Origin: Candidatus Hodarchaeota archaeon | GTDB taxonomy: Archaea; Asgardarchaeota; Heimdallarchaeia; Hodarchaeales; Hodarchaeaceae | Assembly: GCA_016839815.1 (NCBI GenBank) | Contig: JAEOTM010000133.1 | Coordinates: 1 to 64,000 of the forward strand | Reading direction: 5' to 3' | DNA length: 64,000 nucleotides | Shown here: positions 1-64,000 of the stretch, piece after piece | How positions within the stretch are numbered: the stretch's first letter is position 1 | How the letters are laid out: each line of letters starts with the position of its first letter | Translations under genes and position numbers: made by a program | The notes under the pieces: generated by a model | The model's input: only the letters and a program-made list of their open reading frames with translations | Databases searched by the model: none | Told to the model about the DNA's origin: nothing

Positions 1-2098
1 CCTTTGATATCAGATGTTTTCCAGCAGGACTTTCAGTGGCAATCGCTCCTGCAGGACTAATATGATCAGTTGAAACCTTATCATAAAATAATCCCAAGAC
101 ACGGGCATTTTTGATGTTCTTAAAGGATTTTGGTTGAAGTGAGAAGTATTGATCTTCAAAGAAAGGAGGATTACGGATATAGGTAGAATTCTCATCCCAC
201 TCAAACAGGGTAGATGTGGGTGCTTTCAATGCTTTCCAATAAGGATCTCCTTCACTGATTTGTGCATACTCCTTCATGTAGATTTCAGAGGAGAGACCTT
301 TTTGAACAGCATAATTAATCTCATCAGCCGATGGCCAAATATCTTTCAGAAAAATAGGCTTTCCATTCGGTGTGTGACTTATAGGATCTTTTGATAGGTC
401 GATGTTAACGGTACCAGCTAATGCGTAGGCCACAACCAGCATGGGAGAAGCTAAAAAGTTCCCTCGGGTAAGTTGATGAATTCTTCCTCCGTAATTTCGA
501 TTTCCACTAAGCACAGAGGTTACATAAAGATCGTGTTCTTTGATGGCTTCTTCAATTTCTGGTCGAAGAGGTCCGCTATTTCCGATACATGTAGTGCAAC
601 CGTATCCTACAAGATGGAAGCCTAAGGATTCTAAATATGGTGTTAAATGAAGGTCATCAAGATAGTCGGTTACTACTTTTGATCCTGGGGCAAGACTAGT
701 CTTGATGGTGGGTTTAACTCGTAACCCGAGTTTAACAGCGTTTTTAGCTAGTAATCCAGCCCCAATCATTACGTTTGGATTGGAAGTATTAGTACATGAA
801 GTAATGGCCGCAATAACCAAATCACCATCCCTAATCGGCCAAGAAATTCCATCAAGGTCAATATTTACTTTTCGTTTTCTTGATCCTTTATCTTTCAGAT
901 GTTCATCCAAAAATGGTGCGATACGCTCTTTAACACCGGTTAAAGATACTTGTTCTTCTGGATTCAATGGACCTGCAATTGAAGGCTTGACTTTTGAAAG
1001 ATCAACCTCAATAATTTCAGAAAATTCTGGATCAGGAGTTTCGGGGGTTCTAAATAGCTTCTGATCTTGTGCATACTGCTTAACGAATGAAATATGTTCA
1101 GGATCCCGTCCGCTCAGTTCTAGATAGTTGAGAGTCTGTTGGTCGATTGCCCAAAATCCGACCGTAATTCCCATTTCAGGTGACATATTACTAAGTGTTG
1201 CGCGATCTGGAACGGATAAGTTTGCGACGCCTGGACCAAAGTATTCAACAAATTTTCCCACAAGGTTTCGTTTTCTGAGGTTTTCGGTTATAGTCAGGAC
1301 TAAATCGGTTGCTGTAGTTCCCTCTGGGAGCTCTCCAGAAAGTTTCACCCCTACAACTTCTGGAAGAGGTAGATAATAGGGTTGGCCCAACATGACTGCT
1401 TCAGCTTCGATACCCCCAACTCCCCATCCTATAACACTCACTCCATTAACCATGGGAGTATGACTATCTGTACCAACACATGTATCTACTAATGCTATTT
1501 TTTCTCCATTTACTTCTCGTATGTCTACAACTGAAGCAAGATATTCTAAATTAACCTGATGGCAAATTCCTGATCCTGTTGGCACGATTCGAGTGTTTTG
1601 GAACGAATTTTGTGCCCACTTAATTAATTTGTATCTTTCTGAATTCCTTTCATACTCTTTCTCCAAATTTTGCTCATAGGCATCAGTTACTCCAAAGAAA
1701 TCGATTTGTACAGAATGATCAATTACTAAATCTGTTGGGATAAGGGGATTGATTTCAGCAGGATCTCCACCCAAATTATGAACGGCTTCACGAATTGCAG
1801 CCATATCAACGATTAGTGGTACTCCTGTTAAATCTTGTAGTACAACACGTGCAGGCATATAGGGGATTGTTTCTCCTAGCTTCTTTGGCCATGAGGCGAT
1901 TGTCTTTACGTCATCCTTAGTAATGAGTTTCCCATCATAACTCCGTAAGACATTTTCTAACATAACACGGATAGAAAATGGTAAACGATCTAGATTTAAT
2001 CCTAAATCTTCTAATACTCGTAAACTATATACAGAAATATCTCCTTGGCCAAAATTTTTGACCTGTTTAACTTTCTGAATATTATCAATTGAGATCAC
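1..2098 (-). CDS. acnA: Aconitate hydratase, AcnA/IRP1 family (C-terminus cut by window edge)
   Basis: Interconverts citrate and isocitrate using a [4Fe-4S] cluster. The frame is open for 699 codons from a GTG at 2098 to the left edge. The GTG is preceded by GGAG at 9 bases. Translation gives the AcnA pattern: an N-terminal part with VLQDLTGVPLIVDMAA, then TDSHTPMVNGV, the cluster cysteine in SCTNTSNP (near 790-810), the two other cluster cysteines in GYGCTTCIGNSGPL (near 575-605), and the start of the swivel domain (STDHISPAGAI). Family members are about 890-920 residues, so roughly 200 C-terminal residues lie outside the window. It follows citrate lyase alpha on the same strand after 230 bases, which points to citrate handling. 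The family assignment is very secure; any RNA-binding role is not testable here. Confidence 0.96.
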   Translation of the reverse strand, partial: MISIDNIQKVKQVKNFGQGDISVYSLRVLEDLGLNLDRLPFSIRVMLENVLRSYDGKLITKDDVKTIASWPKKLGETIPYMPARVVLQDLTGVPLIVDMAAIREAVHNLGGDPAEINPLIPTDLVIDHSVQIDFFGVTDAYEQNLEKEYERNSERYKLIKWAQNSFQNTRIVPTGSGICHQVNLEYLASVVDIREVNGEKIALVDTCVGTDSHTPMVNGVSVIGWGVGGIEAEAVMLGQPYYLPLPEVVGVKLSGELPEGTTATDLVLTITENLRKRNLVGKFVEYFGPGVANLSVPDRATLSNMSPEMGITVGFWAIDQQTLNYLELSGRDPEHISFVKQYAQDQKLFRTPETPDPEFSEIIEVDLSKVKPSIAGPLNPEEQVSLTGVKERIAPFLDEHLKDKGSRKRKVNIDLDGISWPIRDGDLVIAAITSCTNTSNPNVMIGAGLLAKNAVKLGLRVKPTIKTSLAPGSKVVTDYLDDLHLTPYLESLGFHLVGYGCTTCIGNSGPLRPEIEEAIKEHDLYVTSVLSGNRNYGGRIHQLTRGNFLASPMLVVAYALAGTVNIDLSKDPISHTPNGKPIFLKDIWPSADEINYAVQKGLSSEIYMKEYAQISEGDPYWKALKAPTSTLFEWDENSTYIRNPPFFEDQYFSLQPKSFKNIKNARVLGLFYDKVSTDHISPAGAIATESPAGKHLISK

Positions 2099-2328
2099 CT
2101 AAGTTAGCTCCTTTTTTTTCAACTAGAAATTACTGCGGGGGAGAGTATTTTAAAATTTTCGAGAATAAAAACGGAAATTTGGCGAATACAAAAGGATTCT
2201 TTGATTCTCCTCCACACTGATTTCTGAATATTCTACTTTTGTACCTCAATTCCAGATAAAAGATTTGAGATTTGATCGGTTGGTAAAATGGGAGGAGTAT
2301 ATGAGTTTGTATTCTCACTATCCGAAAT

Positions 2329-3870
2329 CTAACTATTTACTCGATAAATAACATCTAAAAGTGTTCCATCTCGATATTCAACTGTAGTACAAATTTCCTC
2401 GGTAAATTCAGGAGTGATTAAGGGTGCCTCACTATAAGCCATGTCTCGAAGTTCGGTTATATCAAGAATATCTAAATCAGTTTGTTTTAATTGCTTATAC
2501 AGTGGTTTATTCCTAGGATTAACCGCAATACCCGCGTTTGTAATAACAACATCTATCATCTCTCCCGGTGTTGATATAGTTGTCACGTTATCACGGATAA
2601 TCGGAACTTTCCGTGCAATAGGGCATGTAATAATAGTTAATCGTGCAGCTGCAGCATCTGTGTGACCTCCAATTCCATGGAGTAATAAACCATCACTGTG
2701 AGTATTCACATTCACATTAAAATCGACATCGATTTCTGTTGCACCTAAGGCCACAATATCTACATAATTAGCTAGCGGTCCTCCTGGTGCATAGATATTG
2801 TATGAATGGTAAGCCGAACATTCAATATGAAGAGGATTTTCTTTCAAGGATTTTACTGCAGCTAAATCAAAAGATTGTCCATCATAGATTCTCTGAAATA
2901 GATTGGCTTCTAAAAGCTCAACAGCGGCTTCAGTTGTCCCTCCATGAATGAAACTTCCAATTAATTCCTTTTCTGTCATTATTTCTTCTAGGTAGTGCAC
3001 TGTTGCTAATGATACCCCTCCTGCTCCTGCTTGAAATGAAAAACCACTCTTGATAAATCCTGCATTTTGTGCAACATGAATAACTTCTTCTGCGATCGCG
3101 GTATGTCTTCCTGTTACATTTCTTCCAAGACTTCCTGCAACAATTTTATTTGGATCCCCAATTTTATCAACAGTAACAATACAATCCACATTTGATCCGC
3201 GGATACTTACTGGAGTTACCGGTTCCTCGGTTAAATTATCCGTAACGAGTACTACATGATCTGCATATACCGAATCAGTCTCATTCGCAAATCCATTTGC
3301 TCCAAATGCCGAGGGCCCCTGACAGCCATTCATGTTCCCCATCAAGTCAACAGCTGGAGATGCTACAAATGCGACATCAAGATGTAGATCATCACATTCT
3401 ACTGCTCTAGCTCGTCCCCCATGCGAACGCAGGCTAGTTGGAATCTGAACTTCCCCAATGGATACCGCTTTTCCAATAGGTCCGTTCATACTTCCAGAAA
3501 TCTCACTAATGACCCCTGAATGGACGTGTTCAAGTAATGGTTCATGATTGGGAAATAATGCTGTTGAAGCAAGTGTTAAATCTTTTATCCCCATACTTGC
3601 AATTGTATCCATGACCTGACAGATAACTAGATCTCCATAACGTAGATTATGATTAAATCCAAGGCTCATCCCATCTTTTAATCCAACTTCTTGAATCACT
3701 TTCTCAAGATCGTCGTAAATACGTTTCTCAATGGGTGTAATTATCTTTGTACGATATCGTCTTCCGACTCTTCGTCCCTTGGGAGGAGTAGAGTAAGCTC
3801 CTGCGTATGGTAAATACTTCTTTCCAAATATTTGACTGGGAACATTTCTTCCAGCTGTATTTTTTTCCAT
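2329..3870 (-). CDS. citF: Citrate lyase alpha subunit (citrate CoA-transferase)
   Basis: In the classical enzyme this subunit swaps acetyl for citryl on the acyl carrier protein; the citryl group is then cleaved by CitE. The 513-residue length matches CitF. Visible motifs are GRNVPSQIFGKKYLPYAGAY near the N-terminus, the glycine-rich GFSFQAGAGGVSLA in the middle, and a CoA-transferase-like GATEIDVDFNVNVNTHSDG stretch followed by GIGGHTDAAAA. No citE (lyase), citD (carrier) or citC/citG/citX (prosthetic group) gene is next to it, so it looks like an orphan subunit. Aconitase lies 230 bases downstream on the same strand and may share its transcript. It could act as a stand-alone CoA-transferase on citrate or a related acid. 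Family call secure, exact reaction uncertain. Confidence 0.9.
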   Translation of the reverse strand: MEKNTAGRNVPSQIFGKKYLPYAGAYSTPPKGRRVGRRYRTKIITPIEKRIYDDLEKVIQEVGLKDGMSLGFNHNLRYGDLVICQVMDTIASMGIKDLTLASTALFPNHEPLLEHVHSGVISEISGSMNGPIGKAVSIGEVQIPTSLRSHGGRARAVECDDLHLDVAFVASPAVDLMGNMNGCQGPSAFGANGFANETDSVYADHVVLVTDNLTEEPVTPVSIRGSNVDCIVTVDKIGDPNKIVAGSLGRNVTGRHTAIAEEVIHVAQNAGFIKSGFSFQAGAGGVSLATVHYLEEIMTEKELIGSFIHGGTTEAAVELLEANLFQRIYDGQSFDLAAVKSLKENPLHIECSAYHSYNIYAPGGPLANYVDIVALGATEIDVDFNVNVNTHSDGLLLHGIGGHTDAAAARLTIITCPIARKVPIIRDNVTTISTPGEMIDVVITNAGIAVNPRNKPLYKQLKQTDLDILDITELRDMAYSEAPLITPEFTEEICTTVEYRDGTLLDVIYRVNS

Positions 3871-4199
3871 AATAATCCCGGATCCTAGATTAAAATATTA
3901 AATGAGCGAGTCCTCCATTTGCTTATACTTGTAGAAATAGTTTCTGAGGAAGGCAAGATCAAGAAGAAGAAAAGGAAAAAAAGGAGGAGGGACGAAATTG
4001 AAGAATTATATTCTTTCTCATCTAATGATTGCACCTATTCAGTCCATAAAATCCATCATCATATGAGATTTTCAGATTTAAGTCCTTTTATTAATCCGAT
4101 AAGGTAAGCCTTTTATTTTATGAAACCTGTAAAACTAGATGATTCTTGAGTTAAGGGTTTAACAATGCAAAATTCAAGAATTGAAAGGAGAAAACATAT
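3871..4199. promoter_or_regulatory. Divergent intergenic region between citF and a surface-protein gene
   Basis: This 329-base stretch separates two divergent genes and must hold both promoters. For the rightward gene there is a strong ribosome site (AAAGGAG, about 10 bases before the ATG at 4200) and a T/A-rich TATA-like stretch near 4110-4121. A lysine-rich 62-codon open frame (3919-4107) has low-complexity AAG/AGG codons and no ribosome site, so I do not call it a gene. Confidence 0.45.
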
Positions 4200-5918
4200 A
4201 TGAAACGATTACGTTTATTGCCGGTTCTAGTAAGCCTCCTGATGATGAGTACTTTCATTTTCTTATCAGCAGATGCCACTACACCCGCAAATATTGACCC
4301 TGGGGATACTTTTATTTATAGCGTTAGCACTTGGGACGTCCCCTGGGAAGAATTGATCCCCCCTGAAGAAGCACCATTTGATTTAGCAGATTTTGTGCTT
4401 GACCTCTCGGGGAGTACGTTAGGAGTTAAAGTAATGGATACCTATGCAAATGGGTATTATATGCTTGATTTCTATGTTGTTCTGGGAAAGACAATTGTTA
4501 TTCCGCTTCCAGACGACACCGATCCACAAGTAATTGATATTTTTGGCACTGAATTCACCTTAGATGAAGGAGTCGGATTAGGATTGGGTTCATATCCAGG
4601 ATCCGACATGACTGAACTTATTGCCGGTACAGAAGAATCTTTTGGTTTACCTTTTTACTTTAATCCAGCTGATTGGAGTATTTATCAAACACAGTTTGAA
4701 GCACTTGAAACCGCAGATCTATCAGTTGATGTTACCAATACTGCTGGTTCTGACTTCGATGTTACTTTTTCAGGAACTGCAGATGGTGTTAGTATTTCCC
4801 TCTCTGCATCATGGTTTAGAGAAGGTGATAATGCTGGCGTTTTCAAAAGCATTAGTGGAACTATAGATGGTGATATTACCGGTGATGGGACATCAAATCA
4901 TCTAGGCATTGAATTATCTTTTGATAGTAAACAAGTTAATCCGCTCCCCACCCAGGTAAGAAACAAAGACGATATGACTCTGAGCTTATCAACAGCTGAT
5001 CTCACTTATGAAGTTGATGGATTATCCACCTCAGTGAATGCAGAAATAAGCTCTCAATTAGCTGCAGCAGAAGCATTTCTTGGAGCTTATGAGGGTGTGG
5101 ATGTCATAACATTCGATGTCGAAGATACCGCGGGTTGTTATTATAATACAAGAATTGAAGTGTATAATTCTGAGACCGATATGATGGAGCAGGTGGTAGA
5201 TGAACTCTGGTGGAACGGGTTCACTGGTTATCCAGTAATGGATCAAACTGATTATTTCTTTTCAGATATGCCATATACCCCATGGAGTTCCTCATTTGGC
5301 CTTGTACCCCTGTTAGCACCCGGTATTACACCAGATTGGGATATGTGGGCTGCTTCCACGGTTTCTATTTCTGAAGTAAATGAAATTGTGGAAAAAAGTA
5401 TTGAAGCCTTCTTTAAAGAAGAAGAAGTCAAAGATTTAGGATTAGATCTAAATACACTGGATTCAGTTTATCAGTTAAGAGAAAGTGGAGATGGCTCTAC
5501 TATGTTCTTTTATTCTGAAACGGGACTAGATCTTGTTTGGAATGCTGGCCAGATGGAAGGAGCGGCTCAAATGGGACTTCCAGCAGACACTCAACTTTCA
5601 ATTGAATTTTCTTCAAACAGTTGGTTGGCATATACGAAAGCAGGATTATTGGCTGGCGCAGGTGTTGAAGTAAGTGTAGTAGTTGAAGCAAAGAATATTC
5701 CAGGGACTGCTGGTGAATTCGAAACTGGATCAATTACTGTTGATGCCAACATAGCAATTCAATCCGATCTTGTCTCAAGTATTCCTGATCCTGAAGATGC
5801 AGATCCTATTGCTGGCGGTAATGCCGGTGGTGGTGATCTTATACCTGGATTTGAATTAGTTACTTCCTTAATGGTTATGACTACAATTGTAGCAATAATT
5901 AATAAGAAACGGAAATAA
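4200..5918 (+). CDS. Secreted surface protein with PGF-type C-terminal membrane anchor
   Basis: Residues 1-26 form a signal peptide (basic start, LLPVLVSLLMMSTFIFLSADA). The roughly 500-residue extracellular part is rich in Asp, Gly, Ser and Thr and appears beta-rich. The end is tripartite: a Gly-rich linker (AGGNAGGGDLI), PGFELV, a hydrophobic helix (TSLMVMTTIVAII) and the basic tail NKKRK. This layout is that of archaeal C-terminal sorting signals (PGF-CTERM and the Asgard equivalents), which are processed by an archaeosortase or keep the protein anchored. It resembles the choice-of-anchor surface proteins common in Asgard genomes. Start chosen at the ATG with AAAGGAG upstream. Function not recognised; it could be an adhesin, a sheath protein or a binding protein. 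Confidence 0.85.
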   Translation: MKRLRLLPVLVSLLMMSTFIFLSADATTPANIDPGDTFIYSVSTWDVPWEELIPPEEAPFDLADFVLDLSGSTLGVKVMDTYANGYYMLDFYVVLGKTIVIPLPDDTDPQVIDIFGTEFTLDEGVGLGLGSYPGSDMTELIAGTEESFGLPFYFNPADWSIYQTQFEALETADLSVDVTNTAGSDFDVTFSGTADGVSISLSASWFREGDNAGVFKSISGTIDGDITGDGTSNHLGIELSFDSKQVNPLPTQVRNKDDMTLSLSTADLTYEVDGLSTSVNAEISSQLAAAEAFLGAYEGVDVITFDVEDTAGCYYNTRIEVYNSETDMMEQVVDELWWNGFTGYPVMDQTDYFFSDMPYTPWSSSFGLVPLLAPGITPDWDMWAASTVSISEVNEIVEKSIEAFFKEEEVKDLGLDLNTLDSVYQLRESGDGSTMFFYSETGLDLVWNAGQMEGAAQMGLPADTQLSIEFSSNSWLAYTKAGLLAGAGVEVSVVVEAKNIPGTAGEFETGSITVDANIAIQSDLVSSIPDPEDADPIAGGNAGGGDLIPGFELVTSLMVMTTIVAIINKKRK

Positions 5919-5921
5919 AAT

Positions 5922-5955
5922 TCAATTCCCTTTTTCCCTCTTTTTTTACCTTTTG
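5922..5955 (+). terminator. T-rich terminator after the surface-protein gene
   Basis: A run of pyrimidines with several T-tracts (CCCTTTTTCCCTCTTTTTTTACC) begins about 8 bases after the stop codon. Archaeal RNA polymerase commonly stops at such tracts. It also separates this gene from the convergent membrane-protein gene that ends at 5995. Confidence 0.5.
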
Positions 5956-5994
5956 AGAATTGTTCTTGTACTCTTTTCTTCCATTTTTAGGTTC

Positions 5995-7935
5995 TTACTG
6001 CTCAACAGTTGTAAATTGACTATCTTTTCTTCTTTTGAATAATGCTTGCAGTAGAATAACAATAGCTGCTAAAAGAAATAATGATAAACCTAGTGGGAGG
6101 ATAAGAAATTCTTTAATCTGAATATCAAGATTGACAAGAAGTGACATATCTTGAAGGGAAGGCATACCAGATGGTTCACCTTCTTCACTAATTGAACCTA
6201 AACCCATGGCTAATAATATCCAAAAAAAGTTCAGGACGACAAGAATAATTGCACCAATAGCTGCTTTGATGGGATAATCTCTACTTCGTTTGAGTAAAAA
6301 ATAATATAGAAAGATTATACCAAACCAGACACTTACTGTTAAGAGACCATGTATCCAATCAGCACTTGAAGTCATATAAGTATCAGGAAGAAAGTTCCAT
6401 TTACCTGGTGCCTGTTGAAATATAAATAGTTGATTAAATATTTCTGTTTTGCTACCTATGACCACAACATTACTTCGAATTTTTGTCACTACACGCTGAA
6501 ATGTAAAAAATGGATTTTGCGCAATAAACACACTTGTATCAATAAAAACTTTCAAAACAATAATAATATCAACTTTTGTTAATGAAACAATTGAGAGAAT
6601 ATAGAATGGTGAGATAATACCAAGTAACAATATTAGGAATATGAGATGAGATTTTATTTCCTGAAAAATTCTTAAAAAAGAATAAGTTACATATGACATT
6701 ATTCCTCGTAAAATTGATTTTAAGGAAGAATTTTTTCTTGAATATTCTCTCGACCTCTTTAAATTGAGGGAAATCCTCATTGTTTTTATTTTGTTTTCAG
6801 GAATTGTTGATAAGCTCGATCTAACGCTATAATAAAGAAAAAATGAAATAAATCCAAGAAATAGCAGAGTTATACAGTATTCTAGAACCATTGCTAGATG
6901 ATCCGAATATAATATGAAATGATCAACGAAAACAACTCCACCTAGAGGAAAAATTGGAACCAGAATTAATATTGAGCCCCAATATTGTTTTATATTATCG
7001 TTTCTTGGCCAAGATATCGTTTGTAGAAAAATACGTGCATCTTTTATTGTTTTTCTCATTTTTCCATCCAGAACTGTCTGAAAATAAACATAAAAAACTA
7101 GTAAGAATCCAATTAAGATAATAATTTGACTAATGCTTAGAATTAGACTTCGATAGGGAATAAACTCAAAATGGTTTTCTGAGAGAAAAAGAAGGAGTAA
7201 AGACACATTTACGATGCTACTTGTAATTGTTGAGTACCTAATTTGTCCCATCCACACGAAAATTCCACCTAGAATTAATCCACCTGCAAATTTTGTTAGA
7301 ATAAACCAAACGAGATCATTGAGAGTTAATTCGACCAAAATATAGAAGAAGAACGAGACAGAAAAAGCGAGAGTTGAGAGAAAGACAGCATAAACTGGAT
7401 TAAATCCTCTTCTCAATAATCTCCCCAGTAAAATTCGTCGAAAAAGAAGTTCATCAAAGAGAGGTTGAATTAAAACAAAAAATAGCGAATAAAAGATAAG
7501 ATAAGGAATCTCGTATCCCTCAGGTTGAAATAGGGGGAAGGGCCACGGTAACAGATCGTATGTAGTTTCACCGTATAATCCCATCCACCAATATATTATT
7601 TCATAATTTACAAAGATCAAAAATCCAATTAAAATAAGTATTACTGCAAATATTTTCTGTAAAGATCGTTTTGGATACGAATTAGTGATGGAAAAGGTTT
7701 CACCACTCATTTGAAGAAATCTTACTAGAAGAATTATTGAGAAGCTGTAACTCAACAGCACAGTCAGAAGTATTAGTATTTCCGTGAATCTGAAATCTTG
7801 GTGAAAAATGTTAACTTGTACCAATGAAAAAATCAATCTCAAAAACATAAATATAGAGAAATTTAGGCATAAAAATAATGCAACAAGTGCTATAGGTGTT
7901 GGAATATGCTTATTGATGGTTTCTCTAATTTTCAT
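5995..7935 (-). CDS. Large membrane protein with degenerate CPBP (CAAX protease-like) domain
   Basis: The 646-residue protein is almost entirely hydrophobic, with about 14 predicted membrane segments. Residues about 140-260 resemble the CPBP intramembrane protease family: FDELLFRRILLGRLLRRG stands where the family has the EExxxRG motif, followed by GGLILGGIFVWMGQIRYSTIT and SSIVN. The second motif normally ends in His (here the position reads Phe in LAFSVSF) and the third motif normally starts with His (here Ser in SSIVN). It therefore probably lacks proteolytic activity, or the family resemblance is only structural. The C-terminal half is membrane-embedded and not recognised. It lies downstream of the DEAD-box gene on the same strand with a 243-base gap, so it probably has its own promoter. 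Confidence 0.7.
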   Translation of the reverse strand: MKIRETINKHIPTPIALVALFLCLNFSIFMFLRLIFSLVQVNIFHQDFRFTEILILLTVLLSYSFSIILLVRFLQMSGETFSITNSYPKRSLQKIFAVILILIGFLIFVNYEIIYWWMGLYGETTYDLLPWPFPLFQPEGYEIPYLIFYSLFFVLIQPLFDELLFRRILLGRLLRRGFNPVYAVFLSTLAFSVSFFFYILVELTLNDLVWFILTKFAGGLILGGIFVWMGQIRYSTITSSIVNVSLLLLFLSENHFEFIPYRSLILSISQIIILIGFLLVFYVYFQTVLDGKMRKTIKDARIFLQTISWPRNDNIKQYWGSILILVPIFPLGGVVFVDHFILYSDHLAMVLEYCITLLFLGFISFFLYYSVRSSLSTIPENKIKTMRISLNLKRSREYSRKNSSLKSILRGIMSYVTYSFLRIFQEIKSHLIFLILLLGIISPFYILSIVSLTKVDIIIVLKVFIDTSVFIAQNPFFTFQRVVTKIRSNVVVIGSKTEIFNQLFIFQQAPGKWNFLPDTYMTSSADWIHGLLTVSVWFGIIFLYYFLLKRSRDYPIKAAIGAIILVVLNFFWILLAMGLGSISEEGEPSGMPSLQDMSLLVNLDIQIKEFLILPLGLSLFLLAAIVILLQALFKRRKDSQFTTVEQ

Positions 7936-8178
7936 GCATCTACTACTCTTTTCACACGTGTTTATTAATCTGTATCTATGTTTTCAAGCTTAAAACGATC
8001 AAAATCTACTTAGATAATAGGAACGTTGTTAAAGCTCTAATAAACGTGTGGTTTTTGACTTTAATGATTATGTAGGTAATGATTGATATACTAAAAAAAA
8101 ATAACACAATTTTTTAAAATAAGGAGGAGATTGAAAAAAAAAACTTTACCAAACTAAATTAGAAGTTTTTTTCATCGT

Positions 8179-9450
8179 CTAGATAGTATATCTAGAGGTT
8201 TGAGATCTAGGGGAGGGTCGTTCCTGAGAACGATTTGATCGTCTATTCCGATTTGACCGGTAATTTCCATTTCCTCGAGAGTTTCCGTTGGAACGATTGG
8301 ATTTAGATTTTGGAGTTTGAATTCTTTGTACATACGGAACGTCATTCTTCTGTATTTTCAATCTATGATCTCGAAACATGAAATAGAATTTCTCATTGTC
8401 TCTCTGAGAAACAAGAGTCACGGCTTTTCCTGCCTTTCCAGCCCGAGCGGTCCTTCCAATTCGATGAATGTATTGTTTGTGGCTTTCTGGTAGGTCATAA
8501 TTAAAAACAGTAGTGACCCCCTGTATGTCAAGACCTCTCGCCGCTACATCAGTTGCTACAAGAACTTTACTCTGCTGGTTGTGAAAACTTCGTAAACGTT
8601 TTGATCGCTCATGTTGGGAAAATCCTCCATGTAATGCGGTTGCATTAATACCAGCATGAACTAAATTCCGCTCAAGGACATCTGCATATCTTCGTGTATT
8701 GGTAAAAATCATTGAAAGCCCATCCTTATTTTTATCTTGATTTATCAAATGGACTAGTAAGGAATACTTCAATGAATCTTGAACAGGTCCATAATAGAAT
8801 TGTGCTAATTTGCGTGGATCAACTAATGATTCTGCAGCTACATCAATGGGTTTATGCATATATTGTTGAGCAAGACGACTAACTTCTGACGCTATAGTTG
8901 CAGAGAATAATAGAGTCTGTCTATACTCAGGTAGCTTTCTAATAATCCTTTCAACATCAGGTAAAAAGCCCATATCCAGAAGGCGATCAGCTTCATCTAA
9001 AACAAGGACTTTTATTCGATTAAGCTTTATTGAACCTCGTTGAATATGATCTAAAATCCGTCCTGGTGTTCCTACTACGATATCAGTCTTTCGTAAATCT
9101 CTAATTTGGGGATTTATTGAAACTCCACCATAAATACTAGTAATCCGAAGAGGTTTATATTTTGATAATTGAATAATCATGTCTGAAACTTGTTGGGCTA
9201 GTTCACGGGTTGGAGTAATAACTAATGATTGAACTCCCTGACCTTTTTCAGTTCGTTGTATGATAGCTGAAGCAAACGCTAGTGTCTTTCCACTTCCCGT
9301 TGCTGCTTCTCCAATAACATCTCTGCCAGCGATGACATGAGGTATCGATTTTCGTTGAATTTCTGTAGGAGTAATAAATTCTTGTTCCTCACAGACTTGT
9401 AAAATGGGCTCGATAACACCCAGTTGTTTAAATTTAATAATATTTGACAT
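8179..9450 (-). CDS. DEAD-box ATP-dependent RNA helicase
   Basis: Unwinds or remodels RNA duplexes using ATP, for example in ribosome assembly or RNA decay in the cold. All core motifs are visible in order: Q motif (FITPTEIQRKSIP), motif I AATGSGKT (residues 49-56), PTRELA, DEAD (in VLDEADRLLDMGF), SAT, and motif VI HRIGRTARAG. The last 45 residues form a basic, Asn/Arg/Ser/Gly-rich tail (repeats of SNR and RGN), typical of the RNA-binding extensions in this family. The 423-residue length is normal. The gene stands alone between 243- and 265-base gaps. It is a general RNA helicase of the RhlE/DeaD type; the specific target cannot be told from sequence. Confidence 0.95.
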   Translation of the reverse strand: MSNIIKFKQLGVIEPILQVCEEQEFITPTEIQRKSIPHVIAGRDVIGEAATGSGKTLAFASAIIQRTEKGQGVQSLVITPTRELAQQVSDMIIQLSKYKPLRITSIYGGVSINPQIRDLRKTDIVVGTPGRILDHIQRGSIKLNRIKVLVLDEADRLLDMGFLPDVERIIRKLPEYRQTLLFSATIASEVSRLAQQYMHKPIDVAAESLVDPRKLAQFYYGPVQDSLKYSLLVHLINQDKNKDGLSMIFTNTRRYADVLERNLVHAGINATALHGGFSQHERSKRLRSFHNQQSKVLVATDVAARGLDIQGVTTVFNYDLPESHKQYIHRIGRTARAGKAGKAVTLVSQRDNEKFYFMFRDHRLKIQKNDVPYVQRIQTPKSKSNRSNGNSRGNGNYRSNRNRRSNRSQERPSPRSQTSRYTI

Positions 9451-9715
9451 ATAATCACGTAAAATTGTATTTTGTGCTAATAAGTAAGGATATTCATTAA
9501 AAGAGCACTGTTCTCCGTTTAAGTCCCCACTGCTTTCTAATCTCTATTCTTCACTCTGATTTTACTTTTCCATTTTCACTTTATAAAACTACTTATTCTA
9601 AAACCTTTTGATGCGAATGATTGGGCTATTTTGGCACTCTACTGTCTTTGGAATCACCATTACCCAAATATCAAAGTATTATACGAATGACATCATTAAA
9701 TTCAAAAGACTCGCT

Positions 9716-10561
9716 TCAGTTTTCGTTGATTCTTCTGTATTTTTTCATCGTTTTTCGTAATTTTCTTCCTCCCTGTATCATTTTTAGGAGGGAATATCCT
9801 CTAAACTGCTTACCATTAACTTTACATGACTTTAAAACGTAAGGAATGACTTTCTTACAGCTCTCATTAATATCTGCACCGATGTGCTGCAACACAAGGG
9901 AATTTTCTCGTTGAAAAGTCTCATTATCCTTCCATTCCGTAATTACCTTGGTTTTTCTTCCTAGATTAGTTTCAATCATCCCAGGCATGAATATATTGAG
10001 TTTAATATCTTCATATCTTTCTTGAAGCTCTTCTGCAAGACATTTTGAAAAGGTATCAACTCCCCCTTTCGATGCAGAATACAACGTCATGTTAGGGGTT
10101 GGTCTCCCTACACCTGCACCGGCAAGAGTGATTATTCTACCATATTTTTGGTTAATCATATAAGGTAATACAGCACTAATACTGTTAATTGTGCCAATCA
10201 AATTCACTCCAATTACGAATTGCGCATCGGATTCAACTTGCTCTGGTTGTATGTATTCTAAAGGCCCATATGTAGTATTCAATCCTGCGTTCGCTACAAG
10301 GATCCTGATTGATCCGAAAGCTTCAGCTGTTTTCGTATAAACGTGTTTAATATCAGAAATATTAGTAACATCACATTTTAACCCAAGAACAGAGTCTCCG
10401 TATTTTTCCTTGAACTCTGACACTGTTTCACGAACCTTCTCCTCATCTCTTGAGCAGATAGTAACGTTACACTCTTCTTCGAGGAAAATCTCTGCAATTT
10501 TCTTACCTATACCACTAGTAGCACCAGTTATTACTGCCGTTTCACCATTCATTTGCATCAT
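9716..10561 (-). CDS. Short-chain dehydrogenase/reductase
   Basis: NAD(P)-dependent oxidoreductase of the classical SDR family, about 281 residues. The cofactor motif TGATSGIG sits at the N-terminus, NAG follows in the middle, and the catalytic YSASK is present. The catalytic Ser position appears to be Ala (LAGAGVGRP in place of the usual LSGGG or SS). That could mean reduced activity or a shifted serine. The start is the first of ATG-ATG-CAA-ATG, which follows AGGAAGG by five bases; the second ATG at 10558 is equally possible. A longer frame back to 10690 uses a poor codon and adds an implausible leader. Substrate unknown. Confidence 0.88.
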   Translation of the reverse strand: MMQMNGETAVITGATSGIGKKIAEIFLEEECNVTICSRDEEKVRETVSEFKEKYGDSVLGLKCDVTNISDIKHVYTKTAEAFGSIRILVANAGLNTTYGPLEYIQPEQVESDAQFVIGVNLIGTINSISAVLPYMINQKYGRIITLAGAGVGRPTPNMTLYSASKGGVDTFSKCLAEELQERYEDIKLNIFMPGMIETNLGRKTKVITEWKDNETFQRENSLVLQHIGADINESCKKVIPYVLKSCKVNGKQFRGYSLLKMIQGGRKLRKTMKKYRRINEN

Positions 10562-10694
10562 ACAATCCTTCCTGCGATCGTAGGCATTCAAGATGTTAAT
10601 AAAATACTTAAGCTTTTCATTCTCATAGGTAATGCTCAGCTTGTGGAAATAAAGTATACAAGAATAAAGCAGGTTTTTTCCATTAAACAAGTAT

Positions 10695-11051
10695 CTAAAG
10701 AATTATTTTCTCAACAAGATAATAAAAAAATGCTGCATTACCTAGATAAAGAACCATTACCTGAAAGATACAAAAAATTTTTTGAAAGATCAATGTATCC
10801 TGCAAATGCAAATAAATCCAGTAGGCAGAAAGACCCAAAATAATCTCTGGTATCAGAATATAGACTGCTATGTTTCCGATTCTAGTTACGTCTTGTGCAT
10901 ACCATAAGAAGTCAAGAAATTGTTCAGACAACCCAAAAACTAAAAGAGCGGAGATTCCAACCGTTAAATAGGCATATTTTACATTCAATCGCTTCTGAAC
11001 CCGATTTCCTAGAAGGATCATAAACAGTGGAATAGTCCATAAACCAAACAT
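10695..11051 (-). CDS. C-terminal fragment of the interrupted membrane protein
   Basis: Encodes 118 residues with four hydrophobic segments and a short charged tail (VEKIIL). It starts at the ATG immediately after the in-frame TAA at 11052-11054 and has no ribosome site of its own, so independent translation would need coupling to the 44-residue segment upstream. Confidence 0.45.
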   Translation of the reverse strand: MFGLWTIPLFMILLGNRVQKRLNVKYAYLTVGISALLVFGLSEQFLDFLWYAQDVTRIGNIAVYILIPEIILGLSAYWIYLHLQDTLIFQKIFCIFQVMVLYLGNAAFFYYLVEKIIL

Positions 11052-11186
11052 TTAGATAGATACGGAATCAAAAACATAGATGAATCCACCTTCAGGAAAA
11101 ACTAAAACGTTCAATTGAGCAGCAAGGAATAAATCTGGGAAAAATTGGAAGAAACTTAAAATTACTGAAAAAAACCAGATACTCAT

Positions 11187-11495
11187 TCATTCAGGATAGC
11201 CACGAATCCTACTTATAAACGGAATCATAATTATGTATAGTAAGACCAGTAAACTAATTTTTAATCCCCGAGACAGTCCTAATGGGATTCCTAATACCAC
11301 TAGACACAAAAGGCTAAATAATAAATGGATAGCTACTGCATCTAGTTCATCTTGTGTCAGAAACGACAAGAATTTTTTGTGTTCTGATGTGTGATTATTC
11401 ACTTTCTTCATACCCACAATTATTATGTATGCAAAGGACGTTAACCTTGGTTTACGAGTCAGATTAACATCAATATTCTGCATATCTTCCCACAA
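11187..11495 (-). CDS. N-terminal fragment of the interrupted membrane protein
   Basis: Encodes up to 102 residues with two hydrophobic helices (LLFSLLCLVVLGIPLGL and LLVLLYIIMIPFI). The listed start is a TTG. An ATG at 11483 or one at 11411 (MKKVNNHTSEHKKF) is more likely the true start. It ends in the first in-frame TGA and is directly abutted by the next ATG. Confidence 0.45.
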   Translation of the reverse strand: MWEDMQNIDVNLTRKPRLTSFAYIIIVGMKKVNNHTSEHKKFLSFLTQDELDAVAIHLLFSLLCLVVLGIPLGLSRGLKISLLVLLYIIMIPFISRIRGYPE

Positions 11496-11624
11496 ATTCG
11501 TAATTTGTTAAATTTCATTTCTAAATGATTTTTTAATTTTCTAATATCATAGAAGATAAGAATTCAAATAATCTGGTAAAATTGGATAGTATTGTCGTGT
11601 CCACAAGATTGAAGATGAGTACGA

Positions 11625-12164
11625 ATGTTGAATGGGAAAAAAGTCTCCTTAAGAGGATTAGAAGTGTCTGATGCACCATCTCTCCTTCCATATTGGAATA
11701 ACAAAGAATTTATGGATTATACGGGAAGAAACCATCCAGAGACACTAGATACATTAGTAGAATGGATACAGAAAATATGGGAGGAACGTAAAAATAATCA
11801 AAATCATACATTCGGGATTGTTTACAATAAGAGTGAGCATTTAATTGGTTATATTAGTATTAAGATTAAAAATTCCTTTAGTAGAAGAGCTGGCCTAAGT
11901 GTAGGAATTTTCATTCCTGAATTCCGAGATCAGGGATTAGGGACAGAAGCACTCACCCTTTCGTTGGATTATTGTTTTAATTCCTTGAATCTTCTAAGCT
12001 TAGAGCTCAATGTTTTTACAAATAATCCAAGAGCTATTGCATGTTACTCCAAACTGGGTTTTCAATCGATTGGAATCCGTCGTAAAGCTGATTACGTAAA
12101 TAATGAATTTTTAGATGATCTAATGATGGATTTATTAGCAAAAGAATGGAATAGTACAAAATAA
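11625..12164 (+). CDS. GNAT-family N-acetyltransferase (RimJ/RimL type)
   Basis: Transfers acetyl from acetyl-CoA to an amine, often a protein N-terminus or an antibiotic-like small molecule. The 179-residue protein has the usual N-terminal LRGLEVSDAPSLLPYWNN, the acetyl-CoA loop in GIFIPEFRDQGLGTEAL (Q/RxxGxG/A type), and the C-terminal NNPRAIACYSKLGFQSIG with the conserved Asn and the YxKxGF segment. Length is typical for the family. It starts at ATG 11625, with little ribosome-site support. It stands alone in front of the ABC transporter cluster, and the substrate cannot be inferred. Confidence 0.9.
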   Translation: MLNGKKVSLRGLEVSDAPSLLPYWNNKEFMDYTGRNHPETLDTLVEWIQKIWEERKNNQNHTFGIVYNKSEHLIGYISIKIKNSFSRRAGLSVGIFIPEFRDQGLGTEALTLSLDYCFNSLNLLSLELNVFTNNPRAIACYSKLGFQSIGIRRKADYVNNEFLDDLMMDLLAKEWNSTK

Positions 12165-12226
12165 TGTGCTTTCCACGATCAAATTCTGATGTGACACCAT
12201 TACACTGAAAAGAGGTTGAATCAGAG

Positions 12227-12272
12227 CTTCGGTGCAAAGAACTTCGGTGCAAAGGTTTATTAAACTAAATAA
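12227..12272 (+). promoter_or_regulatory. Promoter of the binding-protein gene with two tandem 13-base repeats
   Basis: CTTCGGTGCAAAG occurs at 12227-12239 and again, identically, at 12242-12254, a spacing of 15 bases. The second copy directly abuts a TATA-like stretch (TTTATTAAACTAAATAAA, about 12256-12272). Two identical sites right upstream of a TATA box are the usual place for archaeal activator sites. Confidence 0.5.
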
Positions 12273-12332
12273 AGGTTGGGGTTCTTTGTGTGTCGCAAAA
12301 AAATGAGACATATCAAAAAGGTGAAAAAAAAT

Positions 12333-13970
12333 ATGAAATCTAGAAAAGTTTTATCTAGTCTCGTGCTTTTAATTTTCTCCGTTGGAATGCTTGCTGCTTC
12401 GCAAACACTTACAGTTCAAGCAGCAGGTGGACAAATCGTCATTGGTACAACCGATTCTATTGACGATTTAGACCCCGCAGATGCTTATGACTATTTTTCG
12501 TCAAACATCCTCGTCCAACTTACGCACGGACTAATGCAAATGCCTGTTGAATCAACAGATGCCGAGAAAGGCCCTATAGTTGAATCGTATACCGTCAGTC
12601 CTGATGCTATGACATTCACTTTTACGTTGAAAACTGGAGTAAAATTCAGTGACGGAACTGCATTTAATGCTACAGCAATGAAATGGAATATCGATCGTGT
12701 TCTTGCTAATCCTACTGGTGAACCTGCTTTCCTTCTGACTGATGTCATTGACAGTACTGAAGTTGTTGATGAAGAGACCTTCAAAATCACTTTACTATTC
12801 GCTGATGCAACCTTCTTGCAAAGATTAACCTATACGGTCGCCTGGCCTGTAAGTACAGTTTCTTTACCATTCGATGAATTATCAGGAACTCCTGATATGA
12901 TACCAGCTGGTTTAGGCCCCTATAAAGTAGACACCTGGACAAAAGGAACAGAAATCATCTTAGTACCCAATGAACACTACTTTGGTGATGCACCTGATAA
13001 CGATAAAGTGGTTGTGAAATTCTATACAGATGCCAGTGCTATGCTTACTGCTTTAGAAAGTGGAGAAATTGATGTTGCCCATCGTGTATTCGGCCCTGAT
13101 GAAATGGATTCAATCATGGCTAATGAAGATCTTGAATATGGCTCAAAATCATCCGCAGGAATTCGGTACATCCTTATCAATGTAGATATGTACGATGATG
13201 TGAATGTACGCCGAGGTCTTGCCGCAGCAATCAACAGAACTGAAATTGTAGATACTGTATTTGATAACTTCAATGAAGAATTATACAGTATGGTTCCAAA
13301 AATTTTCACAAGCCATGTTGATGCATTTGATGCTGGACCTGATCAAGCTGTTGTAGCAAGTAATATGGAAACCGCTGGTTATACAAAAGATACCGACAAA
13401 TTCGATATTGAACTCTGGTATACTCCGACTCACTATGGAGATACAGAAGATGATGTCGCTCTTCTTCTTGAAGCCCAATTTGAAGCAACTGGTTTCTTTG
13501 ATGTAACAGTTAGTCAAACAGAATGGTCTCAATATCTTGATCAACGTCAAACAATGGGATTCTATCTTCTAGGCTGGTGGTTTGATTATCCAGATCCAAG
13601 TAATTATGTAGATCCCTTCGTTGGCTCAGGAGCCGTCAGCTTTGGTACAAATTATTCTACCACAGCAATGGATGGCTATATTGACACTATGCTAACTGAT
13701 CCAGACGCAGAGGACAGAAAAGCAGCTACAGAGAATGCTCAAGAATTAATGGCTACCGACGTACCTTTAATTCCCCTATTCACCATGCTTTCTCAATTCT
13801 CCGCATGGCAACCAGGTGTTGAAGGTGTAGTCTTGGAACCCTCCGAAAACCTCCATTATAACTCAATTTATGTTGGAAGTAAAGGAGCTCCAGGGTTTGA
13901 TTTCCTTCCCGCAGTAATAGCCATCTTCTCAGCAGGCTTTGTTGTATCAATTCTGAAAAGAAGAAAATAG
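12333..13970 (+). CDS. ABC transporter substrate-binding protein, family 5 (peptide/nickel/opine type)
   Basis: Captures a peptide-like solute outside the cell and delivers it to the permeases encoded downstream. It starts at ATG 12333 (AGGTG about 10 bases upstream), giving 545 residues. A signal peptide (MKSRKVLSSLVLLIFSVGM to VQA) is followed by the family 5 opening GGQIVIGTTDSIDDLDPADAYDY and by FTLKTGVKFSDGTAFNATAMKWN, the family signature. The protein ends with APGFDFLPAVIAIFSAGFVVSILKRRK in outline: a PGF motif, a hydrophobic helix and a basic tail. It is therefore anchored at the cell surface by a C-terminal sorting signal rather than by a lipid. A start at TTG 12276 or ATG 12303 would put a basic extension before the signal peptide. 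Confidence 0.93.
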   Translation: MKSRKVLSSLVLLIFSVGMLAASQTLTVQAAGGQIVIGTTDSIDDLDPADAYDYFSSNILVQLTHGLMQMPVESTDAEKGPIVESYTVSPDAMTFTFTLKTGVKFSDGTAFNATAMKWNIDRVLANPTGEPAFLLTDVIDSTEVVDEETFKITLLFADATFLQRLTYTVAWPVSTVSLPFDELSGTPDMIPAGLGPYKVDTWTKGTEIILVPNEHYFGDAPDNDKVVVKFYTDASAMLTALESGEIDVAHRVFGPDEMDSIMANEDLEYGSKSSAGIRYILINVDMYDDVNVRRGLAAAINRTEIVDTVFDNFNEELYSMVPKIFTSHVDAFDAGPDQAVVASNMETAGYTKDTDKFDIELWYTPTHYGDTEDDVALLLEAQFEATGFFDVTVSQTEWSQYLDQRQTMGFYLLGWWFDYPDPSNYVDPFVGSGAVSFGTNYSTTAMDGYIDTMLTDPDAEDRKAATENAQELMATDVPLIPLFTMLSQFSAWQPGVEGVVLEPSENLHYNSIYVGSKGAPGFDFLPAVIAIFSAGFVVSILKRRK

Positions 13971-14287
13971 ATTAGTTTAACTAACTATTAACTTCATTTT
14001 CTCTCTTTTTTTTTATCTCACAAGTATTTAAATATCCCTGTAGTTAAACTACTTGTTTAGACTAGGTTTTTCTCTGTTAAACTAGTTAATACATACTGAA
14101 AATGTTCAACTGGAAGTTTACTGAAGTATTGTTAAGAGAACTTTGCAGACATCCGAGTTTTTTATATATGAATTCTTGAAAGATGGTAATGGTTCAATTT
14201 CTCGAAATTATTCACTGTTTCCTATATTAATTTCAGGGAAGATTTTTCAAATTTGAATAAAAGCCATTCAAGAGAAGGAAATACAAT
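13971..14287 (+). promoter_or_regulatory. Intergenic region with T-tract and repeated TAGTTTAACTA palindromes
   Basis: After the binding-protein stop there is a T-rich tract (about 13998-14015), a probable terminator. Palindromes TAGTTTAACTA (13973-13983), TAGTTAAACTA (14041-14051) and TTAAACTAGTTAA (14077-14089) share the same half-site. TATA-like stretches lie at about 14026-14034 (GTATTTAAATA) and at 14160-14169 (TTTTATATATG). The permease ATG at 14288 has GAGAAGGAA in front of it. The layout suggests a second, regulated promoter for the permease/ATPase genes. Confidence 0.45.
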
Positions 14288-15349
14288 ATGGGCTCACTAA
14301 CAAGATTTGTAGCAACACGAATAGTCCTTTTAGTTCCAATGATTTGGTTATTAGTAACGATTGTATTCTTTCTGTTACGGGTTCTCCCGGGAGCTAATCC
14401 CGCTCTAGTCATGAACCCCAAATTAACTGCAGACCAAGTTCAAGCAATTTCTGCAAGTCTTGGATTGGAACGACCACTATTTGATCAGTATCTTGATTTT
14501 TTGTGGGATTCAATAACATTTGACCTTGGGGTATCGTATAGGACAAACATTCCCATCACTGATGAATTACTTCTTGCTTTTGGACCAACACTCATGTTAG
14601 CGACTTTTGGTATTTTGATCGGAGTTCCTCTAGGAATTTATATGGGTGGAGTAGCTGGAGCAAATCGTGAAGGATATAAGGATCACGCAATCAGACTTTT
14701 TACAATAGGGATTTATTCTATACCAATCTTTTTAGTTGGTATATTCCTACAAATGTTTTTTTCATTTTTCATTCCAGATCTTTTTAGAGGGAATGATACA
14801 ATCTACTATAGCTTAAAAGAAATATTCCCTCCAGTTTCTTTAATGGATGCAGGAAATACGGGAGAGTTCGACCATGTTACTCAAATATGGTTAATTGACA
14901 CAATACTAGCTTTAAGATTTGATTTAACTCTAGACTTGTTAACACACTTAATGATGCCTAGTCTTGCTCTTGGAATGTTAATCGCAGGGGTAATAGCCCG
15001 TCAAGTCCGAACAAATATGATTTTTCATTTAGAACAGGATTATGTCCACTTTGCACGATCGCGTGGAATCCCAGAAAATACTGTAAAATACAGATATGCC
15101 TTAAAAAATTCTGTTGTGCCTGTTATCGGATTGATCAGCTTACAATTTGCTCTGTTACTGGCAGGAGCTATTTTAACTGAAACAGTTTTTAATATCCCAG
15201 GATTAGGAAGATTTTTATTCCAATCTTTACAGGAAAAAGATTTTCCAGCTGTTCAAGGAATAATGGTGATGTTTGTCATTATTGTTAGCATTGTTAGCGT
15301 GATTGGTGATGTTTTGTATGCAGTACTAGATCCTAGAATAACATATTGA
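14288..15349 (+). CDS. dppB: ABC transporter permease, DppB type
   Basis: First membrane subunit of the peptide-type importer. The 353 residues contain an N-terminal helix (IVLLVPMIWLLVTIVFFLLRVLPG, with the typical LPGANPA), five more helices, and the cytoplasmic EAA loop about residues 245-275 (ARSRGIPENTVKYRYALKNSVVPVIG) that contacts the ATPases. It ends with the family's DVLYAVLDPRITY. A ribosome site (AGAAGGAA) lies before the ATG. The stop codon is 20 bases before the chosen start of the second permease, so the two are probably cotranscribed. The Dpp name is family level only; the solute could be an oligopeptide, nickel or a sugar-like compound. Confidence 0.95.
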   Translation: MGSLTRFVATRIVLLVPMIWLLVTIVFFLLRVLPGANPALVMNPKLTADQVQAISASLGLERPLFDQYLDFLWDSITFDLGVSYRTNIPITDELLLAFGPTLMLATFGILIGVPLGIYMGGVAGANREGYKDHAIRLFTIGIYSIPIFLVGIFLQMFFSFFIPDLFRGNDTIYYSLKEIFPPVSLMDAGNTGEFDHVTQIWLIDTILALRFDLTLDLLTHLMMPSLALGMLIAGVIARQVRTNMIFHLEQDYVHFARSRGIPENTVKYRYALKNSVVPVIGLISLQFALLLAGAILTETVFNIPGLGRFLFQSLQEKDFPAVQGIMVMFVIIVSIVSVIGDVLYAVLDPRITY

Positions 15350-15369
15350 TTTTTAGGATGAGGAATATT

Positions 15370-16281
15370 ATGGATCTGAGGACACCGGAAAAAATTAGCT
15401 CATTTGACTTAAAACGAAGGATTTTACATCTTTTCTCAGTTTTTAGAGAGAATAAATCCTTATCAGTTGGCATATTCATTCTAACAGTAATTATCTTTAT
15501 GGCCCTATTTGCTGATTGGATAGCCCCATACGGGTACGCTGAAAGGGCAGGTGGTCGATACGACCCCCCAGGTGGAGATCATCTATTTGGTACCTCTTTA
15601 CTCGGATATGATGTTTTTTCACGTGTAATATATGGTTCTCAAGTAGCACTTATTATCGCTTTTTCAGGCACAATCTTAGCCTTGAGTGTTGGTGTTCCCC
15701 TTGGGATTATTTCAGGTTACTTTGGAGGAAAAATTGACCGATTATTAACTCTCATTGCTGATTCGATTTATTCATTTCCCTCACTCCTACTTGCCATAAC
15801 TTTATCAATATACTTATCTGTGTTTGGTATTTTGAAAGTTGTTGCTGCTGTCGCCGTTGCTGTATCAGTAGTTTATATTCCTACGTATTTCCGTGTTGTT
15901 CGCGGACAAGTTTTGCAAATTAAAGAAGAAGGATACGTAAGAGCAGCAAGATCTATGGGGGCTGGCAGGTTTACCATCTTAATCCGTTATGTAGCGCCAA
16001 ATGTCTTAGCTTCTACTATCGCAATCATCCCTTTCAATATGACTGATGCGATTCTCACCAATGCTGCACTAGCATTCTTAGGATTGGGAATCACTCCACC
16101 TACAGCTGATTGGGGGTATGATGTCTACGATGCTAAGACTCTTGTTAAAATACGAGCTTATCCATGGTTAATCCTATTTCCGGGACTTATGATTTTTCTT
16201 CTGTCTTTTTCACTTTCACTTATTGGAGATGCCCTAAATGACAAATTCAATCCCATTATCAGTCAAAAAAATGGAAAATAG
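15370..16281 (+). CDS. dppC: ABC transporter permease, DppC type
   Basis: Second membrane subunit. It has the OppC-like N-terminal helix (IFILTVIIFMALFADWIAPYGY), the family motif DPPGGDHLFGTSLLGYDVFSR, and the EAA loop VRAARSMGAGRFTILIRYVAPN, about 303 residues in all. The start at ATG 15370 is chosen because GGATGAGG lies six to seven bases before it; the frame also runs back to TTG 15346 and ATG 15358. The 3' end overlaps the next ATPase gene by 44 bases, which implies tight coupling of expression. Confidence 0.94.
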   Translation: MDLRTPEKISSFDLKRRILHLFSVFRENKSLSVGIFILTVIIFMALFADWIAPYGYAERAGGRYDPPGGDHLFGTSLLGYDVFSRVIYGSQVALIIAFSGTILALSVGVPLGIISGYFGGKIDRLLTLIADSIYSFPSLLLAITLSIYLSVFGILKVVAAVAVAVSVVYIPTYFRVVRGQVLQIKEEGYVRAARSMGAGRFTILIRYVAPNVLASTIAIIPFNMTDAILTNAALAFLGLGITPPTADWGYDVYDAKTLVKIRAYPWLILFPGLMIFLLSFSLSLIGDALNDKFNPIISQKNGK

Positions 16282-17287
16282 AAACAACCAACCCTTATTG
16301 GAAATTAATAACTTAATTGTTGAATATCCAATAAAGGAAGGGAATGTTAGAGCAGTAGATGAAGTCTCACTTTCACTTAATCGAGGTGAAGTCATGGGAC
16401 TGGTAGGAGAATCAGGGTGCGGTAAAAGTACATTAGGGTTTACGATCTTAAAGTTGCTTAAAGGAGGAACAGTAAGAGCTGGAGAAATTAATTTTACGGG
16501 TACAAATTTAGTTTCTATGACTGAAGAAGAGATACAAAAATTGAGAGGCCCAGAAATATCGATGATTTTCCAAGCTTCACAAAATGCACTCAATCCGTTG
16601 CAAAAAGTCTCAAATCATTTTATTGACACGCTAAAAACTCATAATCGCTGGGATGACAACGCATGGCAGTCAGTGTTAGCCTTACTCAACCGTTTGGAAA
16701 TTCCGGAATCACGGTTGAAGGATTATCCCTTTCAGTTCTCTGGAGGAATGCAACAACGAATAGTTATCGCGTTAACTCTTATTTTAAATCCCAAACTAAT
16801 CATTGCAGACGAACCTACCACTGCCCTAGATGTTCTGGTTCAAGCACGTTTATTAGAAATTCTTAAAGAGATTATAAAAGAATATAACTTAACTGTTATT
16901 TATATAACCCATGATTTGGGTGTGGTTGCAGAAATCACAAATCGAGTGGCCATTATGTATGCTGGTCAAATTCTAGAGATTGGTGATACGCAAACAATTT
17001 TTGGAAATGCTTCTCATCCGTATACCAAGGCTTTAATTGATGCAATCCCGAATGTGAAGGATGAAGAAAAAAAGAAAATGAGTTTTATTCCTGGACACCC
17101 TCCTGATCTAAGAAATCCTCCAATTGCATGCTGTTTTGTAGATAGATGTCCTTACAATAAAGATATTTGCCATTCTGAAAAACCTCTGTTATTAGATCTG
17201 GAATTCAAGAATGGAACTCAACATAGTGTCAAGTGCTTTATCTATGATGATAGATATCAGCATTTATTCAGTAAAAAAGCGGACTAG
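16238..17287 (+). CDS. dppD: ABC transporter ATPase, DppD type
   Basis: First ATP-hydrolysing subunit of the importer, on the inner face of the membrane. It has Walker A GESGCGKS, Q-loop IFQASQNALNPL, signature FSGGMQQR, Walker B LIIADEP, and H-loop YITHDLG. The C-terminal oligopeptide/dipeptide ATPase extension (about residues 255-349) carries four Cys (CCFVDRCPYNKDIC), like those that bind an iron-sulphur cluster in DppD and DppF homologues. It starts at ATG 16238 with GGAG about ten bases upstream, inside the permease gene; ATG 16271 is an alternative. The 349 residues are typical for the family. Confidence 0.95.
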   Translation: MTNSIPLSVKKMENRNNQPLLEINNLIVEYPIKEGNVRAVDEVSLSLNRGEVMGLVGESGCGKSTLGFTILKLLKGGTVRAGEINFTGTNLVSMTEEEIQKLRGPEISMIFQASQNALNPLQKVSNHFIDTLKTHNRWDDNAWQSVLALLNRLEIPESRLKDYPFQFSGGMQQRIVIALTLILNPKLIIADEPTTALDVLVQARLLEILKEIIKEYNLTVIYITHDLGVVAEITNRVAIMYAGQILEIGDTQTIFGNASHPYTKALIDAIPNVKDEEKKKMSFIPGHPPDLRNPPIACCFVDRCPYNKDICHSEKPLLLDLEFKNGTQHSVKCFIYDDRYQHLFSKKAD

Positions 17288-17295
17288 GGATAAAT

Positions 17296-18510
17296 ATGCA
17301 CGCAGAATCAGATTCAAAATTAAAAGAACCTCTCCTTGAAGTAATTAACCTAAAAAAGTATTTTCCAGTTGAAGGAGGAATTCTTCAGCGAATCCTACCC
17401 ACACAAAAAGATTATGTACACGCTGTGGATGATATTAATTTTACAATCAATAAGGGGGAGATTTTTTGTCTTGTAGGGGAAAGTGGATGTGGAAAAACAA
17501 CTGCTGCAAATGTATTAGTTGGTTTGGAGGATGCAACCTCTGGTTCTTTTAGGTGGAAAGGAGAATCAATTTCATATGATGAACTCAAACCAAAAATCAA
17601 AGATATCAAATCCCAAATTGTTTTTCAAAATCCTTACTCTGCATTAAGCCCAAGAATGAGACTGGGAGATTCTGTTCTTCATTCATTAGTAATTCACAAG
17701 CGTGTACAGGATAAAAATACACTTAGACGAATAAGAAATTCAAATCTTGCAGAAATATTCCTTTTTACCAGTTCCATGATATCAATGTTCCTTTTCATAC
17801 TTTCATTTATGTTAGGATCGTTAAACGGCATTATAAGTGTAGTTTCAGGTGTTGTATTATTTTCAATTGCCTTGGCTGCTTATCTTAACTTTTCATGGTT
17901 TCAAAAACGAAAAATTGTTAATCCACGTGTTCTCGATCTATTTCAAGAAGTAGGCCTCACTCCAGCTCTTCAATACTATCATAAATTCCCCCATGAAGTA
18001 AGTGGGGGTGAAAGGCAAAGGGCGAATATCGCCCGAGCTATTATCTTAAATCCTGAATTACTTATTGCTGACGAACCTACAAGTATGCTTGATGTAAGTT
18101 TACGTGCAGGCATTCTTGATTCTTTGAAATCCTTACAAGAAACACATAATATCTCAATCTTATTCATTACTCATGATTTAGCGACAGCTCGTCATTTTGG
18201 AGATAGAATAAGTGTAATGTATGTAGGGAAAGTTGTAGAAATGGGTGAAGTCGATGCTATTTTTAAAAATCCGTTGCATCCTTATACTAAAGCTCTTATT
18301 GATGCTATACCTACCCCAGTTCCGGGAGATAAAGCGTATAACCTTCCTAAAGGAGAGGTTCCTGACTCAATTAATCCACCTCAAGGATGTCGATATCATC
18401 CACGGTGTCCATATGCACAGTTTCCAAAATGTGACACTGAAGAGCCAAAACTAAGAGAGCTAGCACCTAATCATTTTGTTGCTTGTCATTTTCCATTGAC
18501 ATCCAAGTAA
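17296..18510 (+). CDS. dppF: ABC transporter ATPase, DppF type, with transmembrane insertion
   Basis: Second ATPase of the importer. The standard parts are Walker A GESGCGKT (residues 61-68), the Q-loop at Gln 111 (VFQNPYSAL), signature VSGGERQR (235-242), Walker B LLIADEP (255-261), the H-loop ITHDLA, and the C-terminal Cys-rich extension (GCRYHPRCPYAQFPKC). Unusually, about 65 residues (roughly 140-205) are inserted in the helical subdomain between Q-loop and signature. They contain two strong hydrophobic helices (about 153-174 and 178-201) with a polar turn, flanked by basic residues. This would tether an otherwise peripheral subunit to the membrane. The reading frame is continuous and the core motifs are intact, so the protein is probably functional. 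Confidence 0.93.
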   Translation: MHAESDSKLKEPLLEVINLKKYFPVEGGILQRILPTQKDYVHAVDDINFTINKGEIFCLVGESGCGKTTAANVLVGLEDATSGSFRWKGESISYDELKPKIKDIKSQIVFQNPYSALSPRMRLGDSVLHSLVIHKRVQDKNTLRRIRNSNLAEIFLFTSSMISMFLFILSFMLGSLNGIISVVSGVVLFSIALAAYLNFSWFQKRKIVNPRVLDLFQEVGLTPALQYYHKFPHEVSGGERQRANIARAIILNPELLIADEPTSMLDVSLRAGILDSLKSLQETHNISILFITHDLATARHFGDRISVMYVGKVVEMGEVDAIFKNPLHPYTKALIDAIPTPVPGDKAYNLPKGEVPDSINPPQGCRYHPRCPYAQFPKCDTEEPKLRELAPNHFVACHFPLTSK

Positions 18511-18515
18511 GTAAC

Positions 18516-20219
18516 CTATTGATTTTCTGCTCTTAACTCCTTTTTGTCTACCTTTCCCACAAGTGTTAAGGGTAATTCCTCACGAATTTCAATAAATTTA
18601 GGCACTTCATAAGGAGCTACTTTCTCTTTTGCCCAATTTGCAATCTCTGATTTTAGCTGAGACTTATCAACACTGGAATACTTAGGAGTAACAGTAAGGT
18701 AGGCTTTCACATATTCTGAACCAGGTCGCTCTGGATTAGGAACCCCAATAGTAGCTACCATTTCAATAGCTGGATGTTCGGTAAGTGTATTTTCTAATTT
18801 ATTCGAGAAGACCTTGAAACCTCCAACGATAATCATATCTTTGGTTCTATCAACAATACGCAAATATCCATCTTCATCAAATATCGCCACATCACCTGTG
18901 TGAAGGTACCCATCCTTATCGATTGTATTGGCAGTTTCTTCGGGTTTTTTCCAATAACCTTTCATTACTTGAGGCCCTTTGACACATATCTCTCCTGCTT
19001 GACCGATTTCCACCTTTTCACCGGTTATTGGATCTACAAGTTTGATATCCGTGTTCATCAGAGGCAAGCCTATTGAACCTAACTTTTTCTTACCCCTATA
19101 AGGATTCATTGTTGACAGAGGACTACATTCAGTCATTCCATAAACTTCTAAGAGCTTATTTTCCCCAACAAGACTTTCTAATTCTTTTTGAGATTCAACG
19201 GGAAACGGTGAAGCCGAGCTAATGCATGTATCCAAGGAGGAATGATCTAACCGCTGGAATTTTGGATTTTTAAAAAGCATCTGAAAAAGAGAGGGGACGT
19301 TAACCAGCGCCGTAACTTCATATTTTTCATAAAGTGAGCACATATGATCAGTATCTCTGGGATTAACAACCAGAAGTTGCGGCCAACCCAAATACAAACA
19401 ATTTTCACAGAAGAATATCCCAGCTACATGAAAGAAGGGGAACCCTGATAATGCAACACCAGCTCCTCTTTCCCACGAAAGCCATGTTTGTACCATAACC
19501 AAATCTGCGACAATACTTCTATGAGTTAGCATTGCTCCTTTGGGAGGTCCTGTAGCCCCACCTGTATAAAGAATATAAGCTAAATCATCAGGTGTTAGAT
19601 CATTGCCAGGTAATAACGAGTCATATCGTTTATCCTTTATAATCTTCATGAAATCCTTTACATCTTTTCCTTCTATCGGTTTGATTTTCCCTGTAGGAAT
19701 TTTTTTGATGAGTTTCCCTAATATTTGCTTGAACTTTGGTAAAAAATCTCCAACATTTGTCGTAATGATCATTTTTAGTAAAGGAACACGATCAATAATA
19801 GCGATCAGTCGTTTTTCAAAGACAGCATCTAATGTGACAAGAACTTTGGTTTCAGAATCAGTGAGTTGATACACTAGCTGGTCTTCAGAAAGAAGGGGAC
19901 TGACTCCAGTAACCACTAAACCAATTTTCATCGCACCCAGAAGTGCAATAATATATTGCGGTGTATTCACTAAATTTAATCCAATAGTATCTCCTTTTCT
20001 AAATCCCGATTCAAGAAGCATATGAGCAAATTTATTTGAATAATAATCCAATTCTCCAAAAGTGAGTTCTACACCTAAAAATTCAAGAGCTAGATTATCT
20101 GGTATTGTGTCAAAAGTTTGTCTAAGCGCGTGGGTAAACGTAGTATCCCACAAACTAGGATCAAGGTCATGTACATGTTCATCATATGATTTGGTCCAGA
20201 AGCGTTCTTGATTGATCAT
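18516..20219 (-). CDS. AMP-forming acyl-CoA ligase
   Basis: Activates a carboxylic acid to its CoA thioester through an acyl-adenylate. The ANL-family motifs are complete: YILYTGGATGPPKGAMLTHR (P-loop, with Gly-Gly in place of Ser-Gly), YGMTECSPLSTMN, HTGDVAIFDEDGYLRIVDRTKDMI, GGFKVFSNKLEN and the catalytic Lys in LVGKVDKKELR. At 567 residues it matches medium/long-chain fatty acyl-CoA ligases. The start is ATG 20219 with AGGTG upstream; a GTG at 20228 is less likely. It is divergent from the acyl-CoA dehydrogenase gene, which points to fatty-acid or aromatic-acid breakdown. It converges on the ABC operon with a five-base gap. Confidence 0.94.
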   Translation of the reverse strand: MINQERFWTKSYDEHVHDLDPSLWDTTFTHALRQTFDTIPDNLALEFLGVELTFGELDYYSNKFAHMLLESGFRKGDTIGLNLVNTPQYIIALLGAMKIGLVVTGVSPLLSEDQLVYQLTDSETKVLVTLDAVFEKRLIAIIDRVPLLKMIITTNVGDFLPKFKQILGKLIKKIPTGKIKPIEGKDVKDFMKIIKDKRYDSLLPGNDLTPDDLAYILYTGGATGPPKGAMLTHRSIVADLVMVQTWLSWERGAGVALSGFPFFHVAGIFFCENCLYLGWPQLLVVNPRDTDHMCSLYEKYEVTALVNVPSLFQMLFKNPKFQRLDHSSLDTCISSASPFPVESQKELESLVGENKLLEVYGMTECSPLSTMNPYRGKKKLGSIGLPLMNTDIKLVDPITGEKVEIGQAGEICVKGPQVMKGYWKKPEETANTIDKDGYLHTGDVAIFDEDGYLRIVDRTKDMIIVGGFKVFSNKLENTLTEHPAIEMVATIGVPNPERPGSEYVKAYLTVTPKYSSVDKSQLKSEIANWAKEKVAPYEVPKFIEIREELPLTLVGKVDKKELRAENQ

Positions 20220-20345
20220 TATAAGCACCTTTACTTGAATATTTACAGGTAAACTACGAATCCTTCGAAAATGATATCTGGTTTATATTAACTTAGCATT
20301 ACTGTTCATCTAGGTTCTTGCTAGTCATAAGTACTTTATAACCGC

Positions 20346-20358
20346 AAATATAAATAAG
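20346..20358 (+). promoter_or_regulatory. TATA box of the acyl-CoA dehydrogenase gene
   Basis: AATATAAATAAG lies in the divergent region, preceded by purine-rich ACCGCA. A start of transcription about 25 bases downstream (near 20380) would leave a leader of about 37 bases before ATG 20417. Confidence 0.5.
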
Positions 20359-20416
20359 AATTGGATATTTGATACCAAAAAGTGTACTTTATCCTAGAAC
20401 ACGCGGTTTGAAGATC

Positions 20417-21973
20417 ATGACAATTATGAATGATGAGGACCTCCTTTATACTCAAGAAGAACTCGCTTTTAGAGAGAAGGCGAGGGAATTCGTCAAAAAA
20501 ACGATTACTCCAGTAGCAAAGGATGTTGAAACCCGAGCACCATGGCCAGAAGATGAATGGAGAAAGCTGATGGGTAAAATGGGAGAAGAGGGGTATACTG
20601 GATTAATGATACCTAAGAAATATGGTGGTGGAGGAAAATCTTTACTTTATCAATTAATAGCAGGTGAGGAAATATCTGCTGTAAGTCCTGCTCTTACAAT
20701 GGGATTTGGAGCAAGTTGTACATTATCAGCAATACCAATTCTCCGTTTCGGTACAGAAGAACAGAAGGAAAAATACCTGAAACCAATAGCTGAGGGAACA
20801 GCTCTTGGAGCATTAGGAATAACTGAACCCAATGTAGGTAGCGATACTGCAGGTATGCAGACTACTGCTACCTGGGATGAAAATAAACAAGTATGGATAC
20901 TTACGGGAGAAAAACGCTTCATCACCAATGCCTCCATTGCAGACCAAATTATCATTTTTGCGTTAACAGATTCCAATGTGGATAGTAAATCTGGGATGAC
21001 TGCCTTTATTATTGAACCGAGTTGGCCTGGGTTCTCAGTAATTCAAGATTTCGATCTAATGGGAAGAAGAGGAGTTCATAATACGCTTTTCAAGATGGAA
21101 GCGATGGAAGTTCCTCCTGAAAATGTTTTAGGCAAAAAAAACCAAGGATTTCTCATTTTAATGGATGAACTAGATACTGAAAGAGTGGGAATTGCAGCTG
21201 AAGCATTGGGGTGTATGCGACAACCATTTGAGGTAGCTGTAGAACACTCAATGAAGAGAGTACAATTTGGAAGGCCTATCTCACGGTTTGAAGGGATTTC
21301 ATTTAAAATCGCTGATATGGCAACTCAAATGCGTGCGGCCAGATTAATGACTGTATCAGCCGCGCGTATGATTGAAAAAGGATTAATAGCTACTAAAGAG
21401 GCGACCATGGCTAAATTATTTGCAACTGAAACATCTGTAAAACTTACTGATTTAGCAATTCAAATACTTGGAGGAGAGGGGTATGTTAAAGATTTTTCCG
21501 GTATTGAAAAGTTTTATCGGGATGCCAGGTTGGGAACTATAGGTGGAGGAACATCGGAAATTATGCGATTCTTAATTCAAAGAGAAGTATACATAGAGGC
21601 TAAGAGGGGAAAAATCCAAAGACGCGAAGATGTTACGGTCGATTTTGATACCATGATGTCAATGATTCCTAAAGGATTTCGGTCTGATCGTGCAGAGGGA
21701 GTTTCTGCATTAATCCAATTTGAATTCTCTGACAACAAAAATTGGTTGTTATCAATTAATGAGCAAGCTTGCTCTGTAGAACAGGGAAACTCCGATTCGG
21801 CCTTAATGACAGTAAAAACGACTTCAGAGGTGTGGAAAAATATCATGCTGGGAAAAACAGATGCTATGAATGCAATGATGGCTGGCAAAATTGAAATCAC
21901 AACAGATGATATGGATCTACTGATGAAATTTGCTCGTATGTTTAAATTCTCTTCAGATCTATTCGTGATCTAA
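20417..21973 (+). CDS. Acyl-CoA dehydrogenase fused to a C-terminal SCP2-like domain
   Basis: Oxidises an acyl-CoA to the 2-enoyl-CoA using FAD. Residues 1-410 carry the fold with ITEPNVGSDTAGMQT, GEKRFITNAS, MGRRGVHNT, QFGRPISRFEGISFK, QILGGEGY and YRDARLGTIGGGTSEIMR. The position of the usual catalytic Glu in that last motif is Gly, so the base is probably the Glu in DELDTERVGIA, as in isovaleryl-CoA dehydrogenase. The last roughly 100 residues (FEFSDNKNWLLSINEQ to MKFARMF) match the SCP2 sterol/acyl carrier fold, an uncommon fusion. The start at ATG 20417 is inferred from the TATA box; the frame extends upstream to TTG 20369. The acyl-CoA ligase is divergent and the aldehyde dehydrogenase follows. 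Confidence 0.92.
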   Translation: MTIMNDEDLLYTQEELAFREKAREFVKKTITPVAKDVETRAPWPEDEWRKLMGKMGEEGYTGLMIPKKYGGGGKSLLYQLIAGEEISAVSPALTMGFGASCTLSAIPILRFGTEEQKEKYLKPIAEGTALGALGITEPNVGSDTAGMQTTATWDENKQVWILTGEKRFITNASIADQIIIFALTDSNVDSKSGMTAFIIEPSWPGFSVIQDFDLMGRRGVHNTLFKMEAMEVPPENVLGKKNQGFLILMDELDTERVGIAAEALGCMRQPFEVAVEHSMKRVQFGRPISRFEGISFKIADMATQMRAARLMTVSAARMIEKGLIATKEATMAKLFATETSVKLTDLAIQILGGEGYVKDFSGIEKFYRDARLGTIGGGTSEIMRFLIQREVYIEAKRGKIQRREDVTVDFDTMMSMIPKGFRSDRAEGVSALIQFEFSDNKNWLLSINEQACSVEQGNSDSALMTVKTTSEVWKNIMLGKTDAMNAMMAGKIEITTDDMDLLMKFARMFKFSSDLFVI

Positions 21974-22002
21974 CTATTTCAAAACTAATGAGGTTGAGTT
22001 TA

Positions 22003-23655
22003 ATGAAATTTTTTGGTCATTTAATTAAAGGAGAAATATCTTCAGAATCTAAGAAAGTAGGAACTTTTCCTAATGTTGAAAAAACTATCCAAGATCCTCG
22101 AATTCTTTACGCTTCAGCATTAAATCAACAAAGTCCCCTAAATAAAACTCTAGCAAAGCGTTTTCCTTCATTATTACCTAATAGATCCCCTGAAATTCGG
22201 TTACTCAAGGATTACATCAAAGTCCATGGATGGCCTGAAGCATCACCCTCTGAAATATCCGAGATAAATTTTGCACAATTTGCTATTGGAGGGGTAAAGG
22301 AGACAGCTGAGGCTGTGGATGAGGCTATAAAAATTAAGAAACTTATGCATAGGGAATTAAGGGAAGGAAAAGGGTTATCTCTTGAGGATCGCGGAGAAAG
22401 TGTCACCGTGATGAATAAATTCATGTGGGATCATTATGATGTTTTTAAGGAGATAGCGATCGCAGAAGGTACTCCCGTAAAATTGTTTGATTGGCAAGCA
22501 AGAAATGTGTTTAAGGCTTTAAATGATAATTTGGTGAAATTTGCATCTGAAAGAATCTCTCCTAAAGAAATCCCCTGTAGTCTAGAAGGGGAAAAAACAT
22601 ACGTACATCGTTATCCATTTGGGGCAGTAGGAATCTTTCCTCCCTATAATGCCGCTCTGGGTCTCGGTTTCTTAGCAATTTTTTCATCCTATTTTGCTGG
22701 GAACGCTACAGTCACCCGTACTCCAACTCGAGTCCCCTTGACTAATATGGAGCTCGCCTATGTGCTTCGTAATGTTATGGAAGAAATGGATTTTCCCATT
22801 AGTGCTTTTCAAGCTATAATTGGCCCTGGAAGGCCAATTGCTAATTATATGGTTAATGACTCACCATTGAATGCTATGGTCTATTATGGAGACTCTGATG
22901 TCGGTCTTCAACTCATGAGCAAGGCTATCAGACGTGGTATGCATTTTGTTCCTGAATTAGCAGGAAGTGGAGCAAGCTTAGTGTGGAAGGATGTTGACAT
23001 AGATAAAGTTACAGATTACATTGTTCACGCACGCTTTTTTGGTTCAGGCCAGATCTGTCTAGCTGCAAAACGCTTATTTTTGCACGAGAGTATCTATGAT
23101 GATTTCATTTCAGTTTTAGTAGAAAAAGCAGAAAAACTAGTACCTGGTTTACCTTCTGATCCAAAAACGGATTTACCTCTAATCGGGACTCGTGCCCTCT
23201 ATCAAATCGTAGACATGACAGCCGAAGCTGTTCAGAAAGGAGCAAAAATCGAAACAGGAGGATTTAGAACTAATTATGCGGGTGAAAAGGATGCCGCGGG
23301 GTTATTTTACAAACCAACCATTTTATCAGATGTTAATTTGAGTTGCAAAATGTGGTATCATGAAACATTCGGCCCTGTACTTCCTGTGATGAAAATTAAA
23401 GATTTTGAACAGGCAATCAATCAGGCAAACAATTCCCCATATGGATTACGAACATCAGTCTACACAGCTGACTCTAAAATCGCTAATCGGTTTTTTGATG
23501 AAATAGAGGCACCAGGAATCTCAATAAACACCGATCATCTTCATTTCGACGACTTTTATCCTCACCTAGGAGGACTCAAAACATCAGGAGTATTTGGTGG
23601 TAAATACTTTTATGAAATATTATCCTACATGAAGTATAGGCATTTTCCCTCATAA
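22003..23655 (+). CDS. Aldehyde dehydrogenase superfamily protein
   Basis: Oxidises an aldehyde with NAD(P). The cofactor and catalytic elements are present: PFGAVGIFPPYNAALGL, the general base in PELAGSGASLV, the catalytic Cys in FGSGQICLAAKR, and the C-terminal ETFGPVLPVMKI with NNSPYGL. The 550 residues include a long N-terminal extension (about 130 residues) not usual in the family. ATG 22003 is preferred because GAGG lies nine bases upstream; ATG 21988 is an alternative. It sits 29 bases after the acyl-CoA dehydrogenase gene, so both are probably in one operon. Substrate unknown; aldehydes from fatty or amino acid degradation are likely. Confidence 0.9.
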   Translation: MKFFGHLIKGEISSESKKVGTFPNVEKTIQDPRILYASALNQQSPLNKTLAKRFPSLLPNRSPEIRLLKDYIKVHGWPEASPSEISEINFAQFAIGGVKETAEAVDEAIKIKKLMHRELREGKGLSLEDRGESVTVMNKFMWDHYDVFKEIAIAEGTPVKLFDWQARNVFKALNDNLVKFASERISPKEIPCSLEGEKTYVHRYPFGAVGIFPPYNAALGLGFLAIFSSYFAGNATVTRTPTRVPLTNMELAYVLRNVMEEMDFPISAFQAIIGPGRPIANYMVNDSPLNAMVYYGDSDVGLQLMSKAIRRGMHFVPELAGSGASLVWKDVDIDKVTDYIVHARFFGSGQICLAAKRLFLHESIYDDFISVLVEKAEKLVPGLPSDPKTDLPLIGTRALYQIVDMTAEAVQKGAKIETGGFRTNYAGEKDAAGLFYKPTILSDVNLSCKMWYHETFGPVLPVMKIKDFEQAINQANNSPYGLRTSVYTADSKIANRFFDEIEAPGISINTDHLHFDDFYPHLGGLKTSGVFGGKYFYEILSYMKYRHFPS

Positions 23656-23688
23656 AGTGCACATATTCAAAGTTGTGAAGTAATCTTG

Positions 23689-24306
23689 GTGATCAAAGGG
23701 GTATTGTTTGATTTAGGTGGAGTATTAATCGATAATCCTGCAGAAGAAATGAAATCATATATTATGAATCTGCTTGACGTTAGTCCTGATAAATTGCAAT
23801 CACTCACCTCCCCTTTAATGCCCCTGTTCCAGAAAGGAATGATTGAGGAAGGGGAGTTCTGGAAACGAGTATTTAGTGAGATTCCCATGATTGACAATCT
23901 ACCTCCTTCAATTTGGACTGAAGCAATAAAAAGATCTTATTCTCCACGAGACTACATGTTCACACTAGCTTCGGACCTTAAAGCACATGGATTGAAAATT
24001 GGAATCTTGTCCAATACTGAAGTTCCAGTTGTAAACTTTCTTTCTAAAATAGACTTTTCTATTTTTGATGTACTATTATATTCTTGTTTAGAAGGAACGA
24101 GAAAACCTGAAAAAGAGATATATCTACTTGCCACTAAACGTATGGGAGTTAAAGCCGAAGAATTAATTTTTATTGATGATTTTGAAGAAAATGTTCAAGC
24201 AGGAATCGAAAATGGAATGCACAGTATTTTATATACCTCTTATTCGCACTTCTATAAAGAGCTTGAAAAACTGACGAGAAATTTTCCTCTAAACAATAAA
24301 TATTAA
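23689..24306 (+). CDS. HAD-family hydrolase (subfamily IA, YihX-like)
   Basis: Phosphatase or dehalogenase fold. Motif I is FDLGGVLID with the nucleophilic Asp and Gly at the +2 position, motif II is ILSNTE, motif III is the Lys in TRKPEKEIY, and motif IV is FIDDFEENV. The 205 residues are typical. There is no ATG near the start; GTG 23689 or TTG 23686 are the candidates and neither has a ribosome site. The gene is 33 bases after aldehyde dehydrogenase on the same strand. The substrate is unknown; family members act on small sugar phosphates or nucleotides. Confidence 0.85.
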   Translation: MIKGVLFDLGGVLIDNPAEEMKSYIMNLLDVSPDKLQSLTSPLMPLFQKGMIEEGEFWKRVFSEIPMIDNLPPSIWTEAIKRSYSPRDYMFTLASDLKAHGLKIGILSNTEVPVVNFLSKIDFSIFDVLLYSCLEGTRKPEKEIYLLATKRMGVKAEELIFIDDFEENVQAGIENGMHSILYTSYSHFYKELEKLTRNFPLNNKY

Positions 24307-24367
24307 ACTATATACAAGGTTACAGGAGTATAGGAAAAATTTTTACTTCTCTTTCTATGGTGTTATA

Positions 24368-25114
24368 TTGAACTCAATCAAAACAATTTCACTGGATCTT
24401 TTCGAAACATTAGTTCATTTTAACGCTAAGGAATTTAATTCTCGTGTAACACTTGAAAAAGCTCTTCAATCTCATCCCAATGTTCCCGAAATCCCATTTG
24501 AAGATCTCTACTCTCAATATTACACGATTGTACGCAAGAAAATGCGTGATTACACTACCGAAATTGAATTTCGCAATGATGAAATCTTATTACAGATTTG
24601 GGAAAATTATCAGTTTCCAGTAACTGCTAACCTAGAAAAAACTGCTTTCAAAGTGATGACATCTTATTTCTCTGATGTGACACACTTAGTTTCTCCCTTC
24701 AAGGGTGTGTATAACACACTTGATTATTTGATTGACAAGGAGATTCAACTAATTCTTTTGTCAAATCATAGTTGGGCACCAAATGGTTGGGAATTAATTG
24801 AGTATTACAATTTAACAGATTATTTTACAAAAATAATCTTCTCTGCAGATGTTGGTTACAAAAAACCCTCTCCTAAGATATTCCACTTCATTAATGAATC
24901 ATTTCCAGATTCAAATTCCTCGGAGATTCTCCATATCGGAGATGATATCTTAGCAGATGTTGGCGGAGCACTTAGATACGGAATAAAAGCATTGTGGATT
25001 GAAAATTCACGATTTAACACTCTTACAGATAATTACTCAAACCATCCCAACTATTTAGGTAAAATTTCGAATATTCGAGACCTTCCCACCTTTCTTGAAC
25101 AGAATTTTGTATAA
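24368..25114 (+). CDS. HAD-family hydrolase (REG-2-like)
   Basis: A second HAD protein of 248 residues, not close to its upstream neighbour. Motif I is LDLFETLVHF, motif II is LLSNHSW, motif III is the Lys in GYKKPSPKIF, and motif IV is HIGDDILADVGGA. A helical cap domain lies at about residues 20-100. The only start is a TTG at 24368 in a T-rich context without a ribosome site. The 3' end overlaps the upstream part of the next reading frame. Substrate unknown. Confidence 0.83.
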   Translation: MNSIKTISLDLFETLVHFNAKEFNSRVTLEKALQSHPNVPEIPFEDLYSQYYTIVRKKMRDYTTEIEFRNDEILLQIWENYQFPVTANLEKTAFKVMTSYFSDVTHLVSPFKGVYNTLDYLIDKEIQLILLSNHSWAPNGWELIEYYNLTDYFTKIIFSADVGYKKPSPKIFHFINESFPDSNSSEILHIGDDILADVGGALRYGIKALWIENSRFNTLTDNYSNHPNYLGKISNIRDLPTFLEQNFV

Positions 25115-25193
25115 ACATAACTCTTTTACAGGTGGAGAGAATCGCTTCCTAACTTCAGATAGAAGGTTTAATGATAATTCTTGGGTGATAGAT

Positions 25194-25748
25194 ATGCAGA
25201 CTTATGTTAAGCAATCATTTAAGGATCAATTAGAACAAATATCAGATGAAGAGTTAAGAAAAAAAGTTATAGACGTCTGTGTCGAAGCTTTACGACTTGG
25301 TAATGATGAAAAAGGGTGGACTGATATGGATTTTCCATTCACACTCTTGATTCCAAACTTAAAGGTAAGTTATGCGGATCATGTCCGCATTGTAACAAAT
25401 TTAGCAATTCAATCGGCAAAAATTCTTATCGAAAGTGGAGTTCCCATCAATCTTGATGTTTTAATAGCGAGTGCTATATTACATGATGTGGGCAAACCAA
25501 TTGAATATGCCAAAAATCCAGATGGCACTGTTGGAAAATCAGATACTGGAAATCGCTTAAGACATCCAGTCACTGGAGCTGGATTAGCACTTAAACACGA
25601 AATGGCATATGAAATCGTTCAGAATATTTATCAACATTCGTGGGAAGGAGAACGAGGTCCAGGACGGACAGCAGAAGGGGAGATCCTTCATCGCTGTGAT
25701 TTCCTCCACTACGGACCTTTAAAAATATCAATGAGTAAAGGGAATTAA
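25194..25748 (+). CDS. HD-domain metal-dependent hydrolase
   Basis: A 184-residue phosphohydrolase-like protein. The central ASAILHDVGKPIEYA carries the HD metal-binding pair, with a further His in LRHPVTGAG, YQHSWEG and LHRCDFLHYG. The start ATG 25194 follows GGGTGAT by five bases; the frame upstream to TTG 25095 overlaps the HAD gene. The stop is 12 bases before the isocitrate dehydrogenase homologue, so the two are probably cotranscribed. It likely cleaves a nucleotide or other phosphate ester; the substrate cannot be read from sequence. Confidence 0.85.
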   Translation: MQTYVKQSFKDQLEQISDEELRKKVIDVCVEALRLGNDEKGWTDMDFPFTLLIPNLKVSYADHVRIVTNLAIQSAKILIESGVPINLDVLIASAILHDVGKPIEYAKNPDGTVGKSDTGNRLRHPVTGAGLALKHEMAYEIVQNIYQHSWEGERGPGRTAEGEILHRCDFLHYGPLKISMSKGN

Positions 25749-25760
25749 GGAGAGGAAAAA

Positions 25761-26897
25761 ATGAGTAAACAATACAAAATTGGATTTCTTCCAGGTGATG
25801 GAATCGGAGTAGACGTCTTAGAGGCTTCTAAAGCGATCTTGGATATAGCTGATTTTAATGCGGAATATATCCCATTAGATATTGGTTTTAAGATTTTTGA
25901 AAAGGAAGGGGATGCATTACCTTCTCGTACCATCGACGCATTGAAAAAATGTGACGCGGCATTATTTGGAGCAATTACAAGTAAACCACGAACTGATCCA
26001 AGTGTTCAAAAGGTAGAAAAAGAGTTTAGTGTAACTTATCGTTCACCTATTGTACGATTGCGGCAGGTTTTTGATCTATACAGCAATATGCGACCCTCCA
26101 AAAGTTATGAGGGTAACCCGTTAAATTTTAGAAAAATCGATGGATCTATTCCGCACATTGACATTGTAACGTTCCGAGAAAATACCCAAGGTCTGTACAG
26201 TGGGGTCGAATTTGAAAGTTTAATTCCTGAATTAAAAACAATTGATAAGTTTGAAGCATTCCAAGCGAGAACAGGTGCCTCTGATGACGACATTCGAGTC
26301 AGTTGTCGTGTTTTTACGAAAGCTGGATGTGATAGAATTATTCGTAAAGCTTTTGAGTATGCTAAGACGACGGGTCGCAATAAAGTAACTGTTGTTCACA
26401 AAGCTAATGTGATTCGAGCTACTGATGGTTTATTCCTGGAAACTGCTAAAGCAATTGCTTCTGAATATCCAGAAGTAGAATGGTGGGATGAGAATATAGA
26501 TGCGACAGCCATGTGGTTAATGAAACGGCCTGATGAATATTCTGTGATTGTTTCATCGAATATGTTTGGCGATATCATCACTGACCAAGCTGCAATGCTC
26601 AGTGGTGGTCTTGGATTTGCAGCTTCGGCCTCAACATCAAAAGAATTTGGTGTATTCGAACCAAATCATGGTAGTGCTCCCAAATATGCTGGACAAAATA
26701 AAGTAAATCCTATAGCCGCCATAAAATCAATTGCATTGATGTGGGAATGGTTAGGAGAAATTAAACTATCAAATAATCTTGAAGCTGCAATTACTGAAAA
26801 TGTAAAAAATGGTAAAGTTCGTACTTACGATATGGGTGGAACAAGTACTACAACTGGCGTCGCCAATGACATTGCTCGAATTTTCGGAGAGAAATAG
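25761..26897 (+). CDS. Isocitrate/isopropylmalate dehydrogenase family protein (NADP-type)
   Basis: Oxidative decarboxylase of 2-hydroxy acids. It has the N-terminal PGDGIGVDVLEA, the substrate region SPIVRLRQVFDLYSNMRP, FRENTQGLYSGVE, the catalytic Lys in VHKANVIRATDGLF, and the metal-binding Asp residues in SSNMFGDIITDQAA. The cofactor region HGSAPKYAGQNKVNP has the Lys-Tyr pair of NADP-dependent isocitrate dehydrogenase rather than the Asp of NAD enzymes. The 378 residues are shorter than E. coli Icd and similar to archaeal homo-isocitrate enzymes. Isocitrate is the first guess, given aconitase elsewhere in the window; homoisocitrate or isopropylmalate are possible. A strong ribosome site AAGGAGAGG precedes the ATG. 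Confidence 0.9.
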   Translation: MSKQYKIGFLPGDGIGVDVLEASKAILDIADFNAEYIPLDIGFKIFEKEGDALPSRTIDALKKCDAALFGAITSKPRTDPSVQKVEKEFSVTYRSPIVRLRQVFDLYSNMRPSKSYEGNPLNFRKIDGSIPHIDIVTFRENTQGLYSGVEFESLIPELKTIDKFEAFQARTGASDDDIRVSCRVFTKAGCDRIIRKAFEYAKTTGRNKVTVVHKANVIRATDGLFLETAKAIASEYPEVEWWDENIDATAMWLMKRPDEYSVIVSSNMFGDIITDQAAMLSGGLGFAASASTSKEFGVFEPNHGSAPKYAGQNKVNPIAAIKSIALMWEWLGEIKLSNNLEAAITENVKNGKVRTYDMGGTSTTTGVANDIARIFGEK

Positions 26898-26930
26898 CTC
26901 TCCTCATATTTCTTTTTTCATTTTAGGATT
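26898..26930 (+). terminator. T-rich terminator after the isocitrate dehydrogenase homologue
   Basis: A pyrimidine tract with TTTCTTTTTTCATTTT follows the stop within 15-30 bases. Confidence 0.45.
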
Positions 26931-27066
26931 AGATAAGTTCGAAATTCTGAATTAAATTCTTTTTAATTCGGTTCTAATATCTTCCTCTTAATCAGAGAGA
27001 GGTTAATGAACAACCTGAAGATTACTCTCCATGAGAAGGATTTAAGAATTACTTGAGGATGTATAA

Positions 27067-27648
27067 ATGAACTTAAACTCGAAAAAAGAATTAGAAGAAA
27101 GGATAAGCGAACTAGAAAAAGAGATGTGGGAGAAAGAAAAAGAGGTAGTTGGATTAAAAAAGACTCTTTCAGAAAAGGATGTTCACGATTATAAATTTGA
27201 CACCCTAAACGGTAAGGTGTCTCTTTCCGAACTATTTGGAGATAATCAAGATTTAATCGTAATACATAATATGGGAAAGAAATGCCCTTATTGTACGATG
27301 TGGGCTGATGGATTTAATGGATTACTCCATCATTTAACGGATCGGGCGGCATTTATTGTGGTTTCACCTGATGATCCTGCAGTCCAACAAGAATTTGCTA
27401 AAAGGCGAAATTGGAAATTTACACTTGTATCAGCTAAATCAAATTCCTTCACCAAAGACATGGGTTATGAATTTGAAAACAAGAAATATATGCCTGGGGT
27501 ATCTGTATTTTACAAAAATGATACAGGAGAGATTATACGAACTGGAATGGACGTATTTGGCCCAGGTGATAATTATAACAGTCCATGGCATCTATTCCAA
27601 TTACTCAAAGATGGAGTAAATGAATGGAGCCCCAAATTTGAATATTAA
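27067..27648 (+). CDS. DUF899-family thioredoxin-like protein
   Basis: A 193-residue protein of the thioredoxin-like DUF899 family. After a charged N-terminal coiled coil (residues 1-40) the fold contains the family hallmark VIHNMGKKCPYCTMWADGFNG, including a redox-type CPYC, then AFIVVSPDD, and ends with DVFGPGDNYNSPWHLFQLL. It is cytoplasmic with no signal peptide. It may act as a disulphide or peroxide reductase; the family's chemistry is poorly known. It stands alone, with about 170 bases upstream and 88 downstream. Confidence 0.88.
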   Translation: MNLNSKKELEERISELEKEMWEKEKEVVGLKKTLSEKDVHDYKFDTLNGKVSLSELFGDNQDLIVIHNMGKKCPYCTMWADGFNGLLHHLTDRAAFIVVSPDDPAVQQEFAKRRNWKFTLVSAKSNSFTKDMGYEFENKKYMPGVSVFYKNDTGEIIRTGMDVFGPGDNYNSPWHLFQLLKDGVNEWSPKFEY

Positions 27649-27736
27649 CTTTTTTTAATGAGTAGTGGGAAAATAATACAACTAAGAAAGTGTATCTAAA
27701 CCAAGAGATGTTTCTTCAAATTAGAGGCAGATAATC

Positions 27737-28783
27737 ATGTCTTTCGGTATAAATTTGATACAATCTGGGTTGAGATTTCTTCAGGTTGACCCTAACCATT
27801 ATTTTTGGTTTTTTTCAAATTTATTAATGCTCATTGTAGTTTGTTGTGGAATAGCGTTAGTTATCTATGGAATGAAGAGAACAGTTACCTTGAAAACAGG
27901 TTCTGGTCCATGGATAATATTTGGACTCAGTCTAACCCTTCCTTCCATATTAAATGAAATTTTTGATGAATTTGAAATCATCATCAGCGGAAATTTCTAT
28001 CCTGATATTCTTTATGATTTCATCTTTACATTTTCTCCATTATTCACACTTTTGGGTTCCTTAGCTCTCATTGTGGGGATATATCGTCAGTTTTTGGTCG
28101 GAGAAAATCTAAGTCAGGAAATGATGAGGAAAAATGTGGAACTCGAATTTCAAAGGCAGGAATTAAGTAAATTTGCTCATACTCTGAAACATGATTTAAG
28201 GAACGAACTCGCTTTAATCTTAACCACAACCGAACTTATTGAAAGGAAGGGATCATTTGATACTGATGAAATTGAACTTATAAAGCGAAGAACACGTCAA
28301 ATTACCTCCTTAATTAATCGTTCTATAGAATTAGCGGATGCTGGACTAATTGTAGGTGAAAAAATCAAAATAAACCTCAATAAACTTTTACAAGAAGTAG
28401 CCGAGGCAACAGTACCCCCATCCATTATATTTACCACAGCTGATCTCCCCCCTTTATATGCTGACAGGGATAAATTATATCAGGTTTTTAAAAATTTACT
28501 TGAAAACGCAGTCATACATGCAAAACCAAAAACAATTGAAATTGCTTCTAAACATACCGATGAGGAAGTACATATCCTTCTTACTCATGATGGAAAGCCA
28601 GTACGAGTAGATATTCGGTCTAAAATGTTCCAAGAGGAAGTTATGGTTCACGAAGGTGATGCAGGGATGGGATTAAGAATCATCACTCGCATAGTGGAAG
28701 CTCATGGATGGGAAATTATGTTAGACAATACGGGAAGAACGGTCGTAATTATTATACCACAAGAAACATTAGTACGAGACTAG
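27737..28783 (+). CDS. Membrane histidine kinase
   Basis: Two-component sensor. Residues 1-130 hold three or four transmembrane helices with no extracellular domain. A coiled coil follows (NVELEFQRQELSKFAH), with the phospho-accepting His in HTLKHDLRNELALIL, and then an ATPase domain with N box NLLENAVIHA and a G2 box in DAGMGLRIITRIVEAHG. The G1 box is changed (HDGKPV instead of DxGxG). No response regulator is adjacent. It ends four bases before a MoaD-like gene, so the two share a transcript. Signal unknown; the membrane core suggests sensing within the bilayer. Confidence 0.9.
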   Translation: MSFGINLIQSGLRFLQVDPNHYFWFFSNLLMLIVVCCGIALVIYGMKRTVTLKTGSGPWIIFGLSLTLPSILNEIFDEFEIIISGNFYPDILYDFIFTFSPLFTLLGSLALIVGIYRQFLVGENLSQEMMRKNVELEFQRQELSKFAHTLKHDLRNELALILTTTELIERKGSFDTDEIELIKRRTRQITSLINRSIELADAGLIVGEKIKINLNKLLQEVAEATVPPSIIFTTADLPPLYADRDKLYQVFKNLLENAVIHAKPKTIEIASKHTDEEVHILLTHDGKPVRVDIRSKMFQEEVMVHEGDAGMGLRIITRIVEAHGWEIMLDNTGRTVVIIIPQETLVRD

Positions 28784-28787
28784 GAGA

Positions 28788-29066
28788 ATGGGAATCAAAG
28801 TCATTTTTTTTGGTCCATTGGAACGATGGGCTGGGAAACGCGAGTTTATTGCTGAAGGAAATTCAATTATGGAAATTTTTGAATATCTTGAAGAAGCAAT
28901 TGGTAAGTCTCTGATCAATCACATTGCTAAACCCGACACAGGCGAAATAAAAAGTCATTTTCATGTACTCTTAAATGGTATCGACACAGATTCAAAAGAA
29001 TGTCTGACCATTTCTGTAAAGAAGGGAGATATTGTAACTATCGTCCCACCCATTGGTGGAGGATAA
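28788..29066 (+). CDS. MoaD/ThiS-family sulphur carrier protein
   Basis: A small ubiquitin-fold protein of 92 residues ending in IVPPIGGG. The C-terminal Gly-Gly is activated and thiolated to supply sulphur for molybdopterin or thiazole. It has one Gly more than the usual GG end, so trimming or a non-standard partner is possible. It starts at an ATG overlapping an AGGAGA site, four bases after the histidine kinase. The tungstopterin enzyme 5.4 kb downstream would need the molybdopterin route, which favours MoaD over ThiS. It could also be a protein modifier of the SAMP type. Confidence 0.85.
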   Translation: MGIKVIFFGPLERWAGKREFIAEGNSIMEIFEYLEEAIGKSLINHIAKPDTGEIKSHFHVLLNGIDTDSKECLTISVKKGDIVTIVPPIGGG

Positions 29067-29185
29067 TTTAAAGCCTTAATTATTTAATCTCTGTATATTA
29101 AATCTAAATCTGTCATGAGAAAAATTTAAATGAAAAAGTTCATTTAACAGACTCAAATCATTTATAATCAACTTCCTCACAAAAG

Positions 29186-31717
29186 ATGGCTGATTGTGTG
29201 GCATCACGTAAATTCCTTCAGAATCGAAGTTACTACTTAGAAGCTCTCCAGCAACACAAACGAGCTGTAGCATTAATCATTGCTGTAATGGTCACAGCAC
29301 CACTTTTTGCTTTTACCTCATTACCCCCTGTGGAAGTTGTTAATGAGGTTCCCCAGGAAAAGGAAATTGACATTCCCGTTCTAGTGAACAGGACGATTGA
29401 AGTGGAAGTTAATGTGACGGAAGAAGTGGTACTAAATAGAACTGTTGTAGTAGGGAATTTTACAACAGGAGGAAACATATTTTTAGAACCACAACCTGCA
29501 CCTCCATTAATTGATTCCGATATCGTATTGTGCATTGATATCTCTGGAAGTATGGATGCTACAAGAATGCCTATTGCGCAATCAGCAATTAGAGAATTTG
29601 TGGAAATTTTAAATCAATCTAATTCCTTAGGATTATCGAATGATCGTATTGCCTTGGTCTCGTTTGCAGGTGATCGAGATGGGAATTGGACAAATGATGC
29701 TACTGTTCATGCAGATTTGGATTATTTTTCAAATCAAACCCACATTTCAGAATTACTAAACGAATCTAATAACTTAGTAGGGAACGGATGGACTGATGCC
29801 TGGGCTGGACTGAATTTTTCTCTTGAGCTTCTTCTAAATAATGAAAGAAATAGTTCATCGCTAAAGAGTATACTGTTTCTTACTGACGGAGCACATAACA
29901 CTGGCCCTTGGGGTACCGATGTTTCTACCAACCTAAATTACACTGGATTTTTAAGTGAGCCAGGTAATTTTTCCTTTTCTGATAATACACAAGGAGGGCC
30001 TTACTCAGAAAGCCCTGTGAAGATGGCTAGAATGAACGATATTAAGATTCATTCAATCGGCCTTTTCCAAGGATCAGCGTTTGAATTTGATGAAAATTTC
30101 TTACGTAATATATCAGTAAATGCCACATATGGAACATTTGGAGAATTCTTTGCTGGAAATGATACACTAACTCTTTCAGAAGGATTCTTACAAGCTAGAG
30201 ATAGAGCTTCAGGATGGTCTTTAATTAATTCTTCTGATATGATTCTAACCAGTAATGTATCTCAAAATTTGTTCTCATATAACGTTACACAGAATGTGCG
30301 TCGTTTAAAGTGGGATTTAAATTGGAATAATTCAGGTTCAGACTTTGAATTAACTGCTATTCATCCAAATGGGAGTAGCTTTCAGATTACAAATTATACT
30401 GAGAAAAATATTATTCCTGTTACACTTAGTCATCCAAAATCGGTGATCTTTGATTATCCATCCCTTGGCATCTGGAAGTTTAACATATCGATAATGAATG
30501 AATCTAACCCCAATGAACCAATTAAGAGTCGATTGTCCTCCTATGAACCGCCAATATTCATAGAGTCTATTCGTCAGTATGAACCTACAGTAGGAAATCA
30601 AACAATACTTTCAGATATTGAAAAATCAGTAACCAATAATTTGGAAGTACCAGGTTATGAGAACTCCATCCCATATAAAATTTTAGGAACAACGGCAAAC
30701 GGTACGTCCAATAATCAATCAGTACTATTTTTAGTCAATGTAACAAATAAAAATCCATTGTTCACATACCATAACATAACTGTCTACGTTTTAGGGAATT
30801 TTACAGATTACAATGTGTCAATGAATTGGTCTCCTACCTCAATAGATTCGCTTGATACAGGTAAGTTTTCAGAGTTTCTCCTCAATTTAACTTTCAATGA
30901 ACCAGTATTTCTACAGGGTACAATATTTTTCAAGGTAAATTGCTCAGAAGGGTTTCACGATGCTGTAGCTCAAGAAGTTTCATTAGATTATCGGATAACA
31001 ACACAGAATATTACTGTCGAAACATATACCCAAGAAATTACAACCATTGTTGTTGAAACCCAATCTACCCAGATTACCATTGTATCACAAGGATTAACCA
31101 CGATATATAATTACAATCGTCAAGCTTTTGATACACTCAAATGGGGAGGATTTTTTGTAACATTTGGATTGTTATTATCATTTCTTGCTGTATATGTATC
31201 TGCACATGCATATCAATTACGAAGTCTAGCAAAGAGTTTTCGAACCCGTCTGTTCCCTGACCAAACAATATTGGAGCTAGCATTACAACAGGAGGGGATT
31301 TCTGTGGCCCCAGAAGAACTTAGTGCCGCAATTGAGGCCACCGATGACCTAGACCAATTTGGCGAAAATATTTTCTCACTGACGGGGAAAAAATTAACAC
31401 CAAAGGATTTAATACGGTTAACTTCGGGAGTATCGACAGATCAGGTTATAACTCGTTTAAGTTTTGTCACAGGCCGGTCACCTGATGAAATCGCATCACT
31501 ATTAAATCAAGCTCCTTCCGTTGAACAACTCATCTCCCAATTAAGTCTAGATGAAGAGCGTTTTCTGGATATTATCACTCGTGATGAACAGGTTTTAAGT
31601 TTTCAATCTAAAATTGCCGCTCTTATTACTCCTACACAGAGAGAAATATCACAGATTATTCTCAATGACGATTTAGACATCTCAAAATTTCGATCCCAAC
31701 TAAGAAGAAAGCTATAA
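29186..31717 (+). CDS. von Willebrand factor A surface protein with a cytoplasmic C-terminal domain
   Basis: An 843-residue protein. A transmembrane segment at about residues 27-45 is followed by a large outside part. The VWA domain (about 110-340) has the metal site DISGSM (118-123) and a later TDGAHN. Three or so beta domains follow. A second membrane helix (about 652-674) leads to a roughly 165-residue cytoplasmic region of short helices, rich in Glu and Leu. The outside region has about thirty or more N-x-S/T sequons, so heavy N-glycosylation is expected. VWA domains bind proteins with Mg2+, which suggests adhesion or cell-surface assembly. It ends 12 bases before a convergent gene. No partner is identified. 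Confidence 0.88.
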   Translation: MADCVASRKFLQNRSYYLEALQQHKRAVALIIAVMVTAPLFAFTSLPPVEVVNEVPQEKEIDIPVLVNRTIEVEVNVTEEVVLNRTVVVGNFTTGGNIFLEPQPAPPLIDSDIVLCIDISGSMDATRMPIAQSAIREFVEILNQSNSLGLSNDRIALVSFAGDRDGNWTNDATVHADLDYFSNQTHISELLNESNNLVGNGWTDAWAGLNFSLELLLNNERNSSSLKSILFLTDGAHNTGPWGTDVSTNLNYTGFLSEPGNFSFSDNTQGGPYSESPVKMARMNDIKIHSIGLFQGSAFEFDENFLRNISVNATYGTFGEFFAGNDTLTLSEGFLQARDRASGWSLINSSDMILTSNVSQNLFSYNVTQNVRRLKWDLNWNNSGSDFELTAIHPNGSSFQITNYTEKNIIPVTLSHPKSVIFDYPSLGIWKFNISIMNESNPNEPIKSRLSSYEPPIFIESIRQYEPTVGNQTILSDIEKSVTNNLEVPGYENSIPYKILGTTANGTSNNQSVLFLVNVTNKNPLFTYHNITVYVLGNFTDYNVSMNWSPTSIDSLDTGKFSEFLLNLTFNEPVFLQGTIFFKVNCSEGFHDAVAQEVSLDYRITTQNITVETYTQEITTIVVETQSTQITIVSQGLTTIYNYNRQAFDTLKWGGFFVTFGLLLSFLAVYVSAHAYQLRSLAKSFRTRLFPDQTILELALQQEGISVAPEELSAAIEATDDLDQFGENIFSLTGKKLTPKDLIRLTSGVSTDQVITRLSFVTGRSPDEIASLLNQAPSVEQLISQLSLDEERFLDIITRDEQVLSFQSKIAALITPTQREISQIILNDDLDISKFRSQLRRKL

Positions 31718-31728
31718 GATCGGGATTG

Positions 31729-32661
31729 TCAGGTACTAAAAATTTTGTTTTCTAAGCTTTGATATTGGTTTGCTGAAACCGTACGTAATGAAGTAGAATC
31801 GCTTATTATCTGTAATATCATTTCAGTAGTGGATTGAAAGTCTTTGGCACATTTCATTTTATGAAATTGTGAATCAACCGTAGGGAGTTCATATTGAGGA
31901 ATTATTTTATTAAATTCGGGATCTTCCCTTACCATTCCTAAGACTGGATATGAAAAAGATTCCATTACCTGTTCTATCCATTTCTCGCTCAGAACTTTCT
32001 CAGATACTTTATTAAATACTAACCCGTTTAAACTTAATCCAGGTTCTGCAAACATGCTATAATCTTTGAGAAATCTTTCTAGTGTTTGAATTTCAGAAAT
32101 GACTTTATTTACGCTTACTTTATTTAGATCAACAATACCTAAAATCATATTTGAATTCAATAAGGCAGCGATCTCAAAAAATCTTTGCTGCCTCGCTTCA
32201 ATCAGTGGCAAATCAAAAAACATGTACTTTGCACCTGCTTTTTCTATAGCATCAGCAATCTCACAAATATGTCGTGTGAGCTCAAGAGTATCAGATTTAG
32301 ATACGGTACTAGTCATCCCACGTTCAAATACGGGAATCATAAAGAATAGTGGGTCATTTGTATCTTTATGTGCAAATTTTGATGGGAAACTGCATTTAGA
32401 CCAGTCTAGAGTCTGAGAAGACTCCTTCATTTCCTCTGTGATAGAGGTTAGTTCCCCCATCCGCATTAAGATCTTATCAGAGGCAAAAAACTGTATGGTT
32501 GTATACATATTCGAAAAATCGAAAATACACGCAAGAGGGAAGTTTGGAACACTCTGGGGTTGATCTTTCATCCATCTTTTTACTAGTTCATACCCTAATG
32601 TGGCCATAACTGGTGTTTGGGAACTGGTAGTACCAGCCGAGACAAATGATATCTTTAACAT
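31729..32661 (-). CDS. MinD/ParA-like protein with degenerate P-loop
   Basis: A 310-residue protein whose layout follows the SIMIBI (MinD/ParA) NTPases: ISFVSAGTTSSQTPVMATLGYEL at the start, FDLPLIEARQQRFFEIAALLN in the middle (switch-like), NMILGIVDLNKVSVNKVISEIQTLERF, NGLVFNKV and VLGMVREDPEF at the end. The Walker A that should read KGGxGKT is SAGTTSSQTP, with no Gly-Lys-Ser/Thr. ATP binding by the normal mechanism is therefore unlikely. It may have kept a scaffold function, such as binding a partner at the membrane. It is downstream of an amidohydrolase gene on the same strand with an 83-base gap. Fold assignment is by eye only. Confidence 0.7.
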   Translation of the reverse strand: MLKISFVSAGTTSSQTPVMATLGYELVKRWMKDQPQSVPNFPLACIFDFSNMYTTIQFFASDKILMRMGELTSITEEMKESSQTLDWSKCSFPSKFAHKDTNDPLFFMIPVFERGMTSTVSKSDTLELTRHICEIADAIEKAGAKYMFFDLPLIEARQQRFFEIAALLNSNMILGIVDLNKVSVNKVISEIQTLERFLKDYSMFAEPGLSLNGLVFNKVSEKVLSEKWIEQVMESFSYPVLGMVREDPEFNKIIPQYELPTVDSQFHKMKCAKDFQSTTEMILQIISDSTSLRTVSANQYQSLENKIFST

Positions 32662-32744
32662 GATAATCCTCTATATTCAGGAGAATTTGTGATCGTTCCT
32701 CATTGACCTTCAGAGATATGTAAGTATCTGAATTTTTAAGTCAT

Positions 32745-33641
32745 TTAACTATACGTTCGAAATAACCGTTGCGCATTTTGATAAAATAATTTTTGGTAAA
32801 ATGAAGTACTCATCCCTCGATCTAACCAACTACTAATTGCATTCTGATATGGATAGGGAATATTCGGATAATCACTACCAAACATAAGCCGATCTGATAA
32901 CTCCTCCAATTCATGATTTTCTATAGTGGCCAAAGGGTCATCAAAGGCTGGATTATTCTTCACACCTACCATGGCTGTATCAAAATATAAATTCGGATAT
33001 TCTTCGATTAATGTCCACATTTCATGAAATTCATTGGCTCCTAAATGGGGAACAATTACTTTTAACTCCGGAAATCTTTCTAAAAATGGACGAAGGTATT
33101 GAACACCGACATAAGGGCATTCTAATGTTTTAGAAGGATGAAAATTAGAGTGATCGGGCCCTGTTCCAATATGTACTAGCAAAATCCGATCATAATCAGC
33201 GATTTGTTGGTACAATGGAAGCAACCGCTCATCTGATAAATAAAAGGAGGTTACCATCAATTGTAATTTCATTCCTGCAAAATTCAATTCACGAAAAATA
33301 CGTTCTGTTTCTAATTCACAATTTACGTCATCTGGATGAATAGTTCCAAAGGGTATTGCCTGAGTACCATCACCAACAGAAGAACAGAAAGAATGAGTCC
33401 AATTATTCAGGGAATTAGCTATCCCCCCCTTATGGGCATAATTCAAGACAATAAAATTACAAACATCATGAATAGAAACCAATTCATTCACAAGAGAGTC
33501 TATAGGACCTTTTTGATGAATTGGCCAGTAATTTGCTTCGAAGTATTGCCAGATCCTTCCAAACATCCTAGGAGGAAAAAAATGTGTGTGGGTATCAAAA
33601 ATCGGAAATTTCATGAGGAGGTCATTTATATTCAATATCAT
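32745..33641 (-). CDS. Amidohydrolase (TIM-barrel metal-dependent hydrolase)
   Basis: A 298-residue protein of the amidohydrolase 2 family (ACMSD/decarboxylase group). Metal and active-site residues are visible: FDTHTHFFPP at the start, LLVHIGTGP in the middle, VIVPHLGANEFHEM, and MFGSDYPNIPYPYQNA near the end. Members hydrolyse or decarboxylate small acids. The start ATG 33641 lies two bases after the stop of the upstream membrane-protein gene, so the two are translationally coupled. A second ATG (33614, MKFPIFDTHTHFF) is also possible. Substrate unknown. Confidence 0.9.
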   Translation of the reverse strand: MILNINDLLMKFPIFDTHTHFFPPRMFGRIWQYFEANYWPIHQKGPIDSLVNELVSIHDVCNFIVLNYAHKGGIANSLNNWTHSFCSSVGDGTQAIPFGTIHPDDVNCELETERIFRELNFAGMKLQLMVTSFYLSDERLLPLYQQIADYDRILLVHIGTGPDHSNFHPSKTLECPYVGVQYLRPFLERFPELKVIVPHLGANEFHEMWTLIEEYPNLYFDTAMVGVKNNPAFDDPLATIENHELEELSDRLMFGSDYPNIPYPYQNAISSWLDRGMSTSFYQKLFYQNAQRLFRTYS

Positions 33642-33643
33642 TG

Positions 33644-34258
33644 TTAGTAGATATCAGGAAATTCATCCGTAATGGAAGAATATCCAAGATAGTACATAAA
33701 CCAAGCTAAAGCAAAACCTACAACAAGAAACAGATTTATAGAAGGTGTTTCTGCTAGGCTATATGCACCAAAATCTAATTCCCAATTCTCAAAGATGAGC
33801 ACGATTATATAAAGCAAATATTCGATACCAGTTCCTACTAAGCCGATCTTAAGTCCTATCTTTGTTAATTCAATTTTACGGCTTTTTTCGATGTTAACCT
33901 TGTCTATAATTGGTAAAATCAAGAGTGCAGCGGCAACAATTTGCGTGACTATCCAGATAAGTCCCCATACTTGGATAAAAATCCAGATCAATCCCACATT
34001 TGAATCTAATGCGACTTCAATTAAGTTTTTGGATCCACTACCAGACTGTGAACTATATTCCATAATATTCCAATAAAAATCCACTCGTTGATTAACAGTG
34101 GAGCCACCCTGGTAGCGAGAAAAATTGATAAAACCACCAAAATATTGAAGAATAGGAAGAATTATTCCCAGAATTACAAAGACTCCAGTGGTAAAAATCA
34201 TCCATGCAACATTCGACTCCCCATCAAGTTCATTACTACTCAGTTTACCAGCTTCCAT
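33644..34258 (-). CDS. Four-helix integral membrane protein, unknown function
   Basis: 204 residues with about four transmembrane helices (for example IFTTGVFVILGIILPILQYF and GLIWIVTQIVAAALLILPII). A Ser/Gly-rich outer loop (FSRYQGGSTVNQRVDFYWN) lies between the first two. No conserved motif is recognised. It is the first gene of a pair with the amidohydrolase, two bases apart, which suggests a shared function, possibly membrane delivery of that enzyme's substrate. Confidence 0.75.
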   Translation of the reverse strand: MEAGKLSSNELDGESNVAWMIFTTGVFVILGIILPILQYFGGFINFSRYQGGSTVNQRVDFYWNIMEYSSQSGSGSKNLIEVALDSNVGLIWIFIQVWGLIWIVTQIVAAALLILPIIDKVNIEKSRKIELTKIGLKIGLVGTGIEYLLYIIVLIFENWELDFGAYSLAETPSINLFLVVGFALAWFMYYLGYSSITDEFPDIY

Positions 34259-34500
34259 TTCTAACCCACCATAGTATACGATTTTAAATTATTATCAAGA
34301 GCTAAATTTTCATCTTAATCTACATATAATTAAGAATACTGGTTAATGCACAATTTTGGCCCTCTTAACAGTCGAAAATAATAAACTATTGTGTGTACAG
34401 AAAAAAGATAAAGCGAGGAGAAAAATAATCATTCAAATCCGATTTCGTTTTCAGATTCAATGAGTAAAATAAATACGCATTTACAAGGAGAATTTAAGAA
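34259..34500 (+). promoter_or_regulatory. Divergent promoter region before the aldehyde oxidoreductase gene
   Basis: The 242 bases separate the membrane-protein gene from the oxidoreductase gene. A TATA-like ACATATAATTAAG lies near 34322-34334, and a strong ribosome site AAGGAG sits about ten bases before ATG 34501. Confidence 0.4.
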
Positions 34501-36681
34501 ATGACACTCCTCACAGAGTTAAAATATGAATTACGTCCTGTTGAAAAAGGTTACGCAAATAGAACATTGTATGTTAACCTCTCGACGAATGAAATTAGTA
34601 TCAAACCAGTCACCGAAGAGATGAAGCAGAAATTCATCGGTGGAAAAGGTTTTGATTTGTATCGCATGTGGCATGGATTACCCAAGGATCGGCCAGTAAA
34701 GTGGGATGATCCAGAAAATGAAATATGCATAAGTTCAGGGCCATTAGGAGGAAGTACATATTACCCAGGTTCTGGAAAGTCAATCGTAACCACAATCTCC
34801 CCCTTAACTGGTATAGTCATAGATTCTAATGTGGGAGGATATTTCGGCCCATATATTAAATTCAGTGGTTTTGACGGATTAGAAATTCAAGGTAAAGCGG
34901 AAAAAGAAGTCGTTCTATTTATCAATGGAGATGAGGGAAGAGTAACTCTTGAAGAAGCTCAAAATCTGCCCAAAGAAAGTCATATCTTGACACAACAGTT
35001 AACTGAAAAATATGCAGTAGATTCAACAGAGAGGGAAAAAATCCGGGTTTCAGTGGTATCTACAGGTGAAGCTGCAAAACATACCAAGATGAGTTGTCTA
35101 AATTTTTCGTGGTACAATAAAAAACGTGAATGGGCATCCTCAAAACAAGCGGGAAGAGGGGGTATTGGAACTGTTTTCGCTGATAAGAAATTAAAAGCAC
35201 TAGTTTGCAGATCTCCAAGAGTAAATGCAAAAATTAACAACCCAGCGGGACCAGAAGGGAAAAATGCTGGAAAACAGCATAATCTTGAAATCATTGAAAA
35301 TGACCCCAAACAAAATGAAATGCGTATAGTAGGAACTGGCCATCTTCCGGAAATTATGCATGAATTTGATTTATTACCGACGGAAAATTTCAGATTTGGT
35401 GGCCATCAAACTTTAAGTGGAGAAGATTTTCCGTATACTCGTGAGGTTTGGCGTAAGATTTACACAAATACAGGAACAGGGGCAGATGGTTGTTGGATTG
35501 GATGTACAATCGCCTGTAGTCATATCTCAAAAGGACATGTTGTCCTCACAGGCCCCTTTAAAGGACAAGAGGTTTATGTGGATGGACCTGAATATGAGAC
35601 CATTGCTGGATGTGGATCGAATTGGGGAGTATGGGATCCAAAAATTGTCCTTGAAGCGAATTTTTACTGTGATACTTATGGTCTAGATACGATTTCGATT
35701 GGTACAGGAATAGCATTTGTAATGGAATGCTTTGAAGCTGGAATTCTTAACACAGACATCACAGGTGGGTTAGAACTAAACTTTGGAAGCGGATTAGCTG
35801 CCATGGAACTGATCCATCAGATGGCTCGTGGAGAAGGTTTCGGAGTTATTGTTGGACAGGGGATTCGTTCTATGAAGGAACATTTTACTAAAGAGTATGG
35901 AGCCGATCCTCAATTTCTACAGGACATAGGAATGGAACACAAGGGCTTAGAGTTCTCTGAATACGTCACAAAAGAATCTGTGGCCCAACAAGGAGGATAT
36001 GGATTTGCATTGAAAGGACCACAACACGACGAGGCCTGGCTTATCTTTGAAGACCAAGTACGAAAGAATTTACCGACTTTTGAAGACAAAGCTGAGGCCT
36101 TGGCATGGTTCCCCTATTGGAGAACTTGGTTCGGGTTAAACGGACTCTGTAAACTGCCGTGGAACGATGTAATTCCTCCAGACAATAATGAGAATCCACA
36201 AAAGCCATTAAAACTAGCTGATGCGCGTGCTAAAGTTCCCAAGCATGTTCAATGGTATGCAGAATATTTTAGCGGTGTAACCGGTATTCAATCTACTCCA
36301 GATGATCTCATCAAAATGTCTGAACGTGTTTATAATTTTCAGAGGATTTTCAACGTACGTCAAGGCAAAGGTTTAAAGGAACACGACTCTAATTTCCCAT
36401 ACCGAGCTATGGGCCCAGTTTCAGTATTAGAATATGAGAGTAGAACAGCGAGGTATGACACTCAAATAAAAGAGGAAGTTGGTTTAGATCCTTCGCAGTG
36501 GAGTACAGAAGAGAAAATCAAAGTTCTGCGTGAGTATCGAGAAAAACAATATTCAGAACTTCAAAAGAAAGTGTATGAACGAAGAGGATGGACTGCAAAA
36601 GGTTGTCCCAGCATTGAGAAGGTGAAAGAACTTGGAATTGACTTTGATGATGTGCTACAGGTTATCACACCTTATCAATGA
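34501..36681 (+). CDS. aor: Aldehyde:ferredoxin oxidoreductase family (tungstopterin enzyme)
   Basis: Oxidises aldehydes to acids with ferredoxin as acceptor, using a tungsten (or molybdenum) bis-pterin cofactor and a [4Fe-4S] cluster. The 726 residues start with the family's NRTLYVNLSTNEISIKPVT, FIGGKGFDLYRM and SGPLGGSTYYPGSGKS. The cluster ligands are in GCWIGCTIACSH, with the fourth Cys in FGLNGLCKLPW. It is longer than the roughly 605-residue Pyrococcus AOR, mainly at the C-terminal end. The subtype (AOR, FOR, GOR or WOR5) cannot be chosen by eye. The MoaD-like gene and ferredoxin-type proteins in the window fit cofactor supply and electron transfer. Confidence 0.95.
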   Translation: MTLLTELKYELRPVEKGYANRTLYVNLSTNEISIKPVTEEMKQKFIGGKGFDLYRMWHGLPKDRPVKWDDPENEICISSGPLGGSTYYPGSGKSIVTTISPLTGIVIDSNVGGYFGPYIKFSGFDGLEIQGKAEKEVVLFINGDEGRVTLEEAQNLPKESHILTQQLTEKYAVDSTEREKIRVSVVSTGEAAKHTKMSCLNFSWYNKKREWASSKQAGRGGIGTVFADKKLKALVCRSPRVNAKINNPAGPEGKNAGKQHNLEIIENDPKQNEMRIVGTGHLPEIMHEFDLLPTENFRFGGHQTLSGEDFPYTREVWRKIYTNTGTGADGCWIGCTIACSHISKGHVVLTGPFKGQEVYVDGPEYETIAGCGSNWGVWDPKIVLEANFYCDTYGLDTISIGTGIAFVMECFEAGILNTDITGGLELNFGSGLAAMELIHQMARGEGFGVIVGQGIRSMKEHFTKEYGADPQFLQDIGMEHKGLEFSEYVTKESVAQQGGYGFALKGPQHDEAWLIFEDQVRKNLPTFEDKAEALAWFPYWRTWFGLNGLCKLPWNDVIPPDNNENPQKPLKLADARAKVPKHVQWYAEYFSGVTGIQSTPDDLIKMSERVYNFQRIFNVRQGKGLKEHDSNFPYRAMGPVSVLEYESRTARYDTQIKEEVGLDPSQWSTEEKIKVLREYREKQYSELQKKVYERRGWTAKGCPSIEKVKELGIDFDDVLQVITPYQ

Positions 36682-36728
36682 TACATTACTCCATTTTAAA
36701 AAGATAAAACCAAGAAGGCATTAGAAGA

Positions 36729-37793
36729 ATGACTTACAAAGCAAATGAAGAATTTTTAGAAAAATTGATCACGACTCCTCGCGCAACGGGATATGAATTC
36801 TCAGCTCAAGGAGTAATAAAAGAGTATCTTGAAGACAAAGTAGATAAAGTCTATGGCGACCGTGTTGGGAACCTATATGCAGTTGTTAATCCTGATAAAC
36901 CGTTTAAAGTAATGTTAGCGGGTCATATTGACCAAATTGGCTTTCAAATCAGTCATATTGATAAGAAGGGGTTTCTTTGGTTTCTCCCTCTTGGGGGTTT
37001 TGACACATCTACATTACCAGGCAAACGAGTAAAAATGTTTTCGAAAGGGAAATTCATTCCTGGAGTAATTGGCAAAAAACCTATTCACTTAACAAAACCA
37101 GAAGAACGAAAAAAAGCACCTGAAATGGAGAAGCTATTCATCGATTGTGGCTTTCAATCGAAGGAAGAAGCCCAAGAAAAAGTCGATATAGGTGATTTTG
37201 CTGTTTTTGATTATGGTTATCAACGTCTTGGAGAGCATAGATATGCTGTTGCAAGTGGTTTTGACGATGCCATTGGGTCGTTCATAGTTGCAGAAATTAT
37301 GAAAGAACTCTCAAAAGACAAAGATTTCTATGCTAGTGTTCACGGAGTAAGTACTGTACAAGAAGAAATCGGTCTTCGTGGTGCAGTAGTTGCCTCCAGA
37401 AACCTTAAACCTGATGTCGGTATTGCTTTTGATGTTGGATTTGCATCCGATAATCCTGAAATCAAGAAGAAACAAGTAGGTGATACGAAACTAGGTGGAG
37501 GTCCTATTGTCTGTGTGGGCCCAAATTTTAATCCTGTCCTTTTTCAACGAATTCTCAAGGTTGCAGAAGAAAATGAAATATCTGTTCAACGAATCGCACT
37601 TAACAGAGGAACGGGTACTGATGCAAACGCCATTCAACTCTCAGGTGCTGCAACAGCATTAATTTCAATTCCAAATAGATATATGCATACTGCCAGTGAA
37701 ATCATCAGTCTTGATGATGTTGAGAACATTGTGAAACTTGTGGTTCAGCTTATAAAGTCAATAACCGCAGAAGATACATTCATTCCCTTCTAG
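36729..37793 (+). CDS. M42-family aminopeptidase (glutamyl aminopeptidase type)
   Basis: Dinuclear-metal aminopeptidase that forms large tetrahedral assemblies. Metal and catalytic residues are visible: GHIDQIGFQI (His), FDDAIGSFIVAE (Asp), the general base and ligand pair in VQEEIGLRGA, AFDVGFASDNPE (Asp), and HTASEIISLDDV (His). The 354 residues are standard. The gene follows the oxidoreductase by 47 bases on the same strand, so cotranscription is likely. It would supply amino acids from peptides brought in by the ABC importer. An endoglucanase-like annotation sometimes given to this family is wrong. Confidence 0.94.
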   Translation: MTYKANEEFLEKLITTPRATGYEFSAQGVIKEYLEDKVDKVYGDRVGNLYAVVNPDKPFKVMLAGHIDQIGFQISHIDKKGFLWFLPLGGFDTSTLPGKRVKMFSKGKFIPGVIGKKPIHLTKPEERKKAPEMEKLFIDCGFQSKEEAQEKVDIGDFAVFDYGYQRLGEHRYAVASGFDDAIGSFIVAEIMKELSKDKDFYASVHGVSTVQEEIGLRGAVVASRNLKPDVGIAFDVGFASDNPEIKKKQVGDTKLGGGPIVCVGPNFNPVLFQRILKVAEENEISVQRIALNRGTGTDANAIQLSGAATALISIPNRYMHTASEIISLDDVENIVKLVVQLIKSITAEDTFIPF

Positions 37794-37894
37794 TATCTTC
37801 CTATTTCTTTTTCACCTTCCGTGAAGAGAGATTAAATTTTGCAATTATTGGATGGATCTTTGTCAAGGAAGGGATTTCTAACTGAAGTCTCAAA

Positions 37895-38308
37895 TTATAA
37901 ATTTCCTAGTTTGGTTGGAGCTTCCGATTTTTCAATATTCCCAAATCCTTTCCCATCAGAGCAGTATTCTGGACGTGGAGGACTGAAAACGTCTAGAATC
38001 ACTGCTGACATTTCAGAAGTCCGTAAACTATGTTGAACATTACTTGGGGTGATCCAAAAGTCACCCATTTGCATTTCAAACTCCTGTCCATCTTGAGTTC
38101 GAGTACATTTACCTTCTAATAATATTCCCCATTGTTCCTCTGGATGCTGGTGGCTTTCTCCTTCGGAAAATGGATCAAGCTGGACAAATGAAAGCATAGA
38201 ATTGGTACCAACAAAAATTTTGGCTGTGATACCTTCTCGTAACTGTCTAACGATTGCTCTTTCGTCTTTATACCGATTAAATATCCAGTTCACTATCGTT
38301 TTATCCAT
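37895..38308 (-). CDS. Cupin-domain protein
   Basis: A 137-residue single cupin barrel. Cupin motif 1 is present as SHQHPEEQWGILLEGK (two His and a Glu or Gln ligand position) and motif 2 as GDFWITPSNVQHS. It is a metal-binding fold with no predictable substrate; proteins of this type often bind or isomerise sugars or serve as small sensors. It starts at ATG 38308, is convergent with the M42 peptidase and divergent from the luciferase-like gene, so it probably forms its own unit. Confidence 0.87.
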   Translation of the reverse strand: MDKTIVNWIFNRYKDERAIVRQLREGITAKIFVGTNSMLSFVQLDPFSEGESHQHPEEQWGILLEGKCTRTQDGQEFEMQMGDFWITPSNVQHSLRTSEMSAVILDVFSPPRPEYCSDGKGFGNIEKSEAPTKLGNL

Positions 38309-38395
38309 AGGGCCAAGAATTCATAACAAGTTTATTCCTTTTTAGTATCTTCAATCATTTCCTTTTTTAACCTAATATGAAAAAGTACATTTCTT

Positions 38396-39292
38396 ATGAG
38401 TACAACGCGAAAATTTGGAATCATCACCCTTCAACAACTTCCTTGGAATGAGACAATCAAAGTATGGAAGAAAATTGAATCATTAGGATTTGATAGTGTC
38501 TGGATTGCGGATCACTTTGTAAATTATAATGATCCTACTGGTGATTGGTTTGATTGCTGGTCACTTCTGGCAGGATTGAGTGGATTCACAAAAACCATTA
38601 GAATCGGCTCATTGGTAAGTCCATTACCATTGCATCATCCAGCTCAATTAGTACGAAAAGCTACTACAGTTGATCATATTTCAAATGGTCGGTTGGAAAT
38701 TGGTATCGGAACTGGTATTCCAGGTGATAAAGGGGAGCTTGTTTATGATATGATAAATATGGAAGATTGGTCTCCTCCAGAACGAGTAGCTAGGTTTGAA
38801 GAAGCCATACAGATCATAGACAGATGCCTAAGACAACCAATAACATCCTTTGACGGGAAATACTACAAAATTCAAAACAATCCTACCTCTCCTCTTCCAA
38901 TTCAAAAACCTCGACCCCCAATTACGGTTGGAGCGATGGGAAAATCAATGATGAGACTTGCGATCCGTTACGCGGACACATGGAGCTCCTATGGCGGCCC
39001 ATGGGGCCTAGGTCCTGATGAAATGTTTGAAGCAACAAAAAACAGGGTTGAATTTGTTGAATCATATTGTAAGCAGATTAATCGGGATCCAACCACTCTT
39101 AAAAAGTCAATATTAGTCTATGGAAGTGATGCACAGAGAATATTTGCATCTGAAGAGAATTTCAAGGAGATCATCACGAAGTATAGCTCTATCGGCTTTG
39201 ATGAATTTATATGTTACTATCCCTCTCTCGATCCCTCCCAACTCAAGTCTTTTGAGACAATTGCTACCGAGATTATTCCCGAATACCGATAA
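38396..39292 (+). CDS. Luciferase-like (LLM) flavin- or F420-dependent oxidoreductase
   Basis: A 298-residue TIM-barrel enzyme. The N-terminal FGIITLQQLPWNETIKVWKKIESLGFDSVWIADHF, the RIGSLVSPLPLHHPAQLVRKATTVDHISNGRLEIGIGTG block and the C-terminal GFDEFICYYP are family hallmarks. The cofactor is FMN or F420; archaeal members usually use F420. Substrate unknown. It is transcribed divergently from the cupin gene and ends about 200 bases before the next gene. Confidence 0.9.
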   Translation: MSTTRKFGIITLQQLPWNETIKVWKKIESLGFDSVWIADHFVNYNDPTGDWFDCWSLLAGLSGFTKTIRIGSLVSPLPLHHPAQLVRKATTVDHISNGRLEIGIGTGIPGDKGELVYDMINMEDWSPPERVARFEEAIQIIDRCLRQPITSFDGKYYKIQNNPTSPLPIQKPRPPITVGAMGKSMMRLAIRYADTWSSYGGPWGLGPDEMFEATKNRVEFVESYCKQINRDPTTLKKSILVYGSDAQRIFASEENFKEIITKYSSIGFDEFICYYPSLDPSQLKSFETIATEIIPEYR

Positions 39293-39488
39293 TAGCTTTT
39301 AAGCACCTTATTGGTAATAAAGAAAAACTTCTGAGAAGAAACGAAAATCATAGTTCTTCATCTCAGCAATCTACAATTGTTAAACCTAACTTCTTACCTT
39401 TAACCATAGAAAGATATTTTTGTAGATTATTTCTATTTTAAGATTAAATTTAGTGTATTTTCGTAAATTAAGAACGGACGTATTAGTA

Positions 39489-40763
39489 ATGACGAAATCA
39501 AAAGTATTTTATGTCAATACAGATGAAATAACTATGGGAGACTCTCTTATTGATCGCTTTGAACACTTGTGGGGAGAGGTAGGATTATCTGATTGGATTA
39601 AAAATGGAGAAATTGTTGCCATAAAAACCCATTTCGGTGCACGCAACCAAACTCGACATCTAAGGCCAATGTACATCAGAAAAGCTGTAGATCTGGTCAG
39701 AAAAGCAGGTGGAACTCCTTGGGTATGCGAAGGTGTCGGAATTGGTTGGGAATGGAACAATCCAGAAATGGCTATGAGTATAGGTCCAGGTTTTGTATAC
39801 CTAGCAAATCGTCATGGAATTAGTACGGGGACTATGAATGCTCCTGTAGTCATGGATGACGGGATTGCGGGAACAGAAGTAATCCATGTACATAATGAGA
39901 AAGGAAAACATATCCAAAAAGTTGCGCTAGCACTCGGACTTCGTGTTGTGGATAAAGTAATTATTTTATCTCGTTTTAAAGGTCACGATGGGGCGGGTTT
40001 TGGAGGTGCATTGAAACAGCTAGGTATCGGGTGTGTAGGCAAAGAAGGAAAAGGAGGCGCTCATTTTGGTGGAGGAAAGAATATCTATGCAAAAAATCCT
40101 GAGAATTGCACAGGATGTGGGGATTGTCTTCGTGTATGTCCTTACAACTGCTTATCACTGGATGAAAACAATAAAATTGTCCATGAAGACGAAAAATGCA
40201 TTGCATGTTTAGCCTGTTTTGATAAATGCCATCACGGAAAAGATTTGGAGAAAGAACGAGTTTTCGCCTTACGGCGTCGGGTTCCTAGCGTTGAACAAGT
40301 CGAGCGAATGATGGATAATGCCGGTGGAACTGTGAAAGGTATTGGTAAAGAGCATCTAAGGTATTTCAATATCGCTATAGATATCACGAGTCATTGTGAC
40401 TGTATGTCAGCTGGAGGACATCTCCTAGTCCCAGATCAAGGAATCTTATTCTCTGATGATCCAATTGCAATTGATCAAGCAAGTGTAGATCTTGTCACAC
40501 AAGCAAAAGGAGTTCCTATGTCACCAGCTGAAACTGGTATGAATTCTCCCAGTGGTCGTATCGAACCTGATGAAAAAGTATTGAATGCTGATGAACAAAA
40601 ATTGGGCTTATATAGTCGATTTGTAGATCCAGAATCACGGCCTATCATTGCAGAAACACAGCTAGCTGCTGCTCATTCTCAAGGAATTGGCTCACGTGAA
40701 TATGAACTTGTCTTAGTTTCTTCTCCCCAACAAAAAAAGAGTAAAGAGAAGAAAAAAGTATAA
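39489..40763 (+). CDS. DUF362 protein with two 4Fe-4S ferredoxin motifs
   Basis: A 424-residue iron-sulphur protein. The DUF362 part holds IKTHFGARNQTRHLRP, VCEGVGIGWEW and FKGHDGAGFGGALKQLGIGCVG. A bacterial-type ferredoxin insert (about residues 210-260) has two Cys sets, CTGCGDCLRVCP and CIACLACFDKC; the second is irregular at its fourth Cys. The tail is basic and Ser/Lys-rich. It probably moves electrons or builds a metal or iron-sulphur centre. ATG 39489 is chosen over GTG 39453 because the upstream part of the frame is unlike the family. It may work with the ferredoxin-linked oxidoreductase upstream. Confidence 0.88.
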   Translation: MTKSKVFYVNTDEITMGDSLIDRFEHLWGEVGLSDWIKNGEIVAIKTHFGARNQTRHLRPMYIRKAVDLVRKAGGTPWVCEGVGIGWEWNNPEMAMSIGPGFVYLANRHGISTGTMNAPVVMDDGIAGTEVIHVHNEKGKHIQKVALALGLRVVDKVIILSRFKGHDGAGFGGALKQLGIGCVGKEGKGGAHFGGGKNIYAKNPENCTGCGDCLRVCPYNCLSLDENNKIVHEDEKCIACLACFDKCHHGKDLEKERVFALRRRVPSVEQVERMMDNAGGTVKGIGKEHLRYFNIAIDITSHCDCMSAGGHLLVPDQGILFSDDPIAIDQASVDLVTQAKGVPMSPAETGMNSPSGRIEPDEKVLNADEQKLGLYSRFVDPESRPIIAETQLAAAHSQGIGSREYELVLVSSPQQKKSKEKKKV

Positions 40764-40779
40764 GTAGGTTAATCAGGTC

Positions 40780-41250
40780 TTATTCAGAGCGAGAAAGATA
40801 TTCTTTTTTCTTCTTCCCTTCGTGAATCAATGTAAGCACTTCCTCCTCAATTTTCCCCTTTTCAACAACTTCACGGAAGAATGTAATCCAATCTTCATCG
40901 AGTTCTTGTTGAGTCTGAGAATCCCCATCTCCAATCTCACATAGGCGTTCCCACTCCTCATTTTCAAGATTAAAGAGTTTCAATAGGTGAGGAAGCACTC
41001 CCTTAATCCAGATTTCTAGAGCGACCTCAGTATGTTCAATAGAGAGCATAGTCAGTTTGAAGTAGTGACAGAATTGAAAATAAAGCATTTTTTCAGTTTC
41101 AAGTAATTCTGGTTGTTTTAGAGGAGATAAGCTATGGGGAGTTGTTGTTAAACGCGGTTTTTGCTTGATTCGGTTTCGTGAATCAATTTTTTTGTCTAGT
41201 AGCGCAATCTCATCTAATAATGCATCTAATTTCTGTTTATCTATGGGCAT
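40780..41250 (-). CDS. Hypothetical acidic helical protein
   Basis: 156 residues with no family I recognise. It has a Lys/Asp-rich N-terminal coil (DKQKLDALLDEIALLDKKID) with a Pro/Thr/Ser-rich linker, then a helical block containing FQFCHYFKLTMLSIEHTEVALEIW and a highly acidic stretch. No signal peptide or membrane segment is visible. It is downstream of the winged-helix membrane regulator on the same strand, with a 51-base gap. Confidence 0.6.
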   Translation of the reverse strand: MPIDKQKLDALLDEIALLDKKIDSRNRIKQKPRLTTTPHSLSPLKQPELLETEKMLYFQFCHYFKLTMLSIEHTEVALEIWIKGVLPHLLKLFNLENEEWERLCEIGDGDSQTQQELDEDWITFFREVVEKGKIEEEVLTLIHEGKKKKEYLSRSE

Positions 41251-41301
41251 CGATTATATTTTGAGATTAGATTTGATAAGGTTATTCCTTACGGATGGTT
41301 C

Positions 41302-42129
41302 TTAAGGAAGCAAAAAGAGAATTAGCAGGTAATAGTACTGTTGAAGAAGTGAAATGATTAGTATTCCACTCATTTCTCGTATTTGAGATTTGTTAAAGAC
41401 ATGTAAATAATACGATATGCTGATTATTTGATAGATTATCGTAAATATAACAATTATCTCTGGTGGAATGGAATCGTAAAACTTTGATGCAGGTAATAAG
41501 CTAATTAGAAGTAAGAGTCCAATGAAAGTCGTTCCTGGGAAGAGTAAATGAGACGCTAGGTTGATTTGGGGAATTACGCGGTTAGAAATCGTTAAAAAAT
41601 ACGAGTACACGCCCATCAATCCTATGAAAGTATGGACTAAACTAATAAGACCAGGTGTAGAAGGTTCATCGGTCAAAAGAATGAAAAAACCAAGGAAACT
41701 TAGCTGATGTTGAGCTGCAAGCCAAATTCCTCCAACAATATAGATCAGGATCATTATTGGAAGGAAAAATTTCGGAAAAGAATTAATCATAGAGGAAAGT
41801 GGAGAATACAGATTCAATAAACGAAAATAACGATCTTCTTCTAGTGGAGAAAAACTTCCTTTCATGAATTCTGCTGCTTGTGCCCCTAGAGGGGTTATTT
41901 CATATAATTTATCTTCTAATTGCTTTATTAATTCCGATTGCTCTAAAATACGCATATGATGATAAAAACTTCCAGCTTTGATGTTCAAAACCTTTGAAAG
42001 CTCCGAATATCCACCCCATCCATGTTTATATAACTCTAAAAGTAGTTTCCTTCTAATTGTATGATTAAGAGCTTTTATAACGGACTCATTGATAGTCGAT
42101 TCTTCTTCAGAGAGGTTGTTGGTATTCAC
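41302..42129 (-). CDS. Membrane-bound winged-helix transcriptional regulator
   Basis: 275 residues. The N-terminal winged helix (about residues 15-90: ALNHTIRRKLLLELYKHGWGGYSELSKVLNI, KAGSFYHHMRILEQSEL) is of the ArsR/MarR-like archaeal type. About five transmembrane helices follow. This architecture keeps the DNA-binding domain at the membrane and is seen in archaeal regulators of surface proteins. It lies 63 bases downstream of the surface-protein pair on the same strand and could control them. The signal sensed is not predictable. Confidence 0.85.
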   Translation of the reverse strand: MNTNNLSEEESTINESVIKALNHTIRRKLLLELYKHGWGGYSELSKVLNIKAGSFYHHMRILEQSELIKQLEDKLYEITPLGAQAAEFMKGSFSPLEEDRYFRLLNLYSPLSSMINSFPKFFLPIMILIYIVGGIWLAAQHQLSFLGFFILLTDEPSTPGLISLVHTFIGLMGVYSYFLTISNRVIPQINLASHLLFPGTTFIGLLLLISLLPASKFYDSIPPEIIVIFTIIYQIISISYYLHVFNKSQIREMSGILIISLLQQYYYLLILFLLP

Positions 42130-42192
42130 TTTGAATCACGTTAAAGATACTCAATCTTTCAGAATGAAGCAAATGTTGGCGTATGTTTACTC

Positions 42193-43284
42193 TTACATCT
42201 GATTCTTTCTGGAAAGTAACCATGCTGTTGGAACCACAATCGTCGTCAGGATTACTACTGGAAGAAGATAAGATTCCTTGGGAAGCGTGAAAATGGACAG
42301 AATTTCAGGTATTACATCATCTGGAATGAAAGGAATTACTGATTTAGTAATATTTTCAATTCCTATCTTTGGATCGTGAATTATTATTTCACCATGTTCA
42401 TAAATAAGATAGATCTTTTCATCATCCTCATCATCACTCTCTACATCACTGCTATACACTGTACGGTTGATCTGATCAATATATGCATATTCTTTCCACG
42501 AGAAAAAAGCTGTAAGATTACCTACAGTCATATCTACCTCGCGTTCTTCAGTAGTACGATTGTGTTCCTCATCTTCTGTTTCGTGGTCGAGTTCAAACTC
42601 ATTTTCTGCCTCTAATTTCGTGTAAAGAGCAAGTTTCGAATTTGATTCACTAAATGGGAAATTTTTTATTGCAATATCCAGTTTTAATTCGCTTGGTACA
42701 ATAGATTCTCCATATACATCGGAAATTTCTTCTACTATGTAGAATTGAAGAGAGAAAACACCATCTTGAGATGTGGTGTTAAAGGTGTGAATTATCTCAT
42801 CAAGGTGATTTTTCCAAGAAGTATTAGTGATTGGTGAGAAATCTTCATCAAAGTCATACTCAAGGAGTTCTTGGTCGATATCCTCATCATAGATATTATT
42901 ACTGTTAGTATCTATAAATTCTATCAAAGATTGAAACCTTATTTCTATGGAAATTTCACTTTCATCAGAATCAGAGTTGGACCTATACTCTACACGGAAT
43001 TCAGGTTCATCTGATGCCTTGAAGGATATTTCAATTTTATCTTCCAGTGTCTCATTTTTACGTTTTGATTGAATCTCGACTTGATATTCATCAACCTCGA
43101 TCTGCAGCTCTCGTTTATTGAACTCCTCGTAGTCGTCGTCATCCTCATCTTCATCAAGTGTCCAGGCTGAAATATCTGAAGAAGTCATACTAGCTGTAAA
43201 CAAGAGTATGAACAGGGAAGAGACCATTAAGACAGAAAGAAGTGTTGGTCTAGCAACTTTACAAGGTTTGAGATTTGTCAACAT
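42193..43284 (-). CDS. Acidic surface protein, paralogue of the next gene
   Basis: 363 residues with a signal peptide or N-terminal helix (LLSVLMVSSLFILLFTASM), then an Asp/Glu-rich segment (DEDEDDDDYEE), a beta-rich region, and a C-terminal helix (SYLLPVVILTTIVVPTAWLL) with a short RKNQM tail. The region IEFIDTNSNNIYDEDIDQ contains an EF-hand-like calcium loop. The middle aligns with the gene at 43393 throughout, including the final IIHDPKIGIENI block. It lacks the PGF signal of its sister, so it is anchored differently. Function unknown; it probably belongs to a calcium-dependent outer layer. It starts at ATG 43284. Confidence 0.8.
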   Translation of the reverse strand: MLTNLKPCKVARPTLLSVLMVSSLFILLFTASMTSSDISAWTLDEDEDDDDYEEFNKRELQIEVDEYQVEIQSKRKNETLEDKIEISFKASDEPEFRVEYRSNSDSDESEISIEIRFQSLIEFIDTNSNNIYDEDIDQELLEYDFDEDFSPITNTSWKNHLDEIIHTFNTTSQDGVFSLQFYIVEEISDVYGESIVPSELKLDIAIKNFPFSESNSKLALYTKLEAENEFELDHETEDEEHNRTTEEREVDMTVGNLTAFFSWKEYAYIDQINRTVYSSDVESDDEDDEKIYLIYEHGEIIIHDPKIGIENITKSVIPFIPDDVIPEILSIFTLPKESYLLPVVILTTIVVPTAWLLSRKNQM

Positions 43285-43392
43285 ATTCTTTCTCTCTCAA
43301 TATTACTAGTTCTAAAAGCCATTATCATCCTGATACTCTAAGACGCTTAGGAAACATAGTTATCTCACGGTAAAAAAAAGAGTAAAAAAAGA

Positions 43393-44526
43393 TTACCGTC
43401 GACGACGGTAACCAATTAATGCAGTGGTAATTAAGAATGCGAAAACTACAATAAGGGATTCAAATCCAGGAACATCAATTGAAGCAATGTCCATTGAGAG
43501 TATTCCAGCAACTCCAACCTTCGGATCATGGATAATTTCGCTTCCATGAGGATAATTTAGGTAAATTTTCTGTTCATTAGAATCAAGATCGTCATTTTCA
43601 ACAGGACTTGATAAAACATTAAGCGATTGGCCATCTACGACCACCACTTCACTCCATGAGAAGAATCCAACAAAACCACTCATCTCAACTTCTACTTCTT
43701 CTTCATCAGAAGCCAGACCTTCAGTTTCATCCTCTGTATCGGCATCATATTCATATTCAGCTTCACTCTCAAGTTTAGTATAGAGAGCAAGAAGAGAACT
43801 TTCATTCATGTAGGGGAAGTCGTGGATCCCAATATCGATCTTTACCTCTGTTGGTGCAACCAACGAGCCATTAACTGGAGTAAACTCTCCTGCAACATAG
43901 AATTGGAGTGTAAATAGTCCATCATCAGTTGAAGACTTGAATAGATGAACGGTTGTATTAGATACTGATGAAGTTGAATATTCGATTAGCAGGAAGTTCA
44001 TATCTTCAAAATTAAGTGTTTGAAGTTTTTCGTCGATCGACTTATTATAAACTCCATTTGAATCGACATCAATATATTCTGTGATACTCTTGAATTTGAT
44101 AGTAAATTCTAATTCGGTTTCAGTATCACCCGCTTCAGATTCATACTCTAATTTAAATTTTGGATTATCATCAACCGTGAACTTCACTTTGATTTCATCC
44201 TTATTCTCCCCAGATTTTAATCGAGTTTTTATCTGAACTGAATAATCTTCAACTTCGATCTCAACATCGCGTTCGTTTTTCTCTTCAATCTCATCTTCAA
44301 CCTCATCATCATCAGAGTCTTCATCTTTCTCTTCATCCTCTTCATCTTCATGTTCAGTTTCAGAGGTTTCAGCTTCACTGAGATCATCAGTATCATCATC
44401 TTCGGCAGCTATCATCCCTGAAAATCCTGTAGTGGGAAGAATGGCTGCGAATGCAATCCCTACTAAAAGGGATATTGCTAATAAGGCAAAAATATGCCTT
44501 TTCAAATAACTTAGATTTGTTATCAT
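43393..44526 (-). CDS. Acidic surface protein with PGF C-terminal anchor
   Basis: 377 residues. A signal peptide (IFALLAISLLVGIAFAA) is followed by a strikingly acidic linker (about 41-90, runs of Asp and Glu), a beta region with an EF-hand-like loop (DVDSNGVYNKSIDE), and the end DVPGFESLIVVFAFLITTALIGYRRRR in outline: PGF motif, hydrophobic helix and arginine tail. That end matches the sorting signals of two other proteins in the window. It is a tandem paralogue of the gene just downstream. It may coat the cell or bind cations. Confidence 0.82.
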   Translation of the reverse strand: MITNLSYLKRHIFALLAISLLVGIAFAAILPTTGFSGMIAAEDDDTDDLSEAETSETEHEDEEDEEKDEDSDDDEVEDEIEEKNERDVEIEVEDYSVQIKTRLKSGENKDEIKVKFTVDDNPKFKLEYESEAGDTETELEFTIKFKSITEYIDVDSNGVYNKSIDEKLQTLNFEDMNFLLIEYSTSSVSNTTVHLFKSSTDDGLFTLQFYVAGEFTPVNGSLVAPTEVKIDIGIHDFPYMNESSLLALYTKLESEAEYEYDADTEDETEGLASDEEEVEVEMSGFVGFFSWSEVVVVDGQSLNVLSSPVENDDLDSNEQKIYLNYPHGSEIIHDPKVGVAGILSMDIASIDVPGFESLIVVFAFLITTALIGYRRRR

Positions 44527-44801
44527 ATTGTATCACCATTTGAGTTGATATCTAAGTTGTCGTAGAATGAAGGGTGGTATATAGATTGGTTTAAAATTCT
44601 CTGTAAAAACCGAGGAAATCCGCTTTTCAAACACATGCAAATTAAAAATACGTTATTCGTAGTGGGAGAGGATATATCAAAAGCATTGCGATGTTTTCCG
44701 CAAACAAATCACTACCAATTGATGTTTTTTCTCGTTGATATCGACTACAACTGATCAACGACATGAAAATGGGAAGTATTAGCGAGTAATGAACTAAAAT
44801 C
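44527..44801 (-). promoter_or_regulatory. Upstream region of the acidic surface protein gene
   Basis: 275 bases lie between this gene and the LeuD-like gene on the same strand. I see AT-rich stretches but no clear TATA box, terminator or open frame that I trust. Confidence 0.25.
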
Positions 44802-45329
44802 CTATTTCCGGTTTTTGAGTCTAGTTTTAGTGTACTCTACTAGTCCTCCAGCTTTAAAGATTTGGAGGGCCTGATCATCAAGTTTAGGAAATGAAAATGT
44901 CTTTTCCATAACTTTGATTATCCCATTATCAAAATCTACATCTATTTTTTGCATTTCTGAGAGTAGTTTGTCTTTATTATTTATCACAAACTCTGAACAT
45001 TCGGGTGAAATCACAAGAGGGAGGGCTTGATTAATAGCATTACGAAAATAAATACGAGCAAATGATTTAGCAATGATACAACTAATTCCTGAAGCCTGTA
45101 GACAGGAAACAGCCTGTTCACGTGAACTACCTGCCCCAAAGTTATTTCCAGCAATAATTATATCCCCATTCTCTACAGTTTTAACAAATTCAGGGTCATA
45201 ATCCTCCATGGCATATTGAGCCATTTCCTCAGGGGTGAGGGGTTCATACGTATAGCGTCCAGGAAAGATTACATCTGTGTTGATATCGTCTTCAGAAAAA
45301 ATCCATAATTTTTTACTTGTAAAACGCAT
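44802..45329 (-). CDS. leuD: LeuD-type small subunit (isopropylmalate isomerase or homoaconitase)
   Basis: Small subunit of a two-subunit aconitase-family hydro-lyase, 175 residues. The family block DDINTDVIFPGRYTYEPLTPEEM is followed by GNNFGAGSSREQAVSCLQASG, and by FARIYFRNAINQALPLV. The substrate loop after PGRY reads TYEP, unlike the YLVM or YLRT types used to separate isopropylmalate isomerase from homoaconitase, so the substrate is open. It lies three bases after the large subunit and is clearly in one operon with it. Confidence 0.9.
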   Translation of the reverse strand: MRFTSKKLWIFSEDDINTDVIFPGRYTYEPLTPEEMAQYAMEDYDPEFVKTVENGDIIIAGNNFGAGSSREQAVSCLQASGISCIIAKSFARIYFRNAINQALPLVISPECSEFVINNKDKLLSEMQKIDVDFDNGIIKVMEKTFSFPKLDDQALQIFKAGGLVEYTKTRLKNRK

Positions 45330-45332
45330 TAA

Positions 45333-46598
45333 TTATACCTCCTCGTCTGTTATATAGCCTGCTAATGCAGATTTTGCTACAATAGCTGGACTACCCAAGT
45401 AGATACCAGTATCCTCTTTGCTACCCATACGACCTTTAAAATTCCTGTTTGCAGAGGATATTGCTTTTTCTCCAGCCGCGATACACCCCCCATATGCTCC
45501 TAAACAGGGACCACAGGCGGGAACTCCAATTTGACCTCCTGCCGCAATAAGTACCTCAATTATACCTTGACGAGTGGCTTGAAGCAGAACATCCTGAGAT
45601 GCAGGATAGACTAATAATCGTACGCCAGGATTAATTGTTTTATCCTTTAATATTTTAGCTGCAATCTCTAGATCATCCAACCGTCCATTTGTACAAGTAC
45701 CAATTAATGCCACATCTATGGGAGTTTTTTCTAAATCTTCGATCGGCACAACATTATCAACTTTATGAGGTTTCGCAATACGAGGTGTTAGATTTGAAAC
45801 ATCCAGCTCAATTGTGTTGACATATCTTGCATCTTCATCTGCTATTAAACGGTTGTATTTGAACCCAAACTGTTTATTCCACTCATCAGTGACTGTATCC
45901 ACTGGAAATATTCCTGCTTTAGCTCCCATCTCTGCAGTAAGATTACTAAGAGTCATTCTTTCGCTCATAGAAAGCTCTTTCACCGTCGAACCATAAAACT
46001 CTACAGAATTATAGGTAGCTCCTGCTGCTGTAATTTGTCTAATAAGTTCTAAGATAATATCTTTGGCATATACACTTTTAGGTAAAGAACCATTTAGAAT
46101 TATCTTAATTGACTCTGGTACCTTTAACCAGGTTTCTCCAATAGCCCATACTGAAGCAGTTTCGGTCCTTCCAATTGGAATTCCTGCAGCTCCAAATGCC
46201 CCATGAGTTGTCGTATGGCTATCACTTCCAAGGATCACAACATTAGGAGGAACATGCCCTTTTTCAGGTAAAACTTCGTGACAAATGCCTGTACCACCTT
46301 CATAGAAGTATTTTATTTTTTGATCCTTTACAAATTGCCTGATAACCTTGTGATTGTCAGCTTTCACTGCGTCAGGAGGAGGAACAGCATGATCTAAAGC
46401 AATAAAGATTCTCTCTGGATCCCATACTTTACCATTGGATCCAACAATCTTGTAAAATGTTTTAGAAATTGCTGCCGAATTATCGTGCGACAAAATTCTA
46501 TGAGGGGATACAAAAACTATCTGGTTTTCAGCTACTCCAGTAGCTTCGTTACCTGAAGCCTTAGAAAATATTTTTTGGATAAGAGTTTGTCCTACCAT
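45333..46598 (-). CDS. leuC: LeuC-type large subunit (isopropylmalate isomerase or homoaconitase)
   Basis: Iron-sulphur large subunit, 421 residues. Cluster and active-site blocks are visible: SHDNSAAISKTF, GSDSHTTTHGAFGAAGIPIGRTE, GTCTNGRLDDL (cluster Cys) and PACGPCLGAYGGC (two cluster Cys). It belongs to the archaeal single-domain-type LeuC/HacA group. The substrate could be isopropylmalate (leucine), homocitrate or a related citramalate-type acid. No leucine synthesis gene is adjacent. The window's aconitase and isocitrate-dehydrogenase homologue are separate proteins, so the two hydro-lyases presumably act on different acids. Confidence 0.92.
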   Translation of the reverse strand: MVGQTLIQKIFSKASGNEATGVAENQIVFVSPHRILSHDNSAAISKTFYKIVGSNGKVWDPERIFIALDHAVPPPDAVKADNHKVIRQFVKDQKIKYFYEGGTGICHEVLPEKGHVPPNVVILGSDSHTTTHGAFGAAGIPIGRTETASVWAIGETWLKVPESIKIILNGSLPKSVYAKDIILELIRQITAAGATYNSVEFYGSTVKELSMSERMTLSNLTAEMGAKAGIFPVDTVTDEWNKQFGFKYNRLIADEDARYVNTIELDVSNLTPRIAKPHKVDNVVPIEDLEKTPIDVALIGTCTNGRLDDLEIAAKILKDKTINPGVRLLVYPASQDVLLQATRQGIIEVLIAAGGQIGVPACGPCLGAYGGCIAAGEKAISSANRNFKGRMGSKEDTGIYLGSPAIVAKSALAGYITDEEV

Positions 46599-46635
46599 AT
46601 TCTTACCTCAAAAAAAATAAGAATATCGTAGAGGT

Positions 46636-47151
46636 TTAAGTATTTAGGTTGAACCTTGAAACAGTTTCAGAGAGATTATCTGCTAATTCGGTTAAGCTTT
46701 CGGCTGAGGAAGCCATCTGATTCATTGCCGCTGTTTGCTCTTCTGTAGCAGCAGCTACTTGTTCACTAGAGGCACTAAATTCTTCAGATTGTGCTGAAAA
46801 TCCCTGTATAGTTTCATGTAAGGTAGAAATGTTCCCAGCTATATTTGTAACCATCCGATCTGTGAGATTCGAGATATCAGAAGCATTCGTTTTGGTTTCT
46901 TCAGCTAATCTTCTTACATTATCTGCAACAACTGCAAATCCGCGTCCGAATTCTCCAGCTCGTGCCGCCTCAATTGCTGCATTGAGAGCTAGGATATTAG
47001 TTTGACTAGCAATGTCCTCTATTACCTGTAAAGTTGTTTCTACATCTGCTAATGAGTGATCAACCACTTCTGAGATTCTTTTAATTTCCTCTATTGTTTT
47101 TACTGACTGACTGACTTTCAGGGAGTTTAGTAATTCCCAATTTTTGAAATA
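46636..47151 (-). pseudogene. Truncated chemoreceptor signalling domain
   Basis: 143 residues from a GTG (47067) match the signalling hairpin of chemoreceptors, including the highly conserved tip [41 protein letters not shown] and the helix [19 protein letters not shown] in outline. The same frame stays open upstream to 47151, encoding [19 protein letters not shown], similar in its last part to the intact receptors here, and is then stopped by TAA (47152-47154). No ATG or ribosome site lies in this part. The sensor, membrane and HAMP regions are missing. It is most likely a gene remnant; a short soluble signalling protein is less likely. Confidence 0.7.
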
Positions 47152-47226
47152 TTACCTTTAATAACGTAATTTCTGCAATATCCACAAAATATGCCTCTTT
47201 GGACCAATTAAATATTTGAGACTACT

Positions 47227-47928
47227 TCAACTAAATCTAGGAATTGTAAATTCAACGGTTGTGCCTTTATTGATTCCAGCACTGTTTATCGACATTGTTC
47301 CGCCGTGATTTCTTATTATTATATTGGAAATGAATAAACCAATACCCGTACCCCCAATTGAGTATTTCGTGGGTATTGAAACAAAGGGATCTGAGACTTT
47401 CTTCAAGTCTTGAATGGAAATCCCAGCACCATTATCTGAAATTGAGATTTTGATGATATCAGTCAGAGTCAGATTGCATAATACGCTTATATGTCTACGA
47501 GTTATAGAAGTGTGGTCAATTGAATTTTGAATTATATTGTCAATCGCTTGAGCAATGCGTTCTGAATCTACCACAACTATCGAATTCTTTTTACCATTAT
47601 GAATTAATTTGTATTCAAAACGTTTTTCAAATCTTATTCTATATGGTTCGAATATAGTTTCTAGTAAATCAGAAATATTAACAGAATCCAGAACTAAATT
47701 TAGGTTACCTTGCGTTATATTATCAAGCTCATCGATACTGCCAACAAAACGTTCTAAGCGAAGAATATTCTTATCTAGAAGCTGAAAACACCTATCTCGT
47801 TCCTTAGAAGTCAGTTTTTCATTTTTTGAATTTAAAATTTCACAATATCCTTTAACTATATGTAGAACCTGTCTTAGTTCTCGTGAAGTCAATGATAAGA
47901 ATTCTGATTTAAATTGGTCTGTTTCCAA
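47227..47928 (-). CDS. Histidine-kinase-like protein lacking the phospho-accepting His
   Basis: 233 residues without membrane segments or sensor. The dimerisation helix reads SEFLSLTSRELRQVLHIVKG, where the usual box is SHELRTPL: the phosphorylated His is Arg (CGA codon, clear in the DNA). The ATPase domain keeps the N box (NIIQNSIDHT), G1 (DNGAGI) and G2 (GTGIGLFISN) elements. It resembles the C-terminal 230 residues of the large kinase encoded 190 bases upstream on the same strand, so it is probably a truncated duplicate. ATP binding is plausible; autophosphorylation by the normal route is not. It could be a decoy or a trans-acting partner of the large kinase. Confidence 0.85.
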   Translation of the reverse strand: METDQFKSEFLSLTSRELRQVLHIVKGYCEILNSKNEKLTSKERDRCFQLLDKNILRLERFVGSIDELDNITQGNLNLVLDSVNISDLLETIFEPYRIRFEKRFEYKLIHNGKKNSIVVVDSERIAQAIDNIIQNSIDHTSITRRHISVLCNLTLTDIIKISISDNGAGISIQDLKKVSDPFVSIPTKYSIGGTGIGLFISNIIIRNHGGTMSINSAGINKGTTVEFTIPRFS

Positions 47929-48063
47929 TTTTGTTCACTCCAAATCATTTTTAGGATATTTTGATTACGTTTTTCACCTTATTTCTTTAAATTGTGTCAT
48001 TAGATCAGCTTGAAAATAATTATTTTTTCAATCTAAATCCTAATTACCTATTAAACAATATGC

Positions 48064-48110
48064 TTAACTATATGATAAAAATAAGGAAAACAATAAGGAA
48101 AAAAAGGGAA
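48064..48110 (-). promoter_or_regulatory. Promoter of the short histidine-kinase-like gene, with TTTTCCTTAT elements
   Basis: Read on the minus strand, three pyrimidine elements of the type TTTCCC/TTTTCCTTAT (48081-48110) sit directly upstream of a TATA-like TTTTATCATATAG (about 48069-48081). The same T-rich stretch could also end the transcript of the large kinase gene, which stops at 48118. Confidence 0.5.
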
Positions 48111-48117
48111 ACTGAGA

Positions 48118-51100
48118 TTAAGGAGTTCCAAATACACGAGGGAGAGTTAGAGTAAAAGTAGAACCCTTGTCAATCCCATCACTCCTGACAGTGAGAGAGC
48201 CTCCATGAGCAATCATAGTTTGTTTCGCAATAAACAAACCGATTCCAGTTCCAATAACCGAATACTTAGAGGGAAGAGATACAAATTGCTCAAAAATTCT
48301 TTCATAATTCTCAGGAAGAATACCAGTACCATTATCCTCTACTGAAATGGTAATTACATTTGGAAATATTTCTGTTCGCACGTTTATTTTACGAAAATCA
48401 TTTGAGGTGTGTTTGACTGCATTTTCAATTAAGTTATCTATAACAAATCGAATTCGATCTTTATCCATATTTGCATATGCATTAAAGGATCCTGGAGGTA
48501 AAGAAAACATTATTTGATTTTTTAAATGCTTTCTATAGACCTTTTCTTGCTCTTTCATAAATTTACATATCTCTACATCTTTTAAATCAAAACTAAAGTT
48601 GTTATTCTCAATTTTTGAAATATCAAGAACTCCTGTTACTAATCGTTCAAGTCTTCTTATATTTCGCATTACCGTTCCTAGACATTTCTTACGTTGATAC
48701 TCATTTATTTTATCGAAGTGATTTTCTAGGAACTCAGTAGATCCCCTAATTATGGTTAATGGAGTCCGTAATTCATGAGAAGCCATTGTTACAAAATTAG
48801 ATCGATCTTCTTCAGCCTGTTTCAGAATGGAGATATCAGTTACAACGGAAAGATAACCATTCAAAGCTCCATGATCTGAATAAATTGGTGTAGTATTTAC
48901 AATTACTGGTAACAGCGCACCCTCTTTTGTTAGTAAAGTCGATTCAAATGTTCGCTTTGGATTTAATGAAAGTTTTTCAAATTCTAATTTAATTCTAGCA
49001 AATTCTTCAACTGGAATAATGAGATTCCAATATTTCCCGATCAATTCATTTTCGGTATATTCAAGGAGCTCACAAATTTTTGAATTTACAAAGGAGAATT
49101 GATGATCTAAACTTTCCAGTATAACTCCCTCCTGGAGATTCTCTATAAGTAGCTGATACTTATTTTTAGCTTGTCGCAATTCTTCCTCGACCTTTTTCCT
49201 ATCTGTAATATCGCGAGAAATGGAAAGTCCGACTTGTCTATTACTTAATGAAAAAAGGTGTGAATTTATTTCGACTGGAATTTTTCTTCCATTTTTAGTT
49301 ACATGTGCCGTTTCAAATGGTTTATTGACTAGATCAAATATCTTTTTTCCCATTTTCTTAAGTTTTTTATTCTCCTCATCTGTTTTTACATCCAGAGGAG
49401 TCATATTCAATAATTCCTCTTTGGTATATTCTAATCTCTGACAGGCTATATCATTTACCTCAATGAAGAGACCAATTTCTCCATTTGGTAAGATTTCAAA
49501 TAGATAGATTGCATCATTGGCATTATTAAACAGATTCCGATATTTCTCCTCAGAATTTTCTACTAGTAATTCTGAATGTTTTTGGGTTGTTATATCAAAG
49601 AACACTCCGTAAGCGCACTTTTCTCCTTCTTCTTCATAAACCATCAAACCGCGATCATGTAACCAGATATATTCCCCATCTTTTCTTCTAATACGATATT
49701 CAATGTCAAAGGAGGCGTTTTTTTCTAAAAGATTGTTAAATTTTACCTTTACTCTTTCTAAATCTTCAGGATGAATTCTGTTAAACCATAACTCCCTCCC
49801 CGCTTGATATATTTCTTCAGGAGAGTATCCGTATATATCAGAGATATTTTTACTCACAAAGTTCGTATGACCCGTTGAAGTAGATATCCATGTGACCCCT
49901 GGAATATTTGCAATTAAGGATTGGTATCTTTCTTCACTCTCTTTGAGTTGTCTTTTAGCGAGTTCAGAACTGGTTTTATCTCGAAATGATGCCACCATCT
50001 TCATGGGTTCAGTTTGAAAAGCAACTACCTCATAGATTCCTTTGATTTGTGTATCCTCATATGTAATTTGCTCTAGTTTCCACACCTGGCCTGTTCGGGC
50101 TACTCTCCGATAATTTTCTGGAATTTCAGTTTTGCTAAGAGGAGGAAACGCTTCCTCTATTGTTTTACCAATGAATTGATTCGTTTTGACCTTTAAAATA
50201 TCCCCTGCTGCGGGATTTGCTCCTAAAAACACTAATCGTCCGTCCTCCATCAGTTGATATTCTATCATCCCAAAAGGACTTGAATTGAAAATATTACGGT
50301 ATTTTTGTTCTGATAGTTTCAAGTCGCTTTCTGTTTGTTTATAGCCTGTAATATCAACATCTATCTTTAAGAACCCGCACGGAAAGCTATTCTGGTCCTT
50401 TACAAGAGATATTCGCGATCCAGCCCAAAAAATTGTTCCATTTTTTCGCTTTTGCTTAATTTGACCTTTCCAAGTTTCCTTCTCAACAGTTTTTATTATT
50501 TTTTGAAACTCTTTGGACTTTTTTTCTTCAGGAAAGGTTATTGATATGTTTGATCCTAATATTTCCTCTGCTTGATATCCATAAAGATCTCTAGCACCCT
50601 TTCCCCAATAAATTATTTTTTTATTCAAATTGATAGCAACAATTGATTCTTGAACACTATCAAGCAAACGTGCCTGAAAAAGAAGGCGCTCTTCCTTCCT
50701 TTTTCTGACTGTAATATCAATTCCTTGAAGTATTATGAGATTTGTAGGGGAATCTCTTCGATATATCTCATGAGCTGAAAATTCTATCCATCTCTTCTCA
50801 TCATCTCTTCTCTGGATTTCGATTTCAGTAATTTTTTGTAAAAGAGGCCTCGGTTCCTCCACTATAGTTAAAATAGCTTCGCGTTTCTTCATATCTGGTA
50901 CTAAAATTGATAGCCAGGAATCAAGATCATTAATCTCACCTAACTGATAACCAGTAAGACTTTCCATTGCCGCATTGTAATTCAAAATAGTTTTAGTCTC
51001 ATCCAATACAAGTGCAGGTTTCTCACTTTGACTAAATGCATTCCAAATATGTAGATCTTCAATCTTTCTAAACTCAAGTACTTCTAATACATTTCTCAAA

Positions 51101-51729
51101 TCCAAATTCGATTCAAAACCATGTCTTAATTTATTTACCGTATTCTCCTGATTAGAATTCTCCATAGTTTTATTAAAAAATTCTGTACCAATGATAGCAA
51201 TGGGATGTAGCAGGAATATGTCAGTTAGAAGTTTTAAATCAATCTGATTTTTATCGAATTGGTCGAGAAATAAACAATTGTCCTCTACACAAAATTCTGT
51301 AATATATCTTTCAAAATTTAGAAAATCTTGAGTAATATGGTCATTATTTGCCCCCAACCATGACATTTCACTGGCAACGCGTAACTTAGTCTGTCCTTCT
51401 GATATCAGACTACTCGTAAATTCCTTTAATTTTAATATTACACGATAAGGGGAGAAACAACCCGCATCCAGAAAAAACTCTTCTAGTGAAATTATCTCTA
51501 CTTGTTGTGATTGCAGATATTCATCCATTTCAATATACTGTGAAAGTTCTTTAAATATATAATCCCGTTGATCATAAGGGACGATCAATAAAATCTTTTC
51601 TTTATTTTCAATCCCCGAAATAACAAATGATGATAATATATTCAATCTTTCTTTATCATCAGTGTATATATTGCAAATATGTGAATTGATCAGTCCTTTG
51701 TTTGACCCCTGTTTCACATAATCGAACAT
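48118..51729 (-). CDS. MEDS-6xPAS hybrid sensor histidine kinase
   Basis: A 1203-residue soluble sensor kinase. Residues about 15-195 form a MEDS domain (RecA-like ligand or redox sensor: HICNIYTDDKERLNILSSFV, FLDQFDK). Six PAS domains follow between about 225 and 965, several with the typical DITDRK or DITTQK end. A HisKA box (SHELRTPLTIIRG, phospho-accepting His) and an ATPase domain with NLIENAVKHT, DNGTGI and GTGIGLFIAK complete it. No receiver domain is present. The many PAS copies suggest several cytoplasmic cues such as redox state or small ligands. It is the only full MEDS-PAS kinase here and stands divergent from a PAS-DUF835 regulator. Start chosen at ATG 51729. Confidence 0.92.
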   Translation of the reverse strand: MFDYVKQGSNKGLINSHICNIYTDDKERLNILSSFVISGIENKEKILLIVPYDQRDYIFKELSQYIEMDEYLQSQQVEIISLEEFFLDAGCFSPYRVILKLKEFTSSLISEGQTKLRVASEMSWLGANNDHITQDFLNFERYITEFCVEDNCLFLDQFDKNQIDLKLLTDIFLLHPIAIIGTEFFNKTMENSNQENTVNKLRHGFESNLDLRNVLEVLEFRKIEDLHIWNAFSQSEKPALVLDETKTILNYNAAMESLTGYQLGEINDLDSWLSILVPDMKKREAILTIVEEPRPLLQKITEIEIQRRDDEKRWIEFSAHEIYRRDSPTNLIILQGIDITVRKRKEERLLFQARLLDSVQESIVAINLNKKIIYWGKGARDLYGYQAEEILGSNISITFPEEKKSKEFQKIIKTVEKETWKGQIKQKRKNGTIFWAGSRISLVKDQNSFPCGFLKIDVDITGYKQTESDLKLSEQKYRNIFNSSPFGMIEYQLMEDGRLVFLGANPAAGDILKVKTNQFIGKTIEEAFPPLSKTEIPENYRRVARTGQVWKLEQITYEDTQIKGIYEVVAFQTEPMKMVASFRDKTSSELAKRQLKESEERYQSLIANIPGVTWISTSTGHTNFVSKNISDIYGYSPEEIYQAGRELWFNRIHPEDLERVKVKFNNLLEKNASFDIEYRIRRKDGEYIWLHDRGLMVYEEEGEKCAYGVFFDITTQKHSELLVENSEEKYRNLFNNANDAIYLFEILPNGEIGLFIEVNDIACQRLEYTKEELLNMTPLDVKTDEENKKLKKMGKKIFDLVNKPFETAHVTKNGRKIPVEINSHLFSLSNRQVGLSISRDITDRKKVEEELRQAKNKYQLLIENLQEGVILESLDHQFSFVNSKICELLEYTENELIGKYWNLIIPVEEFARIKLEFEKLSLNPKRTFESTLLTKEGALLPVIVNTTPIYSDHGALNGYLSVVTDISILKQAEEDRSNFVTMASHELRTPLTIIRGSTEFLENHFDKINEYQRKKCLGTVMRNIRRLERLVTGVLDISKIENNNFSFDLKDVEICKFMKEQEKVYRKHLKNQIMFSLPPGSFNAYANMDKDRIRFVIDNLIENAVKHTSNDFRKINVRTEIFPNVITISVEDNGTGILPENYERIFEQFVSLPSKYSVIGTGIGLFIAKQTMIAHGGSLTVRSDGIDKGSTFTLTLPRVFGTP

Positions 51730-52114
51730 GTCTTGTCTATCCTAAAATCCTCTGACACACCTTCTATTGAAATTAAACATTCAATTAAAATAAAAATTTG
51801 GAAAGTTCCAAGGAAAGATAAGGAAAAAAGTAAAACTTCTAATTTCAAGTAAGCAATTTTTCTCTTATTTCCTTGACTATTTCAACTTTAATCAAGCTAT
51901 AAAGGGGGAATCCGAACTATACTGATTCAAGAACAGATGAATTTACGTCTAACGTATCAGTGAACACTGTAAACCCTTTTTTTCACATTCAATTTAGTTT
52001 TCACAGGAGAAAAGAAATTTTCTTTCACTAGTTTTTCCATATTCCTTTCCGAATATATATATCAAAACATGGGAATTATCATTTACTTGAAAAATCACTT
52101 AGGGAGAGTACATT
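51730..52114. promoter_or_regulatory. Divergent promoter region of the MEDS kinase and PAS-DUF835 regulator
   Basis: Both directions show the same layout. On the minus strand, TTTTTTCCTTATCTTTCCTTGG (51808-51830, given in part) lies directly upstream of a TATA-like ATTTTTATTTTAATTG (51783-51798), about 30-50 bases from the ATG. On the plus strand, GTTTTTCCATATTCCTTTCC (52031-52050) is directly followed by GAATATATATATC (52051-52063), about 50 bases before ATG 52115. No trustworthy gene lies in these 385 bases. Confidence 0.6.
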
Positions 52115-54721
52115 ATGGCAATTCAGGATGAGACACAAAAAAAATCCAGTTCAAAGGTTACAGAAATTTATAATACCATTTTTGACAATTCACATATTGG
52201 TCTTGCGATCTGTGATTCAGAAGGATTCTTTATTGATGCAAATCCACAGTGCTTAAAGATTTTTGGGATTCCAAGAATCGGAAAAGTAAAGGGATACAGT
52301 TTATTCGAAGAACCTAATCTTTCGGAGATGTTCAAAGAGAAATTAAAATCAGGGAAAGCAGTAATGTATAAATCTGTTTTTAATTTTGAAAAGATTAAAC
52401 AATTAAACCTTTTTGAAACAGAAAAATCTGGAACAATAGATGTTGCTTACCAAATCTCTCCAATCGTTCTTCAAGGACAATCGAATCTTGAGGGTTATAT
52501 TATATATGTCCAAGATATCTCAGACAAGATTCAAGAGCAAAAGGAATGTTTAAGCCATGAAATAAAATTCCAGGAAATTTTTAACAATGTAAATGATGGG
52601 ATAGTGATTACAGATCCAAGTACTCGACCGGGGAGGTTCTTAGAAGTTAACAGAGTTTTTTGTGAAAGACTTGGATACACTAAGTCTGAACTTTTAGAAA
52701 TGAGTACAATGGATACGAATACAGGAGAATTTAATCCTCCGCTCCAAGAAATATATGAAACCTTGGAGAAATATAATTCGGCTACATTCAAAAACGTAGA
52801 CTTAACTAAGGATGGTACTCGCATTCCTGTGGAGGTTAATACGTATCTATTTAGCCTTAATGGTAGACACGTCTTATTATCAGTTTCTAGAGATATCAGA
52901 GATCGGATACAGTTCATAAAACAAGTTGAGGAAAATGATTCTTTGCTTAATACACTTTTAACAAATTTACCATTGGTTCTATATCAGATAAATTCAGAGG
53001 GATTTTTTACTAAATCAGAAGGTGCTGGATTAGTACACCGAGGCCTAAAAGAGCATATAAGAATCGGAGTGAATGTCTTTGAAGCTTGGCCTGAATTCAC
53101 TGATAAATTTCAGCGCGCACTAAGGGGAGAAAATGTACGTTTTGAAGCACATAGGGAAATCAATGGCAAGATGATGTCTTATCTTACTTTTTTAATGCCT
53201 GATAATAACGCTGAAAGAGGGATTATAGGGATTGTTATCAATTTATCCGAGCAGGAGGATTTAAAGAGAAAATTGATCCAAAGTGAGGAGAAATATCGTT
53301 CCTTAATTGATCAGGCGAATGATGGGATTATAATCATTCAAGATGACAAAATGGTGTTAATTAACCATAAATTTGCTAGAATGCTTGGGTACACAATTGA
53401 TGAACTGCAAGACAGATCAAATTTCGATCTTGTTCATCCAGATGTCTCTTCGGAATTAAATGAGCGAAGAAAAAGAAGGTTAAGAGGTGAACAAGTCGAA
53501 TCAATCTACGAAACTATACTAGTGAAAAAAGATGGTGACTCCTTAGATGTCGAATTAAACGTAGATCTTATTGATTACGAAGGAAAACAGGCTTTTCTCT
53601 CCTTCGTTAGAGATATTACTGATAGAAAAAGAGCAGAAAGGCGGATTAAGGAATCAGAAAGAAAATATCGGATGATAATCGAAACTGCACAAGAAGGTGT
53701 CTTTCTACTGGATTCTGAACAGAGAATTACTTATGCAAATCAGCAGTTTTCCGAAATGATAGGGTATTCACTTGAAAATCTGATTGGTCATTCAATATAT
53801 GAATATATCAGAACAGAAACACACAAGAAAATTAAACTCCTCATTAATAGAATCACAAAAGGAACCAAAGAAAGTTTCGATTTTCCCTTTCATCGCAGAG
53901 ATGGATCAATTTTTTGGGGATTACTGCAAACTAATCCAATATTTGACGAAAAGGGAAGAATAAAAGGTATTTTAGGTATGATTCTTGATATCTCTGATCG
54001 AAAAAAGATGGAAGAACAGACTAGAAAACAGCTTTTGAAATTTAACGTTGAGGGGGGTTATGTTTACCTGGTGAAAGAAAGTTCGTCAACATTATCCCTC
54101 AGTGTCTTTAAAGATCTTTGTCAATTAGGATATCAATGCCTAGCTTTTTCTAGAACTCTTGAACGAGATTTCCAAAAGAATATCGATACAGAATGTAGAT
54201 TTTATTGGCTTGCACAAAAAGGAAACTTAAATTCTATTCAACCAGATTTAAATAGTATACTATCAGAAATAGAGAAACAGAACCAAAGATCAGTTGTATT
54301 AATTGACAGATTGGATTTTCTGATTCAGAAAAATGGATTTAAAGATGTTTTGAACTTCATCTATGAATTAAAGGAAATTGCTTACACTGTTGACTTGATA
54401 ATCCTACTCTCTATTGATCCACAAACATTAACAAACCAGGAACTCCATCTACTAGAAAAAGAAACAAGTGAAATCGAGACTAGATCACTGGATAAAATTC
54501 CAGAAGATATGCTTTCGATTCTAAGATTTGTTTATCACAAGAATAATTCGGGAGTTAAGCCTGCTTACTCAGATCTTGGAACAGAATTTCAAATTAGCAG
54601 GCCAACTACAAGAAAACGAATAAAAACTTTAGTTGCTACTGGATATCTTTCAGAATACCGTTTTGGTATTCGCAAGATTTTAGAGGTTACCGAAAAGGGA
54701 AGAGCTTTCTTTTTAGATTAG
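52115..54721 (+). CDS. PAS-DUF835-winged-helix regulator
   Basis: An 868-residue one-component sensor-regulator. About five PAS domains lie between residues 15 and 630. A DUF835 domain (about 640-790: KFNVEGGYVYLVKE to IETRSLD) follows, with a Walker-B-like VVLIDRLDFLI. A C-terminal winged helix (about 795-868) contains DLGTEFQISRPTTRKRIKTLV as the probable recognition helix and a wing. It has no kinase, membrane segment or receiver. A sister gene in reverse orientation is at 58690. It likely senses cytoplasmic cues by PAS and regulates genes directly. DUF835's function is unknown; it looks like a RecA-type fold without a P-loop. Confidence 0.88.
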   Translation: MAIQDETQKKSSSKVTEIYNTIFDNSHIGLAICDSEGFFIDANPQCLKIFGIPRIGKVKGYSLFEEPNLSEMFKEKLKSGKAVMYKSVFNFEKIKQLNLFETEKSGTIDVAYQISPIVLQGQSNLEGYIIYVQDISDKIQEQKECLSHEIKFQEIFNNVNDGIVITDPSTRPGRFLEVNRVFCERLGYTKSELLEMSTMDTNTGEFNPPLQEIYETLEKYNSATFKNVDLTKDGTRIPVEVNTYLFSLNGRHVLLSVSRDIRDRIQFIKQVEENDSLLNTLLTNLPLVLYQINSEGFFTKSEGAGLVHRGLKEHIRIGVNVFEAWPEFTDKFQRALRGENVRFEAHREINGKMMSYLTFLMPDNNAERGIIGIVINLSEQEDLKRKLIQSEEKYRSLIDQANDGIIIIQDDKMVLINHKFARMLGYTIDELQDRSNFDLVHPDVSSELNERRKRRLRGEQVESIYETILVKKDGDSLDVELNVDLIDYEGKQAFLSFVRDITDRKRAERRIKESERKYRMIIETAQEGVFLLDSEQRITYANQQFSEMIGYSLENLIGHSIYEYIRTETHKKIKLLINRITKGTKESFDFPFHRRDGSIFWGLLQTNPIFDEKGRIKGILGMILDISDRKKMEEQTRKQLLKFNVEGGYVYLVKESSSTLSLSVFKDLCQLGYQCLAFSRTLERDFQKNIDTECRFYWLAQKGNLNSIQPDLNSILSEIEKQNQRSVVLIDRLDFLIQKNGFKDVLNFIYELKEIAYTVDLIILLSIDPQTLTNQELHLLEKETSEIETRSLDKIPEDMLSILRFVYHKNNSGVKPAYSDLGTEFQISRPTTRKRIKTLVATGYLSEYRFGIRKILEVTEKGRAFFLD

Positions 54722-55143
54722 AGAATATTCACAAATATTATCGAACGAAAAGAAAAATGAAGTAACAATCAAAATTTTCCCTCTAGTCTAATTATCCTGG
54801 TATAAATATACAAATCTTATTCCCTTTTCAACAAAATTCTCAAACAAGAATCTTTTCATAATTCAAGTAGTTCTCTGTTTCAGTTATTTCTTTCGTCTTT
54901 AAAAAACTAAGATAGCATTTTTCGCTGGAACATAATAAAGCGACTTCGTTTTCATCAAATTTCAGTACGGATTTAGTTAAATTCATAATTTTAAACCAAT
55001 TCTACTTTCTGAGTTGATTGGACCTCTCTTATAGGTCTGATATTCAATTGATCTGAATATGGGAAAATAAAATATCTTAAATATTAATTAAGCAACGAAA
55101 ATGGTAAAATTCGGAAAAAAAAGGGAAAAAATATCCTAAATAG
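54722..55143. other. Convergent gap with T-rich terminator of the chemoreceptor and no clear gene
   Basis: These 422 bases lie between the convergent PAS-DUF835 gene and the chemoreceptor gene. On the minus strand a T-rich run (TTTTTTCCCTTTTTTTTCC) begins within about 15 bases after the chemoreceptor stop and is a good terminator candidate. One small open frame is described separately. No repeat or RNA gene seen. Confidence 0.4.
54840..54986 (-). CDS. Possible small protein of 48 residues
   Basis: An ATG at 54986 opens a frame of 49 codons ending at TGA 54840. It encodes a mixed charged and hydrophobic peptide (MNLTKSVLKFDENEVALL, then CSSEKCYLSFLK) that looks less random than most short frames. 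There is no clear ribosome site and no family is recognised. It could equally be chance. Confidence 0.25.
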   Translation of the reverse strand: MNLTKSVLKFDENEVALLCSSEKCYLSFLKTKEITETENYLNYEKILV

Positions 55144-57060
55144 CTAATTTAGGACTTTTTTTACAGTTTGAGGTTTTACACTTTTTTGAGATTCTAAAAG
55201 TTTGTATTGAGCAGCTAAAACGGTCATCTCATCTCCAAGTATAGTAAGCTCTTGAGCAGAGGATGTTAGCTGATTCATAGCTGCCGTTTGTTCTTCGGTG
55301 GCCGCAGCGACTTGTTCACTTGAAGCACTGAACTCTTCGGATTGTGCAGCAAAACTTTGTAAAGTTTCCTGAAGATTAACAACACTAGAACCAATATTAT
55401 TGACAATATCGTTAGTAACTTTACTTATATCAGCGGAATTTGTTTTAGTTTCTTCTGCCAATCGTCTTACATTATCTGCAACTACTGCAAATCCTCTACC
55501 ATATTCACCAGCTCTAGCTGCCTCAATGGCTGCATTTAGCGCAAGGATATTTGTTTGGCTTGCAATGTCTTCGATTACTTGTAAAGTTCCTTCAATATCT
55601 TTTAAGGACTGATCGACAACATCTGACATCTTTTTAACTTCATCTATGGCCTTAACTGATAAATCGGATTGGGTTGACGCCCCACGACTAATTTGTTGGA
55701 TTGTTGCTGCAATTTCTTCAGATAATGCATTTACTTCTTCAGAAGTCGAGGCTAATTCCTGGGCTGATGAGGCTAATTGGACTGCGGAATCCTGAGAACT
55801 TGAAATAAAATTCTTTAGATTGCTGATCATTGTAAGGAATGTGCGTCCAAGTGTACCAACCTCATCCACTCGATCTGTATCTAATTTTGAGACATCAGCT
55901 GTCAAATCGCCAGCTGAGACTTCTTCACTGAGCGCTGACATATTTGTTAGAGGCTTGGAAAAGCTAGTGGAGAAGTAAAATGCAATTATACCACAGACTA
56001 CTGCACTTACCATTGCTAAAACAACAGTATTAAACATATTGTTGAATACAAGGGCCTGCACTGATGAGACATTTTCAATAACCACAAGAACATACTCCCA
56101 ATCATCAGAACTTTCAAAACTTGCCAAATAAACTACTGATTCAATTTTAACTTTTTGATGACCATGATGAGTATCTTCAGTAACAATAGCATCTCGCATA
56201 TTTCTATTAGCTGAACTTGTGTTTTTTAGTAATGTAGATATATCGGTTCCAATATATGAAACATCAGAATGAGTGAATATCATCCCACTCCTTAATACTG
56301 TGAAGGCACTGGCTGAGGCTCCTTCCTCTGGATCAAAATTATCTTCTAAAAGTTGTGAAACAGCTCCAACGTCGTATCCTGCTTTTATCATTCCGATGAA
56401 TGTACCATTTGCTGATTCAACTTCAACTACAATGTCCATAAGAAATTGCCCTGTACTATCGTCATAACCGAATTCATGGAACACACCATTTGAGGATTGC
56501 CTGCAGGCAGTCCACCATCCTTCATCTACTTGTAGAAAATCACCTGGAACAGATTCAGTGGAAGCGTAAACATAACCTCTTTGATCTGTAACAAAAATTT
56601 CTGCATAATTATATTCTAGTGCAAAGTTGTTCAAATATTCCGAATAGAAGGGATCAATATCATTAGTGGGATCCCAAGCTACTGAAGTTTTATTTCCCTT
56701 TTTATTGAGATCATTATCCCAATTTGCTCCTTCGTAACTATCCCATAACAGCATTTCATTTGAGGAAGTCGCATTTAATGCCGTAATAACGGTTGCAGGA
56801 TTTTCTCCTAAGTTCTCTACATTTAAGCTCTGAGAAGAAAGTAAATTTTCTACAGTCGAGGTACTCTGGAACGCTAAAGTCGCCAAATTATCGTATTTGG
56901 TATTATATAAGTTAGTTTCCACATTATTGATGTTAAAAAAGCTTATTCCTAATATTGGCACCAAAGCAATAATCAATGTAAAAAACATGATTTTATAGGA
57001 AATTTTTTTACCAATTAATGGAAATTCTTTTGGAAAACTAAAAGCCATATGTCTTTTCAC
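55144..57060 (-). CDS. Methyl-accepting chemotaxis protein with dCache sensor
   Basis: Transmembrane chemoreceptor of 638 residues. An N-terminal helix ([19 protein letters not shown], about 25-44), an outer dCache-type sensor (about 60-320, with [19 protein letters not shown] and [10 protein letters not shown]), a second helix ([20 protein letters not shown]), a HAMP region (about 355-410) and a signalling hairpin (about 430-620) with the tip [41 protein letters not shown] in outline. Methylation is suggested by CheR in the same island. It has no C-terminal CheR-tethering pentapeptide. dCache sensors bind amino acids or organic acids, fitting a peptide-using cell. Confidence 0.94.
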
Positions 57061-57364
57061 CTAATTAATTTCTTCACCTTTATTTTTAATTCTAATAATA
57101 CTGAGTAAGATTTTTCCAATTATCTAATCCCTTTACTATATTATATTCATAGGGAAAAAAACCATGAAACATAGGAAAACTGTGCAATTTCTTTGGGAGT
57201 TTCTCGTTTTATCTAAAAAATACTCTCTCCTAATACTTGTACAATCCTACTTTAAGTAAAGAAATTTGTGGGGGGTAGTTACGATAAAGGTTCACGTTTT
57301 TTTATGGTTTTCTCAAGAATAAGACTAGGAGTAGTAATTTTATATGAGGAGAGGGATAAAATAG
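57061..57364 (-). promoter_or_regulatory. Promoter region of the dCache chemoreceptor
   Basis: On the minus strand, two pyrimidine elements (GTTTTCCTATG at about 57170-57180 and TTTTTTCCCTATG at 57149-57160) lie just upstream of the TATA-like GAATATAATATAGT (57135-57148). The ATG is 75-90 bases further down, with AGGTG before it. The rest of the 304 bases is AT-rich intergenic sequence with no gene seen. Confidence 0.55.
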
Positions 57365-58525
57365 TTAGGTGAGTTGGAATTTCCGAACTTGAGTTGAGAG
57401 CTTTGTACTCATTTCAGCCAAATCTTGTGCAGCTTGAGTCATTTGATGCATTGAGGCTGATTGTTCTTCGGTGGCTGCAGCTACCTGTTCACTCGAAGCA
57501 CTAAACTCTTCTGATTGGGCAGCAAATCCTTGTAATGTCTCTTGAAGAGCTGATACACTTCCACCAATATTATTCACTATTTCTTCTGTTAAATTCTTAA
57601 TGTCGGCTGCATTTTCTTTGGTTTCTTCGGCGAGACGTCGAACATTGTCAGCTACCACAGCAAAACCCCTCCCAAATTCTCCAGCCCTTGCAGCTTCAAT
57701 TGCAGCATTTAGCGCTAAGATATTTGTTTGACTGGCTATATCTTCTATTACTTGCATTGAAGTTTCGATATTTTCCAGTGTTCGATCGACAGCACTAGAC
57801 ATTTCCTTTACATCTCCAATACCTTGAATAGCGAAATTGGATTGATTTGATGCACTTCGACTGATTTGTTGGATTGTCGCAGTTATTTCCTCTGAAAGCG
57901 CATTCACTTCCTCTGCTGTTGAAGCCAATTCCTCGGAAGAGGTAAATAAATTATCTGAAGCTTTCTGAGATTCCAGTATTATTTGAGCTATGTTTCCTGC
58001 CATATTATTTAGAGAATCCTCAACATACCCAAACTCTGTTCCGAACTTCACCAATCCTTCCTCCTTAATATTTAGGTGTCCCAATGAGATTTGATCTAAC
58101 TGAGCTTGTAGAGAGGATAATGGAGTTTGTACAGTTTTAATGGTATAAATGACTAAAAATACACAGAAAGTACCAATAAAACCATAGATAATAAGCGTTG
58201 TTGAAAGTGTTTCCCCCATCATCCTAGTCAGCGATGAAGACAATCCAATGATTGTTGAACATAATGAAAAGCACAAAGAGATTCGAAAATAGATACTTTG
58301 CTTAAAAATGATCCTTAGTCCTATAGAAAAAGCGATCCCAATCCCAATATTCATGATTAAACTCGCTTCTACAGGTGTTGTCGATCCCATCATTTCTGAT
58401 GGGAGGAATTGAGTGACAATAAAAGTAGTAGATCCTATAACAAAGGATATTAAACTAAATAGACCAATCGCTTTTATATAATTTGGATCATTTAGGAAAT
58501 TCTGTTTTATTTTGTAAGCACACAT
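57365..58525 (-). CDS. Chemoreceptor with four-helix membrane module and no outer sensor
   Basis: 386 residues. The first 130 contain four transmembrane helices with very short loops, so there is no extracellular sensor. A HAMP-like linker (about 131-185) leads to the full signalling hairpin (about 190-375) with the same tip as the other receptor ([19 protein letters not shown]). It may sense membrane state, redox or energy level, as other integral-membrane receptors do. It starts at ATG 58525, preceded by AGGAAG, and follows the PAS-DUF835 regulator in the same direction by about 165 bases. Confidence 0.92.
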
Positions 58526-58584
58526 ATGTCTTCCTCATAATATGATAATGGATTTTTTAATCACTTTCTGAGAATAATATTCAA

Positions 58585-58625
58585 TATTTATATATAAACA
58601 ATAGGAAAACATAAGGGAAAATTGT
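58585..58625 (-). promoter_or_regulatory. Promoter of the four-helix chemoreceptor with paired TTTTCC elements
   Basis: On the minus strand, ATTTTCCCTTATGTTTTCCT (about 58603-58622), flanked by CAAT and ATTG ends, directly precedes the TATA-like TTATATATAAATA (58585-58597), about 60-70 bases before the ATG. Confidence 0.6.
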
Positions 58626-58689
58626 GAAAACTGAGTTTTAAAGAAGGAGTCGAAGAAATTAGTCAGGTCAATACGTGAAAAATTTGTAT

Positions 58690-61302
58690 TCATTGATCAG
58701 ACATATGCGAAAATGAATTTAAACCTCTGAGTGTTAGCTCTAATACTTTGGTCCTTCCTTTTTGATTTTCTCTCAGATATCCGATTGAGGTTAGATGTTT
58801 AATACGTTTTCTTACGGTGGGTCTACTAACTCCCAATTCATTAGCGACTTGTGTATAACTTGGTTGAATCCCATTATTATTGCTAGCATAAATGAATCTC
58901 AATATTTCTAAGAGGTGCAAGGGAATTTCTGCTAGAACTCTTGTTTCTACCTCATTGGTCTCTTTTTCCAGTAATTTTATCTGTTCATCCGAAATTGTTT
59001 GACTATCGATTGATAGAATAATTACCAGATTCAAGAATATGGCTGTTTCCCTTAATTTGTAGATGAGCAAGAGAGTCTCTTTGAATCCATGTTTCGAGAT
59101 TAAATAATCTAATCTCTCAATCAGAATTACAGTTTTCGGTGGTAAACCTTCAATAGTGTGCTCTATTTTTTCGAATAGGGATGAAAATTTACTTTCTAAT
59201 ACTATTTCTGCAAGCCATAAATGCTTGAACTCTACATCTAATCTTTCCATACATTCGATTTCTGGAGTTCTTGACAAAATTGTACCTGAGTATCCAATCC
59301 GAATCATGTCACAGAATACTTCTCTCGAAAGGATCGGATCAACCTCTTTCACAAGATATAGTTGCTGATCTTCGATATTGAATTTAAGTAATTCCTGTCT
59401 CATTTTAGTTTCTATTTCTTTCTGTTTTGTTACATTTCGCCAAATACTCCCAATCATGAATCCAGACTGAGTTTTAATCGGAAATACATTTATTTGTACG
59501 TAATTATGTCCTCCATCTCGTTTCGTGATCTCTGTCTCAATTGGTCTTGAAAGCCATTCAGCTTTCCCTGTGTCAAGTACTCTAGTGAGTCTCTCAATAA
59601 TCAGGTTTGTAGATTCCGATTGAAGAACGTGAGTTGGCATTAAGGGTTTGTATATTTCCCAAAAAGGTTTACCAATGGCTATCTCCTTACTAATTCCTGT
59701 TAATTTCTCTATACCCCGATTCCATTGTACAACTTGTCCTTCTTCAGAAATAAGAATAATTCCATCACGAGAATTATCAATTAGATTTCTAATTTTAGTT
59801 TCACTTTCTCTTATGTTTTCTTCGATTTCTTTTAAGTATGTGATATCAACAAGAGAAGCATAAACCTTGGAAAGTGATTTCTCAAATCCAGGGACCACTG
59901 AAACTTTAATAATTACGTTTATCTTTTTTCCGTTAACGGAATAAATAATCCCCTCCCTTTCAAGGTTCATTTTGCCATTATATAGAGCGAGAAAATCATT
60001 CCTAAAATGTCTTAGTTGGTCCCCAAGAACAATGCTTGATTCTCCATATAAGTCTTCTATACTATCTGCTTCAAATAACTCTAGCGTAGATGAATTCGCT
60101 TTTACCGTTTTTGATAATTTTGCAATTGTATATGGATTTCTCTCTAGATATTCTTCCAAATCAACAATACCATTTTCTTTTAATTGATCCAAGAATTCCT
60201 TAGCCTTAGAGAAATCCAATTCGCGAATTGATACAGGAGAATCTTCAAATAATTGTCTGAAACTAATTTCACTTTCCCTAAGTGCGATTTCAGATTCCTT
60301 AAGAGCAGAAATATCAGTTACTGTTATAAAAACCTTAGAAAGACAGTCTTCAAATCCTGGAACAACAGCTGCTCTAATAAGTACATGAACACATTCACCT
60401 TTAAAGGTGTAAGCAGTTGTTTCTGTTTCAAATTGTGTTTCATTCTTAATGAGAGAAAAAATTAGGTCTGTAAAAGCAAATCGCTGTTCTTCACGAAGAT
60501 TCTTAAAGTTAGATCTTTGAAACTCTTCAATACTATTGGCGCTATAAAAGTTCAATGCAGCCTTATTTATACTATTAAATTTTGCATGATTGAGAATAGA
60601 ATTTAATTTCTCAGGCTCTCTTTTAAAATATTCATGAAAATTTTTAACCCCCGCTTTGCTTAGCTTGTCAAACCTCCTTTTTATTTCGGAGAAATCAACT
60701 TCCAATAAACTAATGGGTGAATCTTCGAATAGCCGCCGAAATTTCGCTTCACTCGTAATTAAACTATCTTCGATATTCTTTCGATCTGTTATATCGGTTA
60801 ATATACCATAACAATACTTGGTTCCGTCCTCCTCATAAGTAGTTAAACCTCGATCATGAAGCCAAATCCAAGAATTATCTTTTCTTTGAATTCGATATAC
60901 AACATCAAATATTTTATCGTCTGAAAATAGCTCTTTAAATGCCTTTTTCACATTATTTAGATCATCTTTATGAATCCTACCAAACCAGAGGTTTTGTTCA
61001 GCTTCATAAATTTCTTGGGGGGAGTATCCATACACTTTTTCAATATTAGGACTAATATATGTTGTCAATCCATCTTCATTCGTAATCCAACTCACAGCTG
61101 GAATATTCTCCACTATAGATTTGTATATTTCATCGCTTTTCAGTATCTTCTTTGATTTGAATTCTTCTCGGTCGATGAGATCTTCCATTACGTTCCTAGA
61201 GCTTAATTTGTCCTTTTTTTGTTCAGAGAGAGCTGTATGAATTATTTTCTTAACATCTTCAGATATATCTACTCTACTGAGAAGAGATTCAAGCTTTTTC
61301 AT
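58690..61302 (-). CDS. PAS-DUF835-winged-helix regulator (sister of the gene at 52115)
   Basis: 870 residues. A short helical start is followed by four PAS units: the first is typical PAS_3 (DGLTTYISPNIEKVYGYSP), the second and third are an unusual type beginning FEDSPIS/V and with a Val-Pro-Gly-Phe-Glu turn (VVPGFEDCLSKV and VVPGFEKSLSKV), and the fourth is plain. DUF835 (about 640-790, with VILIERLDYLISK) and a C-terminal winged helix (VANELGVSRPTVRKRIKHLT) end it. It shares the DUF835-wHTH part with the gene at 52115 along its full length, so both come from one duplication with different PAS parts. It probably regulates local promoters. Confidence 0.88.
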   Translation of the reverse strand: MKKLESLLSRVDISEDVKKIIHTALSEQKKDKLSSRNVMEDLIDREEFKSKKILKSDEIYKSIVENIPAVSWITNEDGLTTYISPNIEKVYGYSPQEIYEAEQNLWFGRIHKDDLNNVKKAFKELFSDDKIFDVVYRIQRKDNSWIWLHDRGLTTYEEDGTKYCYGILTDITDRKNIEDSLITSEAKFRRLFEDSPISLLEVDFSEIKRRFDKLSKAGVKNFHEYFKREPEKLNSILNHAKFNSINKAALNFYSANSIEEFQRSNFKNLREEQRFAFTDLIFSLIKNETQFETETTAYTFKGECVHVLIRAAVVPGFEDCLSKVFITVTDISALKESEIALRESEISFRQLFEDSPVSIRELDFSKAKEFLDQLKENGIVDLEEYLERNPYTIAKLSKTVKANSSTLELFEADSIEDLYGESSIVLGDQLRHFRNDFLALYNGKMNLEREGIIYSVNGKKINVIIKVSVVPGFEKSLSKVYASLVDITYLKEIEENIRESETKIRNLIDNSRDGIILISEEGQVVQWNRGIEKLTGISKEIAIGKPFWEIYKPLMPTHVLQSESTNLIIERLTRVLDTGKAEWLSRPIETEITKRDGGHNYVQINVFPIKTQSGFMIGSIWRNVTKQKEIETKMRQELLKFNIEDQQLYLVKEVDPILSREVFCDMIRIGYSGTILSRTPEIECMERLDVEFKHLWLAEIVLESKFSSLFEKIEHTIEGLPPKTVILIERLDYLISKHGFKETLLLIYKLRETAIFLNLVIILSIDSQTISDEQIKLLEKETNEVETRVLAEIPLHLLEILRFIYASNNNGIQPSYTQVANELGVSRPTVRKRIKHLTSIGYLRENQKGRTKVLELTLRGLNSFSHMSDQ

Positions 61303-61425
61303 AGGGTATTCTAGTTACACATTTCTCAATAATAAAGCATTACAAATAAATTAGAAAGTATTTCAATTTCCCCCTCAAAAATGCTTGTAGAAATAATACT
61401 TTGACTGTTAAATTAAGGTTATAAC

Positions 61426-61995
61426 TTAATAAGCTTTTAACTTATTATTTTCAATTTTAAAAGAGTTTAAATCAATTAATTTCGTTTCTTTTTCCAATAG
61501 ACGTAGATTACGTGAATCTACTCCGTGAATTTTAAAGGAAATAATTACGATTAATGATTTTAAAATCACTAATTCTTTTAATTTATATATAAAGTGTAAA
61601 ATCTGTTTAAAACAAGTATGAGAAGTTAAATCATCCAATTCTTTTATAAATAGGATCTCCTTCCCTGTAGTTTTACTCACTGTATTTTTAATGGAATCAA
61701 ACAAAAATTCAGAGAGAGAACTTTCCATCACTTGTTCCATGTATTTTAAGGAAGTATGAATAGGTAAACCATCCTTTAAATCCTTTTCTGGACTTTTGGA
61801 TATGAGAATGACTTTATAACCTGCAGAAGATACGAAATTCAAATTTTCTTGAGAAAATAATGAAAAACCCTTCGTTAAGAGGTATATGCTTCCGGGTTGG
61901 AGTTCTAAACCTACTGGTAAATTCTCTAAAGTTTCATTTGGAATATTAGAATGATCTAATTTGTCTATTATTACGAGATAATAAGTATTGTTCAT
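61426..61995 (-). CDS. Stand-alone DUF835 protein
   Basis: 189 residues. The family part runs GSIYLLTKGFSLFSQEN through ILFIKELDDLTSHTCFKQILHFIYKLKEL to LRLLEKETKLIDL, the same C-terminal landmarks as in the two large regulators (LLEKET). It stops where the winged helix would begin in those, so it has the sensor-like or interaction domain alone. No membrane segment and no P-loop. It lies between a PAS-DUF835 regulator and the longin-like gene in a minus-strand run. It may pair with the DUF835 part of the regulators. Confidence 0.8.
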   Translation of the reverse strand: MNNTYYLVIIDKLDHSNIPNETLENLPVGLELQPGSIYLLTKGFSLFSQENLNFVSSAGYKVILISKSPEKDLKDGLPIHTSLKYMEQVMESSLSEFLFDSIKNTVSKTTGKEILFIKELDDLTSHTCFKQILHFIYKLKELVILKSLIVIISFKIHGVDSRNLRLLEKETKLIDLNSFKIENNKLKAY

Positions 61996-62066
61996 TTCAT
62001 CACGATTTGTTCTTTTTCTTTGAGTTTAGAGTCACCCTGAGTGTTGAACTCTATATTATCTCTAAC

Positions 62067-62097
62067 TTTTTATTAAAATAAAGATAAGGAAAATTTC
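62067..62097 (-). promoter_or_regulatory. Promoter of the stand-alone DUF835 gene with TTTTCCTTATC element
   Basis: On the minus strand, GAAATTTTCCTTATC (62083-62097) directly precedes the TATA-like TATTTTAATAAAAA (62067-62080), about 70-85 bases before ATG 61995. The element matches those of the neighbouring sensor promoters. Confidence 0.55.
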
Positions 62098-62145
62098 ATG
62101 TAAAAATAAAATAAAAATTATTATTGTTCTAGCAAGAAAGGATAA

Positions 62146-63204
62146 TTATTCTGCGTGTACTAGATATGTCAATAGATACTCGACGAACGGACTACTTCTT
62201 TCTATAGTTTCAATATCATCTTGGATAATATACGAAATTGGCTTTTTATGGTTCAATCTTCCCCTAGGAGATCGAGGAATCCTATTGACAACAGCTATTA
62301 TCTTAGTATCCCCATTTATCTTGAGATTATGCAACTTTCGTATTTCTTTAGAAGTTAGGTTTGTGTGAATCACCAAAATATCATATGTTGTTGTTTCATT
62401 ATATTGTTCGATCAAATTAGTTAGTACTTGGAAATTATTACAGTAAAATGGATGTATATCATTACTTTGAAGTATTATGCTTAGCTTTTCAAACAAGATT
62501 TCGTTATTGCTGAAAATTAAGAGTTTCTTATCTTCTTGTTTTAAGATATTAGCTTTTAAATCTCTTATCAATCGATAAAGCACATCTTGGAGTTTTGCCT
62601 CTAATATATCATCCTGAATTACCGTAGAAATGACATCTTTTAAGCTAGCTATTTTTTTTATCGAATCTTTTAATGAGTCAAAGCCTAAATCGGAAAATAG
62701 TTGAATACCCCTCCAATATATGAATTCTATAGGAATATTTCCTACAATCGCTTCCATAAATAAATTCTGGAACTGTTCTCTTTTAATATCTTCTAAGAGT
62801 TCTTGATCGGTCAAGAAACTCTTTATTTCACTTGTAAATGTATCTGTTTCTAGACTCCAATCAAAAAGGAGATTTTCCATTGTGCTAAGGTATTTTTCAA
62901 CAAATTTTGTGCCTATGAATTGTAGCATAATTTTTACTGAGAAGGGTTGAACTTTTTCTGTACTCCCTGACACGATTGCTGCGACAATTATCTCCCCGAT
63001 CGATTCAAAATATAATTCATCCTCTCCCAATTTTAAATATTCGACTGACTTATGGTCAGTAGTAAGGGATTCAGCAAAATTTGCAAGTCCTGATACAAGC
63101 CCTGAAAACAATTGGTCTTCGATCTGATAATCTGAAAATTCAGCCTCAAAATGATAGTGACATAAGCCGATTTTTGAAATAATCCATAGATTTTTGATTA
63201 TCAT
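62146..63204 (-). CDS. Longin/roadblock-like domain protein with degenerate receiver
   Basis: 352 residues. The first 140 have the look of the profilin-like folds frequent in Asgard archaea: IKNLWIISKIGLCHYHF, DQLFSGLVSGLANFAESL, ESIGEIIVAAIV and MLQFIGTKFVEKY in order. A helical middle follows. The last 120 resemble a response-regulator receiver (KKLLIFSNNEILFEKLSIILQ, YDILVIHTNL, DTKIIAVVN), but the acidic pair and the phospho-accepting Asp are absent (Asn-Asn and His at those positions). It may therefore signal without phosphorylation. It is 33 bases after CheR. Fold calls are by eye only. Confidence 0.7.
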   Translation of the reverse strand: MIIKNLWIISKIGLCHYHFEAEFSDYQIEDQLFSGLVSGLANFAESLTTDHKSVEYLKLGEDELYFESIGEIIVAAIVSGSTEKVQPFSVKIMLQFIGTKFVEKYLSTMENLLFDWSLETDTFTSEIKSFLTDQELLEDIKREQFQNLFMEAIVGNIPIEFIYWRGIQLFSDLGFDSLKDSIKKIASLKDVISTVIQDDILEAKLQDVLYRLIRDLKANILKQEDKKLLIFSNNEILFEKLSIILQSNDIHPFYCNNFQVLTNLIEQYNETTTYDILVIHTNLTSKEIRKLHNLKINGDTKIIAVVNRIPRSPRGRLNHKKPISYIIQDDIETIERSSPFVEYLLTYLVHAE

Positions 63205-63237
63205 TTTTGACTTCCTTCATTACAATGAGGCAAATAC

Positions 63238-64000
63238 TTAGTTTTTTCGTCTATAAATTCGATTTTTCGTATCAATTATCTCAAATTTATCTTTAATAAA
63301 CTGTGGGAGAACTTCACATCTACCTAATACTAAATAACCACGAGATTTAAGAGAGGAATAGAATTGCTCAAAAAAAACTTTACTCTGCGATCTTGAGAAG
63401 TAGATCAACACGTTCCGACACATAATTAGGTCAAAATCCTTACCTGGGGGTGTAGTTCTAAGATCATGCTGTTGAAAACTTACCAAATTCCTAATTTGTC
63501 TAGAAAGTTGAAACTGTTCTGAATCTAGAGGTGTGAAGTATTTAAGTCGTCTAGGATGATCTGTTTCCTCTAATGATTGTTTTGCATAAATTCCCTTTCT
63601 TGCTTGTTCTAACAGCGCCTGGTTAATATCAGTAGCTAGGAGATATATTTTATTAGGAGGATATTTCTCTTGCAAATCTTTTAAGATCATGGCCAAGCTA
63701 TAGGGTTCAGGACCTATTGCACATCCAGCACTCCAAATTCTAATATTTTTAGAGGTATCCTTCATAATAGTAGGAAAAATTTTCTTTTCTAATGCTATAA
63801 ATAATTCCTTATCTCGAAAAAAACGAGTTACATTGATAGAAAAAGTCTCCATAAGAAGATTGAATTCTCTAGGGTTCCTTTTCAATACATTATGATATTC
63901 TCTATATGTTTCTGTTTCGATTCTTTTCATCCGTGCATGCAAACGTCGAAGAAAATGATTAATTTTGTAAGCTTGATAATTTATACCCCTATTCAAGAGG
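63238..64000 (-). CDS. cheR: CheR chemotaxis methyltransferase (N-terminus cut by window edge)
   Basis: Methylates glutamates of chemoreceptors using S-adenosylmethionine. The helical N-terminal domain (FLRRLHARMKRIETETYREYHNVL) and NVTRFFRD are present. The SAM site is SAGCAIGPEPYSLAMIL (Glu-Glu of the family replaced by Pro-Glu), and ATDINQALLEQARKGIY and CRNVLIYFSRSQ follow. The frame is open to the right edge, so a few residues at the N-terminus lie outside; a TTG at 63996 is unlikely to be the start. It is upstream of the longin-like gene, 33 bases apart, and links the local receptors to adaptation. No CheB is seen in the window. Confidence 0.93.
   Translation of the reverse strand, partial: LLNRGINYQAYKINHFLRRLHARMKRIETETYREYHNVLKRNPREFNLLMETFSINVTRFFRDKELFIALEKKIFPTIMKDTSKNIRIWSAGCAIGPEPYSLAMILKDLQEKYPPNKIYLLATDINQALLEQARKGIYAKQSLEETDHPRRLKYFTPLDSEQFQLSRQIRNLVSFQQHDLRTTPPGKDFDLIMCRNVLIYFSRSQSKVFFEQFYSSLKSRGYLVLGRCEVLPQFIKDKFEIIDTKNRIYRRKN

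Follow-up and report, generated by a model that had tools for sequence, protein, structure and literature searches.

A repeated promoter element in an Asgard sensory gene island as a probable operator of local PAS-DUF835-winged-helix proteins

Six promoters of one sensory gene island in an Asgard archaeon carry a TTTTCC-TTAT element repeated beside the TATA box, which raises the question of what this element is and what might bind it. The features concerned (Table 1) lie in a window of 64,000 nucleotides, the whole stretch of contig that was analysed. We consider it fairly likely that the element serves as operator in a local regulon that controls itself, and that the PAS-DUF835-winged-helix proteins of the island bind it head-to-tail, probably as activators. 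This reading is predicted from sequence comparisons.

Table 1. Genes, promoter elements and the winged-helix domain of the island, with positions in the window.
Feature	Coordinates	Strand	Description
HisKA-HATPase protein, 233 aa	47227..47928	-	Without sensor domain; possible target gene
Element upstream of the 47928 kinase gene	48081..48110	-	TTTCCC and two copies of TTTTCCTTAT, both perfect, 12 bp step, before TATA-like TTTTTATCATATAG
MEDS-PAS histidine kinase, 1203 aa	48118..51729	-	Predicted target gene
Element, MEDS-PAS kinase promoter	51800..51827	-	Three TTTCC, steps 10 and 12 bp; followed by A/T run at 51783-51797
Element, PAS-DUF835 A promoter	52033..52050	+	TTTTCC-ATATTC-CTTTCC, 12 bp step; TATA at 52053-52062
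PAS-DUF835-winged-helix protein A, 868 aa	52115..54721	+	Second candidate binder
Chemoreceptor, 638 aa	55144..57060	-	dCache-HAMP-MCPsignal; predicted target gene
Element, promoter of 638-aa chemoreceptor	57149..57179	-	Two copies, TTTTCCTATG (57170-57179) and TTTTCCCTAT (57149-57158), before TATA-like AATATAATATAG
Chemoreceptor, 386 aa	57365..58525	-	MCPsignal; predicted target gene
Element, promoter of 386-aa chemoreceptor	58599..58630	-	TTTTCAC, TTTTCCCTTAT, TTTTCCTATTG before TATA TTTATATATAA; two copies in 58599-58621, 12 bp step, TTTTCAC another 9 bp upstream
PAS-DUF835-winged-helix protein B, 870 aa	58690..61302	-	Best candidate binder
C-terminal winged helix of protein B	58708..58920	-	~Residues 795-865; AlphaFold2, Foldseek, profile match
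DUF835-only protein, 189 aa	61426..61995	-	Without winged helix; predicted target gene
Element, DUF835-alone gene promoter	62071..62093	-	Single copy TTTTCCTTATC (62084-62093) and TATA TTTATTTTAATA

All six sites named in the initial annotation are found at their positions, in the sense orientation of the genes concerned. The element is built as a direct repeat, stepping by 10-12 bp, and the final copy begins ~9-12 bp upstream of the TATA box, which is the position of the A-rich BRE in ordinary promoters of the same genome. The site at 48081 is ambiguous because it begins ~8 nt past the stop codon of the MEDS-kinase gene (48118), as had been cautioned. A second caution was that T-rich stretches after stop codons look similar. 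One look-alike, at 55113-55129, lies between convergent genes, directly past the stop codon that ends the 55144 receptor gene. The gene of protein B (start at 61302) has no element of its own directly upstream and is probably served by the promoter at 62071..62093. Since the preceding DUF835-alone gene bears the element, protein B is probably autoregulated.

Within its own genome, a Hodarchaeota-like Asgard, the element is specific to the island promoters, the background being 266 upstream regions from stretches covering ~10% of the genome. The pattern TTTTCC[CT]?TAT is present in 5/8 island upstream regions and 1/266 others, and the tandem TTTCC-N4..9-TTTCC in four of the eight and none of the 266. 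One or the other marks 6/8 island promoters against 1/266 others (Fisher p = 3.5e-10, an optimistic value because the patterns were taken from the island itself). The antisense strand of the island upstream regions holds 0 matches to either pattern. This enrichment is confined to promoters and is not seen window-wide, where TTTTCCTTAT with one mismatch was counted 21 times against 17.2 +/- 4.5 expected, not above chance. Those genome-wide matches to a tandem TTTCC with an A/T run that were checked beyond the island fall inside coding sequence or at the 3' ends of genes. A loose tandem TTTCC, searched in five whole genomes, reached ~1.4-2x the reversed-pattern control on both strands and was dropped as too unspecific. 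In an unbiased count TTTTCC is the top enriched 6-mer of the island promoters, and in a 7-mer permutation test 5/200 random sets scored as well as these promoters. The weight therefore rests on the tests in other genomes.

The element had been described as different from the purine-rich archaeal BRE, and this distinction holds. The BRE is a purine- or A-rich stretch of 6-7 nt directly upstream of TATA, in single copy and genome-wide, whereas here a T/C-rich unit is repeated and stays local. Positions -7 to -3 at ordinary TATA boxes in this genome are A-rich; no such signal is seen at the BRE positions in the island promoters. Activators usually sit upstream of the BRE, and their promoters often have a weak one (PMC5512572).

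Sensory genes as the common factor, in contrast, did not survive the comparison. Four MCP genes elsewhere and most MCP promoters in relatives are without the element, which rules out a general chemoreceptor element, while Arf-like GTPase and response-regulator genes of relatives have it. The element tracks PAS-DUF835-winged-helix genes, not chemoreceptors; it stands at several promoters near a regulator gene and is rare elsewhere.

The comparison with related genomes suggested at the outset confirms conservation. In the congener G010, the syntenic island retains the element beside the orthologs, the tandem of the 386-aa chemoreceptor promoter is kept, and the TTTTCCTTATC-TTATTTTA block is near-identical, standing out from a poorly conserved intergenic region. 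The element is likewise conserved at orthologous promoters among genomes of a second Heimdallarchaeia family, and its conservation is not evident in G005. In this second family, in which MCPs were not detected, the element unit occurs at several promoters, in its PAS-DUF835-winged-helix island only. All six exact matches in G033 and all four in G034 fall in the single DUF835 island, these islands being one lineage and the p-values not independent. At orthologous GTPase promoters the tandem is present in 5/5 genomes with the regulator and absent in 3/3 without a detected regulator, including an 85%-identical ortholog; the sample is small and not independent, and the intergenic region itself differs where the regulator gene is absent. 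The target genes otherwise differ between the Hodarchaeal and second-family islands.

Co-occurrence of the element with DUF835-winged-helix genes extends from the second family to more distant archaea. A tandem is found in 17/42 intergenic regions adjoining such genes against 0.55 expected from shuffles, many of the regions being orthologs. A prospective test on newly found homologs had a mixed outcome, with no site at G082 (another class), G054, G034:C112 and G036:C50. At G002:C243 there are two sites, one preceding a response-regulator gene and the other a 215-aa gene, and they adjoin a decayed DUF835-winged-helix copy. For the stretch conserved ahead of the C36 homolog, Rfam returned no credible family. 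A proposed correspondence between TTTTCCC or TTTTCAC sites and an Arg or Lys that precedes the PT motif in the recognition helix was dropped, with too few cases and one clear exception.

Specificity, conservation and co-occurrence together argue for the predicted binding of the shared element by a local PAS-DUF835 winged-helix protein. Two such proteins had been put forward as candidates, and they are not equal: B, the 58690 protein, is favoured as binder over A, the 52115 protein, because G010 keeps B and the element and has no detected counterpart of A. An ortholog of B is retained in G005 as well as in G010. The DNA-binding domain of the regulator is a winged helix by sequence profile, AlphaFold2 and Foldseek. 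For protein B, the AlphaFold2 model has a mean pLDDT of 85, the Foldseek matches are winged-helix structures, and the profile matches TubR and AspA (TubR E = 4e-6, the best among solved structures). No REC domain was detected in the PAS-DUF835-winged-helix proteins of the island.

No site lies near roughly one in two DUF835-winged-helix loci, namely the C36 group, both loci of G005, G004 and, in another class, G082. This might be expected if a real operator were bound by something else, e.g., a response regulator, or a winged-helix protein that is unlinked to the island but inherited together with it. We regard such a binder as unlikely, since PAS-DUF835-winged-helix genes are the only DNA-binding type that the Hodarchaeal island and the second-family island were seen to share. 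The overlap of the last element copy with the BRE position, the four TFB genes of the genome, and a TFB gene with an upstream tandem that adjoins a DUF835-winged-helix gene in G002 suggest a different reader, one of several TFB paralogs recognising a lineage-specific variant BRE or promoter class with no DUF835 protein involved. This too is improbable: the promoters carry two or three copies, the element is limited to one island per genome whereas TFBs act genome-wide, the contig of the island carries none of the four TFB genes, and the element is missing where the DUF835-winged-helix gene is missing.

The sites could also be T-rich terminators of the preceding genes rather than promoter elements, since archaeal terminators are T-rich and the 48081 site and two second-family sites begin within ~10 nt of a stop codon. 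A terminator would be expected after stop codons generally, but the pattern occurs at 5/447 gene 3' ends, four of them in this island and three of those four being the promoters in question. Tandems also stand between divergent genes without any 3' end (51800, 52033 and the second-family GTPase promoters), and TATA-like runs come after the tandems, which leaves this explanation little probability. Least probable is that T/C-rich stretches of an A+T-rich genome resemble one another by chance. Single copies occur often, and both the window-wide count and the 7-mer permutation would suit it; promoter-level enrichment, the tandem layout, cross-species conservation and restriction to DUF835 islands do not.

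The element, its specificity, its conservation and its pairing with the regulator gene are observed; for the preferred reading, that of an operator for the PAS-DUF835-winged-helix proteins, we infer the binding, the oligomeric mode and the regulatory direction and signal as follows. The proteins, here chiefly the 58690 protein, would bind direct repeats of approximately TTTTC(C/A)(C/T)TAT spaced 10-12 bp apart, on one face of the DNA, directly upstream of the BRE position and in part overlapping it. The bound protein would most likely aid TFB/TBP recruitment to these weak-BRE promoters, repression through blocked TFB being a less likely alternative, and the signal input would come from the PAS domains.

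Several known systems resemble parts of this arrangement. The euryarchaeal archaellum regulator EarA has repeated sites in the archaellum promoter; as here, they are several adjacent short direct repeats directly upstream of BRE/TATA in weak-BRE promoters, and its action on motility genes is a further likeness (PMC5512572, PMC10665913). EarA sites, however, are TACATA-like and target the archaellum operon, while the element here is TTTTCC-TTAT and the candidate is a PAS-DUF835-winged-helix protein, the systems being compared by sites and targets. No archaellin was detected in this genome, and membership in an EarA regulon or an archaellum regulon was rejected. The A(N)TTTC hexamer of UV-inducible Sulfolobus promoters is non-palindromic and lies at -44 to -39, upstream of a weak BRE; it shares TTTC and a similar position relative to TATA with the present element (PMC5817253). 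It occurs in one copy per promoter at 214 genes genome-wide, in the UV response and with its binder unknown, in contrast to a tandem element in a single island with a linked regulator. TubR binds direct-repeat centromere arrays and represses its own promoter (PMC5016525). The winged helix described here has its best profile match to TubR and AspA, but these are plasmid partition proteins without PAS or DUF835, and the resemblance spans only ~66 residues. Archaeal REC-PAS-DUF835 response regulators, with DUF835 as an inactivated KaiC-like domain, are tabulated in PMC5847659 (Table), and DUF835 follows PAS domains in archaeal signalling proteins there as here. The architectures listed there are REC-DUF835 and REC-PAS-PAS-DUF835, unlike the C-terminal winged helix without detected REC found here. 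In the literature searched, DUF835 is mentioned in PMC5847659 alone, the excerpts of which name no DNA target for any DUF835 protein.

If right, the operator pairing would give the PAS-DUF835 winged-helix regulator family its first predicted target site. Little is known of Asgard gene regulation, and the predicted regulator-operator pair recurs in two Asgard families with different target genes, one set being eukaryote-like Arf GTPase genes. The pair can be put to a direct in vitro test using purified protein and short DNA, and would open a way into the control of Asgard sensory and GTPase systems. A wider proposal, which we hold tentatively and put a little short of even, is that these proteins may form an archaeal regulator family that assembles head-to-tail across the BRE region, on TTTTC(C/A)C repeats of 10-12 bp, and in Asgard archaea is dedicated to controlling signal-transduction islands. 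Its targets would be chemoreceptors and MEDS kinases in Hodarchaea, and Arf-like small GTPases and hybrid kinases in the second Heimdallarchaeia family. Related tandems also adjoin homologs in SZUA-236 and in two euryarchaeal MAGs (L190 and L191). In the latter two the likely TATA box precedes the site, which suggests autorepression there.

The TTTTCC-TTAT-type element, a predicted operator beside the TATA box, was found in the sense orientation at all six promoters of the sensory gene island for which the initial annotation had claimed it. Its link to promoters and its rarity before other genes also held, since a scored pattern (TTTTCC[CT]?TAT or tandem TTTCC) occurs in 6 of the 8 island upstream regions versus 1 of 266 regions sampled over ~450 kb of this genome, and no match lies on the antisense strand of any island upstream region. 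Over the whole window, TTTTCCTTAT shows no excess over expectation, so what marks the element is where it sits rather than how often it occurs. An unbiased count of island promoters ranks TTTTCC highest among 6-mers, and the permutation level for 7-mers is 5 in 200. A genome-wide search for tandem TTTCC ahead of an A/T run returned four island promoters, and all places inspected outside the island were coding sequence or gene 3' ends.

The repeat unit, TTTTCC(C/T)TAT(G), is present in two or three copies in the same direction at 10-12 bp steps. The TATA-like run begins about 9-12 bp after the start of the last TTTTCC, and the last copy therefore covers the position of the BRE, the TFB recognition site. 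Elsewhere in the genome, a set of 83 promoters whose TATA box is clear is A-rich from -7 to -3. One copy precedes the DUF835-only gene and none precedes the gene of the PAS-DUF835 protein B behind it, which is probably co-transcribed with it.

The genome (4.24 Mb in 206 contigs, mechanical gene calls) is a MAG with an estimated contamination of 7.8%, and its nearest named relatives are Candidatus Hodarchaeota/Heimdallarchaeota MAGs. The window corresponds to positions 1-64000 of its contig C98. The whole genome has seven MCPsignal matches and no match to archaellin, that is, chemotaxis genes without a detected archaellum. The element is absent before the chemoreceptor (MCP) genes on contigs C78, C151, C50, and C44, which rules out chemoreceptor genes as what the element follows. 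Conservation in a related genome, proposed earlier as a check, is seen in a congener (G010) whose syntenic island retains the element before the ortholog of the 386-aa chemoreceptor MCP386 (three TTTCC), a second MCP, and the DUF835-only gene. At the last of these, TTTTCCTTATC-TTATTTTA is nearly identical within a poorly conserved intergenic region. The G010 ortholog of protein B is 67% identical over the C-terminal part, and no counterpart of protein A was detected in G010.

The surroundings of DUF835-winged-helix homologs in other genomes provided the strongest evidence. In a second Heimdallarchaeia family (G033, G034, G022, G036, and G055, i.e. CSMAG_1088; one lineage), the DUF835-winged-helix gene is part of a signalling island whose other genes encode a MEDS-PAS hybrid kinase, response regulators, PAS kinases, and Arf-like GTPases; no MCPs were found in the four genomes searched. 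Several of its promoters carry TTTTCCCTAT-TTTTCC(C/A)TRT-TTTTTCAC with a 10 bp step. A 17-letter pattern has six exact matches in G033 and four in G034, all within the DUF835 signalling island; since it was derived from the second-family sites themselves, the informative part is that it is common to separate promoters and equals the Hodarchaeal unit. In G033, the tandem occurs at 3 of 5 island promoters versus 0 of 140 others. The first GTPase gene has orthologs in G048 (85% identical), G051, and G043; their promoters lack the element, and the DUF835-winged-helix gene was not detected in these three genomes.

Further tandems lie beside homologs in SZUA-236, G002:C283, G002:C240, G007:C296, and the euryarchaeal MAGs behind loci L190 and L191, the last three having the form TTTTCACTACTTTTCA. 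The tandem occurs in 17 of 42 intergenic regions adjoining DUF835-winged-helix genes, many of them orthologs, versus 0.55 expected from shuffles. About half of the loci, including that of G082 from another class, have no site nearby.

Positions of the island and of individual features
Location	Strand	Feature	Reading
Window 46.6-64 kb		Island: MCPs, MEDS-PAS histidine kinase, short HisKA-HATPase protein, two PAS-DUF835 proteins ending in a winged helix, A (52115) and B (58690), DUF835-only protein, CheR	
Window 46636-47067		Chemoreceptor cut down to the MCPsignal domain alone, 143 aa	Probably a remnant
Window 55113-55129	-	TTTTCCCTTTTTTTTCC between convergent genes, immediately past the 55144 chemoreceptor's stop codon	Element look-alike without a promoter to serve
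L156:5125-6268 (G002:C240)		TFB (TFIIB) gene, TTTTTTCC tandem upstream, PAS-DUF835-wHTH gene next door	
L258:8678-11403 (G082)		Small GTPase genes again flank the DUF835-wHTH gene; TTTTCC element absent	
L264:7675-8366 (G002:C243)		Decayed DUF835-winged-helix copy; tandem elements remain before the neighbouring 215-aa gene and response-regulator gene	
L084:13990-14437, L161, L162		~50 nt (GCTGACTTTCCCTCCCTCCCCCCTCTTA...) before the C36-type PAS-DUF835 gene	Strongly conserved across three species; Rfam gave no credible match

A structure model of the C-terminal 218 residues of protein B (mean pLDDT 85, pTM 0.59) shows a DUF835 domain with a winged helix behind it. PMC5847659, the sole paper naming DUF835 in the literature searched, describes it as an inactivated KaiC-like domain. 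By fold, the winged helix resembles AF1382, ArsR/MarR-type proteins, and TubR; by sequence profile, it matches TubR (4e-6) and AspA. Since TubR binds direct repeats arranged in arrays (PMC5016525), head-to-tail binding of the candidate protein B to the repeats is plausible by analogy.

Most likely, the PAS domains would sense a signal, the winged helix would bind the repeats, and the bound protein would bring TFB/TBP to a weak BRE; we infer the binding, its mode, and the direction of regulation alike. Such recruitment has been proposed for EarA, the euryarchaeal archaellum regulator, and for other regulators binding upstream of the BRE (PMC5512572, PMC10665913). If the protein binds, activation is the reading we lean towards. 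Alternatively, it could be a repressor that blocks TFB; at L190 and L191 the site follows the DUF835 gene's own likely TATA box rather than preceding it, which suggests autorepression there. EarA already provides an example of short repeated sites immediately before the BRE, so this type of system has a precedent; by the literature searched, the novelty lies in the regulator family, the element, and the setting.

At five second-family loci (L163, L164, L165, L166, and L184), the PAS-DUF835-wHTH gene adjoins a MEDS-PAS hybrid kinase, response regulators, TPR-like proteins, and several Arf-like GTPase genes, a neighbourhood suggesting that two-component and small-GTPase signalling are linked.
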